DNA of 64,000 nucleotides, from assembly GCF_029635795.1 (NCBI RefSeq), contig NZ_CP114280.1, positions 1,116,001-1,180,000 on the forward strand, written 5' to 3'. This document shows positions 1-64,000 of the stretch, one piece after another. The notes below the pieces were generated by a model. It was not told where the DNA came from and searched no databases. It was given only the letters and a program-made list of their open reading frames with translations. The position numbers were made by a program, and so were the translations under genes. This DNA comes from Dickeya lacustris (GTDB lineage Bacteria > Pseudomonadota > Gammaproteobacteria > Enterobacterales > Enterobacteriaceae). The number at the start of each line of letters is the position of its first letter. Position 1 is the stretch's first letter.

Positions 1-1127
1 TTCGGTGTGAGGGTATGAAAGGCGATACCTTTTGGCGTCAGGCTCCAGGCGGCTCCTGCCCAGACATCCGCCGTGCTGTAATCGCATTCGGAGGTCTCGT
101 TATTCTCATCGGCACTGTCATCGGCGCTGTCATCGCGACTGTTGCTGGCATCAGGTGCGGTATGGTTGCCCGGCTGCGCTTCCTGCGCCGCTTTCATCTG
201 TTGCGGGTAGAGCCGGGTGAATTGCGCCATCAGCCAGTTGGGTAACGTGTCTTGTAAGTAGCTATCCGGGATGGCGTCTTTATCCGGTATCGGCCCGTCA
301 GCCACCCAGAGCAGGTCAGCGAGTGACGGCACATTCGAGGCATCGCTGACGCGCAGTGTTCGGGGCGAGACATCAAGATAGGGATGCGCCGCGCCGAGGC
401 AGCTTCGCAACCCGGAGGCCACATAGCTGATGGCGTTATCTGACAATAAGGTAATGTTCAGAACATCCTGCGAATTTTCGCACTGCGGGACAATATCCAA
501 CACCGCGCGCCAGAAATTATCACGCAGCGTCGCATTCAACGCATCAAGACGTTCAGCCGGGTAGCCTGAGGTCAACTGGAAGACGGTGAGTGACGTACCG
601 GGGTCACGCCACCACGTTAGGTTATAACCATTGAAACTGTCCTGTTTCACCACCACCGGCTCCACTTCTTTATGGAACAGGTAATCATAGAGCGAGAGGC
701 CGGCCAGCGAGCGCATAAACGGTGACAGCGTCGCCGGGTCAGGCGCGCTGACAGGCGTAAGCGCCACCGGTATGGCAGCCTGTGAGCCCTGACGCAACTC
801 CCCTTTCAGGTTCTGATTCTCACCGGCCTGCAATGTCATCACGAGGGCGTTTTCAACCGCATCCGACTCGTCATCACCGCTGCCGATGTCATCGACATTG
901 GTATCCAGCGTTATCTTGCCCTGTTTGTTACGTTTACCATTCAGGTGGTGGGTGAGGCGTTCAGGCAACACAAAGTAACGGCTTTCTACCCGTCCGTCGG
1001 GCTGGATATCCAGCTCAAGCACCAGCGGCGAGCTCCCTTGCGTGCCGCTGTACAACACCGGAGCGGCCTGCGCCGCCCCCGCCAGCCCCATCGTCAGGAC
1101 ACAGGCAATAACATGAAAGTATTTCAT
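1..1127 (-). CDS. Secreted protein of the array, type D (3' end outside window)
   Basis: Function not recognised. The frame starts at an ATG and stays open to the window edge, giving about 375 residues without a stop. It opens with a Sec signal peptide (MKYFHVIACVLTMGLAGAAQA, mature end near residue 22). An N-terminal beta-rich segment begins VLYSGTQGSSPLVLELD. The second domain has the array hallmarks: SPFM, SLYDYLF, a WW pair in NLTWWRDPG, then QLTSGYPAERLDALNATL. Near the edge it reaches WSLTPKGIAF, matching the WxLTPQGIxF motif of the neighbours. An acidic Asp/Ser-rich stretch just before that motif is peculiar to this copy. It is the most 3' visible member of the minus-strand array, so it is probably co-transcribed with the others. 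Likely location: periplasm. Confidence 0.75.
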   Translation of the reverse strand, partial: MKYFHVIACVLTMGLAGAAQAAPVLYSGTQGSSPLVLELDIQPDGRVESRYFVLPERLTHHLNGKRNKQGKITLDTNVDDIGSGDDESDAVENALVMTLQAGENQNLKGELRQGSQAAIPVALTPVSAPDPATLSPFMRSLAGLSLYDYLFHKEVEPVVVKQDSFNGYNLTWWRDPGTSLTVFQLTSGYPAERLDALNATLRDNFWRAVLDIVPQCENSQDVLNITLLSDNAISYVASGLRSCLGAAHPYLDVSPRTLRVSDASNVPSLADLLWVADGPIPDKDAIPDSYLQDTLPNWLMAQFTRLYPQQMKAAQEAQPGNHTAPDASNSRDDSADDSADENNETSECDYSTADVWAGAAWSLTPKGIAFHTLTP

Positions 1128-1234
1128 AAGGTGGATACGCTCTCGCTCATACACGATTTCGCTTAATATTTTGCTCGCTCGATAACCTGCTCGCGCAATA
1201 AACCTGAAAAAAGTACCGATACGCGGTGCCATGT

Positions 1235-2192
1235 TTAGGGGCGCTCACGCTCCTCCTGTTGGATATTCACCGCTTTACCGCTCAGGGGTGAGAAGGCGTG
1301 CCAACGGAGCACTGAATCCAAATCAGGAGTAAACTCGCTATAAGTCTCTTCTGTCCTCAATATCGGCTCCGGCACATCCTTATCGGGGTAGATTTTTTTG
1401 CACATCTCTATCGCTTGCTGCGTCTTGCCTATCAGCGCGGGGATTTTAACGACATAACTGATTCGCGATGCTGTCATCTGCGTTATCTGCAGGCGCGGCA
1501 CGATAGGGTCACTATTCTTACCGCACACCTTATAATACTGTATCGTCTGCCACCACTGCTGCTGTAACGCGCGGTTTATCGCCGCCATACTCTGTGCCGG
1601 ATCATCCCCCTACCAGTTGAAAGGTTTTGACCTCCGTGTCATGGTGCTGCCACCAGGCCACACGGTAGCCCCACATGTCTCTTTCCCCCAGAAACTCGGC
1701 CCGATTATCCTGCAAGAGCAGATAGTCATACACCGATGACTCCAGCAACCCCTGAGTCATTGGCGCAATGCGGCCACCGGCCAGCTCCTCTCGCGTCACC
1801 GGCACCAGCGAGACGGGCATACGCCTGCCATCCGGCTGACGCCATACTCCTTGCAGGCGCGCGTTAGCCTCATCTGTGTTCACCAACAGCACCATATGCG
1901 CCCGCTGGTTCAATTCGTTATCACTTAACGCATTGCCCGTTTTCTCTGGCAGCACAATCAGCAGGTCATGGCTGTTGCCCTCATCAAGGGTTAACGTCTT
2001 GCCCCAAACCGTCAGCTCTCGGTTTTGATGCTCGTTGTCGTTAAAAAAGCGCCCGCTCATCCTGCCATTGAGCCGGTTAATCTCCATGACAACGTTATCC
2101 TTCCCGATGGTGCCGCGATACACCTCAGCCCACACACTCTGTGCCAGAGCCAGCAGCCCGAGTACCAGAGCCTTCAGCACACTCCCTTTCAT
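1235..2192 (-). pseudogene. Broken type B secreted protein of the array
   Basis: The 5' part (1602-2192) encodes a signal peptide and type B N-terminal domain (VYRGTIGKDNVVMEI) up to KTFQLV. There the frame breaks in a run of five G at about 1605 and meets TGA. The next frame (1235-1588) continues the same protein: PAQSMAAINRALQQQWW aligns with PAEKMVALNQTLQQRWW of the intact copy at 3766. The continuation ends early (QQEERERP stop), about 130-150 residues short of the intact copies, so the C-terminal LPWSFVNSHP part is missing. A one-base indel plus a 3' truncation therefore inactivates this copy. Seen directly by comparing the three B copies in the window. Confidence 0.8.
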
Positions 2193-2255
2193 TCGCCAAC
2201 CTCTGTCTTTATTTTTATAAAATGGAATTACATGGTGTTAACGGGTTTTGATGCC

Positions 2256-3590
2256 TTAGGGCAGCATCAAATATTGAATACGACCCGGGTGGCTGTTCAC
2301 CACATTCCAGGGCAGCACTGACCAGTCCTCGTCGTTACACACCCCGCTGTTGTCCGGCCTGATCGGTTTAAACAAAATCCCCTGCGGGGTAAGTGACCAG
2401 TACATGTTGAGGTTTTTCGACGAGTAGCTGCCATAGATGCCGTCGTTAGACCAGGTTTCAGTGGCGGTATAATCACACTCACCCGGTGCGCCTTTGGTCA
2501 TTTTGGCCGGATACAGTGTGGTGAATTGTGCGATTAACCACCCGGGAAGCTGCTGTTTTAATTCATACTCACCGCTAGAATCCCGATCATATTCATAATA
2601 CTCAGCGTCATCTAATTTTATCGGCACGGGCAATTTATCAACCCACAGAAGATCGGACAGGCGCAGCTCATCCTCATATGCCAAAGTCGCCGTATTCATC
2701 GAACTACTGCCTTGAGGCATGGCGGTATAAAGCGTGTAGGGATACATTTTCAGTTTCGGCAGCTTATCGTCGTTACACTGGTATTTCCCGCTCAGGATAA
2801 AGCTCATGGCATGGGGCGACAGTAAGGTGATTTTGGTTTGTAGCGTCTGCCCTGGCGGCACATAACAGAAGCTCATCATGCGCAGCGTCTCCCAGTAAGC
2901 GAGTCGCAAAGACGCATTCAGTTTATCGCGTTGCTCTGGCGGGTAGCCGGATTCCACCTGAAACAGTGAAAACCGGGTCACAGGGTCTTGCCACCATGAC
3001 ACGGTGATACCTGCTATCTCCTCGGTTTTAACCTTTATCGGCTCGGCATTTTGATAAAAAAGCCTGTCGTAGTCATACAGATGTTGATGGAGGGTTTGCA
3101 TAAACGGTGAGGCACGAGCGATCTGTTGCTCATTCAGATACAGCACTTGCATAAACGGCGAGGCGCGGGACATCGTTTCATCACTCGGCGCTCGCTCAAT
3201 CTCTGATAACACCACCTTTATCGGTGCGCCGCTCTTATCCCGATATTCGGCAATCAACCCATTATCAGTCCATTCGGTAATCGTCAGTATCTGCTCGGTT
3301 TTCTCGCCCCCTTCACCCGCATCATGGATAAGCTTGAATCCGGTCATCGTATCATTATCGCTACCGGCAGGAGTGGCATCAAAAATGGGTCTGGAACGAT
3401 GCTCTGCAGGGAAAAAATAACGCCCAGAATAAAAACTATCTACCCATTTGTTTATCTCCATGATGATGGGTTTGTCATCGATTTTCCCTTCATATAAAAA
3501 GTGATCTACGGGGATCGCCGCCTGACTGTCGAGAACCATCAGGCTCAAAACCAGTGCCAGCCCTCGGGCTGCTTTCGCGAATAAGTTCAT
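2256..3590 (-). CDS. Secreted protein of the array, type C (copy 2)
   Basis: Function not recognised. I chose the ATG at 3590 because it opens a good signal peptide (MNLFAKAARGLALVLSLMVL, cleavage near SQAA). The frame is open to 3710 and the extra stretch is hydrophobic, so an upstream start cannot be excluded; neither start has a strong ribosome site. The mature protein has an N-terminal segment (FLYEGKIDDKPIIMEI), a middle domain with VSWWQDP and FQVESGYPPEQRDKLNASL, two short SPFMQ repeats (RASPFMQ twice within about 17 residues) and a C-terminal WSLTPQGILF ... WSVLPWNVVNSHPG. Paired cysteines in the C-terminal half suggest disulfides. It lies downstream of B (3766) and upstream of the broken B. 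The paralogue at 6173 is close in sequence and length. Confidence 0.75.
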   Translation of the reverse strand: MNLFAKAARGLALVLSLMVLDSQAAIPVDHFLYEGKIDDKPIIMEINKWVDSFYSGRYFFPAEHRSRPIFDATPAGSDNDTMTGFKLIHDAGEGGEKTEQILTITEWTDNGLIAEYRDKSGAPIKVVLSEIERAPSDETMSRASPFMQVLYLNEQQIARASPFMQTLHQHLYDYDRLFYQNAEPIKVKTEEIAGITVSWWQDPVTRFSLFQVESGYPPEQRDKLNASLRLAYWETLRMMSFCYVPPGQTLQTKITLLSPHAMSFILSGKYQCNDDKLPKLKMYPYTLYTAMPQGSSSMNTATLAYEDELRLSDLLWVDKLPVPIKLDDAEYYEYDRDSSGEYELKQQLPGWLIAQFTTLYPAKMTKGAPGECDYTATETWSNDGIYGSYSSKNLNMYWSLTPQGILFKPIRPDNSGVCNDEDWSVLPWNVVNSHPGRIQYLMLP

Positions 3591-3765
3591 GTTAAGTAAA
3601 CGAATAAGAAAGAAGAGCGACACTATAACAGAATTAATGAGTATGCCTACGGCCTGGCAGAATACTCCGGGCCGGAAACGCCGTAGCGACGATGATTGAC
3701 TACGTAGCATCCGACACCGGCATCAGGGCGTACCGCAGCCGGGTCTTCCCCGGCTGCGGCGGGCG

Positions 3766-5016
3766 TCAGGGCAGATTGCGCTCGGCATCCGGCACATTCG
3801 CGGCCGGATGACTGTTCACAAATGACCAGGGCAACACCGCCCATTGATAGTGGGTGAGATGGGTAATGTTGCCAAACAGCCCGTCGTCAGGATTAGCATA
3901 GAAACGCAGCCCCTGAGCCGTGGCGAACCAGTTATCCGACACCCCAGACCATCGTTCAGGTGAAAAATCGGCAGGATAAGGCAATGCCGCCAGCGCGTCG
4001 CGGTTCAACGCTTGCAACTGGCCCATCAGCCATTTCGGCAACGCCCGGTCAAAATCGGCATACAGCAGTTGATACTCGCCTGCCGCATTGGTCTCACCGA
4101 TGGAGAACAACTGCGACAAGTTGACCGGTTTGCCGGTGCGCGTGGAAAGGGTGTAGGGCCTGACGATAAACACTTGCTCTTTTTGTTGATCGTCTCTGAA
4201 CGCAGCAGGCACATCGTCATACGCGATGGTGGCCCCACAATCACTGTGGTGTACCTGTTCGACATAACTGACCAGCGAGGCAGACAACAAGGTTATCTGG
4301 ATGCGTTGTATCAGGGTGCCGCCGTTATCCACACACACCTGTTGATTCAGCACAGTTTTCCACCAGCGCTGCTGTAACGTCTGGTTCAGCGCCACCATCT
4401 TCTCGGCAGGATACCCGCTCACCAGTTGAAAGGTTTTCACCCTGGTGGTGCGGTTCTGCCACCAGGCGATACGGTATTCCCCCATGTCCCTTTCGCCCAA
4501 AAACTCCGGCGGCTCCGCCTGCAATAACAGGTAGTCATACAGCGAAACATCCTTCAGCCCGCGCATGATGGGTAAGGCGCTATCGCTCGCGACATCGTTC
4601 TGGCTGATGCGTACCAGATTAACCGGCAGGCGCGTGCCGTTCGGCTCACGCCACACGCCTTTCAGGCGCTGCTCGGCATCATTAGGCAACAGCACCATAT
4701 TCGTCATTTTACTCAGCTCGTCACCACTGAACGAACTCACTGACTCACCGCGCTTATCCTGCACATCGGGTACGATAACCAGCGACTCAAGGGTCTTCTC
4801 GGTATCCCCAACAGACACAAAATCAACCCAGGCTCTCAGCTTACGGTCTTTATGCTCCCGTTCGGTGAAAAAGCGCCCGGTGGCCATCATGTCACCGGTG
4901 ATAAGCTCCATCACCACCTTTTCCTTGCCTATTGTGCCACGATAGACATCGGCCCACGCCGCCTGCGCCAGGGCAAGCCCCCCCAGTATCAGTGCTTTTA
5001 TCGTGATACCTTTCAT
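3766..5016 (-). CDS. Secreted protein of the array, type B (copy 2)
   Basis: Function not recognised. 416 residues with a Sec signal peptide (MKGITIKALILGGLALAQAAWA, cleavage before DVYRG). N-terminal domain YRGTIGKEKVVMELI ... GRFFTEREHKDRKL; middle domain SLYDYLLLQ ... RIAWWQN, TFQLVSGYPAEKMVALNQTL; C-terminal domain WFATAQGLRFYAN ... WAVLPWSFVNSHPA. The first ~25 residues are nearly identical to the copy at 7650, while the middle diverges, so the two have drifted or been selected differently since duplication. It sits between A (5116) and C (2256) in the repeated A-B-C order. Probably periplasmic. Confidence 0.78.
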   Translation of the reverse strand: MKGITIKALILGGLALAQAAWADVYRGTIGKEKVVMELITGDMMATGRFFTEREHKDRKLRAWVDFVSVGDTEKTLESLVIVPDVQDKRGESVSSFSGDELSKMTNMVLLPNDAEQRLKGVWREPNGTRLPVNLVRISQNDVASDSALPIMRGLKDVSLYDYLLLQAEPPEFLGERDMGEYRIAWWQNRTTRVKTFQLVSGYPAEKMVALNQTLQQRWWKTVLNQQVCVDNGGTLIQRIQITLLSASLVSYVEQVHHSDCGATIAYDDVPAAFRDDQQKEQVFIVRPYTLSTRTGKPVNLSQLFSIGETNAAGEYQLLYADFDRALPKWLMGQLQALNRDALAALPYPADFSPERWSGVSDNWFATAQGLRFYANPDDGLFGNITHLTHYQWAVLPWSFVNSHPAANVPDAERNLP

Positions 5017-5115
5017 TCATCCAGCCCCGCCATTGGTATTTATAACGTATTGTTTAGTCATGGTTTTTAACGGTAATGCACTGATGACCGCAGCCATCGT
5101 CACGGCTTCCCGCCG

Positions 5116-6012
5116 TTATGGCATCACCGTCTTGGTCAGCGGCCCCGGATTGGCCTGTAACAGGCTCCACGGCAACACCACGGCCTCCTCACTACGGCAC
5201 GTTTGCTCGACATCATCTTTATCGGTAGCACGCAGATGAAAACCGGAATCCTGCAAGGCGGGATAAAAGCGGATACCCTGCGGCGTCAGCGCCCACACAT
5301 CATCGCTCCACACAACAAACTCCTCCTCCTCTCCGCTGTCAAAAAAATAGCTACACTGCGAATAGCGGGCCTGGAACTGCTGTTGAAGCCAGTGTGTGAG
5401 TGCGGGGACACGGTGGTCTATCTCAATCAATTGGTTACGTAGCAGTGCTGAGGCAGGAATATCACGCACGAGCAGCACGTCATCAATCGACAAGCGTTTC
5501 ACCGTCTCGGTGGCAATGTTACGGGTGCTGAACAGTACCTGTTTGCCTTCCGCCCCGCAGTCCAACACCGCTTTGATTTGGTAGCTGATGACCTTCGGCG
5601 AAACCCATATCAGTGACAATTCATGGCTCGCCTTTCCGGTTGCCCCCTCGGAGCAGTCGCCTTTTTTCTCGAATAACATGGTGTGCATCGCGGCATTCAG
5701 GACATTATTAAGCTGAGTGCGCGTATTGGCGGTGTATCCGCTGGTGATTTGCGGATACGTCACCCCGCTTTTCGGCTCGCGCCACCAGCTAATGCCAAAA
5801 CCATTGCGCGTCTCCTGCCTGACTACGCTCAAATCCGCGCCGGTCGCTTTTTCATACGCCTTGGTATCTGACCAATAGAGCCACTGCCGGAAAGGGGAAG
5901 CCTGTGACGAAGGGGCAGGCTTGTCGGCAACCGCCGAGGCGGTGAAAAAACAGCCCACCAAAAGCCCGATACCCGCCGCCCAGCGTGCTGTGAGTGTGTG
6001 AAATCGTGTCAT
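5116..6012 (-). CDS. Secreted protein of the array, type A (copy 2)
   Basis: Function not recognised. 298 residues with a signal peptide (MTRFHTLTARWAAGIGLLVG ... SAVA). Type A lacks the N-terminal YxGxIG-like domain of types B, C and D and begins almost at once with the shared domain: SPFRQWLYW, ISWWREP, QITSGYTANTRTQLNNVL. It ends with VWALTPQGIRFYP ... VVLPWSLLQANPGPLTKTVMP. Four cysteines at positions conserved with the copy at 9002 suggest two disulfides in the periplasm. First gene of the second A-B-C module. Confidence 0.78.
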   Translation of the reverse strand: MTRFHTLTARWAAGIGLLVGCFFTASAVADKPAPSSQASPFRQWLYWSDTKAYEKATGADLSVVRQETRNGFGISWWREPKSGVTYPQITSGYTANTRTQLNNVLNAAMHTMLFEKKGDCSEGATGKASHELSLIWVSPKVISYQIKAVLDCGAEGKQVLFSTRNIATETVKRLSIDDVLLVRDIPASALLRNQLIEIDHRVPALTHWLQQQFQARYSQCSYFFDSGEEEEFVVWSDDVWALTPQGIRFYPALQDSGFHLRATDKDDVEQTCRSEEAVVLPWSLLQANPGPLTKTVMP

Positions 6013-6172
6013 GTTCAGTCAGTAAATAAAAAATGCAAAGGCACTGCCCGTAAAGGCTCGCCTGACAAAGGCCGCCACCGCAACACCACGGCCCAACCTG
6101 CCAGCCCACGCTGGCATCCGCCTCATGGCTGCTCCGCACACAGGTGCGAGAAAGCCGCGCCAGAGCCTTTCA

Positions 6173-7477
6173 TTAAGGCAATGACAGATATTGAATACGA
6201 CCGGGATAGCGGTTCACCACACGCCAGGGCAGCACCGACCAGTCTTCGTTATCACACACGCCGCTGCCATCAGGTTTGATTGGTTTAAACAAAATGCCCT
6301 GTGGCGTCAGCGACCAGCGCATCACCGCCCAGCGCCCGGCGCTGCCAAGAGGAAACCAGCGTTTGTGCGACCAGGTTTCCGTCTCGGTGTAATCACAGGC
6401 ACCCGGCGCGCCTTTGGTCATTTTGGCCGGATAGAGTGCGCTAAACTGCTCTTTTAACCAGCCGGGGAGACTATTTTCCAGCTGTTCTTCACCGTCATCA
6501 TCGCCGCTCTCATGCGCATCGTTGATAACCGGCACCGGCAAACTATCGATCCAAAGCACGTCGGATAAGCGCAGCTCGTCGAATGCTGCCTGGGCTTTCT
6601 CCCCCTCATGCTCCCGCAGGCTTAAGGTATGGGTAAACAGTTTGATCTGCGCTTGCTCATCGCCCTGACATTGATATTTTCCGGTCAGGGTGTAGCTCAT
6701 CGCATTGGCTGACAGCAAATTGATTTGGGTTTTCAACCCGTCTTGCCTGCGGCACAGGCTCATCTGCGAAAGCGTATCCCAGTAGACGGTGCGCAAATAG
6801 CGATTCACGCGCTCGCGCTGCTCCGGCGTGTAACCGGACTCCACCTGAAACAGTGAAAACTGGCTGACCGGGTCTTGCCACCACGTCACGGTAATACCGC
6901 CTGTTTGCGTTTGGTTAACCCTGGTGGGTTCCGCGTCACGATAAAAAAACCAGTCGTAAGCGTACAGGCTCTCATGGAGCGTTTTCATAAACGCAGAGGG
7001 CTGACCGGCGGTGTTCTTATCCCATTCCAGTGGCGATAACACCACCTTTTGCACCGCCCCTTTGTCTGCGCGCAACTCGCCGGACAAGGTGCCAGACTCG
7101 CTATTGCTGCGCAGCAGCAGGATGGGCTCGGCACCGGCGTTTGCCTCGTCAGCGTAGCGCCCCAGCTTGAGTTTGACAGGTTCAGCATCATCACTCAGCT
7201 CTTTCGTGCCGTCATTCGATATCAGAATAGGGCGGGAAATGCGTTCCGAGGGGAAAAAATAGCGCCCGGACATCACGTCCCAGCCCTCTATCACCAACTC
7301 GATAACAACCGGCTGCCCCGCTATCTGCCCTTCATAGACCCGATGAGATACCGACAGTGTCTGACCAAAAATGCCGTCTTCTACCGCGTCAGTCTCCGCC
7401 AGCGCAACCTGACTATAACTCGCCATCAGGCTCACGGTTAATGCCAGCCCTCGGGCTGCTTTCGCTAATAAGTTCAT
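6173..7477 (-). CDS. Secreted protein of the array, type C (copy 1)
   Basis: Function not recognised. Start at the ATG giving MNLLAKAARGLALTVSLMAS with cleavage near ALA; the frame is open to 7549. The hydrophobic upstream stretch (IVSFFFFIRLLN) is also conserved in the other C copy, but no Shine-Dalgarno sequence distinguishes the starts. Motifs: HRVYEGQIAGQPVVIEL, GRYFFPSE, VTWWQDPVSQFSLFQVESGY, WSLTPQGILFKPIKP, WSVLPWRVVNRYPGRIQYL. The region around the start (about 7440-7540) is almost the same as around 3555-3650, direct evidence of a recent module duplication. Confidence 0.76.
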   Translation of the reverse strand: MNLLAKAARGLALTVSLMASYSQVALAETDAVEDGIFGQTLSVSHRVYEGQIAGQPVVIELVIEGWDVMSGRYFFPSERISRPILISNDGTKELSDDAEPVKLKLGRYADEANAGAEPILLLRSNSESGTLSGELRADKGAVQKVVLSPLEWDKNTAGQPSAFMKTLHESLYAYDWFFYRDAEPTRVNQTQTGGITVTWWQDPVSQFSLFQVESGYTPEQRERVNRYLRTVYWDTLSQMSLCRRQDGLKTQINLLSANAMSYTLTGKYQCQGDEQAQIKLFTHTLSLREHEGEKAQAAFDELRLSDVLWIDSLPVPVINDAHESGDDDGEEQLENSLPGWLKEQFSALYPAKMTKGAPGACDYTETETWSHKRWFPLGSAGRWAVMRWSLTPQGILFKPIKPDGSGVCDNEDWSVLPWRVVNRYPGRIQYLSLP

Positions 7478-7649
7478 GTTAAGTAAACGAATAAAAAAGA
7501 AGAACGACACTATAGCAGAATTAATGAATATAAATACCGGGTAGCGCAACGCCCGTGGCAGAAACAGCCTGACGGCGAGGATGTGATGCGCCGCACGCCA
7601 CCGGCATCAGGGTGTACCGCAGCCGGGTCTCCCCCGGCTGCGGCGATCG

Positions 7650-8903
7650 TCAGGGCAGATTGCGCTCGGCATCCGGCACATTCACCGCCGGGTGGCTGTT
7701 TACAAATGACCAGGGCAACACCGTCCATTGCGGGCCGGTTATCTGGCCGGTCTCGCCAAACACATCGTATGGCAGACGGGCGTAAACGCGCAGCCCCTGC
7801 TCGGTAGCAAACCAGTTCCTCGACACCTCCTGCCACTCTTTTGCCAGCAGAGGGGCCGTCGGGTCGGGCGAGGCCGCCAGCTTATCGTGGTACAACGCCT
7901 GCAACTGCATCGTCAGCCATCTCGGCAACGCCCGGTCAAAATCGGCATACAGCAGTTGATACTCGCCTGCCGCATTGGTCTCGCCGATGGAGAACAACTG
8001 CGACAAGCTAACCGGTTTGTGGGTGCGGGTCGAAAGGGTGTAGGACCTGATAGCCTGCGTCTGTAATTTGTCGTTTTCTTTACTCGCTTCAGCGGCCCCC
8101 GCTTCAGCCGTGATAGAGGCTTTACACTGACTATCATGTAATTGCTCGACATAGCTGACCAACGAAGCGGACAACAGGGTTATCTGAATACGCTGATTCA
8201 ACGTGCCGTCACTATTCTCGCAGATTTTCGGGCCCAGCACGGTTTGCCACCAGCGCTGTTGCAACGTCTGGTTCAGCGCCGCCATCGTCTGGGCTGGATA
8301 CCCGCTCACCAGTTGAAAGGTTTTCACCCCGGTGGCGCGATGCTGCCACCAGGCGACACGGTATGGCCCGATGTCCTTTTCGCCCAGAAACTCCGGCATA
8401 TCATGCGGTAATAACAGGTAGTCATACAGCGAGACTGTTTTTAGCCCCTGCATAACGGGCACAGCGTTATCGCTCGCGACATCGTCCTCGCTGATGCGCA
8501 CCAGATCAACCGGCAGGCGCGTGCCATTCGGCTCACGCCATACCCCTTGCAGGCGCTGCCCGGCAGGCTTAATTAACAGCACCATATGTGCAACCTGTAG
8601 CAGCTCATCCTCACTTAACGAACTCTCCCCACCATCAGGCCTGGTGGGGACATCCGGCACCACAATCAAAAAATCGTCCATCGGTTCGGTGTCTTCGTTC
8701 CGTAAGTTATCAGGCCAGATTATCAGTCTACGGCTTTTATGCTCCCGTTCGGTGAAAAAGCGCCCATCGCCCATCATGTCACCCATGATAAGCTCCATCA
8801 CCACCTTTTCCTTACCTATTGTGCCACGATAGACATCGGCCCACGCCGCCTGCGCCAGGGCAAGCCCCCCCAGTATCAGTGCTTTTATCGTGATACTTTT
8901 CAT
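7650..8903 (-). CDS. Secreted protein of the array, type B (copy 1)
   Basis: Function not recognised. 417 residues. The signal peptide is nearly identical to copy 2 (MKSITIKALILGGLALAQAA, then WADVYRG). It has the same three blocks as copy 2: YRGTIGKEKVVMELIMGDMM, a WW motif in RVAWWQH with TFQLVSGYPAQTMAALNQTL, and a C-terminal WFATEQGLRVYAR ... WTVLPWSFVNSHPA. Within the middle, residues around 225-290 differ most from copy 2, including the cysteine-flanked loop. It is followed by C (6173) and preceded by A (9002). Confidence 0.78.
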   Translation of the reverse strand: MKSITIKALILGGLALAQAAWADVYRGTIGKEKVVMELIMGDMMGDGRFFTEREHKSRRLIIWPDNLRNEDTEPMDDFLIVVPDVPTRPDGGESSLSEDELLQVAHMVLLIKPAGQRLQGVWREPNGTRLPVDLVRISEDDVASDNAVPVMQGLKTVSLYDYLLLPHDMPEFLGEKDIGPYRVAWWQHRATGVKTFQLVSGYPAQTMAALNQTLQQRWWQTVLGPKICENSDGTLNQRIQITLLSASLVSYVEQLHDSQCKASITAEAGAAEASKENDKLQTQAIRSYTLSTRTHKPVSLSQLFSIGETNAAGEYQLLYADFDRALPRWLTMQLQALYHDKLAASPDPTAPLLAKEWQEVSRNWFATEQGLRVYARLPYDVFGETGQITGPQWTVLPWSFVNSHPAVNVPDAERNLP

Positions 8904-9001
8904 TCATCCAGCCCCGCCTTTGGTATTTATAACATATTGTTTAGTCATGATTTTTAACGATAACGCAACGAGAACACAGCCAGCACCACGGTTTCGCACC
9001 G

Positions 9002-9877
9002 TTATGGCATCACCGTCTTGGTCAGCGGCCCCGGATTCGCCTGTAACAGGCTCCACGGCAACACCACGACCTGCTCAGTGCGGCAGGTTTTCCTGATATC
9101 GTCATTATCAACAGCGCGCAGATGAAAATCGTAAACCTGCGAAGTGGGATAAAAGCGGATCCCCTGCGGCGTCAGTGCCCACACATCATCGCTCCACTGA
9201 CTACCCTCATCGACATAAAAAAAGTAACCACACTGCGGATAACGCTCACTGAACCGTTCTTCAAGCCAATCTCTCAGTAGCAGAACCTTATGCACCTCCT
9301 GGTCAAAACCCGCTAATTCGTTGCGTATCAGCGGCAGGGGCCGAATATCACGTAAGGCCAATACATCATGAATAGACAAGGGTTTGACATTCTCGGTGGC
9401 AATACTTTGGGTGCTGAACAGCACCTGTTTGCCCTCCGCTCCACAGTCCAACACCTCTTTGATTTGGTAGCTGATGACCATCGGCGAGACCCATATCAGT
9501 GAAAACTCATGGGTCGCCTTGCCGATTGAATCCTCGGAGCAGTAACCTTTTTTACTGGGCATGGTGTACATCGCGGCGTTCAGGACATTATTAAGCTGAG
9601 TGCGCGTATTGGCGTTGTATCCACTGGTTATCTGCGGGTAGGTGTTGCCTGTTAGCGGGTCACGCCACCAGACCACATCAAAGCCATTGATATTTTCCTG
9701 TTTGACCGTGGTCAGATCGGTATTGGTGTAACGCAGATAGTCGTCTGGCTGTGACCAATACAGCCACTGTTTAAATGGCGAAGCCTGTTTCGGGGGAGCC
9801 GACGACTCAGCCGCCGCCACACCCGACACCAGCGCCAGACACACTGCCGCTACCCTGAGTTTTTTTGCGAGTACCAT
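9002..9877 (-). CDS. Secreted protein of the array, type A (copy 1)
   Basis: Function not recognised. 291 residues, signal peptide MVLAKKLRVAAVCLALVSGV with cleavage near AAA. Motifs: SPFKQWLYWS, VVWWRDPLTG, PQITSGYNANTRTQLNNVL, VWALTPQGIRFYP, VVLPWSLLQANPGPLTKTVMP. The insertion sequence ends only 5 bp upstream of the ATG, so the native leader and ribosome site are gone. The IS end places a run of six G about 12 bases before the ATG, which might act as a weak substitute. The whole downstream array may therefore depend on IS-borne or internal promoters. Confidence 0.75.
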   Translation of the reverse strand: MVLAKKLRVAAVCLALVSGVAAAESSAPPKQASPFKQWLYWSQPDDYLRYTNTDLTTVKQENINGFDVVWWRDPLTGNTYPQITSGYNANTRTQLNNVLNAAMYTMPSKKGYCSEDSIGKATHEFSLIWVSPMVISYQIKEVLDCGAEGKQVLFSTQSIATENVKPLSIHDVLALRDIRPLPLIRNELAGFDQEVHKVLLLRDWLEERFSERYPQCGYFFYVDEGSQWSDDVWALTPQGIRFYPTSQVYDFHLRAVDNDDIRKTCRTEQVVVLPWSLLQANPGPLTKTVMP

Positions 9878-9898
9878 GGTATGGTAATCCCCCCATTT

Positions 9899-10588
9899 TT
9901 AACCGGGCAGATAAGTAGAATCAGATAAGCGCTGAATATGCTGCATTGGTGTGAAGCCATTCAGTGCCATATTCGGTCGTTCGTGATTATAGAACCATTG
10001 CCATTGTGTGGCGTATTCCTGTAACTCACTCAGCGAATAAAACAGATAGTGCCCCAGCCAGTCATAACGCACTGTCCGGTTATAACGCTCAATATACGCA
10101 TTCTGTTGTGGCTTCCCCGGCTGAATAAAATTGAGGATGATATTTTGTCGTTCAGCCCATACTATCAGAGTGTTACCTGCATATTCTGGTCCGTTGTCAC
10201 ATCGAATCGATGCCGGTTTCCCTTTCCATTCAATCAGTTGTTCGAGAGTTCTGACTACCCGACTGGCCGGAAGGGAAAAATCGACCTCTATTGCCAGGGC
10301 CTCGCGATTGAAATCATCAATAATATTCAGCAGACGAACGGAGCGACCATCTGACAACTGATCATGCATAAAATCCATTGACCAACTCTCGTTACTGCCA
10401 GTGGGGACCCTCAGTGGTTCCGGCTTTTCACGTTTCAACCGTTTTTTAGGTTTTATCCGCATATTCAGCGACAGTTCGCAGTAAATCCGGTAAATTCTCT
10501 TGTGGTTCCAGACAAAGCCTTTCACGTTGCGCAGATACAGGTAACACAGGCCGAAGCCCCAGTTTCGCTGGCTGTCCGTGATGCGCAC
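9899..10588 (-). CDS. IS3-family transposase OrfB (DDE integrase domain), copy 1
   Basis: Retroviral-integrase-like DDE catalytic domain: first Asp in SWSMDFMHD, second in IRCDNGPEY, Glu in [12 protein letters not shown]. The frame is open upstream to 10699, where TGA closes it. The residues before the listed GTG ([10 protein letters not shown] ... RIADWLV) are typical OrfB sequence. Family alignment suggests one G is missing in the GGGG run near 10691, since [11 protein letters not shown] should be continuous. If so, OrfB cannot be reached by a single -1 shift from OrfA, and this copy may be inactive or need trans help. Confidence 0.85.
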
Positions 10589-10620
10589 CAGCCAGTCAGC
10601 AATCCGTTGATTTTCCTGAC

Positions 10621-11007
10621 TCAGTAAGCGCCTGTATCGGTAGCAACATTCGCTGACGACAAAGAGCTGACAGGCCAGACGGATACTGATCCCCGGTGTT
10701 CAACTGCATGCAGAGCCATCTGCTTCCGGTCTGATGGATTCAAAACTTTTTTTGCCATCGCTTCCTGAATAATTTCGGCCTTCAGACGCTCTTCAGCATA
10801 CATTTTTTTTAGTCGGCGATTTTCTTCTTCAAGCTCTTTCAGTCGGCTCATCAGTGCAGCATCCATCCCGCCAAACTTTGAGCGCCATTTATAAAAACTG
10901 GCACTGCTGATGCCATGCTCCCGGCACAGTTCAGGAACCGGCGTACCCGCCTCAGCCTGTTTGAGAATGGTGATGATCTGACTGTCAGTAAAACGTGATC
11001 GTTTCAT
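10621..11007 (-). CDS. IS3-family transposase OrfA, copy 1 (extended frame)
   Basis: Helix-turn-helix protein that binds the IS ends. It starts [20 protein letters not shown], with an HTH around [20 protein letters not shown] and a leucine-zipper-like coiled coil ([19 protein letters not shown]). In this copy the A-run at the frameshift site has seven A, so the frame runs on into what is normally the start of orfB ([17 protein letters not shown]) and then leaves the OrfB frame, ending after 128 codons. In copy 2 the run has six A and OrfA ends after 88 codons. Confidence 0.85.
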
Positions 11008-11093
11008 AGAAATCCCCCTGCATTCAGGTTAGGAGAAAATTCTACTTATGCATGCACTGGTTTTTCGGGGGGATTACCGATAGACGAATAAAT

Positions 11094-11123
11094 AAAAAAA
11101 GACAAAGCGTGTGCTTTGTCTTT
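11094..11123 (-). terminator. Intrinsic terminator of the csp-ymcF operon
   Basis: Perfect 8-bp stem GACAAAGC/GCTTTGTC with a 4-base loop. Read on the minus strand it is followed by seven T. It sits just after the ymcF-like gene and just before the IS. Confidence 0.8.
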
Positions 11124-11148
11124 CATCAACCTGTGCGGTACTAAAAAA

Positions 11149-11352
11149 TCAACCCAGCACGGCGCTATTCGGTCTGCTCATTTTTGTAATAGGGGGACGG
11201 CATAATAGTGTCGCGCTGGCCGTCATCACCATCACGGATTTACAAAAGATACATTTTGCACCGTATGGATTCTGTGCTGAAACATCAAAGGAGGATGTTC
11301 TGTATTGAGAGCCCTGACAACATGGGCATTTAAAATAAGAATTCAAAATAAT
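11149..11352 (-). CDS. ymcF: Cold-shock small zinc protein, YmcF/YnfQ family
   Basis: About 65-67 residues. Two cysteine pairs (KCPCC and AKCIFC) form a zinc-ribbon pattern. The core, CPCCxGSQYRTSxFDV and NPxGAKCIFCKS, matches E. coli YmcF/YnfQ, which also sit directly after cspG/cspB. No ATG is available. The frame offers TTG at 11346 and ATT at 11352. A good Shine-Dalgarno (AAAGGA), overlapping the csp stop codon, is 7 bases before the ATT, so I favour a non-AUG ATT start; I recall the E. coli genes also using a non-AUG start. It is probably translated from the csp mRNA in the cold. Precise function unknown in the family. Confidence 0.8.
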   Translation of the reverse strand: MILNSYFKCPCCQGSQYRTSSFDVSAQNPYGAKCIFCKSVMVMTASATLLCRPPITKMSRPNSAVLG

Positions 11353-11363
11353 AGTTATATCCT

Positions 11364-11576
11364 TTAGAGAATAACGACATTGGCAGCACAGGGGCCTTTG
11401 GCGCTGCTTTCTACCGCAAACTCGACTTTCTGCCCTTCATTCAGCGTACGGTAATCGTTACTTTGAATAGCAGAAAAGTGGACAAAGACGTCTTTAGAAC
11501 CATCCAGTGGGGAGATAAATCCGAAGCCTTTATCAGCATTAAACCATTTTACCAAACCAGTCATTTTATTAGACAT
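11364..11576 (-). CDS. CspA-family major cold-shock protein
   Basis: 70-residue single cold-shock domain, an RNA chaperone that melts mRNA structure after temperature downshift. The RNA-binding motifs are intact: KGFGFI (RNP1) and VFVHFSAI (RNP2), with the opening [16 protein letters not shown] very close to E. coli CspA/B/G. It is led by a cspA-type 5' untranslated region and followed by a YmcF-type gene, which points to the cold-inducible class (cspA/B/G) over constitutive cspC/E. The exact paralogue name is uncertain. Confidence 0.95.
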
Positions 11577-11741
11577 GTTTACAACCTTCTCATTGATTTC
11601 TTTAGCGAATATGGCCTGAGTTACAGATTAAAATCATAACGTAAAGAGGAAGCTCAAAAAGAAGGGGTATCAGGGATAACTCTTAGAAGTGAGAACTGCT
11701 TTAGTAAACTGCTTTTAACGGTGTCTGTATATCAAACCGAC
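11577..11741 (-). ncRNA. cspA-type thermosensor leader (5' UTR)
   Basis: The ~165-nt leader keeps blocks I recall from the E. coli cspA leader in the same order: CGGTTTGATATACAGAC (the cold box, 11724-11736), TTAAAAGCAGT, AAGAGTTATC and TGATACCCCTTC, then CCATATTCGCTAAAG near the coding start. In cspA this leader refolds at low temperature to expose the ribosome site. Identified by remembered sequence; a covariance-model search for the cspA leader family would settle it. Confidence 0.8.
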
Positions 11742-11747
11742 GGACGC

Positions 11748-11776
11748 ATTAACGCACAGATTTTTATCTTATGCAA
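11748..11776 (-). promoter_or_regulatory. csp promoter
   Basis: On the minus strand TTGCAT (-35, 11776-11771) and GTTAAT (-10, 11753-11748) are separated by exactly 17 bp, placing the start near 11741, just ahead of the cold-box leader. TTGCAT is also, as I recall, the E. coli cspA -35. Confidence 0.7.
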
Positions 11777-12018
11777 GAATTATTAATGTTGGCTACTTGT
11801 GTTAAAAAAGAAGAGCGGCGATTATATGCTTCTCTCACTGTTTACGGTCTCTGGATGCTTTTGCAACAGATAAGCTGACTTAGCATGTGGAGAAATGCAG
11901 ACAAGTGTGAATGAAGTGAAAATCTTATTTCATTAATTATTGATACCTGTCTAACTTTCTTGATTTATCATAATATATAAATGTAGCGTTATAACCATAC
12001 ACATCAGGACGACTGACA

Positions 12019-12417
12019 ATGACTGAAGCTCTTAAGGTATTAAATAACATTCGTACTCTTCGTGCCCAGGCTCGTGAAATCGATTTGGCGACATTGGAAG
12101 AGATGCTGGAAAAACTGACTGCGATTGTAGAAGACCGCCGTGAAGAAGAAGCCAGCACCCAGCAGCAAAATGCAGAACGTCAGGCTAAAATTGAAGCACT
12201 GAGAGCGCAATTACTGGAAGATGGGATTGATCCTTCAGAATTGCTGGAAAGTGTGAAGTCCACACCGGCCAAATCTAAACGTACTCCGCGTCCGGCTAAA
12301 TATAAGTATGTTGATGAAAATGGCAATGAACAGACATGGACAGGTCAGGGCCGTACACCGAAAGCTATCAAAGAAGCCCTTGATAGCGGTAAAGCGCTGG
12401 CTGATTTCGAGATCTAA
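12019..12417 (+). CDS. H-NS family nucleoid-associated protein
   Basis: 132 residues. Binds AT-rich DNA and silences horizontally acquired genes. The N-terminal coiled-coil oligomerisation region ([19 protein letters not shown] ... EEMLEKL) is followed by a charged linker and the C-terminal DNA-binding domain with the [18 protein letters not shown] loop; the QGR hook is intact. It differs from E. coli H-NS in the linker and in ending ADFEI, and it is not next to galU/tdk, so it may be the StpA-like or accessory paralogue. Its nearness to AT-rich acquired DNA fits a silencing role, which is inference. Confidence 0.92.
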
Positions 12418-12424
12418 TACGGTT

Positions 12425-12458
12425 TCCCCTTTGTACTTAAACAAAGGGGATTCATTTT
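12425..12458 (+). terminator. Terminator after the H-NS gene
   Basis: Perfect 10-bp stem TCCCCTTTGT/ACAAAGGGGA, 6-base loop, followed by TTCATTTT. Confidence 0.8.
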
Positions 12459-12771
12459 CTGTAATACCATTAAACCGACAGCACAGAAAAACCATTCAGT
12501 ATGTGAATGTTTCGCACGCCACTTTCATCATGGCAGCTGGTGCGAATACGCGAATAGATAAAAACCCCGGTTATCATAACCCATGAAATTTTCACCGCTG
12601 TAATTTTACCCCCAGATGCATTCCTTAAAAATAATATTTGGTTGCAATAATCTTTTACTCCTGACCATAGTCATTTTTCTGTAAACCTTATAGACTGAAA
12701 TATCTTGTCTTGTTCATTACATTAAAATAATTAATGATTTCAACCTCTTTTTAATGCTAGGGTAGGGATTG
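12459..12771. other. Intergenic, no gene seen
   Basis: AT-rich stretch between the H-NS terminator and the cyclase gene. It presumably holds the cyclase promoter; no convincing -10/-35 pair or operator stands out. Confidence 0.5.
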
Positions 12772-14328
12772 ATGTTAGATATTAAAACAATTTTCTTACT
12801 TATTGTTGTCATTAATTTTACTTTTGGGGTGACGATTTCACTGGCATCGGCGTCTGAAAGAATATCCGGCCTGTATCATGTTTCTTTCGCTAATATAGCG
12901 CACGGCATTGGCTATCTCCTTTTCATTAGTGCCGCAAGTTACGGCAGCCTGTTCGTTTGGGCCGGTGAGACCTGTATTGCCATCAGTATTTCTATGTGGA
13001 TGGCAGGGATTTATAAGTTTCTAAAAATCCCACCGCCGTCTAAAACACAACTGTTTCTGATTGCATATGTGACGTTCATTTCATTTTTTTATAAAGACAG
13101 CAAAGATGCCCGTATCATCTATAACTCATCGGCTTATGTTTGCATTGAGTTAATGGTTCTGTATGCGCTTTCTCGTTTCTGGCGTCAGATTAAGGGGCGA
13201 GGAAAATATCTGATTCTTTTCGCTGTTCTGGCCAACATGCTGATACTGACGTATCGGGTCTTTTTTGCGTTATTACGTTCACAAGATATAAAAGGTCTCT
13301 ATTCAGGCGACATCTCACAAATGGTGTTGTACGTCTCTGTATTGATTACGGTGATTTGCTTTTCTGTTGGTTTTATTTTGATGACAAAAGAGCGAACCGA
13401 TTACTTAAATATGGAGCTCATCCTGAAAGATGGATTAACCGGACTGTGGAATCGGCGTAAAATCGATGAGGTTGCCGCTTATGAAATGGGCCGGCTGAAG
13501 CGTTATGGTACGCCTGTTGCTCTGGCGATCATTGATATTGATAATTTTAAACAAGTTAATGATGTCTATGGGCACGTTGTTGGCGATCAGATCCTGGTGA
13601 AGGTTTCTCGCGTGTGTCAGGAGCAGTTGCGGGATACGGATGTTATCGGACGCTGGGGCGGCGAAGAGCTGGTGGTGATTTTCCCTAATACCGGGCTTTC
13701 TGGTCTGTACAATATTGCCAACCGCTTATGTGAAGCGGTGAATCATCAGGTTGCTCTTCCTGACCGAGCGGTGAGTGTCAGTATCGGTGTCTCTCTTTGT
13801 CTGAGTACCGATACATGGAGTAGCTGGTTTAACCGTGCGGATAGCGCATTATATGATGCAAAAATAACGGGTAAGAATAAGGTGTTATTCGACGCCCCTA
13901 TTCTTTTTGATAAAAATATCCCTTCGATTGTCTGGTCTGATCATTTGTCGATGGGCGTTGATGATATCGATAACGATCATTTTAAATTGATCAGCCTGAC
14001 CAACGAGTGGGCGTTGTATGCGCAGCGTGATTATAGTAAAGCTCAATTATTGAATTATATTGCCCGGTTGCGTGAAGCGATGTTATCACACTTCACTCTC
14101 GAGGAAGGAACACTCTCAGGTGATCACGCATCACTGGACAGAGCAGAGCATCATCAGCGACATCGCGACTTGATTGCGCGCTTAGATTATCTGGTGAATT
14201 TATTTTCAAGAGGGAATCTGGAGCTTGACGCTATTTCACAGTTTCTTGTCTATGAGTTGTGCATCGAACACATTCTGACGGAAGATAAAAAAGTCTTTAG
14301 TACAGTAGAGATACAGGCTGCGTCTTAA
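12772..14328 (+). CDS. Membrane diguanylate cyclase with C-terminal hemerythrin domain
   Basis: 518 residues; ATG at 12772 taken over an in-frame TTG one codon upstream. Residues 1-205 contain about six hydrophobic helices forming a membrane sensor. A GGDEF domain follows (DGLTGLWNRRK; active-site loop GRWGGEELVVIF). The GGEEL form is catalytically competent in known cyclases, and an RxxD inhibitory site (RDTD) sits five residues before it, so product inhibition by c-di-GMP is expected. The C-terminal ~130 residues form a bacteriohemerythrin four-helix domain with the iron ligands visible: DNDHF, SHFTLEE, HHQRH, EHILTEDK. This would sense oxygen or iron-redox state and adjust c-di-GMP. Single gene, no operon partner. 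Confidence 0.92.
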   Translation: MLDIKTIFLLIVVINFTFGVTISLASASERISGLYHVSFANIAHGIGYLLFISAASYGSLFVWAGETCIAISISMWMAGIYKFLKIPPPSKTQLFLIAYVTFISFFYKDSKDARIIYNSSAYVCIELMVLYALSRFWRQIKGRGKYLILFAVLANMLILTYRVFFALLRSQDIKGLYSGDISQMVLYVSVLITVICFSVGFILMTKERTDYLNMELILKDGLTGLWNRRKIDEVAAYEMGRLKRYGTPVALAIIDIDNFKQVNDVYGHVVGDQILVKVSRVCQEQLRDTDVIGRWGGEELVVIFPNTGLSGLYNIANRLCEAVNHQVALPDRAVSVSIGVSLCLSTDTWSSWFNRADSALYDAKITGKNKVLFDAPILFDKNIPSIVWSDHLSMGVDDIDNDHFKLISLTNEWALYAQRDYSKAQLLNYIARLREAMLSHFTLEEGTLSGDHASLDRAEHHQRHRDLIARLDYLVNLFSRGNLELDAISQFLVYELCIEHILTEDKKVFSTVEIQAAS

Positions 14329-14445
14329 CATCATCGGGCAAGATGATTATTTCCCCGCGCTACGGTTGCCACGGTTATTGTGCCCGTTGATATGACTGTA
14401 CGGAATACGACGAGCACGAGGGTGTGAACAACGCGTCAGGCGGCG

Positions 14446-14619
14446 CTATTTTAGATTATGTTTAAAAAACTGCTCCAGACGATCGAACGGGATTTTATCG
14501 GTCTTATCATATAAATCAATATGATCTGCATCAGGTATTATCACCCATTTTTTGGGATGACTGGCTGTGTTATACACATTTTGCGAATAATAGAGCGAGT
14601 GTGCATGTTCACTGCAACC
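14446..14619 (-). pseudogene. Remnant of an alpha/beta hydrolase gene (C-terminus only)
   Basis: The minus strand encodes GCSEHAHSLYYSQNVYN, then KKWVIIPDADHIDLYDK and IPFDRLEQFFKHNL, ending in TAG. This is the C-terminal end of an alpha/beta hydrolase of the type with consensus GENAHSRYFSED...PGAGHVDLYD..IPFDKLxxFF, including the catalytic His (DADHIDLYD). No start or nucleophile elbow is present upstream; the frame is broken before GCSE. Old remnant next to an intact LysR gene. Family recalled, not searched. Confidence 0.65.
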
Positions 14620-14838
14620 CACATCAACGGAAAATCGAAAAAAGACATGGGCGTGGTGGCAGTCCAGTTAACTCATCGAGCGTGAAGGCATCGGATACGC
14701 TTACTGTGCCAGCACAGTTTGGATATTCCATGGAACGGGCATGGCTGGATGTAATAATAAAAAAATCGCAGGGGAGAGCAACAATCTATAATCGGTGTTA
14801 CCTATATATAGTGAGTATATATAGTGAGGCGTTTATTG

Positions 14839-15753
14839 TCACGGTTGATGAGGTGGCGCAGATAGGCGTGAGGCCCTCTTTTTATATCTAACCGCATCGA
14901 TAAATGCCGTAAATGCCGCCGAGGTATTGCGGCGATTGGGATAATAAAGGTGAAAGCCAGAAAAATATGGACTCCAGTCTGCCAGCACTTCAATCAGGCG
15001 ACCATCATCAAGATAGGGCTGTGCCATAAAGTCGGGAATATAAGCCAGGCCTATTCCATCAAGCGCGCCATTGAGAAGATGAATATTACTGTTTGCCGTC
15101 AGTTGACCATTTACCCGAACCGTCATGCTACGGCCCTCTTTTTCAAACTCCCAGGCGTAGACGCTGCCGCCAAATGAATGGCGTATATTAAGACATTTGT
15201 GTGTGGTCAGGTCGTGTGGATGGCGCGGGATAGGGTATTTTTGGAAATAGGCCGGTGCGCCGACAACCGACAGACGCCAGTCTGGCCCTAATCTAACGGC
15301 AATCATCTCTTTACTAACAGATTCGCCGAGCCGAATACCGGCATCGAAACGCTGTTCTACGATATTGGTAAATCCGTAATCAATACTCACTTCGACATTA
15401 ATATCAGGGTATTCAGCAAAAAATGCGGGCAATACCGGGCGCAAAACCTGCTCGGCGGCATCGTCAGAGCAGGTAATTCTTATTGTGCCTGCCGGTTTAT
15501 CGCGTAATTCACATACTTTTTCAATTTCCGTACTGATTTGCTCAAACAACGGCCCAACGGTTTTCATGAGCCGTTCTCCGGCATCGGTAGGCGCAACATT
15601 TCGCGTGGTACGGGTTAATAACCGCACGCCCAAACGCTCTTCAAGATTTCGAATTGTATGACTCAATGCAGACGCGCTGACGCCAATTTTCGTGGCCGCC
15701 CGCGTAAAACTTTGCTCTTTTGCTACCGCAAGAAACGCCAGAATATCATTCAT
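14839..15753 (-). CDS. LysR-family transcriptional regulator
   Basis: About 304 residues from the ATG giving MNDILAFLAVAKEQSFTRAA; the frame is open further upstream, but this start fits the family. N-terminal winged HTH (SFTRAATKIGVSASALSHTIRNLEERLGV) and C-terminal substrate-binding domain with the LysR pattern IRITCSDDAAEQVL ... YPDINVEVS. It closely resembles the YafC/DmlR-type subgroup (RTTRNVAPTDAGERL). The target is unknown. The neighbouring hydrolase remnant, transcribed on the same strand, might have been related to its original regulon. Confidence 0.9.
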   Translation of the reverse strand: MNDILAFLAVAKEQSFTRAATKIGVSASALSHTIRNLEERLGVRLLTRTTRNVAPTDAGERLMKTVGPLFEQISTEIEKVCELRDKPAGTIRITCSDDAAEQVLRPVLPAFFAEYPDINVEVSIDYGFTNIVEQRFDAGIRLGESVSKEMIAVRLGPDWRLSVVGAPAYFQKYPIPRHPHDLTTHKCLNIRHSFGGSVYAWEFEKEGRSMTVRVNGQLTANSNIHLLNGALDGIGLAYIPDFMAQPYLDDGRLIEVLADWSPYFSGFHLYYPNRRNTSAAFTAFIDAVRYKKRASRLSAPPHQP

Positions 15754-15902
15754 GGTGACACAACCCAGTGATGTAGGCGGAAATACATGTCGCGTTAAAG
15801 AACGCCCCACAGAGGTTCTTAATCAAGCATCTTTCCCGGCATGTTTCTAATCTGTGGTGAGATATCCAAACCGAACAGACAGCGGCTCGCGTTAGTCACT
15901 GA

Positions 15903-16802
15903 TTATTTTCCTTTGAGGCTATCAATGTCTTTTCTGGGCGGCGCACCAAATAACCGGCTGTATTCACGGCTAAATTGCGAAGGGCTTTCGTAACCGACGC
16001 GATAGGATGCGGTGGCGGCATCAAGTTGTTCATTTAGCATCAAACGCTTTGCTTCATTAAGCCTCAGCCATTTCTGATATTGCAGCGGACTCATGGATGT
16101 CAGTTGCCGGAAATGGTGGTGAAATGTCGGCCTGCTCATTTGTACGCTGGCCGCCAATTCATTAATTTTTATTGTGTTGGTGTAATTCATTTTTAACCAG
16201 TCGATGGCTTTGGCAATGCGATAGCCATGTGACTCAACAGAGGCAATTTCACACAACCGCTGTGCCTGGTCACTTTTAATAAGCCGGTAGTGAATTTCTT
16301 TTTTGAATAATGGGCTGAGGATAGCAATGGCATCAGGCTCATCTAATAAAGCGAGCAAACGTAAGAATGGCTCAAGCAACGCCTGCGTGACTGAGCCGGT
16401 TTCAATACCTTTGCGTGGCTGCGTGCGCGCAGAAATGCCATGACCGCTGCTATGGGCAATTTCAGAAATCATTTGCATATCCAGCTTGAGTACCAGCCCA
16501 AGGCAGGGTGATTCGCGGCTGGCCGTTATCGCCTGTGAGGTTGCGGGAAGATCCAGTGAGGTCAAAAGAAAGCGGGATGTGTCATAGCGGTATGTTTCGC
16601 CACCGGCGATTATCTGTTTGACGCCTTGCACAACCAGTACCACACTGGGTTCAACCATGCAGAAAGACGGTTTTTCAGGTATATCGCGACGAAATAATGA
16701 CAATCCCTGAATATCGGTATTGGTATCACCTTCATCGACCAGATGTTTGCTAATGAGCTTTGCAAGACAGTGGCGTAGCATCATTTCTGGATTTTCTGAC
16801 AT
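15903..16802 (-). CDS. AraC-family transcriptional regulator (YqhC-like)
   Basis: About 299 residues; the ATG at 16802 has AAGGG nine bases upstream, preferred over a TTG at 16811. N-terminal cupin-like AraC_N domain (PSVVLVVQGVKQIIAGGETYRYD, FLLTSLDLP) and C-terminal double HTH (IKINELAASVQMSRPTFHHHFRQLT; YRVGYESPSQFSREYSRLFG). The layout matches regulators such as YqhC that respond to reactive aldehydes and activate a neighbouring reductase. Such a partner is absent here, though an old-yellow-enzyme remnant lies 2.5 kb away. The MFS gene at 17366, about 560 bp away and divergent, is a possible target. Confidence 0.9.
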   Translation of the reverse strand: MSENPEMMLRHCLAKLISKHLVDEGDTNTDIQGLSLFRRDIPEKPSFCMVEPSVVLVVQGVKQIIAGGETYRYDTSRFLLTSLDLPATSQAITASRESPCLGLVLKLDMQMISEIAHSSGHGISARTQPRKGIETGSVTQALLEPFLRLLALLDEPDAIAILSPLFKKEIHYRLIKSDQAQRLCEIASVESHGYRIAKAIDWLKMNYTNTIKINELAASVQMSRPTFHHHFRQLTSMSPLQYQKWLRLNEAKRLMLNEQLDAATASYRVGYESPSQFSREYSRLFGAPPRKDIDSLKGK

Positions 16803-17084
16803 AAAACGCAACCCTTACGCTAATCGGTCTTGAATCAGGCTATATGGTATCTTGCCCGCTATATCCCGCCTATTCTTTAACAGCCGATTCATACGATCAG
16901 GCAAGAATTCCAGCGTATTGTGCTATCTATCGAATCAGTGGCTAGCGGATGATAACGCTATAGATTGTAGGTGTTGATGATGCGCCTGATACCTCGCGTA
17001 TTTTTCGGCCTGATGAGTATCAGGCCATCGGGTTATATCCGTGATGATTGGCTCGACGCTCTTGTGTGGAAATGTATTTTTGTT

Positions 17085-17154
17085 CCATGTTAATCCCAAT
17101 CAATTTGTTAGTTGCGCATTGCTGTGTCTTTTGGCCGCCTCGCGGCCATTTTTT
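17085..17154 (+). ncRNA. Candidate small RNA or leader ending at an orphan terminator
   Basis: A textbook intrinsic terminator (17132-17154: stem TGGCCGC/GCGGCCA, loop CTC, then six T) lies on the plus strand with no plus-strand gene upstream for more than 2 kb. The ~50 bases before it could be a small RNA, or the site could be an attenuator in the leader of the MFS gene at 17366. A weak promoter (TTGGCT at 17048-17053 with AATGTA 17 bp later) precedes it. The 5' end is a guess. I do not recognise a named sRNA. Confidence 0.45.
17132..17154 (+). terminator. Orphan intrinsic terminator
   Basis: 7-bp GC-rich perfect stem, 3-base loop, six-T tail. No coding gene ends here. The rest of the 16803-17365 gap shows no gene. 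Confidence 0.8.
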
Positions 17155-17365
17155 ATTTCTATATATTTCCATTTCTATTTTTTCTTATTTTTATGCGTTT
17201 TTTGCTATAAATACGGTGCATCGTTTTAACGCTGTAATCAGCGTAATATCAATACACCAAGAGTATTGATGAATATTATTCACAAGTCCATAAAGATTAC
17301 CCTATCTAATCCATGGGCTGTCTATGGCGTATTATCTGCTTATCGTTTGATAATAAGGTGAATAA

Positions 17366-18577
17366 ATGAGCGTTGCAGAATCAGTAATAATACGTGACAG
17401 ACTATCCCATCGTCCGATATGGGGGGCCGTGTTTTCGATGGCGTTGGGCGTTGTGGTCTTGATTGCATCAGAGTTTATGCCCGTCAGTCTTTTGACACCG
17501 ATTGCGCACGAACTGGCGATGAGTCAAGGCCAGGCGGGGCAGGCTATTTCCGTCTCGGGTTTTTTCGCCGTGATAACGAGCTTGCTTAATACGCCCATCA
17601 CAGGCCATCTGGATCGTAAAAAAGTCTTGCTTGGTTTTACGTTTTTATTAACCCTATCCGGGGCGATGGTGACATTTTCAACCAATAGCATGATGTTTAT
17701 GGCGGGGCGCGCGTTATTAGGCGTCGCAATCGGCGGCTTTTGGTCAATGTCTACCGCAACAGTGATGCGTCTTGTGCCAACCCATGCGGTTGCAAAGGGG
17801 TTGGCGTTAATCAACGGCGGTAATGCGCTGGCTGCAACCATTGCCGCACCGCTGGGTAGTTTTTTAGGCCAGTATATCGGCTGGCGAGGGGCTTTTTTTA
17901 TTGTTGTGCCTCTGGCTGTTATTTCTGTGATATGGCAATGGCGTGCTATTCCTTCGTTGCCGGGAAATAAAAACAGACAGGCATCGGCTAATCCATTGCA
18001 ACTGTTGCGTATACCCTCAGTGGCATTTGGCATGAGCGCGATTCTTTTTTTCTTTATGGGGCAGTTTGCGGTATTGACTTATTTACGGCCTTTTCTCGAA
18101 GATATAACTCATCTGTCAGTGACGCAATTATCATTCGTACTACTGCTGGTGGGTGGCGGTGGACTTATTGGTACCTGGCTTATCGGTAATTTATTGCAAC
18201 ATCACCTGTTTTTTTATTTGGTTGTCATCCCCTTAACGATGGCGTTACTTGCCGGAATATTGATAGCTGTGGGTGCATCGTTTTTAGCCACCAGCGTATT
18301 ACTGACTTTCTGGGGCCTGGTTTCAACGCCTGCCCCCGTTGCATGGGGATTATGGTTAAGTCAATCGTTACCGGATGATGCGGAAGCCGGCGGGGGATTG
18401 ATGGTTGCGGTGATACAAGGGGCGATAACATTGGGCGCGGCATTCGGCGGCGTTATTTTTGATAAGGTTGGTGGCAGTGGCCCATTGGTATTAGGCCTGA
18501 TTTTGTTATTAATAGCCGCGTATTTAGCAAGCGTAACCCAGAAAACTGTTACAAGAGCAGCTCCTCTTTTGGGTTAA
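17366..18577 (+). CDS. MFS efflux transporter, NepI/SotB-like (DHA1 type)
   Basis: 403 residues with twelve predicted membrane helices. Opening helices SMALGVVVLIASEFMPVSLL and the conserved motif GRALLGVAIGGFWSMSTATVMRLVP resemble E. coli NepI (purine ribonucleoside efflux) and the SotB/YdhP exporters. The loop motif A equivalent is GHLDRKKVLL. AAGGTG lies nine bases before the ATG. Single gene after a long leader containing an orphan terminator. The substrate cannot be told from sequence. Confidence 0.88.
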   Translation: MSVAESVIIRDRLSHRPIWGAVFSMALGVVVLIASEFMPVSLLTPIAHELAMSQGQAGQAISVSGFFAVITSLLNTPITGHLDRKKVLLGFTFLLTLSGAMVTFSTNSMMFMAGRALLGVAIGGFWSMSTATVMRLVPTHAVAKGLALINGGNALAATIAAPLGSFLGQYIGWRGAFFIVVPLAVISVIWQWRAIPSLPGNKNRQASANPLQLLRIPSVAFGMSAILFFFMGQFAVLTYLRPFLEDITHLSVTQLSFVLLLVGGGGLIGTWLIGNLLQHHLFFYLVVIPLTMALLAGILIAVGASFLATSVLLTFWGLVSTPAPVAWGLWLSQSLPDDAEAGGGLMVAVIQGAITLGAAFGGVIFDKVGGSGPLVLGLILLLIAAYLASVTQKTVTRAAPLLG

Positions 18578-18755
18578 TAATCCATGTATTGCCATATGAT
18601 TATGCCTCTTCTGTTGCCAGCCAACGCACAGCGTATATGAATATCTATCGCCACCGTACATCTTGATGGCGATAGCGTGATTGTCAGGCCATCAGCGCCC
18701 GGTATTTATTGGGCATAATACCTTGGGCGGCGTTTTGATACGTTAATCGCCTGAT

Positions 18756-19157
18756 TTATGGCACGCGTACAATTCTTATTTTTTCTTTTATAGTCGAGAG
18801 ATCGTGATACTGACCATTTGAGTAGACCACGTTGATTTTGATTGCACCCGCATAGGCACCAAAATCATTTTTGCCATTAATTGATACAGGGATAATCCAG
18901 CCAAACATTAATTGCTCTTTCTCGACGGGAACATTCATTATCCATGAGTAACCTTTGTAAGGTTCCTGAAACTTATAATGAGCTGAGTAGGGGTCTTTTA
19001 ATCGATAATAGAAAATATCTTTAACACGCTTCTGATAATCTTTGGGCAGCGTTCCATAATTTGCAAGCTGAATTTGTAATGGGTCGGGCTCATGTGATTT
19101 TGTTATACAACCCGTTAATAAAGTGATCATGGCAACAACAAGAATACACTTTCGCAT
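18756..19157 (-). CDS. Putative lipoprotein
   Basis: About 133 residues from the ATG giving MRKCILVVAMITLLTGCITK: a short lipoprotein signal with lipobox LTGC, so lipidation at Cys17. The frame opens six codons earlier, but this start gives the proper signal. The mature part contains FYYRLKDPYSAHYKF and GWIIPVSINGKNDFGAYAG, a pattern I associate with small uncharacterised enterobacterial lipoproteins. Ser at +2 is absent (Ile), and nothing suggests inner-membrane retention. Function unknown. Confidence 0.8.
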   Translation of the reverse strand: MRKCILVVAMITLLTGCITKSHEPDPLQIQLANYGTLPKDYQKRVKDIFYYRLKDPYSAHYKFQEPYKGYSWIMNVPVEKEQLMFGWIIPVSINGKNDFGAYAGAIKINVVYSNGQYHDLSTIKEKIRIVRVP

Positions 19158-19347
19158 GGATGGCATCTCGGTCATGGTGGGTATAAGTATTTTTTATTAT
19201 AGTGTCGGCCTAAAACGGCACGCACTATTTGAACAGACGATTTAACCCTACGAGTCAAGTGCAGTCTATATACCGTTGATAAACAGATGGGTTATTTCTG
19301 GTAAAATGACCCCGTGGTTGAGGGTTTGCTACTATTTCAGCTCAGGT

Positions 19348-19530
19348 GGCGCTGATATTTCTGCATCGTACTTGCACCAATTTCGTCAGGCTTACACGGG
19401 TACGTTGATGTTGATTCTCATCGGCCAGCCATTCATCTCGAATCCCGATCTGGTTGCGCGGCTTAAAGAAGAACTGCCGCTGACGCCGCCGCATCGTGCG
19501 ACGTATTATGGCGGCAGCCACGAGGGATTA
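19348..19530 (+). pseudogene. Remnant of an old-yellow-enzyme (NADH:flavin oxidoreductase) gene
   Basis: The frame encodes FRQAYTGTL followed at once by LIGQPFISNPDLVARLK and LPLTPPHRATYYGG. These are the FR..YxGTL and FGRPFIANPDLVERL...PLN.P..ATFYGG blocks from the C-terminus of NemA/XenB-type oxidoreductases, with roughly 25 residues deleted between them and everything upstream missing. The reading frame continues on both sides only by chance. It ends just before the convergent arsC. Confidence 0.7.
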
Positions 19531-19576
19531 GCCCGGGTTATCAACCGATGGGTAAACGGCATCCGTGCCTTGCTGT

Positions 19577-20002
19577 TTATTTCAGGCGTTTTCCTGCATC
19601 ATCGACGACTTTCTCGCCATCTTCTTTAGCGAATGTACCTTTTTGCGCATCAGGAAGGATATCCAACACCACCTCGGATGGGCGGCACAGGCGCGTTCCA
19701 AGCGGTGTGACTACGATTGGGCGGTTAATCAGGATGGGGTGGCGCAGCATAAAGTCGATTAACTGAGCGTCAGTGAATTGATCTTCTGCGAGCCCCAGCG
19801 CTTCATACGGTTCGACGTTTGTACGCAACAGCGCCCGCACGCTTATCCCCATATCGGCAATGAGTTTTACTAATTCATCGTGTGATGGCGGATTATCAAG
19901 GTAATGAATGATGGTGGGCTCAGTGCCGCTGTTGCGAATCATCGCCAGTGTGTTACGCGATGTACCGCAGGCCGGGTTGTGATAAATAGTGATGTTACTC
20001 AT
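19577..20002 (-). CDS. arsC: Arsenate reductase (glutaredoxin-dependent)
   Basis: 141 residues. Reduces arsenate to arsenite with glutaredoxin/GSH in the cytoplasm. The catalytic cysteine is in IYHNPACGTSRNTL (Cys12 of plasmid-type ArsC); the arginines that bind the oxyanion are in RTNVEPY and RPIVVTPLGTRLCRP. Full length for the family. Twelve bases downstream of arsB, so the two form an operon that reduces arsenate and exports arsenite. Confidence 0.97.
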   Translation of the reverse strand: MSNITIYHNPACGTSRNTLAMIRNSGTEPTIIHYLDNPPSHDELVKLIADMGISVRALLRTNVEPYEALGLAEDQFTDAQLIDFMLRHPILINRPIVVTPLGTRLCRPSEVVLDILPDAQKGTFAKEDGEKVVDDAGKRLK

Positions 20003-20014
20003 ATCTGTATCTCA

Positions 20015-21304
20015 TTACACAGTGAAAGAGAGGCGTAGCGCCAGCGCAGCCAGCGTGACAAATAACACGGGCAGCGTCATGATAATACCGGTGCGGAAAT
20101 AATCACCCCAGGTTATCGTTATATTTTTCTGTGAGAGTACGTGCAGCCAGAGCAGTGTTGCCAGGCTACCAATCGGTGTGATTTTGGGCCCCAGGTCGCA
20201 ACCAATAACATTTGCATAAATCATCGCGTCTTTAATCACGCCTGACGCGGTGCTGCCATCAATAGACAATGCGCCAACCAGCACTGTAGGCATATTGTTC
20301 ATGATAGAAGAGAGAAAAGCTGTCAAAAAGCCGGTGCCAAGCGTCGCCGCCCAGAGTCCTTTATCCGCCAGTGCATTCAGCGCGCCAGAGAGAGAGTCGG
20401 TTAACCCCGCGTTGCGCAGGCCATAAACCACCAGATACATTCCGAGTGAGAAAATAACAATTTGCCAGGGCGCACCACGCAGCACGTTGCCGGTGTTAAT
20501 GGCATGACCGCGCCTTGCAACCACAAACAGAATGACAGCGCCAACGGCTGCAATCGCGCTAACAGGAATACCGAGTGGTTCGAGGACAAAAAAACCAGCC
20601 AGCAGGAGCAACAACACTATCCAACCGGTTCTAAACGTGGCCTGATCTTTAATCGCATTTGCCGGTGATTTCAAAAGGGCCAGCTCGTAGGTTGGCGGAA
20701 TATCTTTGCGAAAGAACAGGTGTAGCATCACAAGCGTCGCGATGATGGCGGCAATATTCACCGGCACCATGACGGATGCGTATTGCGTGAATCCCAGACT
20801 AAAGAAGTCTGCTGAAACAATATTGACCAGATTTGACACAATGAGCGGCAGGCTGGCCGTATCGGCAATAAACCCGGCGGCCATCACGAATGCCAGCGTC
20901 GTGCGGTGACTAAACCCTAATGCCAGCAGCATGGCGATAACGATCGGTGTCAGAATGAGTGCTGCACCATCGTTGGCAAACAGCGCCGCTACCGCCGCGC
21001 CGAGCAAAACGATATAGGTAAAAAGCAAACGGCCACGGCCATTACCCCAGCGAGAAACGTGCAGCGCTGCCCATTCGAAAAAGCCTGACTCATCAAGCAG
21101 TAAACTGATGATGATAACGGCAATAAAGGTTGCCGTGGCGTTCCAGACGATATTCCACACCACGGCAATATCGCTAATGTGTACACCCCCTGAAATCAAA
21201 GCCAGTATCGCGCCCAACGTCGCGCTCCAGCCGATCCCTAACCCCTTCGGCTGCCAGATAACCAACACAATAGTCAGGACAAAAATTGCGCCTGCCAGTA
21301 ACAT
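20015..21304 (-). CDS. arsB: Arsenite efflux transporter
   Basis: 429 residues with about twelve membrane helices; typical ArsB start [28 protein letters not shown] and the conserved [13 protein letters not shown] segment. Exports As(OH)3/Sb(OH)3 from the cytoplasm, driven by the membrane potential when no ArsA is present (none here). GGAGG sits just before the ATG. No arsR repressor lies upstream, where one is normally expected; the 450 bases between this gene and the LysR gene hold no recognisable gene. Confidence 0.97.
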
Positions 21305-21750
21305 AACGCCTCCAGTCAGGGCGACTCAGCCGCCCTGTATATCGCCAAAAAATGCGCTCATCGGTTCTTTGCTTTCTACGCTTTTTGATTCTGACACTGG
21401 CTGTTGCCAGTGCCAGAAAACCCACCGTACTTTTAGTGCGCCGACGCTTAATGACCGCACGCGGAAGCCGCGCCTGCCATGCTTGCGAGCAAAGCCGCCG
21501 TGAGCATCCGCAATCGAAAAATGGTGATTGATAATCCATTCTCGCGACTCTGCGCACATTCAATATCGGCCAGTAAATTTGCCGCTTCAGGTTTAGGGGG
21601 GATTCAGGATGCACAACCCACAGCATGTTGAATAATTCGAGCCGCAGGAGGGCGGTAAATGAATGAATCCCAATGAGATTTCTCAGGTTGTTAATTCAAT
21701 TGATAAATTAATTTAAAAGCACTCCAGGTTTGGCATGAGGAAAAATACGT
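21305..21750. other. Intergenic upstream of arsBC; no intact gene
   Basis: Both strands were examined. A minus-strand stretch reads LLADIECAQSRENGLSITIF then LRMLTAALLASMAG to a stop and looks protein-like, but it has no start or family I can name. It may be a remnant of the missing regulator region or of another gene. Confidence 0.35.
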
Positions 21751-22686
21751 TTAGCGTGGCTCCCGGTTCAACCAATTCAGAGATGCAAAGGTCTCAAGTA
21801 CGCACTGTTTTAGCAATGCCACGGCGGGGTCACGTAAGGCATCAGTACGCCACCCCAGCTCGACGGAATAACTGGGTAAAGCGAGGGGGCAGGGAATGAC
21901 GCGCAACGAACCAAATTGCTCAATTGCATGAGCCGCATGGGTCGGTAGTGTGGCCACCATATCTTCTCCCTTTAGCAAGAAGGGCACTGCGGCAAAGTGG
22001 GTCGTCGAGGCGGCGAAATGCCGCTCCTGTCCAACCACAGTCAGTACCTCATCCACGATTCCGGTGACTCCCCCAGAAGATATCAGCAAGTGCTTGCGAC
22101 CAACATACTCGTCAAAACTCAATGCCGAGATGGCTGGCCTACCGGGTGACGGGGCGATTAAGCAGGCATAGCTCCCCGTCCCCAGCACGTGTCGGCCAAG
22201 CGTGCGTGATGAGAAGCCGCCAGAAGCAATGGCCAGATCCAACGTCCGGCTCATCAGCATTTCCCCTGCAATCTGGCTGTGGGTCTGCCGGAAAATCAGC
22301 CGCATACCCGGAGCCTGGGTTGCTACACGCTCCATGAGATCACGGCCAATAGCGATTTCGTAATCGTCGGAGAGTCCGATGGTTACTGTGCGGTCATGAT
22401 AGGCGGTGTTAGAGGTAATGATGGCCAGGCTTTGACGGCATCGATTCAACGCCTCACTAATCAACGGCTTGAGTTCATTCGCCCGGCGTGTAGGCATGAG
22501 CCCGCGTCCGGTTCGCTGAAACAGTGGGTCCTGATAGACCACCCGCAAGCGTCTCAGCGCCGCGCTTACGGCTGATTGCGTCAAGCCGAGCCGGAGCGAA
22601 GCGCGACTTGCCCCTCCCTCTTCATGTAAGGCTTCGAATACCTTTAGCAGGTTGAGATCAATATCCTTAATATTCATATTATTCAT
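21751..22686 (-). CDS. LysR-family transcriptional regulator (divergent to nitrilase)
   Basis: 311 residues. Winged [48 protein letters not shown], of the NodD/LeuO/PcpR-type subgroup that opens [16 protein letters not shown]-terminal effector domain follows. It is transcribed away from the nitrilase gene across an intergenic region of 86 bp, the classical LysR/target arrangement, so it probably controls the nitrilase and itself. An alternative start three codons later (MNIKD) is possible. Confidence 0.93.
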
Positions 22687-22771
22687 ATCAGATAAGAAGT
22701 TTGCTCGGTTGATTCATAATGTGGCAGGCGAGAAGATGGCGCAACCTACTCAGCACGACAAAGGATGCCAC

Positions 22772-23713
22772 ATGCCCTCAACAATCGTTGCAGCACTTCA
22801 ACTGGGTTCTTCCCCACATGGCAAAGCTGAAACGCTAGCCAATATTCTTGCCTTCGAATCGGAAATCAAAGCCTCAGGGGCAAGCGTTGTCGTCATGCCA
22901 GAAGCTCTCTTGGGGGGGTATCCCAAAGGAGAGATCTTTGGTACTCGCTTAGGTTATCGCTTACCTGAAGGAAGGGAAGCGTTCGCTAACTACTATCAAA
23001 ACGCCGTTGATGTACCTGGTCCCGAAACGCAAGCGCTGGCCGAGTTGTCGCAGCGAACCCAGGCAGCCTTGGTAGTTGGCGCTATCGAGCGTGACGGCAA
23101 TACCCTGTATTGCACCGCACTATTCTTTCAGCCTGAAGCAGGTCTGGTGGCCAAACACCGAAAGCTTATGCCAACAGGTACAGAGCGCCTGATTTGGGGG
23201 CAGGGTGATGGCTCGACTCTTCCTGTTTTACAAACAAAAGCGGGCAAGATCGGGGCGGCTATCTGTTGGGAAAATCACATGCCACTGTTGCGCATGGCTA
23301 TGTATGCCAAAGGGGTTGAGATTTGGTGTGCCCCCACGGTCGATGAACGTGACGTATGGCAGGCTTCAATGCGGCACATCGCCCACGAAGGTCGTTGTTT
23401 TGTTATTAGCGCTTGCCAGGTGCAGCCGTCTCCCCAAGCGCTGGGTATTGAGGTGCCACATTGGGATAACGACCGGCCACTCATACGTGGGGGCAGTGTC
23501 ATCATTGGGCCGCTGGGTGATGTCCTGGCTGGCCCATTGACCGGCCAAACCGGTTTGGTGGTAGCCACTATCGATACCGATTATCTGGTTCGGGCGCGCT
23601 ATGACTTCGATGTCGTTGGCCATTATTCTCGCCCCGATGTGTTCTCGTTGTCAGTCGATGAACGTATGAAACAGACCGTCCAGTTCTGGACTGACCCCGC
23701 CCCGGTGTCCTGA
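22772..23713 (+). CDS. Nitrilase
   Basis: 313 residues. Hydrolyses a nitrile to carboxylic acid and ammonia. The catalytic triad is visible: Glu in [14 protein letters not shown], Lys in [13 protein letters not shown], Cys in [13 protein letters not shown]. The [10 protein letters not shown] form is that of true nitrilases and cyanide-degrading enzymes, not amidases. I chose the ATG with AAGGA six bases upstream; the frame continues upstream with weaker starts. The divergent LysR gene is the likely regulator. A plant-associated bacterium could use this on plant nitriles (indole-acetonitrile, glucosinolate products), which is inference. Confidence 0.93.
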
Positions 23714-23728
23714 CTTTGTTATCCACTA

Positions 23729-23788
23729 CAGTTTGTAGGCTTTATCTTGTGGCCTGGCGGTTTCTATCTGCCGGGCATTAAGTGATAT
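23729..23788 (-). pseudogene. Remnant of a second P4-type integrase gene (N-terminus)
   Basis: The minus strand reads SLNARQIETARPQDKAYKL and then a stop. It matches the start of the integrase at 42489 (LNARQIETAKPQDKEYKL) but the ATG has become ATA. About 140 bp upstream of it (23789-23925) also match 42490-42610 at DNA level with scattered changes. It marks the head of another, now lost, element inserted at the same site. Confidence 0.8.
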
Positions 23789-23909
23789 TGTGGGTGCCCT
23801 AATAGTCATTGAACAAGAAGAGCCCTCATCGCGGCCCCCAACATCGACGTGATTTCCGGTAGGCCGGGTTGACCTCGGTGGAATTCAGCGACAGAAAATC
23901 CTGGTGGTC

Positions 23910-23925
23910 CCCTACAGGATTCGAA
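23910..23925 (+). repeat. Attachment-site repeat (distal end of the island)
   Basis: CCCTACAGGATTCGAA, identical to the T-arm end of the tRNA-Arg gene at 42674-42689 and in the same orientation. With an integrase remnant beside it, this is the expected far att site of an island inserted in the tRNA gene. Confidence 0.8.
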
Positions 23926-24083
23926 TTAACCACGTATCTATATTGAAATAAAAGGATTTCCACCAGTTCGAAAAACGTAGAGGCCCCCAAATGGGCCCCC
24001 AAACCTTTCTGGCTGGATTTTTTGCGGGTTATCCGCAGTAGAGGGTGGATTATATCCTGTTTTGGGGGAGGGCAGCATACAGC

Positions 24084-24488
24084 TTATCGGCTTACCCAGT
24101 TTTCCACTCGTAGCCCAGGTACACGCTCAAATTCGCGTACATTGTTTGTTATCAGTATTAAACCTGCGGATCGCGCGTGACCGGCTAACATGGCATCATA
24201 CGGGCCTATGGGGGTTCCTTGTTTCGCCAGCTCGGCACGAATTTGACCGGTATGTACGGCAGCATCAAACCCATAGGACTGGATGTCCAGACGTGCGGAA
24301 AATCCTTCTATTACCGCCAGATTCTTTTCTGGATTAGCCGACTTTTCCGCGCCATAGATAAGCTCCATCAACGTGATAGAACTGATCGCAAATTGCCCGT
24401 AATAACGCTGGAACGCCTCTCTGACCTCTTGCGGCTTGTTCTTTATGGTGTAAATGCAAATGTTGGTATCAAGCAGGTATTTCAACAT
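24084..24488 (-). CDS. vapC: VapC toxin (PIN-domain ribonuclease)
   Basis: 134 residues from the ATG giving MLKYLLDTNICIYTIKNKP. PIN-domain acidic residues visible: Asp in LLDTN, Glu in LMELIYGAE, Asp in GPYDAMLAGHA, and the TNNVREF motif. Very similar in layout to Shigella plasmid VapC (MvpT), which cleaves initiator tRNA-fMet in the anticodon loop. Its ATG overlaps the vapB stop (TGATG), so it is translationally coupled. Lost C-terminal residues are not apparent; it looks intact. Confidence 0.95.
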   Translation of the reverse strand: MLKYLLDTNICIYTIKNKPQEVREAFQRYYGQFAISSITLMELIYGAEKSANPEKNLAVIEGFSARLDIQSYGFDAAVHTGQIRAELAKQGTPIGPYDAMLAGHARSAGLILITNNVREFERVPGLRVENWVSR

Positions 24489-24718
24489 CAAAAATCGTCC
24501 CTGATCTGTTCATCCGGTTGCTCTCTGGTGCTCATGAAATCCGGTGTCACGCCCGCTTCATCAAACCAATTGTCCCAGCTTTCGCCTGCCGGAGTAATGA
24601 TACGCGTGCGGCCAATGGCGACAATATCGACATGCCTAACATCATCGGGTAACGCAACAGCTTTAGGGAGCCGTACCGCCTGGCTGCGATTGCTTTTAAA
24701 TACTGTGGTTTTTTCCAT
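24488..24718 (-). CDS. vapB: VapB antitoxin (AbrB/SpoVT fold)
   Basis: 76 residues starting MEKTTVFKSNRSQAVRLPKA, the swapped-hairpin DNA-binding domain; the C-terminal tail (WFDEAGVTPDFMSTREQPD) wraps the toxin. The ATG has AAGGAGA five bases upstream, decisive over an earlier in-frame start at 24757. Autoregulation is likely through a perfect palindrome just upstream. Confidence 0.95.
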   Translation of the reverse strand: MEKTTVFKSNRSQAVRLPKAVALPDDVRHVDIVAIGRTRIITPAGESWDNWFDEAGVTPDFMSTREQPDEQIRDDF

Positions 24719-24742
24719 GGCAGTCTCCTTGGAGAAATTTTG

Positions 24743-24756
24743 TGCTATCGATAGCA
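24743..24756. promoter_or_regulatory. Palindrome, probable VapBC operator
   Basis: TGCTATCGATAGCA, a perfect 14-bp palindrome 25 bp upstream of the vapB ATG, followed on the outer side by a TATTGA/ATATCC-rich stretch likely to hold the promoter. Confidence 0.6.
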
Positions 24757-24811
24757 TAGAATATTGATGGGATATGTCAATGGGATATACACATCTAGTA
24801 TGATTGGTTAA

Positions 24812-25645
24812 TCACCTCGCCGCTAACATCCCCGGATAATGTTTGGCAATAATGTCGTTCATCTGATCGATTAAGTCAGGGCGTTTAAAGATGAGATGCC
24901 CGGTGCCTTTCTGAAAGTAACGCACACTAAAATACGTATCTTCGTATTCTTGCTGATGAGGATTATCACGAATATGGTTCATCAGCCGGATAGTCACATC
25001 ACCCCGGTTATCAGGAATGGGTTTGCCATCCAGCAAGGACAGCATCCGCTCCAGATCGGCCAGTTGATCGCGTCGCCAGCCCCAGTTCAGGCCAAAGCCC
25101 CAACGGTGGTACGTCACCAGATTACTGATGATGATTTTCTTACCGAAGTAGCAAGGATGGTTGGTTTTGTAATCCCACGATAACCCTTTGAATACGTTAA
25201 TCACCCCGCGTTCGAATACCTCCCGCTTGCTCTGGTGAAGTTGTTCAAACGTGCTGAGAATATTGGCTTCGCTGATGGTCGGCAGGTCGCCCTCGTCCAG
25301 ATTCTTATGCCACTGGCTGCGGGCTTGTGCGTCCATCAATGACAACATGCCGGATTTCAGCATCAGGTCGCGCCAGATATGGCTGTCCAGCGTGCGAATA
25401 ATGGCTGGCATCGCCTTGTCAGGCGTTTCTGTCAGCCAGCAATCGTAGCGATGCCCTGGCTTCAATGCCCAGTCTTCAGCGGTGCCACCACCGATAGTCG
25501 CCGTTAGCGTTGAAATGGCCTGTAACTGGGTCAGAAGCTGTTCTATCTGTTGCAGCGCGGCATCACGTCCAGTGACGATACGCGCAATGTTGGTCGAGCC
25601 AATCAGCTCGGTGTGGTCGGTTAACACCTCGGGTTCAGTTTGCAT
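24812..25645 (-). CDS. DUF4942 domain protein of CP4-like islands
   Basis: About 277 residues; I took the ATG giving MQTEPEVLTDHTELIG, as in family members, over one nine codons earlier. Blocks FYxxVxx-like HSKREVFERGVINVFKGL and NHPCYFGKKIIISNLV with RWGFGLNWGWRRDQLADLERMLSLLDGK match DUF4942 proteins commonly found downstream of cbtA in enterobacterial islands. Biochemical role unknown. Last gene of the cassette GTPase-DUF932-radC-cbeA-cbtA-DUF4942. Confidence 0.85.
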   Translation of the reverse strand: MQTEPEVLTDHTELIGSTNIARIVTGRDAALQQIEQLLTQLQAISTLTATIGGGTAEDWALKPGHRYDCWLTETPDKAMPAIIRTLDSHIWRDLMLKSGMLSLMDAQARSQWHKNLDEGDLPTISEANILSTFEQLHQSKREVFERGVINVFKGLSWDYKTNHPCYFGKKIIISNLVTYHRWGFGLNWGWRRDQLADLERMLSLLDGKPIPDNRGDVTIRLMNHIRDNPHQQEYEDTYFSVRYFQKGTGHLIFKRPDLIDQMNDIIAKHYPGMLAAR

Positions 25646-25763
25646 AGTGTGTTGTCCATACATCACAGCCAATACGCCAGCTGGTAACGGCTGGCGTATT
25701 ATGCATCGGGGGAGAAAGAGAAATCGGTTTGGCGTTGTGTGACTGGAAAGCGGCTCGCAGTCT

Positions 25764-26084
25764 TTATGGTTTGAGCAGGCCGGTGGCGCGTCTGGCGCGG
25801 AGAATATCGACCGCGTTCAGAAACGGTTGTTGCTCCTGCCAGCTAAAACCGCTGCGGTCGATGCGCACCAGCTCATAGCGCTCCACCAGAAAGTTCACGG
25901 CGTCCGGCAGCGAAATTCCGGCGTCGAGGTGGGCCTGGATCTCGGCTTCTTCACAAAACGGCGTGTCGTTGAGCGTCAGCCCGTAGTGCTTGTCCAGCAG
26001 GTAAGTTAATAACTGTTGCCAGACACTCACAGGTGACAGGCATGACGATGCCTCCCGCGCCGGGGATGGGGATGGTGTTTGCAT
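25764..26084 (-). CDS. cbtA: CbtA-family toxin (YeeV/YkfI/YpjF)
   Basis: 106 residues. Inhibits polymerisation of FtsZ and MreB, blocking division and shape control. The family core is present: [46 protein letters not shown], and the C-terminal [11 protein letters not shown]. It is about 18 residues shorter than E. coli YeeV because the variable C-terminal tail ends at LLKP. The start has GAGAG upstream. The cognate antitoxin gene just upstream is frameshifted. Confidence 0.93.
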
Positions 26085-26109
26085 GGATAGGCTCTCTTAA
26101 GATAAACGC

Positions 26110-26510
26110 TTAAGGTGAAGGGAATGCGGTTGCCGGTGTGGCCGCCGTGGTCGGGTAAATCGTGATATAGACGTAGCCCGCACTGCCCAGTGTATCGGCC
26201 TCGCAGGTCAGTACGCCGTCATGCAGCGTGACGCGTTGCTGTCGGCGGGGATGAGCTCACCGGTCACAAGCTTTTGCTCCAGTTGTCTCACCAGCAGTGG
26301 GAAACGGTGTTCCAGATGGCAGGCCACGGTTGCACTGAAGGTGCCGGTCACACCGGCACGGTCGGCGAGAAAATGCAGGTGACACCCTTCCTGTACCAGC
26401 CGGGCTCCAAAGCGCGGTTTCAGAGTGTGTTCAAGTCCCCATTCCAGGGCATCCGATAATGACAAGGTACTTTTCTCCTGACAGGTTAATGGAATGACAG
26501 CGAAAGGCAT
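26110..26510 (-). pseudogene. cbeA: CbeA (YeeU) antitoxin gene with frameshift
   Basis: Type IV antitoxin that bundles FtsZ/MreB filaments. The first part reads PRFGARLVQEGCHLHFLADRAGVTG ... LVRQLEQKLVTGEL as in YeeU, but then IPADSNASRCMTAY stop. In the next frame the expected end continues: RQQRVTLHDGVLTCEADTLG, SAGYVYITIYPT, ending TAA at 26110. One base is missing near 26250, where E. coli YeeU has CTCAATCCCCGC and this sequence has CTCATCCCCGC. The product would be about 100 residues with a wrong C-terminus. The N-terminal extension (MPFAVIPLTCQEK) is also unusual. Sequencing error cannot be excluded. Confidence 0.8.
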
Positions 26511-26983
26511 TACAGCCAGCCGCGTTCAGCGAACGACACCACCTGATTGCCGCCAATGACCAGATGATCCAGCGTGCGGATATCCACCAGCTCAAGAGCG
26601 CTTTTCAGCCGTTCGGTGAGCGCCCGGTCTGGCGTGCTCGGTTCGGCATGGCCGGACGGGTGGTTGTGTGCCAGGATCACCGCCGCCGCGTTGTGGCGCA
26701 GGGCCGCCTTGACGATTTCTCTGATGGGAATCTCGACATGATTAATGCTGCCCAGCGCCATGATTTCCCGGTCTATCAGGCGATGCTGGTTATCAAGAAA
26801 CAGCACCATGAACACCTCCCGTTCCAGCGGAGCCAGATGCAGTTGCAGCCACATTCGGGTATAGGAGGAGGCGGTAAACGGCTCGCCCGGCTGGCGCAGG
26901 TGGCGCTCCAGCAGGCGCTGGGCCCGGCGGATGATGCGCTGCTCATGTTCGGTAAACGGGGTCGGTGAAACCGGTTGATTCAT
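26510..26983 (-). CDS. RadC-like JAB-domain protein (YeeS/YkfG type)
   Basis: 157 residues. JAMM/MPN metalloprotease-like motif intact: Glu in PLEREVFMVLFLD, HNHPSGHAEPSTPD. It lacks the HhH region of full RadC, as usual for the island-borne YeeS/YkfG/YfjY group. GGGAGA six bases before the ATG supports this start. It abuts the cbeA pseudogene by one base. Actual role unknown; a repair function was never confirmed for RadC. Confidence 0.92.
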   Translation of the reverse strand: MNQPVSPTPFTEHEQRIIRRAQRLLERHLRQPGEPFTASSYTRMWLQLHLAPLEREVFMVLFLDNQHRLIDREIMALGSINHVEIPIREIVKAALRHNAAAVILAHNHPSGHAEPSTPDRALTERLKSALELVDIRTLDHLVIGGNQVVSFAERGWL

Positions 26984-27013
26984 CGGGGGTCTCCCTGAAA
27001 ACACAAACAGGAT

Positions 27014-27835
27014 TTAGTCGGCATGTTGCAGCAGCGACTCCGCCAGCACCCACAGCGCCCGGTTGAGCCGCACATCGTTGTCGATACTGCTGACGGCACG
27101 GGTGCGGGCCCGTTTTCCCTGCGGGGTGCGACCGGGCAGCCCGCCCTTTATCAGGTTCTCCTGAATACGCTGAAAGGTAGTCCACAGGTCTTGCCGGTCG
27201 TCCTGCCAGCGGCGCGGCGTCAAGATTTGCGCTGCAGTCACCGGCTGATGCGCCTCACCAAAACGGTATGTCAGGGCGGCGTTTGCCAGCGCGGATTGCG
27301 CCGGAGGCGGTAACAGCAACGACTGCATGGCGTCGCGCTTTTCCTCGATGCGCTCAAAGGTATCCAGCACCTCATACGCGCCTTCAATCACCCGGCCCAC
27401 CACATCGCCTTTATGGGGCACCCGCACCTCACCAAAACTTTCGCCGCAAATCAGCCCGTTCTGGCACACCTGCCGGAACAGCCCCGGCAGCATCTGGTAG
27501 CTGCTGGAGCCGTCATGGCTGTTGAGCAGGATGATTTCCGGCACCTGATGGCCGGTGATTTGCCCTTCCCGACGCAGGCGCAGCATGTGTTTGGTGTGCT
27601 CGCGGCGGCTGTCGTCGCGCACGCGGGTCTGGCAGGCAAAGAACGGCTGGAAGCCTTCACGTTGCAAATTATCCAGAAGGGTAATCGTCGGAATGTAAGT
27701 GTATCGGTCGCTGCGGGATTCATGCTTTTCCTCACTGAACACACTGGGTACGGTGCGAAACAGCGCTTCGCGGGTTAACGGACGGTCACGGCGGATCAGG
27801 TTTGCTGCGCCAAAGCGCGAGGCCAGACGGGTCAT
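27014..27835 (-). CDS. DUF932 (YfjQ-like) protein
   Basis: 273 residues from the ATG preceded by AAGGAG, giving MTRLASRFGAANLIRRDRPL. The region YIPTITLLDNLQREGF ... PEIILLNSHDGSSSYQMLPG ... CQNGLICGESFGEVRVPHKG is characteristic of DUF932/YfjQ proteins found on plasmids and CP4-like islands. Distantly phage/plasmid maintenance related; no catalytic residues known. Downstream of the GTPase gene in the usual order. Confidence 0.88.
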   Translation of the reverse strand: MTRLASRFGAANLIRRDRPLTREALFRTVPSVFSEEKHESRSDRYTYIPTITLLDNLQREGFQPFFACQTRVRDDSRREHTKHMLRLRREGQITGHQVPEIILLNSHDGSSSYQMLPGLFRQVCQNGLICGESFGEVRVPHKGDVVGRVIEGAYEVLDTFERIEEKRDAMQSLLLPPPAQSALANAALTYRFGEAHQPVTAAQILTPRRWQDDRQDLWTTFQRIQENLIKGGLPGRTPQGKRARTRAVSSIDNDVRLNRALWVLAESLLQHAD

Positions 27836-27932
27836 AACGGAACTCCTTAAGATGGCTGAAAATAAAAAGCCCGGACGCACAGGCGACCGGGCTCGGAAAA
27901 CGAAAACAGATGGGTAATGCAGAATTAACGGC

Positions 27933-28799
27933 TCAGAAGAACACCGCCCACAAAGTGCGGGCCACGGACACCACGGTATCGCGCAGCGTCTGTATAAGCG
28001 TGCGCACCGTGGCCGGTATCAGCGGCAGACGGCTGACGGTATCGAGTGTGCTGCCCACCGTATCGGCAAAATCATAGCGGGCTTTTTGAGTGACACGTTC
28101 GCTACGAAGGGGAGTCTGTAGCTGTGTGACCAGCGGGCTGCTGGCTTCGCACGGCAGGCTTGCCACCATCAGCGCCGCCATGTGCGACAGCCCCCAGCGC
28201 AGCCGCACCGAAACCGCGCAGACCGGGTGCACCGGCAAAAACAGGGTGTGCAACAGGGTGATTTTGCGCGCAAGGCTCTGCCGTTGTTTGGCAGACAACG
28301 CCTTCATGCCGCCCTCAGTGGGTTCAATCTTGTCCGCCTGACTGACCACAAACAGCACCTTGTGCCGCCAGGCTTCGCCAATCACCTGATGGTAAAAATG
28401 CTCGTCCACCGCCAGCGCCCGGTCATCGGCCTTAACCAGCCACAGCACCAGATCGAGATGCGGAAGTTGCTGGCGATACATCGTGGCATACTCCGCATCA
28501 CGCCGTTCACTTTCACCGACTCCAGGCAGGTCTACCAGCGTCATGCAACGCTCACCCACGTTCAGGCGCAAGCGCAACGGCCCACGGGTACAGGCCGACA
28601 CATCACTGACCGGCGACACCTCACCGGCAAACAACGCATTACACAGGCTGCTCTTGCCCGCACCGGTCTTGCCCATAATGCCGATAACCGGCTCGTAGTG
28701 GGTCAACTGCCGGATATGCCGCCAGATTTGCGCTGTCACCCACTCCGGCAACCCCGACAACGCCTGACGCAACGGCGCAGGCCCATCCTGATGATTCAT
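27933..28799 (-). CDS. YeeP/YfjP-family GTPase
   Basis: 288 residues. Era/YihA-like P-loop GTPase: G1 GIMGKTGAGKSSLCNALF, G2 Thr in SACTRGP, G3 LVDLPGVGES, and a G4 variant SQADK in place of NKxD. The C-terminus (VRTLIQTLRDTVVSVARTLW) is amphipathic and may bind membrane. First gene of the CP4-like cassette, upstream of the DUF932 gene. Its function in islands is unknown; the family is often seen with type IV toxin-antitoxin modules. Confidence 0.92.
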   Translation of the reverse strand: MNHQDGPAPLRQALSGLPEWVTAQIWRHIRQLTHYEPVIGIMGKTGAGKSSLCNALFAGEVSPVSDVSACTRGPLRLRLNVGERCMTLVDLPGVGESERRDAEYATMYRQQLPHLDLVLWLVKADDRALAVDEHFYHQVIGEAWRHKVLFVVSQADKIEPTEGGMKALSAKQRQSLARKITLLHTLFLPVHPVCAVSVRLRWGLSHMAALMVASLPCEASSPLVTQLQTPLRSERVTQKARYDFADTVGSTLDTVSRLPLIPATVRTLIQTLRDTVVSVARTLWAVFF

Positions 28800-28932
28800 A
28801 TCATGTCCTCGGTAAACACAAACGGCAGCACCGTGAGGCGCTGCCGTTAAGGGGAAGGTTCGGGGAGATGATATCTGTCTGAAAATATTTTAAAGCAGGG
28901 CCTGGGTTCACCGTCACTGTTGAAGCCCGGTA

Positions 28933-29760
28933 TTATTTTCTGTTCTTTTTTACGCGTATTGCCTGGTTTGTTACCATTATCACATCATCGCTTTTCACGA
29001 GCGCAATGGCCTGGTCAGATAAAGCTCGTCTTCTCACGCCCATAACAAGCATCTTGTTTTGAAAAATCGTGATGGGCATCCAGTAGAGATAGCCTGGTGC
29101 TAACTGTTTATTCTTTTTCCTCACCAACGTACTCAGTGGTGCCCGGCCAATTTCCCTCACATCCAATACCTGAATAGCGTGATAATCCAGATAAAAATAA
29201 TCTTTTGAATCTATATTTTCTTTGACATTGACCAGCGTGACAGCATATATGAAATCGCAGACCTCCCCCACGCCTTCAACATGTTTCTTTTTGCCACTTA
29301 TTCTTACAGCTAGAATTTTTACGCCATCACCCTTTATTTCATTAATAAATTTACGCGCAAAATAAGACCCCTCGCCAACCTTCATATTTATATCATTTAT
29401 AATTCTTTCGTAAAACTCGTCAATTTTGACAGTGAGGTCATCATACTCTGCGTTTTCCTGAAAAATTCTAACGCTGCCAAGACTAATTTCAAACCAGCAA
29501 TCACCGGAATAAAAATAATCCCGTAGCGAGTTAAAATACAGAGACTCATACCATTTAATGCTTATTTTTTCAGGAATGATGCCATCGCTGGGAATATCGT
29601 CTTCATCATGCGGGTGCCTTTTCTGGTCAATGGCAAAATCAAGCAATTCACTGACAAGCTCGGATCGCGATCGTTTACCACGGGCAGCGACGTACTCATC
29701 CAATGCCTCCAGCGTGGTTTTCCTGATACTGAACGAACAAATCCTGGTGTGCTTTTCCAT
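28933..29760 (-). CDS. Ribbon-helix-helix protein with unknown C-terminal domain
   Basis: About 275 residues; GGGAG lies upstream of the ATG giving MEKHTRICSFSIRKTTLEAL. Residues 1-50 form a CopG/MetJ-type ribbon-helix-helix (RICSFSIRKTTLEALDEYV, KRSRSELVSELLDFAI). The rest (~225 residues) is not recognised; it has GEGSYFARKFINEIKGDGVK and RVKKNRK at the end and lacks obvious catalytic motifs. The gene is clearly more AT-rich than the cassette beside it, suggesting a separate origin. It may repress its own promoter or neighbouring island genes. Confidence 0.65.
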   Translation of the reverse strand: MEKHTRICSFSIRKTTLEALDEYVAARGKRSRSELVSELLDFAIDQKRHPHDEDDIPSDGIIPEKISIKWYESLYFNSLRDYFYSGDCWFEISLGSVRIFQENAEYDDLTVKIDEFYERIINDINMKVGEGSYFARKFINEIKGDGVKILAVRISGKKKHVEGVGEVCDFIYAVTLVNVKENIDSKDYFYLDYHAIQVLDVREIGRAPLSTLVRKKNKQLAPGYLYWMPITIFQNKMLVMGVRRRALSDQAIALVKSDDVIMVTNQAIRVKKNRK

Positions 29761-30502
29761 CGTAAAACGTTCTCCCACCGTTTTCCCTATCACCCACGAC
29801 TCAAGGCGTTCACCCGAAAGCAGCCAGGGTGATTTCCGCACTGCCGTATGTGGGCACCACCAACAAGAATAGGTTATTAACCTTAACTAAAAATAAATTA
29901 AAAACAAAATATTGCAAGATTAGCATTTTGATACTCAGAAACAACGGGAGGCATCACGAAGAGGTCGTGGCCGGGCGTTACGCGTTAAGCGCACGGAAGA
30001 CTTCATGCGGAGAAAATCGCCTCTCGGTAAGCAGAGAGAACGGGCAAGTGCCAGTATGGTGGCGAGGTGTGGTCAGGTATGCCGGTCAGCCGATTATCCA
30101 CATGAACCGTCATTGACGGTTTTCACCATATGGGCAGTGATTAGGGGCGAATGCACGGAGTCAAAAACCGGCAACCGTCGTAATATCATGACAGCTGGAA
30201 AAATAAAAACACCGTGCAATCCTTAACTTCAGAGTAACCATCCGAAAATTTATCTCCAGATTATCTGCTAACCGTGGTGCATCTGATAAGGCTTTTATTG
30301 AACCGGGGAGATAAAAGGGAGTAATCATAATTGTCGGATTGGTAATATATATACGGCCATTCTTCACTTCATATCAAAAACAGTATTCGAATAATACCCT
30401 AAGACAATACCAATCCCTCACGCATTTACCAGAACAGTCTCCTGATAATATTTTTACATCATCTCCGCTCACTATGTCTTTAACCCAAAGAAGTGATGAG
30501 AG
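29761..30502. other. Intergenic, about 740 bp, no gene called
   Basis: A small hairpin AACCGTC-ATT-GACGGTT followed by TTC lies at 30105-30124 on the plus strand. A short open frame ending there contains GRYALSARKTSCGENRLSV and reads protein-like, but it has no proper start. No tRNA or promoter was identified. Confidence 0.4.
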
Positions 30503-31132
30503 ATGAACAGAGAAATCATTGTTGATGAAACCTATGGGCCGCTATGTCGTCATTATGTCGCCCGAATCGAGGAAACTCTTCACAAAGCGCTAAGGGCACA
30601 CCCCCGCACACTGGCGCTGAGAATAGATTTACACATTCCTGACAGGGACCATATATCGGGCATGGCAATACGCAATAACGTTATCAGCCGCTTTATGGCG
30701 TCATTAGCGTCTCAGCTCGAAGCACAAAGGTATCGAAAAATGCAGTCAGGCATTCGGGTGCACCAAACTGATTTGCGCTATATCTGGTGCCGTGAATTTG
30801 ACTGGTTTGGTAACAAACCCCATTACCATGTGGTGCTGTTACTGAATAAAGATACTTACCAGTCACCGGGGCACTACCTGTCAGATGACACCAATCTGGC
30901 AACGATGATCATTGCGGCCTGGAACCGGGCATTGGGAATGAAAGTTGCGGACACCCCACTGGCCCGTTCACTGGTGCATTTTCCTGAGAACCCCTGCTAC
31001 TGGCTCGATGTAAACAGCGAAGAGAGTGAGCGTGCCTATTCCAGCCTGATGTTTCGGCTCAGGTATATGGCAAAAAACGCAACCAAGCACCACGAGGACC
31101 ATCTCCGGGCTTTTGGTTGCAGCCAGCGCTGA
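30503..31132 (+). CDS. YagK/YfjJ-type (inovirus Gp2-like) protein, copy 1
   Basis: 209 residues. The family is related to rolling-circle replication initiators of filamentous phages. A metal-binding HUH-like motif KPHYHVVLLLN is present, with ALRIDLHIPD upstream and RSLVHFPENPCYWLDVN downstream, then LMFRLRYMAKNATKHH. AAGTGATGAGAG precedes the ATG. Such genes are common in P4-type islands and satellites next to alpA. Whether it initiates replication here is unknown. Confidence 0.87.
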   Translation: MNREIIVDETYGPLCRHYVARIEETLHKALRAHPRTLALRIDLHIPDRDHISGMAIRNNVISRFMASLASQLEAQRYRKMQSGIRVHQTDLRYIWCREFDWFGNKPHYHVVLLLNKDTYQSPGHYLSDDTNLATMIIAAWNRALGMKVADTPLARSLVHFPENPCYWLDVNSEESERAYSSLMFRLRYMAKNATKHHEDHLRAFGCSQR

Positions 31133-31248
31133 CGGAGATTTTCCTGCACCGAAGATCTTTTTTACAGCGTGACCAGTTGGTATGGCGGAGTCGGCAGGTA
31201 AGCAAAATCTCCGACTCTGGTATCTATTTACCAATGGAGAATACCAAC

Positions 31249-31461
31249 ATGGCAACGCAACCGACCTTACTGGAAGATCAGTTTATCGATATGAAATTTA
31301 TCACCGCCCTCACTGAGATGACGGATAAGTGGTTTTATAAGTTGATTCAGGATGGTGATTTCCCTGCGCCCGTTAAATTTGGCCGGAGTTCCCGTTGGCT
31401 AAGGAGTGAGGTTGAGGCCTGGCTACAAGAGAGCATTGCCAAATCCCGAAAACAGCGCTAA
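31249..31461 (+). CDS. alpA: AlpA-family transcriptional regulator
   Basis: 70 residues. MerR-like winged HTH: DMKFITALTEMTDKWFYKLIQDGDFPAP, KFGRSSRWLRSEVEAWLQ. The ATG with GGAGA eight bases upstream is preferred over the one at 31234. In CP4-57 and P4-like elements AlpA activates the excision/integration genes. The integrase here is truncated, so that target is lost. Confidence 0.92.
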   Translation: MATQPTLLEDQFIDMKFITALTEMTDKWFYKLIQDGDFPAPVKFGRSSRWLRSEVEAWLQESIAKSRKQR

Positions 31462-31566
31462 CCCGCCTTTTATCCACTAATAACACCTTTTTAGTCAGCT
31501 ATCACCATTATCCGCGCCAGCGACGGTTTTCTGCTGCCTGAAATCCAGCATTGAAGGGAAATAACG

Positions 31567-32100
31567 ATGAAAAAGACTCCACTACTTAACCATTATCAAA
31601 CTTGGCTTGATGATTTTACCCGACTAAACCTGTGCCATGGATTATTTCAACAGTCGATAACACTGTGGCACAAGCTGACGATTGCATCATGCCAGCAAAA
31701 AGATGGCAGCATATCCGTTATTGTCATTCCACAATGTCTGCTCCAGGTTATACGCACAGAGCAGGTAGTAGATTGCAATATTACTCCCCAACTGATTAAG
31801 CATATTGATTACCCCTTGCTTCCAGGCGTGCTATTCAGTGAATGTTGCCGGTTGGGAAAAAGAAAGCTGGCAGAACAATTAAAAATGCTATTCCGATTGC
31901 ATACGCAACCGGAGATGCGTCATGCCCTAATACTGTTGTGCTGGTGTGATTTCACCACTGGCAGCGATTTGGATAAATGGTATTCACTACACTTGTCTAA
32001 TGCTGACGAGTTAAAACAGTGGATATCGGCACGACAAAAAACTTACCGAGAGTTGGCAGCGCTGACAAAGGATTACATTGATGCCACTCGGCCACTGTGA
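31567..32100 (+). CDS. Hypothetical island protein
   Basis: 177 residues, not recognised. No signal peptide or membrane helix. It is rich in Leu, Gln and Cys, with LNHYQTWLDDFTRLNLCHGLF at the start and LKQWISARQKTYRELAAL near the end; predicted mostly helical. Nine bases separate it from the zinc-ribbon gene, so the two are likely co-expressed. The same neighbours (AlpA, Gp2-like, zinc ribbon) suggest a satellite-type accessory gene. Confidence 0.7.
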   Translation: MKKTPLLNHYQTWLDDFTRLNLCHGLFQQSITLWHKLTIASCQQKDGSISVIVIPQCLLQVIRTEQVVDCNITPQLIKHIDYPLLPGVLFSECCRLGKRKLAEQLKMLFRLHTQPEMRHALILLCWCDFTTGSDLDKWYSLHLSNADELKQWISARQKTYRELAALTKDYIDATRPL

Positions 32101-32109
32101 AGGTGGGTT

Positions 32110-32487
32110 ATGCGTATAGAAAAATGCCATATTGTGCAGAGGAATACCGGTGAAATCGTGGCAGCCCGTCAGGTCGATTCTGCTGACGATGAGTGGTGCT
32201 GCCACCACTGCCAGTGTCCGTTGATATTTCATCCTGCAACGGTAATGTCGCCTGCATGGTTTGAGCATGTCATTCCTGCTGGTGATCCCGAAGCGCTAGT
32301 ACATTGCGCTTACCTTGTCTCAGAGGATCAAACATCCTCCAGTATGAAGCAACTGCAAAGGCTTATTGCACAGCTAACACCCGTTCAGCGGGTTACACAC
32401 TGGCGATGCACAATGTGTGGTAGCCACTACCGGGGAAAGAAACAGTGTTCACTGTGCAAGACAGGTATTTACAGCAGGGAAATATAA
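32110..32487 (+). CDS. Putative zinc-ribbon protein
   Basis: 125 residues. Two cysteine clusters: WCCHHCQCPLIFH near the N-terminus and WRCTMCGSHYRGKKQCSLCK at the C-terminus, the latter a CxxC...CxxC zinc ribbon. The middle carries AWFEHV and HCAYL. Resembles small zinc-ribbon proteins seen in enterobacterial P4-like islands. Function unknown; downstream of the unrecognised 177-residue gene. Confidence 0.78.
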   Translation: MRIEKCHIVQRNTGEIVAARQVDSADDEWCCHHCQCPLIFHPATVMSPAWFEHVIPAGDPEALVHCAYLVSEDQTSSSMKQLQRLIAQLTPVQRVTHWRCTMCGSHYRGKKQCSLCKTGIYSREI

Positions 32488-32848
32488 TTGCCTGAAAGGC
32501 TGAAATACAGGCTCTACAGAGGCTTCTCAAACATAACACGTACCGAATCGTCTTCAGACGTTTTGGTACGTTAACAGGCCATAGTATGAGCAGGATAACT
32601 TCGGAGTAAAAATTAACCTGATTTTCTCGTGTAACACCATACGCCACAGGTATCAATCGGGTGTGCTTGATGACGGATTGGTATTATTAACTGTCTGATA
32701 TAATTAAATTATCTATCCACTCGGTTACCAAGAAGGTAGTCATTCACATATCACTGTGATCCCTCTTACTGCTGTTACAGCAGTATCCCCACACATTATT
32801 AACTCATTCATTAGCCCACTACGGGTAAGGCTCTGCCCAATCTTATAA
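32488..32848. other. Intergenic with two inverted repeats
   Basis: Holds ACGTACC ... GGTACGT at about 32538-32571 with an inner CGTC/GACG pairing, and TACTGCTGTTACAGCAGTA at about 32768-32786, about 70 bases before the next gene. The second is a candidate operator; no gene seen. Confidence 0.45.
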
Positions 32849-32857
32849 GTGAAAACC

Positions 32858-33469
32858 ATGATAAATAACATTCGTATCGATCAGAGCCAGGCTCCGTTCA
32901 ATGAGGCTTATCTGTCACGCATGATTAGCGTGATAAATAACGCAGTGGACGAGCATCCGCGCACCATGGCAATACGGGTAGATTTACACCTGCCAGATGA
33001 TGAATGCAATGCACGTCAGGGCTTGATGTCCCGTTTCATTGAATCACTGGATGCAAAGATTGAAGCGCGATATCGGAGTAAGCAGAAACAAGGGAAACGA
33101 ACCTATTCCAGCCACCTGCGTCATCTCTGGGTACGCGAAGTTGGAGAGGAAAATCAGAAGTCGCATTATCATGTGGTCTTGTTCGTTAACAACGATACCT
33201 TTAATTGTCTTGGAAGTTATGACGAAAGCGGTACGGGGTTAGCATCGTTGATACAGGCCGCATGGCTGAGTGGGTTAGGCCTGAGTAACCGACCCGACTA
33301 TCGAACACTGGTACACTTCCCTGAAAACCCTCTCTATTATCTGGATATCAACGCTGAAGATTATCGAACGATTTATGATCGACTGACGTTCAGGGTTAGC
33401 TACTTCGCCAAAGAGCGAACCAAATCGTATTGCAGGGAAGAACGGTCGTTTGGGTGCAGTCAGCGTTGA
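32858..33469 (+). CDS. YagK/YfjJ-type (inovirus Gp2-like) protein, copy 2
   Basis: About 203 residues from the ATG (a GTG three codons earlier is also possible). Paralogue of the gene at 30503 with the same blocks: AIRVDLHLPDDE, RHLWVREV, KSHYHVVLFVNND, RTLVHFPENPLYYLDIN, and the same end FGCSQR. Identity looks moderate, so these are old paralogues. Two copies flanking AlpA suggest two merged satellites. Confidence 0.85.
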   Translation: MINNIRIDQSQAPFNEAYLSRMISVINNAVDEHPRTMAIRVDLHLPDDECNARQGLMSRFIESLDAKIEARYRSKQKQGKRTYSSHLRHLWVREVGEENQKSHYHVVLFVNNDTFNCLGSYDESGTGLASLIQAAWLSGLGLSNRPDYRTLVHFPENPLYYLDINAEDYRTIYDRLTFRVSYFAKERTKSYCREERSFGCSQR

Positions 33470-33919
33470 TGAGTTCAATGATTCAAAACTGTGTTTCTGA
33501 TCGTGAAGTAAAATGTTGGTATGTGTAAAAATGCTTACGCATCCTCGTTATTGATGAATTCTGTTATGCTGGTGTAAACAGGATTCATCTGACTGAAACG
33601 AACATTATCACCCAGCCTATCCTGCCTGCGGTGACATCAAGTCTTATGGCATGTAGAGAGTGCAAAAAACGAAAGCGTTACTAATTTTCCTATGCATTAT
33701 AAGTTGAGTGTCCTTCAATCGCGTATTGGCAAAACTACTCTTTAATGTGCAGTAATGGGGATCGACGTCGATGATGCACTAGCGCTTTGGGGAGCAGAGA
33801 GAAGAGCAATATTTACTCTCTATCGCGCTATATAATCGTCCCATATGTTAGCTATTCGATTCAGAGCGAACGCAAGGACTTAATATCTAATTCTCCATTG
33901 CAGGGGATAGGGAGTTAAT
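33470..33919. other. Intergenic upstream of the Gabija-like pair
   Basis: 450 bp without a convincing gene. A tiny frame ending MACRECKKRKRY is present, too short to call. The promoter of the defence pair should be here; TATAAT-like TATATAAT occurs near 33830. Confidence 0.4.
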
Positions 33920-36217
33920 GTGCGAATTAAATTCGTTGAAATTACGAATTTTCGAAAACTGAAGTGCATGCATTTAAACTTCGATAAGAAAACGACGATT
34001 CTTGTTGGCGCTAATAATAGTGGCAAAACTTCGGCAATGCTGGCACTACGCATTTTTCTACTTTCACCGAACAGTCTGGCACTACGTGATGTAACGATTG
34101 CCAACTGGACAAAAATTGATCTCTTGGGTGATGAGTGGGAGGTAGATAGGGAGCCAACAGTCGATCTTAATGCGCTTCTTCCTTCACTCGATGTATGGCT
34201 TGATGTACCGCTTAGCGAGATCCAACATGTTGTGAATATTCTCCCTACGTTGGATTGGTCCGGCGGCATGCTGGGTGTGCGGCTTTCTTATCGGGTTAAA
34301 GACCTAGACGAACTCAAAACTGAGTATCTCATACAGCGTTCAGCTGCGCGGGATGCATCAGTATCTGGACCGGATGGAAAAAGAACCAAGATCGCGTTAT
34401 GGCCGGGCAGCCTGACTGAGTTTCTAGACCGTAGGTTACGGGCACATCTTGAACTCGTGGCCTATCCTCTCGACCCAACTGCGGTAACGATGCCAGGGCA
34501 TGATGGCCTTGCGACACCACAAATACTGCCAGCGAATGTGCTTGCGTTCGACCATCCTCCATTTAAAAACCTTATCAAGATCGATGAAATTGCCGCACAG
34601 CGTGACTTCGCCGATGCTGGGAGCAAGGATGGTGGTGAAGATAAGAGCGAGACTGCTAATCGCAGATTCAAGCGCCGTCTATCAGACCAGCTTCGTTCTT
34701 ATTACGATCGCCATCTCGACCCGTCGAAAACGCCTTCGGAAAAAGACTACGAGGCACTGGGAGCGATCCAAGCTGCTGAGCGTAGTTTTGACGCCCGTCT
34801 GGAAGCCGGATTCGCCGCAGCCTTTGAAGAACTCGAAGACTTGGGTTATCCCGGCATGAATAACCCCAAACTAAAAATCTCGACGCTTCTTCGTGCGACG
34901 GATGGGATGAAACATGGCTCCTCGGTACAGTATCAAGTTGCTGACCCCTTGGGCGATGGAACCAAGACGCTCAAACTTCCAGAAGACTATTCTGGGCTTG
35001 GTTATCAGAACTTGATCGCCATGGTGTTTATGCTGATGGGGTTCCGTGACGAATGGATGCGAGTCAAAAAGGCTGGCCTCCTCGAAGGTTCGGATGTGTC
35101 ACATGAGATTCAGCCTCTGCACCTCGTGCTCGTTGAAGAGCCCGAGGCACATCTTCATGCTCAGGTTCAGCAGGTCTTCATTAACAAAGCATATGGTCTC
35201 CTCAGGAAACATGACGATCTTGGTGATAGCGATACCTATTGCACCCAACTGATTGTTAGTACCCATTCGAGTCATGTCGCTCATGAAGCGGATTTCGCCA
35301 ATTTGCGGTATTTCCGTCGTCGACCTGCTGCGAGCAAGGGAGAAACACCAACAACAACGGTCGCTAATCTTTCACATATTTTCGGTAATGGTGATGAAAC
35401 TAAGCGCTTTGTAAAACGGTATCTCAAGGCTACGCATTGCGATCTTTTTTTTGCTGATGGGGTCATATTTGTTGAAGGGCAGGCTGAGCGTATTCTTGTA
35501 CCTCACTTCATTCGTCATCATTTCCCAGAACTATCAAGGCGCTATATTACATTACTTGAACTCGGTGGTAGCCACGCGCATAAATTTCGCGATCTGGTAG
35601 ATGTGCTCGGTGTTGCGACGTTGATTATCAGCGATCTTGACGCGACGATGGCAGTCAAGATAACTGACAAGAATGGTAATGGAACGACGCGCTGGAAATC
35701 AGCACGTCCCGAACAAGGTAAAGAGCAACAGACAGCAAACTCTGTGCTGAAAGAGTGGCATCCCGGAAAGGTTTCGATCGACGAACTAATCGCATTGCCT
35801 CCAGAGGGGCATGCATCGACGACGGGCAGTGGCTATGAACTTTACGTCGCCTACCAAAAGCCTGTTAAGGTTCCATCTGATGGGGATACTTTGATCATAC
35901 CCCGGACATTTGAGGATGCGCTGATCATTGAAAACCTTGCCACGGTGGCGAATGTCGAAGGCTCAGTCACATCAAAAAAGATCTGTGAAATAGTGACACA
36001 AGATCTCGCGGGTGATGATCTTGAAAATGAACTGTTCGATTTGCTAAAAACTGCTGAGAAGGCGGCGTTTGCGCTCGATTGTTTGATGCTCGAAGATCCC
36101 AAGGCATTGAAACCACCGAGCTATATCGCTGCCGGTCTTAAATGGTTTGAAAGCGCTGTTGGTAACGATGTAATGAATAACGAAATCAAGGCGGGGCCAG
36201 TTCATGATAACGATTGA
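33920..36217 (+). CDS. OLD-family ATP-dependent endonuclease (GajA-like, class 2)
   Basis: 765 residues starting at GTG, with AGGGAG about five bases upstream. N-terminal ABC ATPase: Walker A GANNSGKTS (30-38), signature YSGLGYQN (~357), Walker B LVLVEEPEAHLHAQ (~402), H-loop STHSSHV (~445). C-terminal TOPRIM nuclease: Glu in VEGQAERILVP (~518) and Asp pair in LIISDLDATM (~570). This is the class 2 OLD layout of Gabija GajA, a DNA nickase kept off by nucleotides and released when phage replication depletes them. It is about 190 residues longer than I recall for typical GajA (near 580), with extra sequence between Walker A and the signature and at the C-terminus. It overlaps the helicase gene by 14 bp. 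Probable anti-phage role (inference). Confidence 0.88.
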   Translation: MRIKFVEITNFRKLKCMHLNFDKKTTILVGANNSGKTSAMLALRIFLLSPNSLALRDVTIANWTKIDLLGDEWEVDREPTVDLNALLPSLDVWLDVPLSEIQHVVNILPTLDWSGGMLGVRLSYRVKDLDELKTEYLIQRSAARDASVSGPDGKRTKIALWPGSLTEFLDRRLRAHLELVAYPLDPTAVTMPGHDGLATPQILPANVLAFDHPPFKNLIKIDEIAAQRDFADAGSKDGGEDKSETANRRFKRRLSDQLRSYYDRHLDPSKTPSEKDYEALGAIQAAERSFDARLEAGFAAAFEELEDLGYPGMNNPKLKISTLLRATDGMKHGSSVQYQVADPLGDGTKTLKLPEDYSGLGYQNLIAMVFMLMGFRDEWMRVKKAGLLEGSDVSHEIQPLHLVLVEEPEAHLHAQVQQVFINKAYGLLRKHDDLGDSDTYCTQLIVSTHSSHVAHEADFANLRYFRRRPAASKGETPTTTVANLSHIFGNGDETKRFVKRYLKATHCDLFFADGVIFVEGQAERILVPHFIRHHFPELSRRYITLLELGGSHAHKFRDLVDVLGVATLIISDLDATMAVKITDKNGNGTTRWKSARPEQGKEQQTANSVLKEWHPGKVSIDELIALPPEGHASTTGSGYELYVAYQKPVKVPSDGDTLIIPRTFEDALIIENLATVANVEGSVTSKKICEIVTQDLAGDDLENELFDLLKTAEKAAFALDCLMLEDPKALKPPSYIAAGLKWFESAVGNDVMNNEIKAGPVHDND

Positions 36218-38114
36218 GACGGCACCACCTGATTTTGACGACGGAGCTGACACGCAAATTCGTGCTTGCCTAAATCCTTCCGCCCCTAGAAGTTTTTTCC
36301 TCTATGCAAGTGCTGGTTCTGGAAAAACACGTTCGTTGAAAAATGCGCTTGATACGTTTCGCACCGAGCATGGCGCGTTGTTTCGACGTTTGGGCAAGAA
36401 AATTGCGGTGATCACGTATACGAATGCGGCGGCCGATGAGATCGCTGAACGTGTTGGTGAGGATTCTTTATTTCCGATTTCGACGATCCACAGTTTTTGC
36501 TGGCGGCATATTGAAACCTACCATAGGGATATCCAAGAATGGCTTCTCAACACGCTCCCGACCAATCTTGCTGAACTACGCGAGAAGCAAGCGAAAGGGC
36601 GTGCCGGTAAAGCATCTATGGATCGCGAACGCGCGATTGCTTCAATAATGCGACGTCTTGAATGGCTCAGTGTGCCAAGACGTTTCACCTACAACCCTAA
36701 CGGCGACAATTATGGTCAGGATTCACTATCGCATACTGAGGTACTAAAGATAACGGCTTCATTCATTGAGACAAAACCATCAATGCAGGCAGTTCTTGTC
36801 AACAAATATCCTTTTCTGCTTATCGACGAGAGCCAGGATACTAATAAGGGATTACTTGAAGCATTCTTTACGCTCGCAACTACGAACAAAGGAAAATTCG
36901 GTCTGGGGTTGTTCGGTGATACCATGCAGCGGATCTTCCTTGACGGCCATCCCGAGTTGGAACGCCTCGTACCAGAGGATTGGGCGCGTCCGGTCAAACG
37001 TTTGAACCATCGCTCGCCTCAGCGTGTCATTGCGCTAGGCAACGTGTTGCGAGCACCGATTGATAGCCAAAGCCAGGTGGCGCGTGATGACAGTGAAGTT
37101 GGCTTTGTCCGTCTTTTCGTCGCACCCAATGATATTTTAGACAAACCAGAATTTGAGCTGCATGTCCGTGAGCGGATGGCAACTCTATGCAACGATTCTG
37201 ATTGGCGCAACGGAGCTGCGATCAAATCACTCACTCTAGAACACCACATGGCGGCATCAAGATGTGGTTTCCTTGACATGTTCCAAGCCTTGGATCGGGA
37301 TTCTCGTTTGTCGACAGGGCTACGAACCGGTGAGTTAGCTGGCATTAGGTTGTTCACTGAACGTGTTGCTCCACTCATCGCTGCGGCGCGTGCCGATGAC
37401 AGATTCGCGGTTATGGCCCATCTGCGAGCAACATCTCCGCTTCTTAAGCGTGTAGTCATTGCCAATAGCCCTACTCCAGAAGATCCGCTACAACCGATAC
37501 GCTCTGCTGTGGATGCGCTGCTTGCCCTCAACACTGAACAATCCAGTACTACCTTCCTCTCAGTGTTGAAATGCATTGCTGAGCACCAGTTATTCGAAAT
37601 CCCATCGGCATTGCGCCCCTTTGTCCTCGGTGATATCACAATGGAGGAGAACGAGCAGATCAACGATGATGATGAGCCAGATAGCGAAGAGGAGTCAGTT
37701 GGGCAGTCACCTTCGAGTCTAGAGGCTTGGCGAGAATTTTTAGAAACTCCGTACAACCAGACTATCCCATTCTCAGAGTATGTAAGTGATCGTGGGCCGT
37801 TCGGAACCCACCAGGGCGTGAAAGGCCTTGAGTTTGAACGTGTGCTAGTGATCCTAGATGACAGCGATGCGCGTGGGTTTTTATTTTCATATGACAAATT
37901 ATTCGAGGCCAAACCTTTATTGGATACGGACCGCAAACATCTTTCTGATGCGACGGATAGCGGAATCATACGCACGCGCCGCCTCTTGTATGTCACGTGT
38001 ACTCGCGCAAAAAAAAGCTTGGCTCTGGTCGCTTATACCGAAAATCCTGATGCTTTTATCGCTGCGGCTGTTCGTAACCACTGGTTCACTGTCGATGAGA
38101 TTGAGCGATTGTGA
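36204..38114 (+). CDS. UvrD-like helicase (GajB-like)
   Basis: 636 residues. Superfamily 1 motifs: Walker A ASAGSGKTRS (35-44), Ia TYTNAAADEI, II LLIDESQDTN (~206), III GLFGDTMQRIF (~237), V GTHQGVKGLEFERVLVI (~535), VI RRLLYVTCTRAKKSL (~592). DESQ at motif II is typical of GajB-type proteins. Its ATG lies inside the end of the nuclease gene, so the pair is translationally coupled. Longer than typical GajB (about 490-500 from memory). An acidic linker (NDDDEPDSEEES, ~490) precedes the second RecA core. Together the pair would form a Gabija-like complex. Confidence 0.88.
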   Translation: MITIETAPPDFDDGADTQIRACLNPSAPRSFFLYASAGSGKTRSLKNALDTFRTEHGALFRRLGKKIAVITYTNAAADEIAERVGEDSLFPISTIHSFCWRHIETYHRDIQEWLLNTLPTNLAELREKQAKGRAGKASMDRERAIASIMRRLEWLSVPRRFTYNPNGDNYGQDSLSHTEVLKITASFIETKPSMQAVLVNKYPFLLIDESQDTNKGLLEAFFTLATTNKGKFGLGLFGDTMQRIFLDGHPELERLVPEDWARPVKRLNHRSPQRVIALGNVLRAPIDSQSQVARDDSEVGFVRLFVAPNDILDKPEFELHVRERMATLCNDSDWRNGAAIKSLTLEHHMAASRCGFLDMFQALDRDSRLSTGLRTGELAGIRLFTERVAPLIAAARADDRFAVMAHLRATSPLLKRVVIANSPTPEDPLQPIRSAVDALLALNTEQSSTTFLSVLKCIAEHQLFEIPSALRPFVLGDITMEENEQINDDDEPDSEEESVGQSPSSLEAWREFLETPYNQTIPFSEYVSDRGPFGTHQGVKGLEFERVLVILDDSDARGFLFSYDKLFEAKPLLDTDRKHLSDATDSGIIRTRRLLYVTCTRAKKSLALVAYTENPDAFIAAAVRNHWFTVDEIERL

Positions 38115-38270
38115 TAAACAGTTTTTAGGTTGTTTATGCCGCTATACGATAGAAAGTTGGATAGCTGAAACGGAATAAAATGGTCAGTCATGAGCAATTG
38201 CGTTTGGTACGTTGCTGAGTTCTCTTTATTATAATCTATGGAATAAGATTTTGATGGAATATCAAAGCTG

Positions 38271-38867
38271 ATGAAAGTTAAAAATAAAAAAGGGTTGCGG
38301 GCACGACTCTATATAGCCGCCGTTTTCATCACGACTACTATACTTACAAGCACAAGTGATGCGGTGATGGAAGCATATCGGAATATTGTTTCCCAGAATG
38401 TTATACCTGTAATGAGCTCAGTATGGTTTCAGATTTATGGCATGTTTTATCCTCTCCCTGAACATCACGATTATCATTTTTCTGTCACATTCTATATCCC
38501 ACCTTCAGGTGGAAACGTTGGAGGAAAAGAGACGACAGGTGTCTCAATACCAGGTGAGGAGTGCCGAAAGTCAGGAGGGATGACATCCAGTGCGCCATCT
38601 GGTCTTAATTTTGAATACTGGCAAAACAATGTTATTACTGAAGTTTATTGCTCAAGTAGCAGGGTTACTGTAGCGCTTATTCCGCAAATTAGCGGGGAGA
38701 AGCAGATCATTTATGATGGTTTGTTTTACGAGGGAAAAAAGATTCCTTTTTCAGGCACTCACGGTCGATACAACGCGGGAGTGCTACAGCTTATTTCAAC
38801 AGACAGGTCAGAGCCTATTGGTGACTTGGTACCTATAAATGGATGTCAGAAGAGCGGAGCATGCTAA
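38271..38867 (+). CDS. Hypothetical protein with one N-terminal membrane segment
   Basis: 198 residues, not recognised. After a basic start (MKVKNKKGLRAR) comes one hydrophobic segment (LYIAAVFITTTILTS), a signal anchor or uncleaved signal. The remainder is extracytoplasmic-looking: FSVTFYIPPSGGNVGG, cysteines that could pair, and C-terminal GCQKSGAC. More AT-rich than the Gabija-like genes. It is 156 bp downstream of the helicase gene and on the same strand, so membership in the defence operon is possible but unsupported. Confidence 0.6.
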   Translation: MKVKNKKGLRARLYIAAVFITTTILTSTSDAVMEAYRNIVSQNVIPVMSSVWFQIYGMFYPLPEHHDYHFSVTFYIPPSGGNVGGKETTGVSIPGEECRKSGGMTSSAPSGLNFEYWQNNVITEVYCSSSRVTVALIPQISGEKQIIYDGLFYEGKKIPFSGTHGRYNAGVLQLISTDRSEPIGDLVPINGCQKSGAC

Positions 38868-39292
38868 TTTACTAACCGATCATTGGCCTCGAAACAATTA
38901 TGTTGTTTCTTTATCATTAGCAAACCAGAGAGCATATACGTAGTTCTTAAACTAAGTTCGCTGATCGCTCAAAGTGGATTTCTGTGCCTCTGCACTAGAT
39001 CAAAGATGAGGTACCATTAATCCACTAGCTATCAGGATGGTATTTATTCTGGAGTGTCAGCCGAAAGCATGGCTTACGAACAAAACGGGTGCTGAGGGAG
39101 CAATAACGTGGTAAGGGATAGAGATCCAATAATTGGGCTATGCCACGGGGAGCGCATTTAGGGCGCGCTAATGTCGGCACGGCTGTTTTCTGTCACAGCT
39201 TGAAGTTGCTACCATCATCACCGTAAATGGATGTCATGCGCTCACAGCGAGGCAGTTCGTAACGAAGAAATAGGGAGTACAACGCTAAAGCT
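38868..39292. other. Intergenic, no gene seen
   Basis: 425 bp on the upstream side of the HTH/nuclease gene. No open frame with a start and ribosome site; AGGGAG about 17 bases before the next ATG is the only clear signal. Confidence 0.4.
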
Positions 39293-40684
39293 ATGTCTGA
39301 AACCTCCACCAAAAACTTTCCTGCGCGCCACGGAGCTCCGTGGAGTAAAGAAGAGTTTCAGCAACTGATCCTGGCAATAGAGCAGGGTCTCACGTTAAAT
39401 GAGCTCACCGAACGTCATCAGCGTACGTCTGGAGGGATACATGGCGCGATTAAGCGTTTGCTCCCCTCCGAATTTTGCCAGAACAACAATGTTGGTTCAG
39501 CGAGTGATCTGGCGCGCTATTTCAACGAAACACAAAGTCAAGAACGGGCATGTCTTATCAATGCCCTGTGTCCGTCTGCTGCCGCTGAAAAAAAAACGGA
39601 GAAAAAACAGGACACAGGGGGGGGCGAGCACGCCGCTTTGTCATGTCCCGTGGTGTCGGGAGCGAGCGGTAAAACACCAGATGAAAAGCAAATAACAGAT
39701 TTCGTCCCCAGTACGGAATTTCTGGATTATGTAGCCAGTGAGTCTGATGTCATCATGCTGGTCAGTGCTGCTGTGGAGAGTTTATCTAAGGAACGCGATC
39801 GGGATATTCTTCTCATGCGTCTCGGCACGGATGAGCATCCTCATACACTCGCTGAGATCGCTGCCAAATGCGGCGTTTCCCGTGAAAGAGTGAGACAACT
39901 TCAGGAACGAGCCTTCAAGCGGCTAGCGGGTAAGTCTCGCTATGAGGGAACCCCCGGTGCTGCCCTTAAAAAGCTCATTAACGCAGTCAGCAATTCCTCG
40001 TATGAAATCGCGATATGGGTACATCGTATCGTTCACCGTGATTTTATGACGTCATCCGGACTGGCCGCGAAGTTTATTCTCTGCACTGCGGGTATTCAGA
40101 AGGTTAAGAGAGAGGAAATCGTGGGATTCTTCTCCGATATTTCACTGCTACAAAAGGCAAAGTTGGCAAAGTTACGCGAGCTGGACCGGAGTCGGGCTGC
40201 GAAAGAGAGAGTTGAATCTGAGCTCAGCGGCTGGTTAAACCATACAGACTGGCCCACAGTCATCGCTCCGCCGCCGCCAGCAGCACAGCTCTCTTCGCAG
40301 CGAATAGTCAATGATTCGGATATCGCCGGCCATTTTTACTCACAGAAGCTCGCACGCACCGTCCAGTACGAGTCCGGACTTGAACTCAATATCATGACGC
40401 AGTTGGAGCGTAGCGATCAGGTTTCCTTTTATCAGGAACAACCCGTTGCTATATCGTACAGTTTTAAAGACAAACTCCGAAAGTACTATCCAGACCTGCT
40501 CGTTGCGACCGTTGATGGTCGGTGCCTCCTTGTTGAAGTTAAGCCTACCGACAGCATGGCCTTAAGCATCAACCGTGCAAAAGCCAATGCGGGTCGGGCA
40601 TGGGCGCACGCGCGAGGGTGGGGATGGTTGGTTGTAAGCGATCGACACACGTTACAGCAACTTGAAGAACACGTCATCCGGTAA
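39293..40684 (+). CDS. Sigma-region-4-like HTH fused to TnsA-like PD-(D/E)XK nuclease
   Basis: 463 residues as read. Three parts: (1) residues 14-58, a Myb/SANT-like or resolvase-like HTH (PWSKEEFQQLI ... RTSGGIHGAIKRLL); (2) residues 150-215, a sigma-70 region-4-type HTH (TLAEIAAKCGVSRERVRQLQ); (3) residues 352-455, a TnsA_N-like endonuclease with Glu360/364 in YESGLEL, Asp401 in YYPDLL and Glu415-x-Lys417 in LLVEVKP. A Pro/Ala hinge (IAPPPPAAQ) separates 2 and 3. The stop TAA is the third to fifth base of the IS copy inserted here, so the natural C-terminus is probably lost, though the nuclease core is complete. Possible roles: site-specific DNA cleavage in a defence or transposition module (inference). 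No TnsB/TnsC is nearby. Confidence 0.78.
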   Translation: MSETSTKNFPARHGAPWSKEEFQQLILAIEQGLTLNELTERHQRTSGGIHGAIKRLLPSEFCQNNNVGSASDLARYFNETQSQERACLINALCPSAAAEKKTEKKQDTGGGEHAALSCPVVSGASGKTPDEKQITDFVPSTEFLDYVASESDVIMLVSAAVESLSKERDRDILLMRLGTDEHPHTLAEIAAKCGVSRERVRQLQERAFKRLAGKSRYEGTPGAALKKLINAVSNSSYEIAIWVHRIVHRDFMTSSGLAAKFILCTAGIQKVKREEIVGFFSDISLLQKAKLAKLRELDRSRAAKERVESELSGWLNHTDWPTVIAPPPPAAQLSSQRIVNDSDIAGHFYSQKLARTVQYESGLELNIMTQLERSDQVSFYQEQPVAISYSFKDKLRKYYPDLLVATVDGRCLLVEVKPTDSMALSINRAKANAGRAWAHARGWGWLVVSDRHTLQQLEEHVIR

Positions 40685-40695
40685 TCCCCCCATTT

Positions 40696-41385
40696 TTAAC
40701 CGGGCAGATAAGTAGAATCAGATAAGCGCTGAATATGCTGCATTGGTGTGAAGCCATTCAGTGCCATATTCGGTCGTTCGTGATTATAGAACCATTGCCA
40801 TTGTGTGGCGTATTCCTGTAACTCACTCAGCGAATAAAACAGATAGTGCCCCAGCCAGTCATAACGCACTGTCCGGTTATAACGCTCAATATACGCATTC
40901 TGTTGTGGCTTCCCCGGCTGAATAAAATTGAGGATGATATTTTGTCGTTCAGCCCATACTATCAGAGTGTTACCTGCATATTCTGGTCCGTTGTCACATC
41001 GAATCGATGCCGGTTTCCCTTTCCATTCAATCAGTTGTTCGAGAGTTCTGACTACCCGACTGGCCGGAAGGGAAAAATCGACCTCTATTGCCAGGGCCTC
41101 GCGATTGAAATCATCAATAATATTCAGCAGACGAACGGAGCGACCATCTGACAACTGATCATGCATAAAATCCATTGACCAACTCTCGTTACTGCCAGTG
41201 GGGACCCTCAGTGGTTCCGGCTTTTCACGTTTCAACCGTTTTTTAGGTTTTATCCGCATATTCAGCGACAGTTCGCAGTAAATCCGGTAAATTCTCTTGT
41301 GGTTCCAGACAAAGCCTTTCACGTTGCGCAGATACAGGTAACACAGGCCGAAGCCCCAGTTTCGCTGGCTGTCCGTGATGCGCAC
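40696..41385 (-). CDS. IS3-family transposase OrfB, copy 2
   Basis: Same DDE-domain protein as in copy 1 ([24 protein letters not shown]). Shares with copy 1 the apparent missing G upstream (GGGG run near 41488), which closes the frame with TGA before the expected OrfA junction. The shared lesion shows that both copies descend from the same form. Confidence 0.87.
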
Positions 41386-41536
41386 CAGCCAGTCAGCAAT
41401 CCGTTGATTTTCCTGACTCAGTAAGCGCCTGTATCGGTAGCAACATTCGCTGACGACAAAGAGCTGACAGGCCAGACGGATACTGATCCCCGGTGTTCAA
41501 CTGCATGCAGAGCCATCTGCTTCCGGTCTGATGGCT

Positions 41537-41803
41537 TCACCACTTTTTTGCCATCGCTTCCTGAATAATTTCGGCCTTCAGACGCTCTTCAGCATACATT
41601 TTTTTTAGTCGGCGATTTTCTTCTTCAAGCTCTTTCAGTCGGCTCATCAGTGCAGCATCCATCCCGCCAAACTTTGAGCGCCATTTATAAAAACTGGCAC
41701 TGCTGATGCCATGCTCCCGGCACAGTTCAGGAACCGGCGTACCCGCCTCAGCCTGTTTGAGAATGGTGATGATCTGACTGTCAGTAAAACGTGATCGTTT
41801 CAT
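41537..41803 (-). CDS. IS3-family transposase OrfA, copy 2
   Basis: 88 residues, identical to copy 1 up to MAKK and then W and stop. The A6G run (AAAAAAG) just before the end is a slippery site for the -1 shift that IS3 elements use to make OrfAB. HTH and coiled coil as in copy 1. Confidence 0.9.
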   Translation of the reverse strand: MKRSRFTDSQIITILKQAEAGTPVPELCREHGISSASFYKWRSKFGGMDAALMSRLKELEEENRRLKKMYAEERLKAEIIQEAMAKKW

Positions 41804-41841
41804 AGAAATCCCCCTGCATTCAGGTTAGGAGAAAATTCTAC

Positions 41842-42489
41842 TTATGCATGCACTGGTTTTTCGGGGGGATTACCAGGGTAGTGCGTAGCTTTGGGCGGGG
41901 GAAGAGCGCTTGCCAATTCTGACGCTGGGTTGTTTTCCGCTCTGCCAGTGACAATGGCGTAGCGAAACACCTGATTACAGGCTTGGCGGATTTTACGCAA
42001 CTTGTCGAGTACACCGCGTTTTTCCAGTTTGCGCAGTGTGGTTAGCATCTCCAGCGGTTTAACCTCAGCAACAGGGCGTTTACCGATATCAGGGAAGATG
42101 TCATTCTCAAAGGCTTCCATCAGGTCTTCTGCGTAGCCTTTCGACCAGTTTGGGCGCTTATATTCGTGCCATTCGAGAGCAATTGCTTTGAAGGTGTTAT
42201 CAATATTGATTTTCTTTGCCTGTCTTTCGACCTGCTTTTGTTCACTAGGATCGCCACCTGATGCGATGATTTTTCGAGCCTCTTCCCGTTTTAGTCTCGC
42301 TTCTGCCAGCGAGATATCGGGATAAACGCCGATAGATAATTTTTTCTCTTTTCCTGCAACTCGGTACTTCAAACGCCAATATTTGGCTCCATTCGGCTTT
42401 ATCAGAAGATAAAGACCTGCGCCGTCAGTAAGTTTGTATTCTTTATCTTGTGGCTTGGCGGTTTCTATCTGTCGGGCATTAAGTGGCAT
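41842..42489 (-). pseudogene. P4-type tyrosine integrase, 3' truncated by the IS
   Basis: Start MPLNARQIETAKPQDKEYKL and the arm-binding and core-binding domains are intact (YWRLKYRVAGKEKKLSIGVYP, LSLAEARLKR-type, KLRKIRQACNQVFRYAIVTG). The integrase sequence stops at ALPPPKATHYP (41875), where IS sequence begins; the last few residues are read from the IS. The whole catalytic domain (Arg, HxxR, Tyr) is missing, about 190-200 residues, so the island cannot integrate or excise by its own enzyme. It lies next to its tRNA target in the usual orientation. Confidence 0.92.
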
Positions 42490-42666
42490 GGTGGGGGCCC
42501 CTAATAGTCATTGAACAAGAAGAGCCCCCATAGAGGCCCCCAACATCGACTTGATTTCCAGTATGCTGGGTTGACCTCAGTGGAGCTCAGCGACAGAAAA
42601 TCCTAGTGGTATCAATGAATATAACGGGGTTTTGTTGAATTCGGTAGAGTCTGGGAGAAGTTAAGA
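42490..42666. other. Proximal attachment region between integrase and tRNA
   Basis: Matches 23789-23905 with scattered changes (TAATAGTCATTGAACAAGAA, GGTTGACCTC, CAGCGACAGAAAATCCT). Probable integrase arm sites and promoter. Confidence 0.6.
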
Positions 42667-42743
42667 TGGTACGCCCTACAGGATTCGAACCTGTGACCTA
42701 CGGCTTAGAAGGCCGTTGCTCTATCCAACTGAGCTAAGGGCGC
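42667..42743 (-). tRNA. argU: tRNA-Arg (anticodon TCT)
   Basis: 77 nt including an encoded CCA. Acceptor stem GCGCCCT with AGGGCGT, D-arm AGCTCAGTTGGATAGAGC, anticodon loop CTTCTAA (TCT), T-arm CAGGTTCGAATCCTG. Close to E. coli argU, a classical island insertion site. The T-arm to acceptor sequence at 42674-42689 is repeated at 23910-23925. Confidence 0.97.
42674..42689 (+). repeat. Attachment-site repeat (tRNA end of the island)
   Basis: CCCTACAGGATTCGAA within the tRNA 3' half, identical to 23910-23925. The 18.7 kb between them is the inferred island. Confidence 0.8.
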
Positions 42744-43121
42744 GTTGATAGCAAACGCAGAAGAAACACGCTGTAAAGCAGATTGATACAGCAACACAGT
42801 CGTGTGCGCTGGATTATACCGGTCATCCTTTTTGAGTCAATGAATTGGCGTGGGATTCGTGTCAGTCGGCGAATCCCTGAACAGTCTTTTCTGTCTTTTC
42901 TCGTCGCAGTGAAATAATCGATATTTGGGAAGTGGATTCCTATATTGAGCGATTCAGTCAATAGTGTTTGAATTTCGCCCCCGTAGGTGAGTAAGTTATT
43001 CGCCACTGGGTCTATGGTCGAGAAAACGGTTCTTGATTTGGCGCTTTTATCGTCGTGTGGCGTGGTGGTGTTGAGAGATAAACTGTGGCTGGCAGCCGTA
43101 TAAAAAGGTATGTGGAGCGTT

Positions 43122-45563
43122 ATGCATAAAGGGTTATTGAAGTCTTATGGCTGGCTATGGCTGATAGCGTTACTGGTTTTTAGCCCATTGGGGATTGCGG
43201 CAACCGATCCTGAACCAGAAGGGCAGGAGCAGGCGGCAGAAAAAGTCAATGTCGATGCTGAACTGGTTAAATTGCAAAAACAGCTTGATGCTATTAAGCA
43301 GCAAGTTTCAGGTACAACAGCAGATGCAAAGCTGAATGCGCTGAATGATACGACGCGAGAGTTGGTTGCCAATGCGGATAAACTCGCAGGGGTAATGACG
43401 CCAATGCGGGCTCAACTGCAGGCTCAACTGGATGTATTGGGGCCTGCGCCCCTGCCTCAGGCTGCGGTGAGTGAAACCGCCGAGGTGACGCGTAAGCGCA
43501 CGACGCTGAATCAACAAAAGCAGAAGCTGGATGCGCAATTAAATCAGGTGCAGTCGATTAAAAACGGGGCGGAAAATCTGTCGACACAGATTCTGGCCCT
43601 GCGTCGTAACGCATTAAAAAATCAGTTGGCACTCAACTCCGGTAGTATCCTCAGCGGCCGCTTTTGGTCTCCTATACTGAAAACAACGGCGGAGGATATA
43701 CAGCGGCTGACTGATTTAAGAGATGACCTCAAAGAGTCATTCTGGGCGGCCTGGCAAGCAGAATGGCGTTATGGTTCGGCATTTTTTTTACTGTTGGCGA
43801 CAGCGCTGAGTGTGATTGGTCGGCGTTTGCTGGAGAAGTATCTGGCCTGGGCCGGTATTCATCTGTTGCCTGAAGGACGATTACGGCGCAGTTTTCTGGC
43901 TATTGCTGTGGTGTTTTCCACGGTATTGATGGTGGGGGGCGCTGCGTTATTGGTTGACTATGTCTTTACCCGTCATGGCGATGCCAGCGATCGCGCTGCT
44001 GCTTTTATGGATAGCCTGGTGCGGTTGGTCGTGTTCTGTTCCATGATATCGGGGCTCAGTCGAGCTTTTCTTTCCAATAAGCGGCCTTCGTGGCGGTTGC
44101 CTGCCATTGCCAACCCGGTCGCTCAGGCGCTGGAGCCTTTTGCGCTTATCGCGACCAGTTTTTTATTTGTCTTTGGCGTCCTCGAGCAGATCAACACCAC
44201 CAGCGGAATTTCCGTGGGTGTCACCATCGTTGGTAATGGTTTGTCGTCTTTGTTTCTGATGCTGACTTCTGGTGCGATTGCACTGCGCAGTAACCAGATT
44301 AGAAAGCGAATGGTAGACGCAGGAGAAACACCGGAAGCGCGTTCAACGCTATCTGGTGTTATTCATTTAGCCGTATTGCTGACGACATTTGCCGTACTGG
44401 TGTCGTTATTGATTGGTTATATTTCGCTGGCCCGCTTCCTGACTTATGAGTTGATTTGGGTAGGGATGGTCATTTCGTTACTGTATTTATCAACGATTTT
44501 TGTTGAAGACGTGAGCGAAAGTTTATTTTCCCCGGCGTTTGCCAGCGGCAGGCAAATTAAGCGCACACTAAATTTGGATGATCGTCATCTTGATCAGGCG
44601 GCAGCTATTCTGTCTGCGGTCTTGAAGGTGTTGTTAGTCCTGATGTCGATTGTTTCCTTACTGAATGGCGCGTTTGGCTCGACAACTCCGGTCGAATTGG
44701 TGCAAAAAGCCGTTGAGATATGGGGAGGCAAGGGGCTTGAGTCTCTGAGTATTGTTCCCTCGCATTTAGTGAATGCGGTGATTTTGCTTGGCGTTGGTAT
44801 TTACAGTTTACGAGTCTCCCGGCGTTGGCTTGAACACGAGTTCTTGCCTAAAACCACGCTGGAAGCAGGGATAAAAGCCTCGTTGGTGACGCTGTTTTCC
44901 AATATCGGTTATATCCTGATTATTTTATTGACGCTTGCCACCCTGGGCATTGAGTGGAGCAAACTGGCCTGGATTGTTAGTGCGTTATCGGTAGGTATTG
45001 GTTTTGGCTTGCAGGAAATCGTGAAGAATTTTATTTCCGGCTTGATTTTGCTCACTGAACGCCCGGTAAAAGTGGGTGATTTGGTGAATATCAGTGGAGT
45101 AGAAGGCGATATTCGGCGTATTAATGTTCGTGCGACAGAAATTCAACTGGGAGACCGATCTACGGTTATCGTTCCTAATTCTCAGTTTATCTCACAAAAC
45201 GTACGCAATATTACTATGGGGAATCCTCATGGCGTGGCGACATTAGCATTAACCTTTCCTTTAGATATTGACCCGGAAAAAGTCAAAGGCATTCTGCTCA
45301 CGGCTTATCATGAGCATGAAAAAATACTGGAGACGCCGGCACCGTCAGTGATGTTTAGCCAGTTAACACCAAACGGCATGGTGTTAAGTGTGACGGGATA
45401 TGTTACTAGCCCGCGAATGGTGTCATCAGCGAAGAGTGACCTGTTGTTTGACATTATTAAACGTTTAAGAGGGGAGAGTATCCCTCTGGCTGTGCCACAA
45501 AAAATGGTATTGGAAAGTAATGTTGATATAGCGGCGCTGCAAGCGGATGTGTCGCGTTCCTAA
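43122..45563 (+). CDS. DUF3772-containing MscS-family mechanosensitive channel
   Basis: About 813 residues; GGAG precedes this ATG (the ATG four codons earlier has only a one-base spacer). Signal peptide ending GIAA; then a periplasmic coiled-coil region rich in Gln/Leu (~20-190, DUF3772-type); about ten membrane helices; and the MscS pore and cytoplasmic domain (WSKLAWIVSALSVGIGFGLQEIVKNFISGLILLTERPVKVGD, then TVIVPNSQFISQNVRN). Releases solutes on hypo-osmotic shock from the inner membrane. Gene names for this large paralogue vary, so none given. Confidence 0.92.
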   Translation: MHKGLLKSYGWLWLIALLVFSPLGIAATDPEPEGQEQAAEKVNVDAELVKLQKQLDAIKQQVSGTTADAKLNALNDTTRELVANADKLAGVMTPMRAQLQAQLDVLGPAPLPQAAVSETAEVTRKRTTLNQQKQKLDAQLNQVQSIKNGAENLSTQILALRRNALKNQLALNSGSILSGRFWSPILKTTAEDIQRLTDLRDDLKESFWAAWQAEWRYGSAFFLLLATALSVIGRRLLEKYLAWAGIHLLPEGRLRRSFLAIAVVFSTVLMVGGAALLVDYVFTRHGDASDRAAAFMDSLVRLVVFCSMISGLSRAFLSNKRPSWRLPAIANPVAQALEPFALIATSFLFVFGVLEQINTTSGISVGVTIVGNGLSSLFLMLTSGAIALRSNQIRKRMVDAGETPEARSTLSGVIHLAVLLTTFAVLVSLLIGYISLARFLTYELIWVGMVISLLYLSTIFVEDVSESLFSPAFASGRQIKRTLNLDDRHLDQAAAILSAVLKVLLVLMSIVSLLNGAFGSTTPVELVQKAVEIWGGKGLESLSIVPSHLVNAVILLGVGIYSLRVSRRWLEHEFLPKTTLEAGIKASLVTLFSNIGYILIILLTLATLGIEWSKLAWIVSALSVGIGFGLQEIVKNFISGLILLTERPVKVGDLVNISGVEGDIRRINVRATEIQLGDRSTVIVPNSQFISQNVRNITMGNPHGVATLALTFPLDIDPEKVKGILLTAYHEHEKILETPAPSVMFSQLTPNGMVLSVTGYVTSPRMVSSAKSDLLFDIIKRLRGESIPLAVPQKMVLESNVDIAALQADVSRS

Positions 45564-45584
45564 TGGGAGTCTGCCCGGGCTGTC

Positions 45585-45608
45585 AACCCCGCAGAGCGTG
45601 GCGGGGTT
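45585..45608. terminator. Hairpin between converging genes
   Basis: Perfect 8-bp stem AACCCCGC/GCGGGGTT, 8-base loop, weak T tail; lies between the channel gene and the convergent transaminase gene. Confidence 0.5.
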
Positions 45609-45635
45609 ATATGCCGGTGACGGTTTGGCCTGAAA

Positions 45636-46496
45636 TTAGCGAGTTTGGGCCTGAGCCATTTCAATGTAAATGTCGCGCAGGCGGCGCGTTATTGGCCCTG
45701 GTTTTCCATCCGCAATAGGTTGGCCATCAATACTGACAACGGGCAACACAAGGGATGTCGCTGAGGTGATAAACATTTCTTGTGCATTGCGCGCCTCTTC
45801 AGGGGTGAAGGGGCGCTCTTCTATGCAGATCTGATGCTCAGTAGCCAACTTGAGTAATGACTGGCGAGTGATGCCGTGCAAAATATCCTGGCTGAGTGGA
45901 CGGGTGATAACGGTATTATCTGCCTGAACCATATAGCAGTTACAGGATGAGCCTTCCGTAATGAAGCCGTTTTCGACGAATAACGCATCATCCGCCTGAT
46001 GTGCATGGGCATACTCTTTGGCCAGGCTTGCCGCCAGCAGACTGACCGTTTTAATGTCACGACGGTGCCAGCGAATGTCTGGGCAGGTGACAACCGATAA
46101 GCCGGTGTCTGCTTTAGGGTTTGCAATAATCGCACGTGCTTGTGTAAACAGAACCAACGTCGGTTTGATATCCGATGGTGGGAAATAGAAATCCCTGTCA
46201 CCGGCATTACCACGGCTAATTTGCAGATAAATCGCGCCTTCATGCAGCTTATTTTGGGTAATTAATTGCTGATGGATAGCCGTTAATTCCTCCACCGAGA
46301 CGGGTAGGGTGAGTGACAGCTCACGGCAAGATCGTTGCAGACGAACCAAATGGGCGTCGATATCGATCAGGCCGCCATTAATTACGCTCGTTACCTCATA
46401 AACTGCGTCGGCAAACAAGAAACCACGATCAAAGATTGAAATATTAGCCTGTGATTCAGCCAAATATTGGCCATTTAAATAAACAATACGCTGCAT
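45636..46496 (-). CDS. dat: D-amino-acid transaminase (class IV PLP enzyme)
   Basis: 286 residues from the ATG with AAGGAG seven bases upstream, giving MQRIVYLNGQYLAESQANIS. Makes D-glutamate/D-alanine by transamination. FDRGFLFADAVYEVTSV is the class IV signature; the PLP lysine is in RRDIKTVSLLAASLAKE; the phosphate-binding part is ENGFITEGSSCNCYMV. The RWHRRDIK context favours D-amino-acid transaminase over the branched-chain or aminodeoxychorismate enzymes, though substrate cannot be proven by sequence. Divergent from alaC. Confidence 0.9.
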   Translation of the reverse strand: MQRIVYLNGQYLAESQANISIFDRGFLFADAVYEVTSVINGGLIDIDAHLVRLQRSCRELSLTLPVSVEELTAIHQQLITQNKLHEGAIYLQISRGNAGDRDFYFPPSDIKPTLVLFTQARAIIANPKADTGLSVVTCPDIRWHRRDIKTVSLLAASLAKEYAHAHQADDALFVENGFITEGSSCNCYMVQADNTVITRPLSQDILHGITRQSLLKLATEHQICIEERPFTPEEARNAQEMFITSATSLVLPVVSIDGQPIADGKPGPITRRLRDIYIEMAQAQTR

Positions 46497-46857
46497 GGCA
46501 GCACTCCTTACTGATGTATTTCCCAAGCCATAATGAGGCTGAGAGATAGGGAAATGTGATAGTGGACAACGCTGTTACGGGCTGTCGCCGACGGTAGACG
46601 GTATAGAGGTTGTTAGATGGCATTATGGCGCACCAAGATACCGATTTAGGTTATCGGGTGAAAGCGTCTGTTGCCGTCTTTTATGCAACAGGGTGAAACA
46701 GCTAAAAATAACGGCATTGAGCTAACAAATGGCGTTGATAAAAATGGTACGGCGCTATCGACAGTATGGGCGAACTGGGATAGGGTGAAGAACGACTCGC
46801 TTCGCGAGTCATGCGTCGCTCGGACGGTCCGGGCGCTCACGTTATCTTGAGGATTTT
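46497..46857. other. Divergent promoter region dat/alaC
   Basis: 360 bp. A perfect hairpin GACTCGC-TTC-GCGAGTC at 46794-46810 lies about 48 bases before the alaC ATG, without a T tail; it could be a leader structure or regulator site. No gene seen. Confidence 0.5.
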
Positions 46858-48081
46858 ATGGCTGATTTTAACTCTCCACGCCGTTTTTCGCGTATTGATC
46901 GTCTTCCCCCTTATGTTTTTAATATCACCGCTGAACTAAAAATGGCGGCTCGTCGCCGTGGCGAGGACATCATCGATTTCAGTATGGGCAACCCAGATGG
47001 CCCTACGCCTGCCCATATTGTTGAGAAGCTCTGTGTTGTCGCACAACGAGAGGACACGCATGGCTACTCCACATCGCGCGGTATTCCACGTCTTCGCCGG
47101 GCGATTTCCCGCTGGTATGCCGAGCGCTATCAAGTCGATATTGACCCGGAAAGTGAGGCTATCGTTACGATCGGCTCTAAAGAGGGCCTGGCGCATTTGA
47201 TGCTGGCAACACTGGACCACGGTGATACGGTGCTGGTGCCAAACCCAAGTTACCCCATCCATATCTATGGTGCCGTTATTGCGGGAGCACAGGTGCGCTC
47301 GGTGCCATTAGTGGATGGCATTGATTTTTTCACCGAGCTTGAGCGGGCCATCAGGGAGAGTATCCCTAAACCTAAAATGATGATTTTAGGCTTTCCCTCA
47401 AACCCAACCGCCCAATGCGTGGAGTTAGACTTTTTCGAGCGCGTCGTGGCGCTGGCGAAACAGTATGGCGTTCTGGTCGTTCACGATCTGGCCTATGCCG
47501 ATATTGTTTATGATGGCTGGCAAGCGCCATCAATCATGCAGGTGCCCGGCGCTAAAGATATTGCCGTTGAGTTCTTTACCCTCTCTAAGAGCTACAACAT
47601 GGCGGGGTGGCGTATCGGTTTTATGGTCGGCAACCCTGAGCTGGTGAGTGCGCTGGCGCGTATTAAGAGTTATCACGACTATGGAACGTTTACGCCGCTG
47701 CAAGTGGCGGCGATTGCGGCACTGGAAGGCGATCAACAGTGTGTACGCGATATTGCTGAACAGTACCGCCAGCGTCGAAATGTGTTGGTGCGAGGGCTAC
47801 ATGAAGCGGGCTGGATGGTCGATGAACCGAAGGCATCAATGTACGTATGGGCCAAAATCCCTGATGCGTATGCCCATTTAGGATCGCTTGAGTTTGCCAA
47901 GCGATTGCTGGCTGAGGCTAAAGTCTGTGTCTCACCTGGGATCGGTTTTGGTGATTATGGTGATACCCACGTTCGCTTTGCATTGATAGAAAATCAGGAT
48001 CGTATTCGTCAGGCCGTTCGAGGTATTAAAGCGATGTTCCGGGCGGATGGGCTGTTAGCCGCAGCGAAAAAAGCAGAGTAA
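46858..48081 (+). CDS. alaC: Glutamate-pyruvate aminotransferase AlaC
   Basis: 407 residues, class I/II fold-type I PLP aminotransferase. Makes alanine from pyruvate and glutamate in the cytoplasm. Typical start [23 protein letters not shown] lysine in [32 protein letters not shown] holds the pyridine-N Asp. Full length, GAGG before the ATG. In E. coli alaC is also near ypdK, found here at 62464. Confidence 0.95.
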
Positions 48082-48132
48082 GTTATCTGACATGCTTGCA
48101 GAAATATTTTTCTGATGCTTTGATCACGCCAT

Positions 48133-48160
48133 CCTTTGCCGCCGCTTGTGGCGGCAAAGG
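48133..48160 (+). terminator. Hairpin after alaC
   Basis: Perfect 11-bp stem CCTTTGCCGCC/GGCGGCAAAGG, 6-base loop. The T tail is poor, so it may act as an mRNA 3' stabiliser as much as a terminator. Confidence 0.55.
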
Positions 48161-48218
48161 GAGCGTGGTTTGCTAACTATTCCTGAGATGGAACTTAATC
48201 AATAAGACGAGTCGAGTC

Positions 48219-48653
48219 ATGCCATTATCTTCGTTAAAATCTTTATCTTCATTCAACGCCTTATTTTCACCCAGAACGCTTCTTCTGGCGGCCTGCTGTT
48301 TGGGGGTAGCTGCGTGCCAGACTGCGCCGACGAAAACGGGCACAACCTCAGCCGCTGCCAGCGTACCGGTTAATGAGCAAATGAACCAACTGGCGTCATT
48401 AGTGGCGGCCAGTAAATACCTTCGCGTACAGTGTGAGCGTAGTGATTTGCCGGACGACGGGGTTTTTCTTAAAACCGCGATGAAAGTGGCCGGGCAAAAA
48501 GGCTGGGATACGCGCCGCTATACGTCATTACCCCAATTAAGTGAGAGTTTATATCAGGGGTTGGTAAAAGATGGCACGCCTAAAACAACGCAATGCTCTG
48601 CATTTAATCGCTCAATAGCGCCATTTATTGACGCCATGCGCACCACGCGTTAA
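48219..48653 (+). CDS. outS: Type II secretion pilotin OutS (GspS)
   Basis: 144 residues. Outer-membrane lipoprotein that binds the C-terminal S-domain of OutD, protects it and carries it to the outer membrane. Lipobox LGVAAC with Gln following (outer-membrane sorting); the mature part is QMNQLASLVAASKYLRVQCERSDLPDD ... WDTRRYTSLPQLSESLYQGL, with the conserved cysteine pair (VQCERS, TTQCSAF). It is followed by the convergent outB, the order known in Dickeya. Confidence 0.95.
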   Translation: MPLSSLKSLSSFNALFSPRTLLLAACCLGVAACQTAPTKTGTTSAAASVPVNEQMNQLASLVAASKYLRVQCERSDLPDDGVFLKTAMKVAGQKGWDTRRYTSLPQLSESLYQGLVKDGTPKTTQCSAFNRSIAPFIDAMRTTR

Positions 48654-48736
48654 ACCTGAAGGCGCTGATACAACTGTGGCTGAATTACAGCACGCAGTTG
48701 TATCGCTGACCGTGAGCTTTTCTATAGCGTTACGTG

Positions 48737-49387
48737 CTAATCCCGTTTGGCTGTGTTGGTCGTTTTCGGGGTTTTCAGCGCCGGTTTATCCTCGCGCGGC
48801 TCATCGCTGGCCGCTGCGGACTCGGTATCCGGCTTTCCTCCCGGCCAGTCTTGCAGCGAATCCAGAATAAATGGCTCGCCATTAAAACTCAGAATTACCA
48901 TATCCTGTTCAATCTGCTCAATAATTAGCCCTGGATAGGGCGTGTCGCCTTCATGGTAGCGCTCGCCATTGAGCGTCACGCTGCGTTTATCAACCTCAGA
49001 AGTATAAACGTGGGCGCTAAACGCGATGTAAGGCAACTCGCCGACTTTAGCCGTTTGCCAGCCTACCGGTGCCGCCGTGGTCACGGGCTCGCTAGCGGGT
49101 TCTTGGGTATCCGTCGAGGATGAGGGGGCGGTGGTTGCCAGCGCCATTGCGCCAGGCTGCAACCATCCATTGGTAAGCGTTACGGTATGTGCTGCGGTCG
49201 TACCGGTAGCCATTGATGTCTGAGCCGCAACCGGTAAAGGCGCGGGTGAGACGGCGTGAATGTCTGCCCAGCGTTGGTGACAAAACCAGCCTAATCCAAA
49301 TACCAGTGCGGCATAAACAACGAGCAAGTAACCGGGAATGCGATAATGCGCTGGATATGATGTGGTAACTTCCGGTGTATTTTTCAC
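48737..49387 (-). CDS. outB: Type II secretion accessory protein OutB (GspB)
   Basis: 216 residues. Inner-membrane-anchored periplasmic protein that interacts with secretin OutD. One N-terminal membrane helix (YLLVVYAALVFGLGWF), a Thr/Ala/Pro-rich linker of about 90 residues, and the GspB domain: LPYIAFSAHVYTS, RSVTLNGERYHEGDTPYPGL, ILSFNGEPFILDSLQDWPGG. A charged tail follows. It lacks the AAA+ GspA partner, as in Dickeya/Pectobacterium. Confidence 0.95.
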   Translation of the reverse strand: MKNTPEVTTSYPAHYRIPGYLLVVYAALVFGLGWFCHQRWADIHAVSPAPLPVAAQTSMATGTTAAHTVTLTNGWLQPGAMALATTAPSSSTDTQEPASEPVTTAAPVGWQTAKVGELPYIAFSAHVYTSEVDKRSVTLNGERYHEGDTPYPGLIIEQIEQDMVILSFNGEPFILDSLQDWPGGKPDTESAAASDEPREDKPALKTPKTTNTAKRD

Positions 49388-50564
49388 GTTTTACCTCAAA
49401 CGTTATAAAGCCTCGCGTCTCTCCCAGACGCATGACAACAAGGGCAACGGAATAGCCATCCGTTGCCTCATTTTTCAGGAAAAGAGAAGGAATAATCAAC
49501 GCTTAATCCTGTTTATGTGACCTGAATGCCATTTCAACAACATTCTATTACGCTGCTCACTAATGCCAGTAAAATTTTGAGCCTGGTCGCAAAAAAAACT
49601 CAGGGATATGGTTTAATGAAACGGCGTTTTACTGTCGGTTTAGTGATGTTTCTTTTTGGTTGGCACGATGTCTAAAACAAACTCAGATGAGGCCAGCGTT
49701 GAATTGTGAGGAAATATATCATCAGTACGACGCTTATCAACACTCACAATTTGCTACCACAGGTAAGACAGCGATATCAGAAATCTGTTACGCTGCTTAC
49801 CGAAACTCGTAAAAAGCGGTGTGAGTGATGCACCGGATATTAGCCGCAGCAACGTCTTTGCGTATGGACGTGAGTCGTGGTGTGGAGTGATGTGTATATC
49901 GTGTGGAATATAGCTTCTTGCGATGCTGCGTTATATTACCGCTAATTGCATCACACGCTATTGTGCATCGATGTAATTGGAACGATGTAACTAGAATGTA
50001 ATTATTTTGTTTCCTTGAATGTTTTTCGTTGCGTTGCCGCGAAGTATTTTATGTTCAGGCCGGTTTGTTTGTTAGGTGTGTGCTTCGTTGTGAAACATTT
50101 TTCGTTGCTGAAAACTGAAAAATAGTGGGAAAAAATGTGGCTGAACCGATGATTGTTCGCCCTATACCTGCGTTACATTGTTGAGCGCTTTTAGCCCTTA
50201 CCCGGCGCCATCGGCGCGACAAATCGTCTGGCATAACAGGAAACAGGATGCCTGTCTGCCGGTAATACGATTAGGCAGGCCAAAAGCTGGCGCTGACGCG
50301 GCGTTTACCGCTGGTGCAGTCGTCATGGTTAGCGGATGTCATGGTGTTATGTTCTGCGGTTTGATGGTGTGTCAGACAGGTGAATGGAGTTATCCGGTCA
50401 TCTGTGTCGCCAGCGAAAGCAAAGGAATATCCGCGTGATGTCAGCACAGTAACAAATTGATATGCCATGTTTTTGTAGATAAAAATATGGTGTTGTATGG
50501 CCCTTATGCCGCGTGATGAATGCGGCAAGGATAATCGGCGAACACATAGGGATAATGTTTGCAG
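49388..50564. other. Long regulatory gap between outB and outC
   Basis: 1.18 kb without a recognisable gene; short open frames (for example 50178-50438) lack family resemblance. It holds two KdgR-like sites (49617-49631; 50091-50104) and should contain the outC operon promoter. No outT gene could be recognised. Confidence 0.55.
49617..49631. promoter_or_regulatory. Candidate KdgR box
   Basis: TGAAACGGCGTTTTA fits the remembered KdgR consensus TGAAACATTGTTTCA at 11 of 15 positions, with both half-sites recognisable and AAT before it. KdgR represses out genes in Dickeya until pectin catabolites appear. It is 230 bp upstream of outB and 934 bp upstream of outC. A second, weaker site TGAAACATTTTTCG is at 50091-50104. 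Confidence 0.4.
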
Positions 50565-51383
50565 ATGAATATCGCGAAATTGCCACCGTTATCGCCGTCT
50601 GTTATCAGACGGGTCTTGTTTTATCTTCTGATGCTGTTGATTTGCCAACAACTGGCGATGATCTTCTGGCGTGTCGGCTTGCCTGATAACACGCCGATAG
50701 CCAGTGTGCAGATAACGCCTGCTCAGGCGCGGCAGCAGCCCGTGACCTTGAATGATTTCACACTGTTTGGCCTGTCACCCGATAAAGGCAAACCCAGTGC
50801 GCTGGATGCGTCTCAGATGACGGATCTCCCCCCTTCAACGTTGAATCTTTCGCTGACTGGCGTCATGGTCGGTAATGACGAATCCCGTTCTATTGCGATT
50901 ATCAGCAAAGATAACGAGCAATTCAGCCGTGGCGTCAATGAAGAGGTGCCCGGTTATAACGCCAAAATTGTGTCAATTCGCACGGATAAAGTGGTATTGC
51001 AATATCAGGGGCGTTATGAGGTGCTGGGCTTGTATGGTCAGGAAGAGGGGGGCTCGGACGGCGCACCAGGCGCGACGCTCAAAGAGCAACTGCAACAGCG
51101 TGCGTCAACAACCATGAGCGATTACGTGTCATTTTCCCCCATTATTAATGATAACAAGTTGCAAGGTTATCGGCTGAATCCTGGGCCGAAGAGCGATTCG
51201 TTTTACCGTGTCGGGCTTCAGGACAATGACCTGGCTGTCGCGCTGAATGGCCTTGATTTACATGATGAGGAACAAGCAAAAAAAGCCATGGAGCGTATGG
51301 CTGATGTGCACAACTTTACCCTGACCGTGGAGCGGGATGGCCAACGGCAGGATATTTATATGGAATTTGGGGGAGAAGAGTAA
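50565..51383 (+). CDS. outC: Type II secretion protein OutC (GspC)
   Basis: 272 residues from the ATG giving [20 protein letters not shown]. Inner-membrane platform protein linking to secretin OutD and substrates. One membrane helix (~17-35), homology-region domain LNDFTLFG ... [22 protein letters not shown] with the [28 protein letters not shown] core, and a C-terminal PDZ domain ([34 protein letters not shown]). First gene of the outC-O operon; outD begins 1 bp after its stop. Confidence 0.97.
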
Positions 51384-51384
51384 C

Positions 51385-53526
51385 GTGCTTGGCAAAAGGA
51401 TAAAAAAACGCTGGGGGTGGCTGGGGTTTACCGTTCTCCTGCTCGGCTCTACATATAGCTGGTCGGCTGAGTTTTCCGCCAGTTTCAAAGGGACGGATAT
51501 TCAAGAATTTATTAATACCGTCAGTAAAAACCTGAACAAAACGGTGATCATTGATCCGACCGTACGCGGCACCATCAGTGTTCGCAGCTACGATATGATG
51601 AACGAAGATCAATATTATCAGTTCTTTCTTAGCGTCCTCGATGTGTATGGCTTTTCTGTCGTGCCGATGGATAACGGCGTATTAAAAGTTATCCGCTCTA
51701 AAGACGCAAAATCCTCCTCCATTCCATTAGCCAATAATGAGCAACCCGGTGTCGGCGATGAGCTGGTCACTCGCGTGGTGCCACTGAGCAATGTGACGGC
51801 TCGCGATCTGGCGCCATTGTTACGCCAGTTAAACGATAATGCTGGCGCGGGAACCGTGGTGCACTATGAGCCCTCGAACGTCTTGTTGATGACCGGACGA
51901 GCGGCGGTTATTAAACGGTTGGTGGAAATCGTCGCGACTGTTGATAAAACCGGCGACCGTGAAATGGTGACGGTGCCGTTGACACATGCTTCGGCAGAAG
52001 ATGTGGCGAAATTAATTAACGAACTTGGTAAGAATGATGAAAAAAATGCATTACCAAGTACGATGGTGGCGAATGTGGTTGCCGATGAGCGCACCAACTC
52101 GGTGGTGGTCAGTGGCGAAGAGAATGCGCGTAACCGTGCAGTCGAGATGATCCGCCAACTGGACCGCAAGCAGGTGGTGCAGGGTGGCACCAAAGTTATC
52201 TACCTGAAATACGCTAAGGCGTTGGATCTTATCGAGGTGCTGGCGGGTAACGGAACCAGCGGCAATCGCAACGGTTCGTCTGGATCATCCCGTTCCGCAT
52301 CGTCCCGTACTGGCAGCAGTTTAAGCAACAGCAATAACAGCAGCACAACCAGTTCCTCTAACTCGTCGGGCAGTTCTTCATCCTCATCATCAAGTTCCAG
52401 CATGGGGTTTGGCTCGGCGTTTGGTTCAGCCAATAGCTCCGGCGGGCGCACCATTACCATTCAAGGTAAGGAAGTGATTGTTCGCGCGCATGATCAGACC
52501 AACTCACTCATTATCACCGCGCCGCCCGATATCATGCGCGATCTGGAGCAGGTGATTAATCAACTCGATATCCGCCGTCCGCAGGTGTTGGTTGAAGCGA
52601 TTATCGCTGAAATTCAGGATGCTGACGGGCTGAATCTGGGAATCCAGTGGGCGAATAAGCGGGCGGGGATGACCCAGTTCACCAATACTGGTATTCCGAT
52701 TTCAACAGCGGTTATCGGAACCGATCAGTACCGCAGCGACGGCACTCTGACGACCAGTTACGCCAGCGCGCTGGGCAGCTTTAACGGCATTGCCGCTGGT
52801 TTTTACCGGGGTAACTGGTCAATGCTGTTAACCGCTTTGTCGCAGGATACCAAAAACGATGTGCTCGCCACGCCGAGTATCGTCACGCTGGATAACATGG
52901 AAGCGACCTTTAATGTTGGGCAGGAAGTGCCGGTGTTGACCGGTTCACAAACGACGGTAGGGTCTGGGAACAATATTTTTAACACCGTTGAGCGTAAGAC
53001 GGTGGGCATTAAATTGCGTGTGAAACCGCAGATCAATGAAGGTGATTCGGTGCTGCTGCAAATTGAGCAGGAAGTGTCCAGTGTGGCAGACACGGCCAGC
53101 AGCACCAATAGCTCGCTGGGTGCGACGTTTAATACCCGCACGGTGAATAACGCGGTGATGGTGACAAACGGTGAAACGGTTGTGGTCGGCGGTTTACTCG
53201 ATAAGAGCACGGTTGAAACCAATAACAAAGTGCCGTTATTAGGCGATATTCCCGTGCTGGGCAACCTGTTCCGCTCGAAGAGCCAAAAAGTGGACAAACG
53301 AAATCTGATGTTGTTCCTGCGCCCAACGATTATTCGCGATCCCAAGCAGTTCCAGGATGCCTCTGTCAGCAAATACCGCAGCTTTAACAATGAGCAGCAG
53401 CAGCAACGCGGTGAGGGCAACAGTGTACTGGATAGCAATACGGTGCGTTTGCCGGGCGGCGGCAGCTATACCTTCCGTCAGGTGCAATCATCTATTGCCG
53501 CGTTTTATCAGCCGGAGGGCCGATGA
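51385..53526 (+). CDS. outD: Type II secretion secretin OutD (GspD)
   Basis: 713 residues from GTG ([12 protein letters not shown]) immediately after outC; an ATG inside outC in the same frame is less likely because signal peptide and spacing fit GTG. Forms the 15-mer outer-membrane channel. Domains: signal peptide ending WSA; N0 ([20 protein letters not shown]); N1-N3; a Ser/Asn-rich linker of about 70 residues in N3 (~nt 52255-52440); secretin core with [12 protein letters not shown] and [18 protein letters not shown]-domain at the end ([15 protein letters not shown]) for OutS binding. Confidence 0.97.
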
Positions 53527-55019
53527 GCGATCAGCCCATCAACACGGCTGAGTTAAGGCCGGTATTGCCGTTCGCGTTTGCCCGCGCCCAGCAAATTCTG
53601 CTCTTGCAGAATGATGCCGCAGAGGTGGCTGAAGTCGTCTGCGTGCCACACACACCTGCGCCTGCACTACTGGAGGCGCGGCGCGTGGCAGGACGTGAGC
53701 TTGCCATTACACAGGTCAGCCCGGATGAGTTTGAGCGGCAATTGGTGATGCGCTATCAGCGTGATTCTGAAGAGGCGCGTCGGTTGATGGAAGATATCGG
53801 CAACGATATCGATTTTTATACTCTGGCAGAGGAACTGCCGGATAGCGATGATCTGTTGGATGCAGAGGATGACGCGCCGATTATTCGTCTTATCAATGCG
53901 ATGCTGACGGAAGCTATCAAACACAAAGCGTCGGATATTCATATTGAAACCTTTGAGCGTCATTTGCTGATTCGGTTTCGTATTGATGGGGTATTGCGTG
54001 AGATTCTGCGTCCGCAGCGGCAACTGGCTTCCTTGCTGGTATCGCGTATCAAGGTGATGGCAAAGCTGGATATTGCGGAAAAGCGTGTTCCTCAGGATGG
54101 TCGAATGGCGCTTCGCATCGGTGGCCGCGCTATTGATGTGCGCGTTTCTACGCTGCCTTCCAACTATGGCGAACGCGTGGTGTTGCGTCTTCTCGACAAA
54201 AACAGCGTGCGGCTGGATCTGGAAACGCTGGGGATGGCTGAACATAACCGCCGCAAACTGGATACGCTCATCCATCGACCGCATGGCATTATTTTGGTGA
54301 CGGGCCCGACCGGTTCAGGGAAAAGTACCACGCTGTATGCGGCGTTAAGCCGCCTGAATTCAGCCGAGCGTAATATCATGACGGTCGAAGACCCGATTGA
54401 ATATGAACTTGAAGGCATCGGGCAAACACAGGTTAACCCGAAAGTGGATATGACGTTTGCCCGTGGTCTACGCGCAATTCTGCGTCAAGACCCGGATGTG
54501 GTGTTGGTGGGCGAGATCCGTGATGGCGAAACGGCGCAAATTGCGGTGCAGGCCTCGCTGACCGGGCATTTGGTTTTGTCCACTTTGCACACCAATAGTG
54601 CGCTTGGGGCGTTGTCGCGGTTGCAGGATATGGGCGTCGAGCCCTTTTTACTCTCCACGTCTCTGCTGGGGGTGTTAGCCCAGCGACTGGTGCGCACACT
54701 ATGCCCTGACTGCCGTCAGCCGTACACGATTGATGCTGAACAGGCGGAGCAAACCGGCTTGCCTGTGGCGACGACGCTGTATCACCCCGGCGGGTGTGAG
54801 AAGTGTAATTACACAGGCTACCGTGGCCGAACAGGTATCCATGAGCTGTTGATTATCGATGATACGGTGCGTACCGCTATTCATCGTGGCGAAAGTGAGT
54901 TAGGGATTGCCCGTATGTTGGGAGAAAAACGGGTAACAATTCGTCAGGATGGCCTGGATAAGGTTCTGGCGGGCGTCACCACCTGGGAAGAGGTGGTTCG
55001 GGTAACAAAAGAGGAATGA
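53523..55019 (+). CDS. outE: Type II secretion ATPase OutE (GspE)
   Basis: 498 residues. Cytoplasmic hexameric ATPase driving pseudopilus assembly through OutL. Walker [15 protein letters not shown], Asp box [20 protein letters not shown], Walker [20 protein letters not shown], His box [12 protein letters not shown] tetracysteine zinc finger is present: LCPDCRQPY ... [23 protein letters not shown] overlap with outD. Confidence 0.98.
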
Positions 55020-55020
55020 C

Positions 55021-56247
55021 ATGGCGCTGTTCCAGTATCAGGCATTGAATGCTCAGGGAAAAAAGAGTCAGGGGATGCAGGAGGCCGACTCTGCGCGCCA
55101 TGCCCGCCAATTGTTGCGTGAAAAGGGGCTGATACCGGTTCAAATTTCAGAGCAGCGGGGCGAGGTCAACACCCGTTCAGGGCTTTCGCTGTCTTTGCGT
55201 CGTTCTTACCGCATCAGCGCGAGCGATCTGGCATTGTTAACGCGCCAGTTAGCCACGTTGGTTGCAGCGGCGTTGCCGCTGGAAGAGGCGCTTGATGCGG
55301 TGGCAAAACAGAGTGAAAAACCCAAACTCAGCGGGTTAATGGCAGCCGTGCGAGCCAAAGTGGTCGAGGGGCATTCTCTGGCTGAGGCCATGGGGAATTT
55401 CCCCGGCAGCTTTGAGCGTTTGTACTGTGCGATGGTGGCCGCCGGGGAAGCCTCGGGCCATCTGGATGCGGTGCTCAACCGATTAGCGGATTACACCGAA
55501 CAGCGCCAGCAGATGCGCAGCCGCATTCAGCAAGCGATGATTTACCCCTGTGTGCTGACGCTGGTGGCGATTTCCGTCGTGTCGATTTTGTTGTCGGCGG
55601 TGGTGCCTAAGGTTGTTGAGCAGTTTATTCACATGAAGCAGGCCCTGCCGTTTTCAACCCGCCTTTTGATGAGCGTCAGCGATGCAGTCAGAACCTTTGG
55701 CCCTTGGGTGGTGCTGTTACTGGTATTGGTGGTGATGGCCGCACGGGTCTTGCTACGTCAGGATAAGTACCGACTGGTCTTTCATCGACGCCTGTTAGTG
55801 TTGCCGTTAATCGGGCGAATTGCGCGCGGTCTGAATACCGCTCGTTATGCTCGCACACTGAGTATTCTGAACTCCAGCGCAGTGCCACTGCTTCAGGCCA
55901 TGCGCATTAGCGGCGACGTGTTGACTAATGACTATGCGCGTTTCCGGCTCGGGCAGGCGACAGACGCCGTGCGCGAAGGGGTGAGTCTGCATAAAGCGTT
56001 AGAGCAGACGGCGCTGTTTCCGCCGATGATGCGCCACATGATAGCCAGCGGTGAGCGCAGCGGCGAGCTCGACAGTATGTTGACCCGGGCAGCCGATAAT
56101 CAGGATAGAGAATTCAGCGCCCAAATGACGCTGGCATTAGGGTTATTTGAACCGTTACTGGTCGTCAGTATGGCGGGGATCGTGTTGTTCATCGTGCTGG
56201 CTATCCTTCAGCCGATCCTGCAATTGAACACCATGATGAGTATGTAG
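55021..56247 (+). CDS. outF: Type II secretion platform protein OutF (GspF)
   Basis: 408 residues. Polytopic inner-membrane platform protein contacting OutE/OutL. Start [18 protein letters not shown]; two T2SSF domains ([22 protein letters not shown] and [21 protein letters not shown]); [19 protein letters not shown] and [19 protein letters not shown]; three membrane helices, the last [22 protein letters not shown]. One base after outE. Confidence 0.98.
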
Positions 56248-56280
56248 CAAAGATTGATACGTTAATTGAGGTAACAAAAG

Positions 56281-56733
56281 ATGGAACGACGTCAGCGAGG
56301 TTTTACCCTGTTGGAGATTATGGTGGTCATCGTCATTCTTGGCGTATTGGCAAGCCTGGTTGTCCCCAACCTGATGGGCAACAAAGAAAAAGCCGACAAG
56401 CAGAAAGCCATTAGCGACATAGTTGCGCTGGAAAGCGCACTGGATATGTACAAGCTCGATAACAGCCGCTATCCGACGACCGAGCAAGGGTTGGCGGCAC
56501 TGGTGAAGAAGCCCACCACGCCGCCGGAAGCGCGTAACTACCCGCAGGATGGCTATATCCGCCGTCTTCCGCAAGATCCGTGGGGCGCTGAGTATCAATT
56601 GGTGAGCCCTGGACGTCACGGCAAGATTGACGTGTTCTCTTATGGCCCTGACGGTATGCCTGAAACCGATGATGATATTGGCAACTGGAATGTAGGCAAC
56701 GGCGCCCACGGCAACGCAAGCGGGAATCAGTAA
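56281..56733 (+). CDS. outG: Major pseudopilin OutG (GspG)
   Basis: 150 residues. Main subunit of the pseudopilus. Prepilin cleavage site RQRG^FTLLEIMVVIVILGVLASLV with Glu5; the C-terminal region holds the calcium-binding loop (RYPTTEQGLAALVKKP, FSYGPDGMPETDDDIGNW). Processed by OutO. Confidence 0.98.
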   Translation: MERRQRGFTLLEIMVVIVILGVLASLVVPNLMGNKEKADKQKAISDIVALESALDMYKLDNSRYPTTEQGLAALVKKPTTPPEARNYPQDGYIRRLPQDPWGAEYQLVSPGRHGKIDVFSYGPDGMPETDDDIGNWNVGNGAHGNASGNQ

Positions 56734-56735
56734 CT

Positions 56736-57275
56736 GTGCGGCAGCGGGGATTTACGCTACTGGAAATCATGCTGGTGGTGTTGCTGGCGGGCGTGGCTGC
56801 CACGCTGGTGATGATGGCAATCCCTGCGCCAAAACAGCAAAGCAGTGAATGGCAAATTGCCCGTTTTAAGGCGCAATTGCAGTATGCGGTGGAGGATAGT
56901 CAGATGAATGACCATATTCTGGGGATTTATATCCAGCCCCACCGCTGGCAATACGCCTTGCTACAACGTCAGGTGGTGGAGAATTCGCCGGAGGATCAGC
57001 AACGTTTGCGTTATGTCTGGATACCCTGGCAACCGTATCGGATGTCATCGCCCAGCGAACTGCCCGCCAGCTTCCAGATTGAGTTGACGACGCAGGTGGC
57101 TGCGTCGGGCGAGGGGACGGGATTTTCCCCCGGCAATGGCGATCCGCACATTTTGATTCTGCCCGGTGGCGAGGTCACGCCGTTTCGTCTAGGTCTGCGC
57201 AATGGTAATGACACCGCCTGGCTTCAGGTGGATACCAACGGGCGGGTGCAAACCTCGCAGGAATCGGAACATTAA
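56736..57275 (+). CDS. outH: Minor pseudopilin OutH (GspH)
   Basis: 179 residues from GTG two bases after the outG stop: MRQRG^FTLLEIMLVVLLAGVAATLV with Glu5. Beta-rich C-terminus (ILILPGGEVTPFRLGLRNGNDTAWLQVDTNGRVQ) typical of GspH, which joins the pilus tip complex to OutG. Confidence 0.96.
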   Translation: MRQRGFTLLEIMLVVLLAGVAATLVMMAIPAPKQQSSEWQIARFKAQLQYAVEDSQMNDHILGIYIQPHRWQYALLQRQVVENSPEDQQRLRYVWIPWQPYRMSSPSELPASFQIELTTQVAASGEGTGFSPGNGDPHILILPGGEVTPFRLGLRNGNDTAWLQVDTNGRVQTSQESEH

Positions 57276-57288
57276 GGGCTGTCTGCGC

Positions 57289-57666
57289 ATGAAACAACAG
57301 GGAATGACGTTGCTTGAAGTGATGGTAGCGTTGGTGATTTTTGCGCTGGCGGGGCTCACGGTGCTGAAAACCACCGCACAGCAGGCAAATAGCCTGAGTC
57401 GGCTTGAGGAGAAAACCCTTGCGCTGTGGATAGCTGAAAACCAGCAGGCGGCGATGCGGCTGGAAAAACAGTGGCCGCAAACGCAATGGGTGGAGGGCGA
57501 AGTCAATTTCGCCGGTTCCAGTTGGTTTTGGCGTATTCAGGGCGTTGCAACGGGCGATCCGTCGGTGCGGGCCGTAGACGTCGAAGTGCGTCATGACCGG
57601 GACAGTCGGGTGGCCGATGCCGTGTTGCGCAGCTATCAGGTTAATCCAGGGGAGCCGGTACGGTGA
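57289..57666 (+). CDS. outI: Minor pseudopilin OutI (GspI)
   Basis: 125 residues; start MKQQG^[21 protein letters not shown] chosen over earlier in-frame starts because AAGGG and the prepilin signal fit. Core of the I-J-K tip complex. Overlaps outJ by 4 bp. Confidence 0.97.
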
Positions 57667-58394
57667 GGCGCAGCCACGGGTTTACCCTGTTAGAGGTGAT
57701 GCTGGCGCTGGCGATTTTTGCCGCCCTTAGTCTGGCTGCCTCGCAAGTGATGAATGGGGTGATACGTAATGATGAGGCTTCAGCGCGCAAAGAGGCGCGA
57801 CTGTCTGAATTACAGCGCGCGTTTTCCCTGCTAGAGCGCGATTTCTCGCAGATTGTGCCGCGCCGCAGTCAGGGCTATGAGCTGGGTTTCTACGCTGAAC
57901 GTTATCAATTGGGCAGCACCGATTGGGCTGTTAGCTTTATTCGCGGCGGCTGGTTGAATCCATTGGGCATATTGCCTCGCTCTGAGCTACAGCGGGTAGG
58001 GTATCGGCTGCGTGGTGATGTGCTGGAACGCCTTTTTTATGACTCATCGGAGCCGCTTTCTACTCAGGAAGCTGCCGTTCGACCACTTATCACAAACGTG
58101 ACCGGTTTCGTGTTGCGTTTTTTTGGTAAGAACGGTTGGCAGGATAACTGGGACGATCCTGCCGTTCTGCCGCAAGGTATCGCCGTCGTGGTGACACTGC
58201 GCGATTACGGTGAGATAACGCGTATGTTTATCGTCACCCCGCGCTATCAGCCTGCGCAAGCTAAAGGGCCGGGCACCAATAAGGACGAGGGCCAAGGCAG
58301 CGGTGAGCAAACGCCTGCGGAGAGTACCGATACGCCTGCGTCAGATGAGTCCAGCGCGCCAGCGGCGGATGATAACAGCGGAGGTGATGCATGA
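57663..58394 (+). CDS. outJ: Minor pseudopilin OutJ (GspJ)
   Basis: 243 residues from GTG: MRRSHG^[17 protein letters not shown]. GspJ core with [42 protein letters not shown]. It has an unusually long acidic, Pro/Ser/Thr-rich tail of about 50 residues ([12 protein letters not shown] ... ADDNSGGDA). Confidence 0.97.
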
Positions 58395-59479
58395 GGCGGC
58401 GTCAGCAACGCGGCGTTGCGCTGTTAATCGTGATGTTGATGCTGTCGCTGATGGTGACGGTGGCGGCCTCGATTACCGAGCGTAGCGGTAAGGCATGGCA
58501 GCGAACCAGTAATTTACTTAACCGCACACAGGCGCGTTGGTATGCGCTTGGTGCAGAGGCATTGATGGCCAGCACATTGCAACGCGATGCGCTGGATTCG
58601 CCTGAGAGCACGTTTCTTGGCCAGGCGTGGTCGAGAGTCGATCATCAGCAGATGGCGGATGGCAGCGAGATCCGCGCGCAGATTCAAGATGGTCAGGCGT
58701 GCCTTAACTTAAATGCACTCAGCCCGCCGCCAAAGGCGGCGACGGTTAATAACGGTGGAAGTAACGGCTCGTCATCCGGGGGCAGCAGTTCCTCTTCGCA
58801 GAACAGCGTAAAGAACTCGGCCAATCGAGGCGAGACGGCCTCTGCGCCGAAAGTGGGCGGCGATGAGCATGGGCCTTACGCCGCACAGGTGTTTCGGCAG
58901 TTATTGCTGGTGTTAGGCGAAGACCCTAAACAGGCCGATCAGGTTACAGATGCGGTGCGTGACTGGCTTGATGAGGACTCGGAACCGCTGATGAACGGCG
59001 CGGAAGATGACAGTTATGCGAATTTCCATCCGGGCAATCAGCGCATGACGGATATCAGCGAGCTGCGCGCCGTACTTGGGGTTGACGCCGCGTTATATCG
59101 ACGGTTATTGCCATATGTGTGCGTTTTACCGGTCGATAAACTGGTGATTAACGTCAACACCCTGACGCCGGATCGTGCGCCTTTGTTATCGGCGTTATTC
59201 AGAGGGGAACTCAGTCTTGATGATGCCGAGCGTCTGTTAACGCAGCGTCCGCCGCAAGGATGGCGCAATCTCAATGATTTTATCGGGGCATCCGGGTTGG
59301 CAGGAAACGCTAAAAATGGCGTGCAGCAAGTGTTAGCAGTCAAAAGCGATTGGTTCTTTGCCGACATTCAAATACGGGTAGATGACAGTGAATTCTATCA
59401 ACGCAGTCTGTTTCATCGAGGTGCGCAGATCGAGGTGGTACAGCGTCAGTACGGGGGATATAGGACGGTGAACCCATGA
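58391..59479 (+). CDS. outK: Minor pseudopilin OutK (GspK)
   Basis: 362 residues. Caps the pseudopilus tip. Signal RRRQQRG^[17 protein letters not shown] without Glu5, as is usual for GspK. A large periplasmic domain follows ([51 protein letters not shown]). An insertion of about 40 residues rich in Ser/Asn/Gly ([18 protein letters not shown]) breaks the region after QACLNLNAL. Confidence 0.97.
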
Positions 59480-60678
59480 ACAGGACAGAAAATGTCAGCG
59501 GTAAGCAGCAACTGATTTTACGTCTGAGCGCCGATGCCTGCGATGAAATGGAGTGGCTGATTTGGTCAGTCAACCGCCATCAGGTATTAACCGAAGGGCA
59601 AGGCACATTAGCGCAGTTACACGCGGTGCTGGCGGACTATCCGGTGATATCGGCGCGGGTGCTGGTGCCGTCAACAGAAGTGACATTTCATTCGTTATCA
59701 TTGCCGCGTCAGTCCCGTCGCCAGTTGCTACAGGCTATTCCGTTTATGCTGGAGGAGCAGGTTGCCAGTGATATCGAACAACTGCATTTTGCGGTGATGG
59801 ACATACACGGCGAAACGGCGATGGTTGCGGTGGTGCAGAAATCGCGTCTGCAGGCCTGGCTTGCGCAGTGTGCCGAGCTTGGCGTGACGCTTGAAACCGT
59901 ATTGCCGGATGCGCTGGTGCTGCCGCGTACAGACAGCGCCTGGAGCGCTATCCATCATCAAAATGTGTGGCTGTTTCGTCAGGATTCCGGCGTGGCGATG
60001 GCCGCTGAGTCCAGTTGGTATCAGACACTGCTGGCCGGTTTCCAGCCGTTACCGGCTGTGCATTGCTATAGCCCGGTTCCGGCCTCGGCATTAACCTGGC
60101 AGCCACAGCCCGTCACCGGTTTGCTCACGCTGGCCGCGCAAGCGAGTTTACCGTTAAGCATGGATTTGCGTCAGGCGGAGTTTACGCCGGTCAAACCCTG
60201 GCAGCAGGCCATTTTGCCCTGGCGCAGTGTGCTGATTGCCCTGGCTGCCTGGCTGTTGCTGGTGTTAGGCGAATCGGTCTGGACGCACTATCAACTATAC
60301 CGTCAGGCTGATTACTGGCGTCAGGAGAGTGTGCGCGTCTATCGCAAGCTCTTTCCTGAAGAGAAGCAAGTCTCTAACCCGCGCGCACAAATGCAGCGCC
60401 ACTTGCAGGAGGCCAGCAATGGCAGCAGCGGGTTTGCGCTGACGGAGCAAATGAACCGGCTACAACAACTGGTGGCGCAAAACGAAGGGGTTTCGCTTCA
60501 GTCGCTCTCTTACGAACGTAGCCGTGATGAGCTGCGCTTAAGCCTGCGCGCAACATCCTACGCGCAAATGGAGCAGTTCAGACAACAAGCGCAAGCCTAT
60601 TTCCAAATACCACCCGGTGAGATGAAGCAAGAGAAGGATCATGTCGAAGGTCAACTGGTGCTAAGGAGTCAGCCATGA
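59476..60678 (+). CDS. outL: Type II secretion protein OutL (GspL)
   Basis: 400 residues. Bitopic inner-membrane protein that recruits OutE. Cytoplasmic actin-like domain (LILRLSADACDEMEWLIW; ARVLVPSTEVTFHSLSLP; AIPFMLEEQVASDIEQLHFA), one membrane helix (~250-267, VLIALAAWLLLVLGESVW), periplasmic ferredoxin-like domain. ATGA overlaps on both sides. Confidence 0.97.
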   Translation: MNRTENVSGKQQLILRLSADACDEMEWLIWSVNRHQVLTEGQGTLAQLHAVLADYPVISARVLVPSTEVTFHSLSLPRQSRRQLLQAIPFMLEEQVASDIEQLHFAVMDIHGETAMVAVVQKSRLQAWLAQCAELGVTLETVLPDALVLPRTDSAWSAIHHQNVWLFRQDSGVAMAAESSWYQTLLAGFQPLPAVHCYSPVPASALTWQPQPVTGLLTLAAQASLPLSMDLRQAEFTPVKPWQQAILPWRSVLIALAAWLLLVLGESVWTHYQLYRQADYWRQESVRVYRKLFPEEKQVSNPRAQMQRHLQEASNGSSGFALTEQMNRLQQLVAQNEGVSLQSLSYERSRDELRLSLRATSYAQMEQFRQQAQAYFQIPPGEMKQEKDHVEGQLVLRSQP

Positions 60679-61163
60679 ATGAGTTACGTCGTCGCTGGCA
60701 GATAATGAGTCCGCGTGAGCGGTTAATGACCTTATCTTGCAGCGCACTGGTGATGTTATGCCTGCTCTATTATTTATGCTGGGTGCCGTGGCAGGAGATG
60801 GCGCGTCAATGGCAGATGACGGTTGACAGAGAGCGCCAAACCGTTCGCTGGATGCAACAGCAGGCTCCGCGTTTACCGCCGTCTGACGGGGCGCGGCGAC
60901 AAATTGCCGGGCGAGATATCAGCCTGACGGTATTGGTGCCGCAAAGCGCGTCGCGTTATGGCATTACGGTACTGCGCATTCAGCCCCAGGCGTCTCAGGT
61001 ATCGGTGACGCTGGCGCGCAGTGATTTTAATAACCTGTTGCACTGGCTGGCTGAACTGGAGCAAAAAAACGGTGTGACCACTCAGGGTCTGGATGTGTCA
61101 TCGGTGCCCAATAGCCCTGGCATGGTGGAAGTCACGCGTCTGTCGCTAGAGCGTACGCTGTAA
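60675..61163 (+). CDS. outM: Type II secretion protein OutM (GspM)
   Basis: 162 residues. Platform protein that partners OutL. Short cytoplasmic start (MNELRRRWQIMSPRERLM), one membrane helix (LSCSALVMLCLLYYLCWV), and a periplasmic circular-permuted ferredoxin-like domain (SASRYGITVLRIQPQ, LLHWLAELEQKNGVTTQGLDVS). No outN follows. Confidence 0.97.
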   Translation: MNELRRRWQIMSPRERLMTLSCSALVMLCLLYYLCWVPWQEMARQWQMTVDRERQTVRWMQQQAPRLPPSDGARRQIAGRDISLTVLVPQSASRYGITVLRIQPQASQVSVTLARSDFNNLLHWLAELEQKNGVTTQGLDVSSVPNSPGMVEVTRLSLERTL

Positions 61164-61182
61164 AACGCGCCAGCGTGTGGGC

Positions 61183-61241
61183 GATGCCGAAATGTTGATG
61201 CCGGTAATGTTGATGCTGGTCATGCTGATGTCGGCAATGTT
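61183..61241 (+). repeat. Four imperfect 15-bp tandem repeats between outM and outO
   Basis: Units GATGCCGAAATGTT, GATGCCGGTAATGTT, GATGCTGGTCATGCT, GATGTCGGCAATGTT. Sits where outN lies in some relatives but has no coding resemblance that I can see. Confidence 0.75.
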
Positions 61242-61352
61242 TATCTGCGAGCCTGTACGCAAAAGCGCATTGCGATCCCTTGATGCGCTGGCGTAGGCCA
61301 TCTGCTTATGCCAGCATAGCGAACGCTCAGGGATGGAATGGGGGAGAACGCC

Positions 61353-62204
61353 ATGGATCTGTTCGCTTTCGCCAGTGCGTTTCCGCGCGCCTGGCTGGTA
61401 GCCTTATTGCTGCTCGGGTTTATCATTGGCAGCTTTCTGAATGTCGTCATTTACCGTTTACCCCACATGCTGGATCGCCGCTGGCAGCAAGAAGCGCGTT
61501 TTCAGCTTGGTATGCCGGTGGGGGCGTCAAGCGGCCGCTATGATCTTATCTGGCCGCCGTCATCTTGTCCGCACTGCCACCAGCGCGTAAAGGCGCGCGA
61601 TAATATTCCGCTCGTCAGTTGGTTATGGCTGCGTGGTCGCGCGCGCTGCTGCGGCGGTGAAATATCCGGTCTTTACCCGCTAACCGAATGCCTGACGGGG
61701 CTGTTGTTTGTGTTAGCCGGTGTGCTCTGGCCGCCCGGTATTGCGCTGCTCGGCGCGCTCATCGGTTTTAGCCTGTTGTTGGTGTTGGCGATTATTGATG
61801 CGCGAACCCAGCTACTGCCGGATGTATTAACACTCCCTCTGTTATGGCTGGGCCTGCTGTTTAACTTGTCTGACACCTTTGTGCCTCTCAGCGAGGCAGT
61901 GATCGGCGCGATGGCAGGGTATTTATCGCTCTGGTCGATTTATTGGGGGTTTCGTCTGTTAACCGGGCGCGATGCATTAGGCCACGGTGATTTTAAACTA
62001 TTGTCGGCGCTCGGTGCCTGGGTTGGGTGGCAAGCATTGCCGAATGTGGTGTTGATAGCGTCGCTGGCCGGGCTGTTGATAACACTGGCGTGGCGAGTGT
62101 TGCGCCGCACGAGTATGCAACAACCGCTAGCGTTTGGCCCTTGGCTTGCGTTGGCGGGAGGCGTGGCGCTGACAGTGAATGCGTTGAGTCACGTTCACCT
62201 GTGA
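61353..62204 (+). CDS. outO: Prepilin peptidase OutO (GspO)
   Basis: 283 residues; the ATG with GGGGGAG six bases upstream preferred over the one at 61338. Aspartic membrane protease and N-methylase that processes OutG-K. Catalytic Asp in AIIDARTQLLPDVLTLP and in GHGDFKLLSALGAWVGW. N-terminal methylase part has FIIGSFLNVVIYRLP and the first CxxC (CPHCHQR); the second cysteine pair reads CC (ARCCGGEIS) where many GspO proteins have CxxC. About eight membrane helices. Confidence 0.96.
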   Translation: MDLFAFASAFPRAWLVALLLLGFIIGSFLNVVIYRLPHMLDRRWQQEARFQLGMPVGASSGRYDLIWPPSSCPHCHQRVKARDNIPLVSWLWLRGRARCCGGEISGLYPLTECLTGLLFVLAGVLWPPGIALLGALIGFSLLLVLAIIDARTQLLPDVLTLPLLWLGLLFNLSDTFVPLSEAVIGAMAGYLSLWSIYWGFRLLTGRDALGHGDFKLLSALGAWVGWQALPNVVLIASLAGLLITLAWRVLRRTSMQQPLAFGPWLALAGGVALTVNALSHVHL

Positions 62205-62342
62205 AGGTGATGGCGCGCAGTCTGCGCTGTTGCGTATTGCGCAGGCCCTGTGCCGATGGCCGCTATTTCGGGCCGGATATTCTGGATATAGCATTCTGAA
62301 CATAACATTCCGGTCATAACATTCCAGTCATAAAAAGAAAAA

Positions 62343-62370
62343 ACAGGCTGACGGGGAGCCGTCAGCCTGT
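62343..62370. terminator. Bidirectional terminator after the out operon
   Basis: Perfect 12-bp stem ACAGGCTGACGG/CCGTCAGCCTGT with a GGAG loop, A-rich on the left and CGTTTATT on the right. Can end out transcripts and the opposing ypdK transcript. Confidence 0.8.
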
Positions 62371-62463
62371 CGTTTATTCGTCTTTCGTGTGTGCCTGATA
62401 GAATTTTATGATTATGTTTGTCAGATGCTGCGGCTTAAAAGCGATGAGGAAATATCGTCAGGA

Positions 62464-62538
62464 TTATTCCAGCATCAGTAAAAAAGTGCCTACCCATAAA
62501 AACAAAATAAATGAAACGCCCATGAATAAGTATTTCAC
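62464..62538 (-). CDS. ypdK: Small membrane protein YpdK
   Basis: 24 residues, MKYLFMGVSFILFLWVGTFL plus LMLE, starting at GTG with AGGAGA five bases upstream. It matches the E. coli 23-residue YpdK as I recall it (MKYFFMGISFMVIVWAGTFA...). A single membrane helix in the inner membrane; function unknown. In E. coli it lies near alaC, 15 kb away here with the out cluster in between. Confidence 0.8.
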   Translation of the reverse strand: MKYLFMGVSFILFLWVGTFLLMLE

Positions 62539-63025
62539 TGATTTCTCTCCTGCGTTGTCACGCCAGCAATGATCCCAATTGCGCTGTTTAGCGTTTTAGA
62601 ACGGCATTATCGTTGCCGTCCTGCCTGCTATCGTTGTGCCCGCTTTGCATTTGTCGGGCAAATCCAGAAGCGTTACAGCCGATAGTGGAATCGGTGCTCA
62701 ATCTACGCCGGAGCAGGGGCTGAATTCAATAGGCCAAAGGTTAAATATCTGGCGAATAGCATTTATATCTGGTCAATACGCCTGCATCGTGCTGAACACG
62801 GCATCAGCGCGCCCGGTGTCGCTATTAAGCTGCCTTTTCTCCGCATTTTCGCAACATTTCATGGTGCTTGTCCCGCCCTCTCATTGAGATGCTGAAGCAG
62901 AATACAAATCGGCCATGCCGTGGTAGGCTGTAAACCAGAACGATATTGTTATAAAAATGTAATGAAGGGATGTGGGGTGCGCGTCATCCCCCTGGCAGAC
63001 AATCAACAGGGAGACACAGAACCTG
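62539..63025. other. Intergenic, no gene seen
   Basis: About 490 bp between ypdK and the hydrolase gene. An open frame of 83 codons (62636-62887) has no ribosome site or family resemblance. Should hold the promoters of both flanking genes. Confidence 0.4.
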
Positions 63026-63601
63026 ATGCAGACAACAGAAGTGGATAATCGGCTGGCGGCGGTTGATGCTCGCCTGACTATGGTGCTGGTGCCGGGATTG
63101 CGTGACAGTGATGATGATCACTGGCAGAGCTATTGGGAACGTCGTTTTCCCTATTGGCGTCGCATTCGCCAAAAGGAGTGGTATCAGCCTCATCTGGATC
63201 GCTGGGTGCTGGCCATCCGGCGCGAGCTATCAACCTGTGACAGACCGGTGGTGCTGATAGGACACAGCTTTGGCGCGCTTGCCGCCTGTCAGATGGTGCA
63301 ACAGAATACGCCGGGTATTGCCGGTGTCATGCTGGTCGCCCCCGCCGAACCGATGCGTTTTGAAATAGAAGATCGCATTCATGCCACGCCGCTGTCTGTG
63401 CCGAGCCTGGCGTTTGCCAGCCATAATGACCCGTTGATGTCGTTTTCCCGCGCGGAATATTGGGCGAATGCCTGGGGAAGTGATTTGGTTGATGTTGGCG
63501 AAGGCGGCCACATTAATGCCGAGTCCGGGTTTGGCCCATGGGAGTATGGGTTGCAGCGTTTGGCGCGCTTTGCTGAAGGGCTACTGGACGAAAAAGTATA
63601 A
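63026..63601 (+). CDS. RBBP9/YdeN-family alpha/beta hydrolase
   Basis: 191 residues. Small serine hydrolase. Nucleophile elbow VVLIGHSFGALAACQMV (Ser), acid Asp in FASHNDPLMSFSRAE, catalytic His in VGEGGHINAESGFGPWEYG; start region TMVLVPGLRDSDDDHWQSYWERRFP is typical. The ATG listed gives the family length; the frame extends 18 codons upstream. Substrate unknown. Faces menI across a bidirectional terminator. Confidence 0.92.
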   Translation: MQTTEVDNRLAAVDARLTMVLVPGLRDSDDDHWQSYWERRFPYWRRIRQKEWYQPHLDRWVLAIRRELSTCDRPVVLIGHSFGALAACQMVQQNTPGIAGVMLVAPAEPMRFEIEDRIHATPLSVPSLAFASHNDPLMSFSRAEYWANAWGSDLVDVGEGGHINAESGFGPWEYGLQRLARFAEGLLDEKV

Positions 63602-63684
63602 CGCCGCGCCCATCGTCAAGCGAAGCCGCTTACCGCGTGAACGGTAAGCTGAATGAAAACAAACAGAGTAAAAACAAGCAGAAT

Positions 63685-63721
63685 AAAAAAGCGGTTTGTG
63701 TCAGGCACGCGCCGCTTTTTT
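63685..63721. terminator. Bidirectional terminator, hydrolase/menI
   Basis: 10-bp stem AAAAAAGCGG/CCGCTTTTTT around a 17-base loop, usable in both directions between the converging genes. Confidence 0.75.
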
Positions 63722-63772
63722 CAGGGAAAGCCCGTATTGGTCTCTCGTCTTGCTCAATGGTCTATCGCGCGA

Positions 63773-64000
63773 TTATGGCTGCATGATAGTGGTGGTGAGC
63801 CGGGCGATACAGCAGCAGCGGCCACCGCTATCAACAATCTCGGTTTGCCATACCTGCGAGCGTTTTCCCAGATGCAGCGGCTGGCAAATGCCGCGCACGT
63901 CGCCCTCCGTGACCGCCCGCAGATGACTGGCATTGATTTCCGTGCCGACCACGCTGGCTCCCGGCTTGCTACATAACCAACTCGCCATCGAGCCGAGCGA
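63773..64000 (-). CDS. menI: MenI/YdiI hotdog thioesterase (5' end outside window)
   Basis: C-terminal ~75 residues of a hotdog-fold thioesterase: SLGSMASWL, VVGTEINASHLRAVTEGDVRG, CQPLHLGKRSQVWQTEIVD, CCCIARLTTTIM. It lines up with E. coli MenI ([29 protein letters not shown]), which hydrolyses 1,4-dihydroxy-2-naphthoyl-CoA in menaquinone synthesis. The paralogue EntH/YbdB is less similar from memory. The catalytic Glu of the family lies just beyond the window. Confidence 0.85.
   Translation of the reverse strand, partial: SLGSMASWLCSKPGASVVGTEINASHLRAVTEGDVRGICQPLHLGKRSQVWQTEIVDSGGRCCCIARLTTTIMQP

Follow-up and report, generated by a model that had tools for sequence, protein, structure and literature searches.

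What do the related proteins encoded in a tandem array of Dickeya lacustris do, and why does the genome keep so many of them? The question arises at the beginning of the 64,000-nucleotide stretch of DNA analysed here (the window), where a first-pass annotation had recognized at least eight secreted paralogues built from a duplicated A-B-C module, without being able to name a known family. We propose that its proteins form a new family which inhibits lysozyme-like cell-wall hydrolases in the periplasm and has been amplified in some Dickeya, and assign this reading a probability of about 0.6. It builds on the computed fold of one member, the homology of the set, the fusions and neighbours of one of its domains, the change in copy number and the divergence of two loops. 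Export, binding, inhibition, targets and a role as a repertoire are what we infer from these, as is the step from fold and company to function.

Organization of the array

The array consists of ten genes on one strand, which in reading order are A1, B1, C1, A2, B2, C2, B3, D, E and F (Table 1), and it is flanked by a gene for an FMN reductase and a gene for a solute-binding protein, as assigned by Pfam. Seven genes lie entirely within the window, one of them (B3) broken, D is cut by the window edge, and E and F lie beyond it. The genome contains ten intact copies, namely nine array genes and the separate copy G, in addition to B3, so that the earlier count fell short of the full set and included one broken gene. 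The two A-B-C units read by the first-pass annotation were confirmed by the open reading frames and by 14 families of direct repeats, each with a spacing of 3883-3920 bp (near 3.89 kb). The counterpart of B3 in the sister genome G001 also lacks the C-terminal third. A 12-pair stem was found 3' of F (L005:7333-7302). Promoter-like matches in the array were fewer than expected (6 versus a shuffle mean of 10.1) and terminator-like matches about equal to expectation (11 versus 12.7), and neither was used as evidence.

Table 1. Array genes, the separate copy G and the associated IS elements. Coordinates without a prefix refer to the window; L005 is the 20-kb locus holding the array and G000 the D. 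lacustris genome.
Feature	Coordinates	Strand	Description
A1	9002..9877	-	291 aa; RsiV-like core alone, without barrel; putative signal peptide
B1	7650..8903	-	417 aa; barrel and core; without second Cys pair
C1	6173..7477	-	434 aa from ATG (TTG start at 7549 possible); barrel and core
A2	5116..6012	-	298 aa; core only; 64% identity with A1
B2	3766..5016	-	416 aa; barrel and core; 68% identity with B1
C2	2256..3590	-	444 aa from inner ATG (ATG at 3710 also possible); barrel and core
B3	1235..2192	-	broken B-type gene; pieces 1602-2192 and 1235-1588 in different frames; C-terminal third missing
D	1..1127	-	407 aa; barrel and core; cut by window start, ends at L005:9904
E	L005:8614-9804	-	array member beyond the window
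F	L005:7398-8552	-	array member beyond the window
G	G000:C1:1335863-1337011		eleventh copy, 210 kb from the array
IS element beside A1	9883..11078	-	ORFs 9899-10588 (integrase core) and 10621-11007 (transposase helix-turn-helix)
Second IS copy	G000:C1:1337141-1338335		99% identical to the copy at 9883-11078, opposite strand

In G001, G and A are adjacent to each other; in D. lacustris, an IS element, presumably of the IS3 type, lies between G and A. Each of the two IS copies listed in Table 1 carries one end each of two four-base target duplications, ATAC and TATC. The duplications are thus swapped, as expected for an inversion of about 211 kb by recombination between the IS copies, and the element beside A1 is the break point that parted copy G from the array. 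The genome has ten copies of the element, and another copy in the window lies at 40696-41803.

Fold and family of the array proteins

The fold was assessed on a model of a single member, F, with A, B, C and D being placed by their homology to the set. The AlphaFold model of F (pLDDT 90) has two domains. Its C-terminal core, residues 166-384, is predicted to adopt the two-part RsiV/DUF4163(PdaC)-DUF3298 fold, and in a structure search all six PDB matches at E ≤ 0.001 had this fold, including lysozyme-bound RsiV, the Bacillus subtilis anti-sigma factor that is both a receptor and an inhibitor of lysozyme (PDB 5jen). The N-terminal part is modelled as an eight-stranded avidin/lipocalin-like barrel. 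The core motifs described previously were present in all array members, and alignments bore out that the A type lacks the first domain. Two cysteines and several tryptophans are invariant across the ten intact copies; the pair C215/C249 is invariant, and C324/C357 has been lost jointly in the B types.

The proteins are apparently exported: inspection by eye showed N-termini that are hydrophobic and end in A-x-A, and the Cys pairs point the same way. The N-termini resemble signal peptides and leave no room for a preceding domain; inspection by eye revealed neither a cytoplasmic sigma-binding domain nor a transmembrane helix before the core in the array proteins. The core fold of F is shared with RsiV/DUF4163-DUF3298 proteins, including PA4972 (4e72), 3cyg and 3s5t. 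Unlike RsiV, the array proteins appear to have their own signal peptide, with no anti-sigma domain or membrane anchor seen; they also have two Cys pairs, an N-terminal barrel and a tandem arrangement, and do not keep the lysozyme-contact residues.

The ten intact proteins are not named by any model in Pfam, NCBIfam, PHROGs or PADLOC. The few Pfam and NCBIfam matches to them were at chance level and under the cut-off, PHROGs and PADLOC gave nothing at E ≤ 0.01 for the ten, no array protein reached the Pfam gathering cut-off for PF13739 or PF11738, and a sequence search of the PDB gave nothing credible. When compared by hhalign with DUF3298 proteins, the family matched with a probability of 95.8 (E 6.6e-9; controls 0.2-0.3), over the DUF3298 half only. 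Weak Pfam matches were also obtained among 44 relatives, to PdaC in nine (best E 0.076) and to DUF3298 in one (best E 0.039). Of the profile searches suggested earlier, the link to DUF3298-like families thus proved right, and the MliC (PF09864) and lipocalin models, as well as Ivy (PF08816), had no match in Pfam scans of the array proteins; XAC2610 models likewise matched none of them. Elsewhere the D. lacustris genome has one Ivy match and one MliC match, and a search of this genome with DUF3298 (PF11738) found no match. Ivy and MliC are lysozyme inhibitors without sequence match to the array, and in Gram-negative bacteria the lysozyme inhibitors known so far are for the most part encoded singly and narrow in their targets. 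A sequence search with A2 alone returned three proteins, two of them from the same genome, and one search for relatives scored only the 8000 candidates with the most shared words. The proteins L118 and L119 resemble the family over 282 columns, but scored only 0.4 against the DUF3298 set and were not counted as proof. Literature searches found no paper on these arrays, although papers beyond the literature covered could exist. Taken together, these results show a real, undescribed family, which joins a known inhibitor fold to a new domain partner in an unusual array.

Distribution, probable gene conversion and loop divergence

The copy number proved variable in the survey that the first-pass annotation had proposed: nine Dickeya genomes contained 0 to 11 copies, and the family was present in four, with ten intact copies plus B3 in D. 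lacustris, six intact copies plus a truncated B3 in G001, three in G004 and two in G008. That annotation had set its reading against a single characterised family of constant copy number; what we found is one fold family whose copies range from 0 to 11. The Dickeya copies share one ancestral site, between the FMN reductase and solute-binding-protein genes. In the five other Dickeya genomes (L155-L159) no family member was found at this site, which holds other genes in L155, L157 and L158, about 1 kb with short open reading frames in L156, and essentially nothing in L159. L157 and L158 have one gene set in common, in which a transporter, an amidohydrolase and a formyltransferase-like gene were recognized by eye. 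The site is an insertion hot spot.

Outside Dickeya, a match was found in 7 of 98 other genomes drawn, six of which covered most of the profile. The 35 named loci of relatives (L038-L072) come from Pseudomonas, Rhodanobacter, Chromobacterium, Aquitalea and others; 22 have one copy, and 13, all of Pseudomonas, have two or three. In a class-wide draw, at least 2 of 369 genomes had matches (D. lacustris and one with the barrel only), a lower bound since at most five candidates per genome were scored and five D. lacustris copies were recovered. A plasmid or phage origin was dropped, as tblastn searches of 72,556 plasmid and 50,697 phage records with F gave no match. Single-copy enterobacterial relatives (L073, L075, L076) adjoin a DUF1176 gene (E 3.9e-86 in L075; the others by eye) and, by eye, a NUDIX-like gene. 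Pseudomonas relatives flank or lie between DUF6933 genes (L043:11205-11960, E 1.9e-16; L049 and L055 by eye).

A1, B1 and C2 are 95, 95 and 91% identical to the single A, B and C of G001 (dS 0.05-0.11), and the paralogue pairs A1/A2, B1/B2 and C1/C2 have dS values of 0.50-1.21. Since paralogue dS exceeds orthologue dS, the A-B-C duplication predates the species split, and C1-A2-B2, which G001 lacks together with F, was probably lost there. The first-pass annotation had suggested diversifying selection, citing near-identical signal peptides beside strongly divergent middles. Gene-wide dN/dS gave no sign of positive selection, being below 1 in every pair computed (0.06-0.48): within the genome it was 0.38 for A1/A2, 0.45 for B1/B2, 0.31 for C1/C2, 0.22 for D/G and 0.28 for E/F (not computable for D/E, with B3 left out), and for six orthologue pairs with the sister species it was 0.06-0.48, among them D compared with its orthologue (pN 0.002, dN/dS 0.06). 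The near identity of signal peptides held for B1/B2 (first 40 codons, pS 0.05, pN 0.03) but not for C1/C2 (pS 0.51, pN 0.24) or A1/A2 (pS 0.76, pN 0.49). Past the first 40 codons, pS of B1/B2 was 0.47 and 0.51 in the next two codon windows and 0.14-0.58 in the remainder; that of A1/A2 was 0.28-0.29 at codons 81-160 versus 0.67-0.76 before. Synonymous and non-synonymous divergence co-vary along both pairs, and the low-pS patches point to gene conversion. Because synonymous divergence is itself low in these patches, the contrast between signal peptide and middle is on its own no sign of selection.

RsiV residues 163-171 and 255-261, among others, touch lysozyme (PMC5014341, table 2). By HMM alignment, which is a sequence mapping rather than a superposition, they correspond to residues 249-258 and 347-360 of F, and B1 has a long insertion in the first of these loops. 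The loops align, but the contact residues differ from those of RsiV and vary between Dickeya paralogues. Among 38 non-Dickeya relatives the loops are conserved (entropy 1.20 and 1.50 versus a core mean of 1.63); among 25 Dickeya proteins, which include near-identical orthologues and leave out B3, P0004, P0005 and P0007 as broken or already represented, their variability exceeds that of the core (2.26 and 2.58 versus 1.91). Outside Dickeya the first loop, CGG(A)HPD, matches the DUF3298 motif GGAHG. Counted by eye, CGG is found there in 36 of 38 non-Dickeya proteins, 4 of 25 Dickeya proteins and none of the ten intact D. lacustris copies; the invariant Tyr/Ala-His of DUF3298 is likewise not kept in the Dickeya paralogues. 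Ranked by excess variability over the outside set, the loops come 9th of 245 and 13th of 241 alignment windows, and 17th and 21st with the ten D. lacustris copies alone; in either ranking the top five places go to windows beginning at 242-250, around the first loop. These ranks describe a pattern, not a probability, because the windows overlap and one ancestral change may count many times. The loop at 277-293 has a higher Dickeya entropy (2.39) than that at 249-258, but is variable outside as well (1.95).

Company of the barrel and proposed function

Of 394 genomes of the order searched with a profile of the barrel alone, 16 gave a match, and the matches outside D. lacustris comprised 18 genes of varied architecture; the profile (A7) was built with L033, L074, L075, L079 and L080, which match by construction. 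In L115 (E 2.6e-19), L116 (E 1.4e-19) and L079 (E 6.3e-9) the barrel is fused to an XAC2610-family domain, and L116 also matches the solved XAC2610 structure (E 0.019). XAC2610 is reported to confer immunity to a lysozyme-like effector, and its authors liken it to the lysozyme inhibitor PliI and to Tsi1 (PMC10933484). Inhibitors of the XAC2610/PliI/Tsi1 type have a fold that differs from the array core; their link to the array is the barrel module joined to an XAC2610-family domain in these three loci. In L133, a PdaC-like domain (E 4.5e-5, under the Pfam cut-off) lies N-terminal to the barrel.

Type VI clusters made up 3 of the 19 barrel-bearing contexts outside Dickeya (L099-L103, L130-L143). 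That of L099 contains an N-acetylmuramidase, LprI, PAAR, a TssM-like protein and TssF; that of L132 a VgrG3-like C-terminal domain, a glucosaminidase, TsiV3 and PAAR; and that of L140 TssM-like and TssF genes together with a protein, encoded at a distance of 4.5 kb from the barrel gene, in which a Phage_lysozyme domain (E 9.1e-28) is combined with M23. TssM scored under the NCBIfam cut-off in L099 and L140, and two pieces adjoining the barrel gene of L140 match no Pfam effector domain. Each of the three clusters, by its gene contents, has a glycan-cutting enzyme. The TsiV3 and LprI families, neighbours of barrel proteins in L132 and L099 respectively, have no sequence match to the array but likely do the same kind of job. 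The barrel proteins in these three clusters lack an RsiV-like core. Ten single-sequence queries were run against 58 loci (1,037,608 bases), 35 of which are the named relatives' loci; in the latter, no TssM, TssF, muramidase or VgrG3-like genes were found, and a PAAR gene was found near only one (L049, 6.5 kb away). No type VI genes were found in the 20 kb holding the array, where the neighbours of the array are the FMN reductase and solute-binding-protein genes and not a cognate effector. A type VI neighbourhood of the two-domain genes was rejected, the core genes of that system being found only beside barrel proteins with other C-termini.

By analogy with RsiV, the array products may be soluble periplasmic, or released, inhibitors of glycan-cutting, lysozyme-like hydrolases, in which the two core loops would form a saddle that enters the active-site cleft of the hydrolase and blocks it like a plug. 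The barrel could add a second contact or a second specificity, and the ten divergent intact copies would form a repertoire against several hydrolases, the candidate targets being lysozymes from hosts or protists, or else muramidases that competing bacteria use as effectors. That core and barrel both serve the capture and blocking of glycan-strand cutters would be the most economical reading, and the fold and the company of the barrel fit the earlier suggestion of inhibitors or receptors against outside factors. Several observations count against inhibition: the RsiV fold also occurs in proteins whose roles are different or unknown (4e72, 3cyg, 3s5t, MPT64), the Pfam matches are weak, the contact residues are not kept, dN/dS is below 1, no type VI core gene was found in the named loci and the type VI barrel proteins lack the core. 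Tentatively, and with somewhat less than even odds, the proposal may be widened to a modular family of hydrolase inhibitors in which the barrel is joined, in either order, to RsiV-like, XAC2610-like or other folds; the Dickeya branch would be a gene-converting repertoire whose cleft-plugging saddle loops, conserved family-wide, were freed to become different in each copy, so that the set would protect polyvalently against many muramidases.

A narrower form of the inhibitor reading, specific as to the target and in our view rather unlikely, holds that these are orphan immunity genes protecting specifically against the peptidoglycan-cutting effectors injected by rivals, and not against host or protist lysozymes. 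It would be suited by the barrel's presence in three type VI clusters, where genes for glycan-cutting effectors and members of known immunity or inhibitor families also occur, as would the tandem variable copies, the signs of gene conversion and the one site that carries other genes in some relatives; yet the barrel proteins of those clusters are without the core, and none of the 35 named loci showed a type VI core gene. It is improbable that the proteins are carriers or sensors of small ligands, with the barrel binding a small molecule and the core serving as a scaffold or assisting the wall enzymes of the cell itself, much as a domain of this kind stands beside a deacetylase in PdaC. Least probable of all is a decaying, lineage-specific duplication with little present function, maintained by gene conversion. 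The broken B3, the genes missing from G001, the five of nine Dickeya genomes without the family and dN/dS values up to 0.48 are in its favour, but G and all array genes except B3 are intact, D has hardly changed from its orthologue, and two cysteines and several tryptophans are invariant in the intact copies. If the inhibitor reading is true, a recombining set of ten genes built on the fold of RsiV would be what variable-receptor arrays are elsewhere, in bacteria and aimed at wall-cutting enzymes; it would connect, in a way open to testing, a lysozyme receptor of Gram-positive bacteria with type VI immunity and with bacteria associated with plants, and it would put a name to a barrel module and to a protein family that are not covered by Pfam and NCBIfam.

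Other architectures of the barrel were also observed. Two genomes of the order have it joined to ankyrin repeats (L113, L114), and it is accompanied by a conserved, unnamed C-terminal domain of about 120 aa in L080, L108, L110 and L122, of which the L110 gene, the same as that of L132, sits in a type VI effector cluster.
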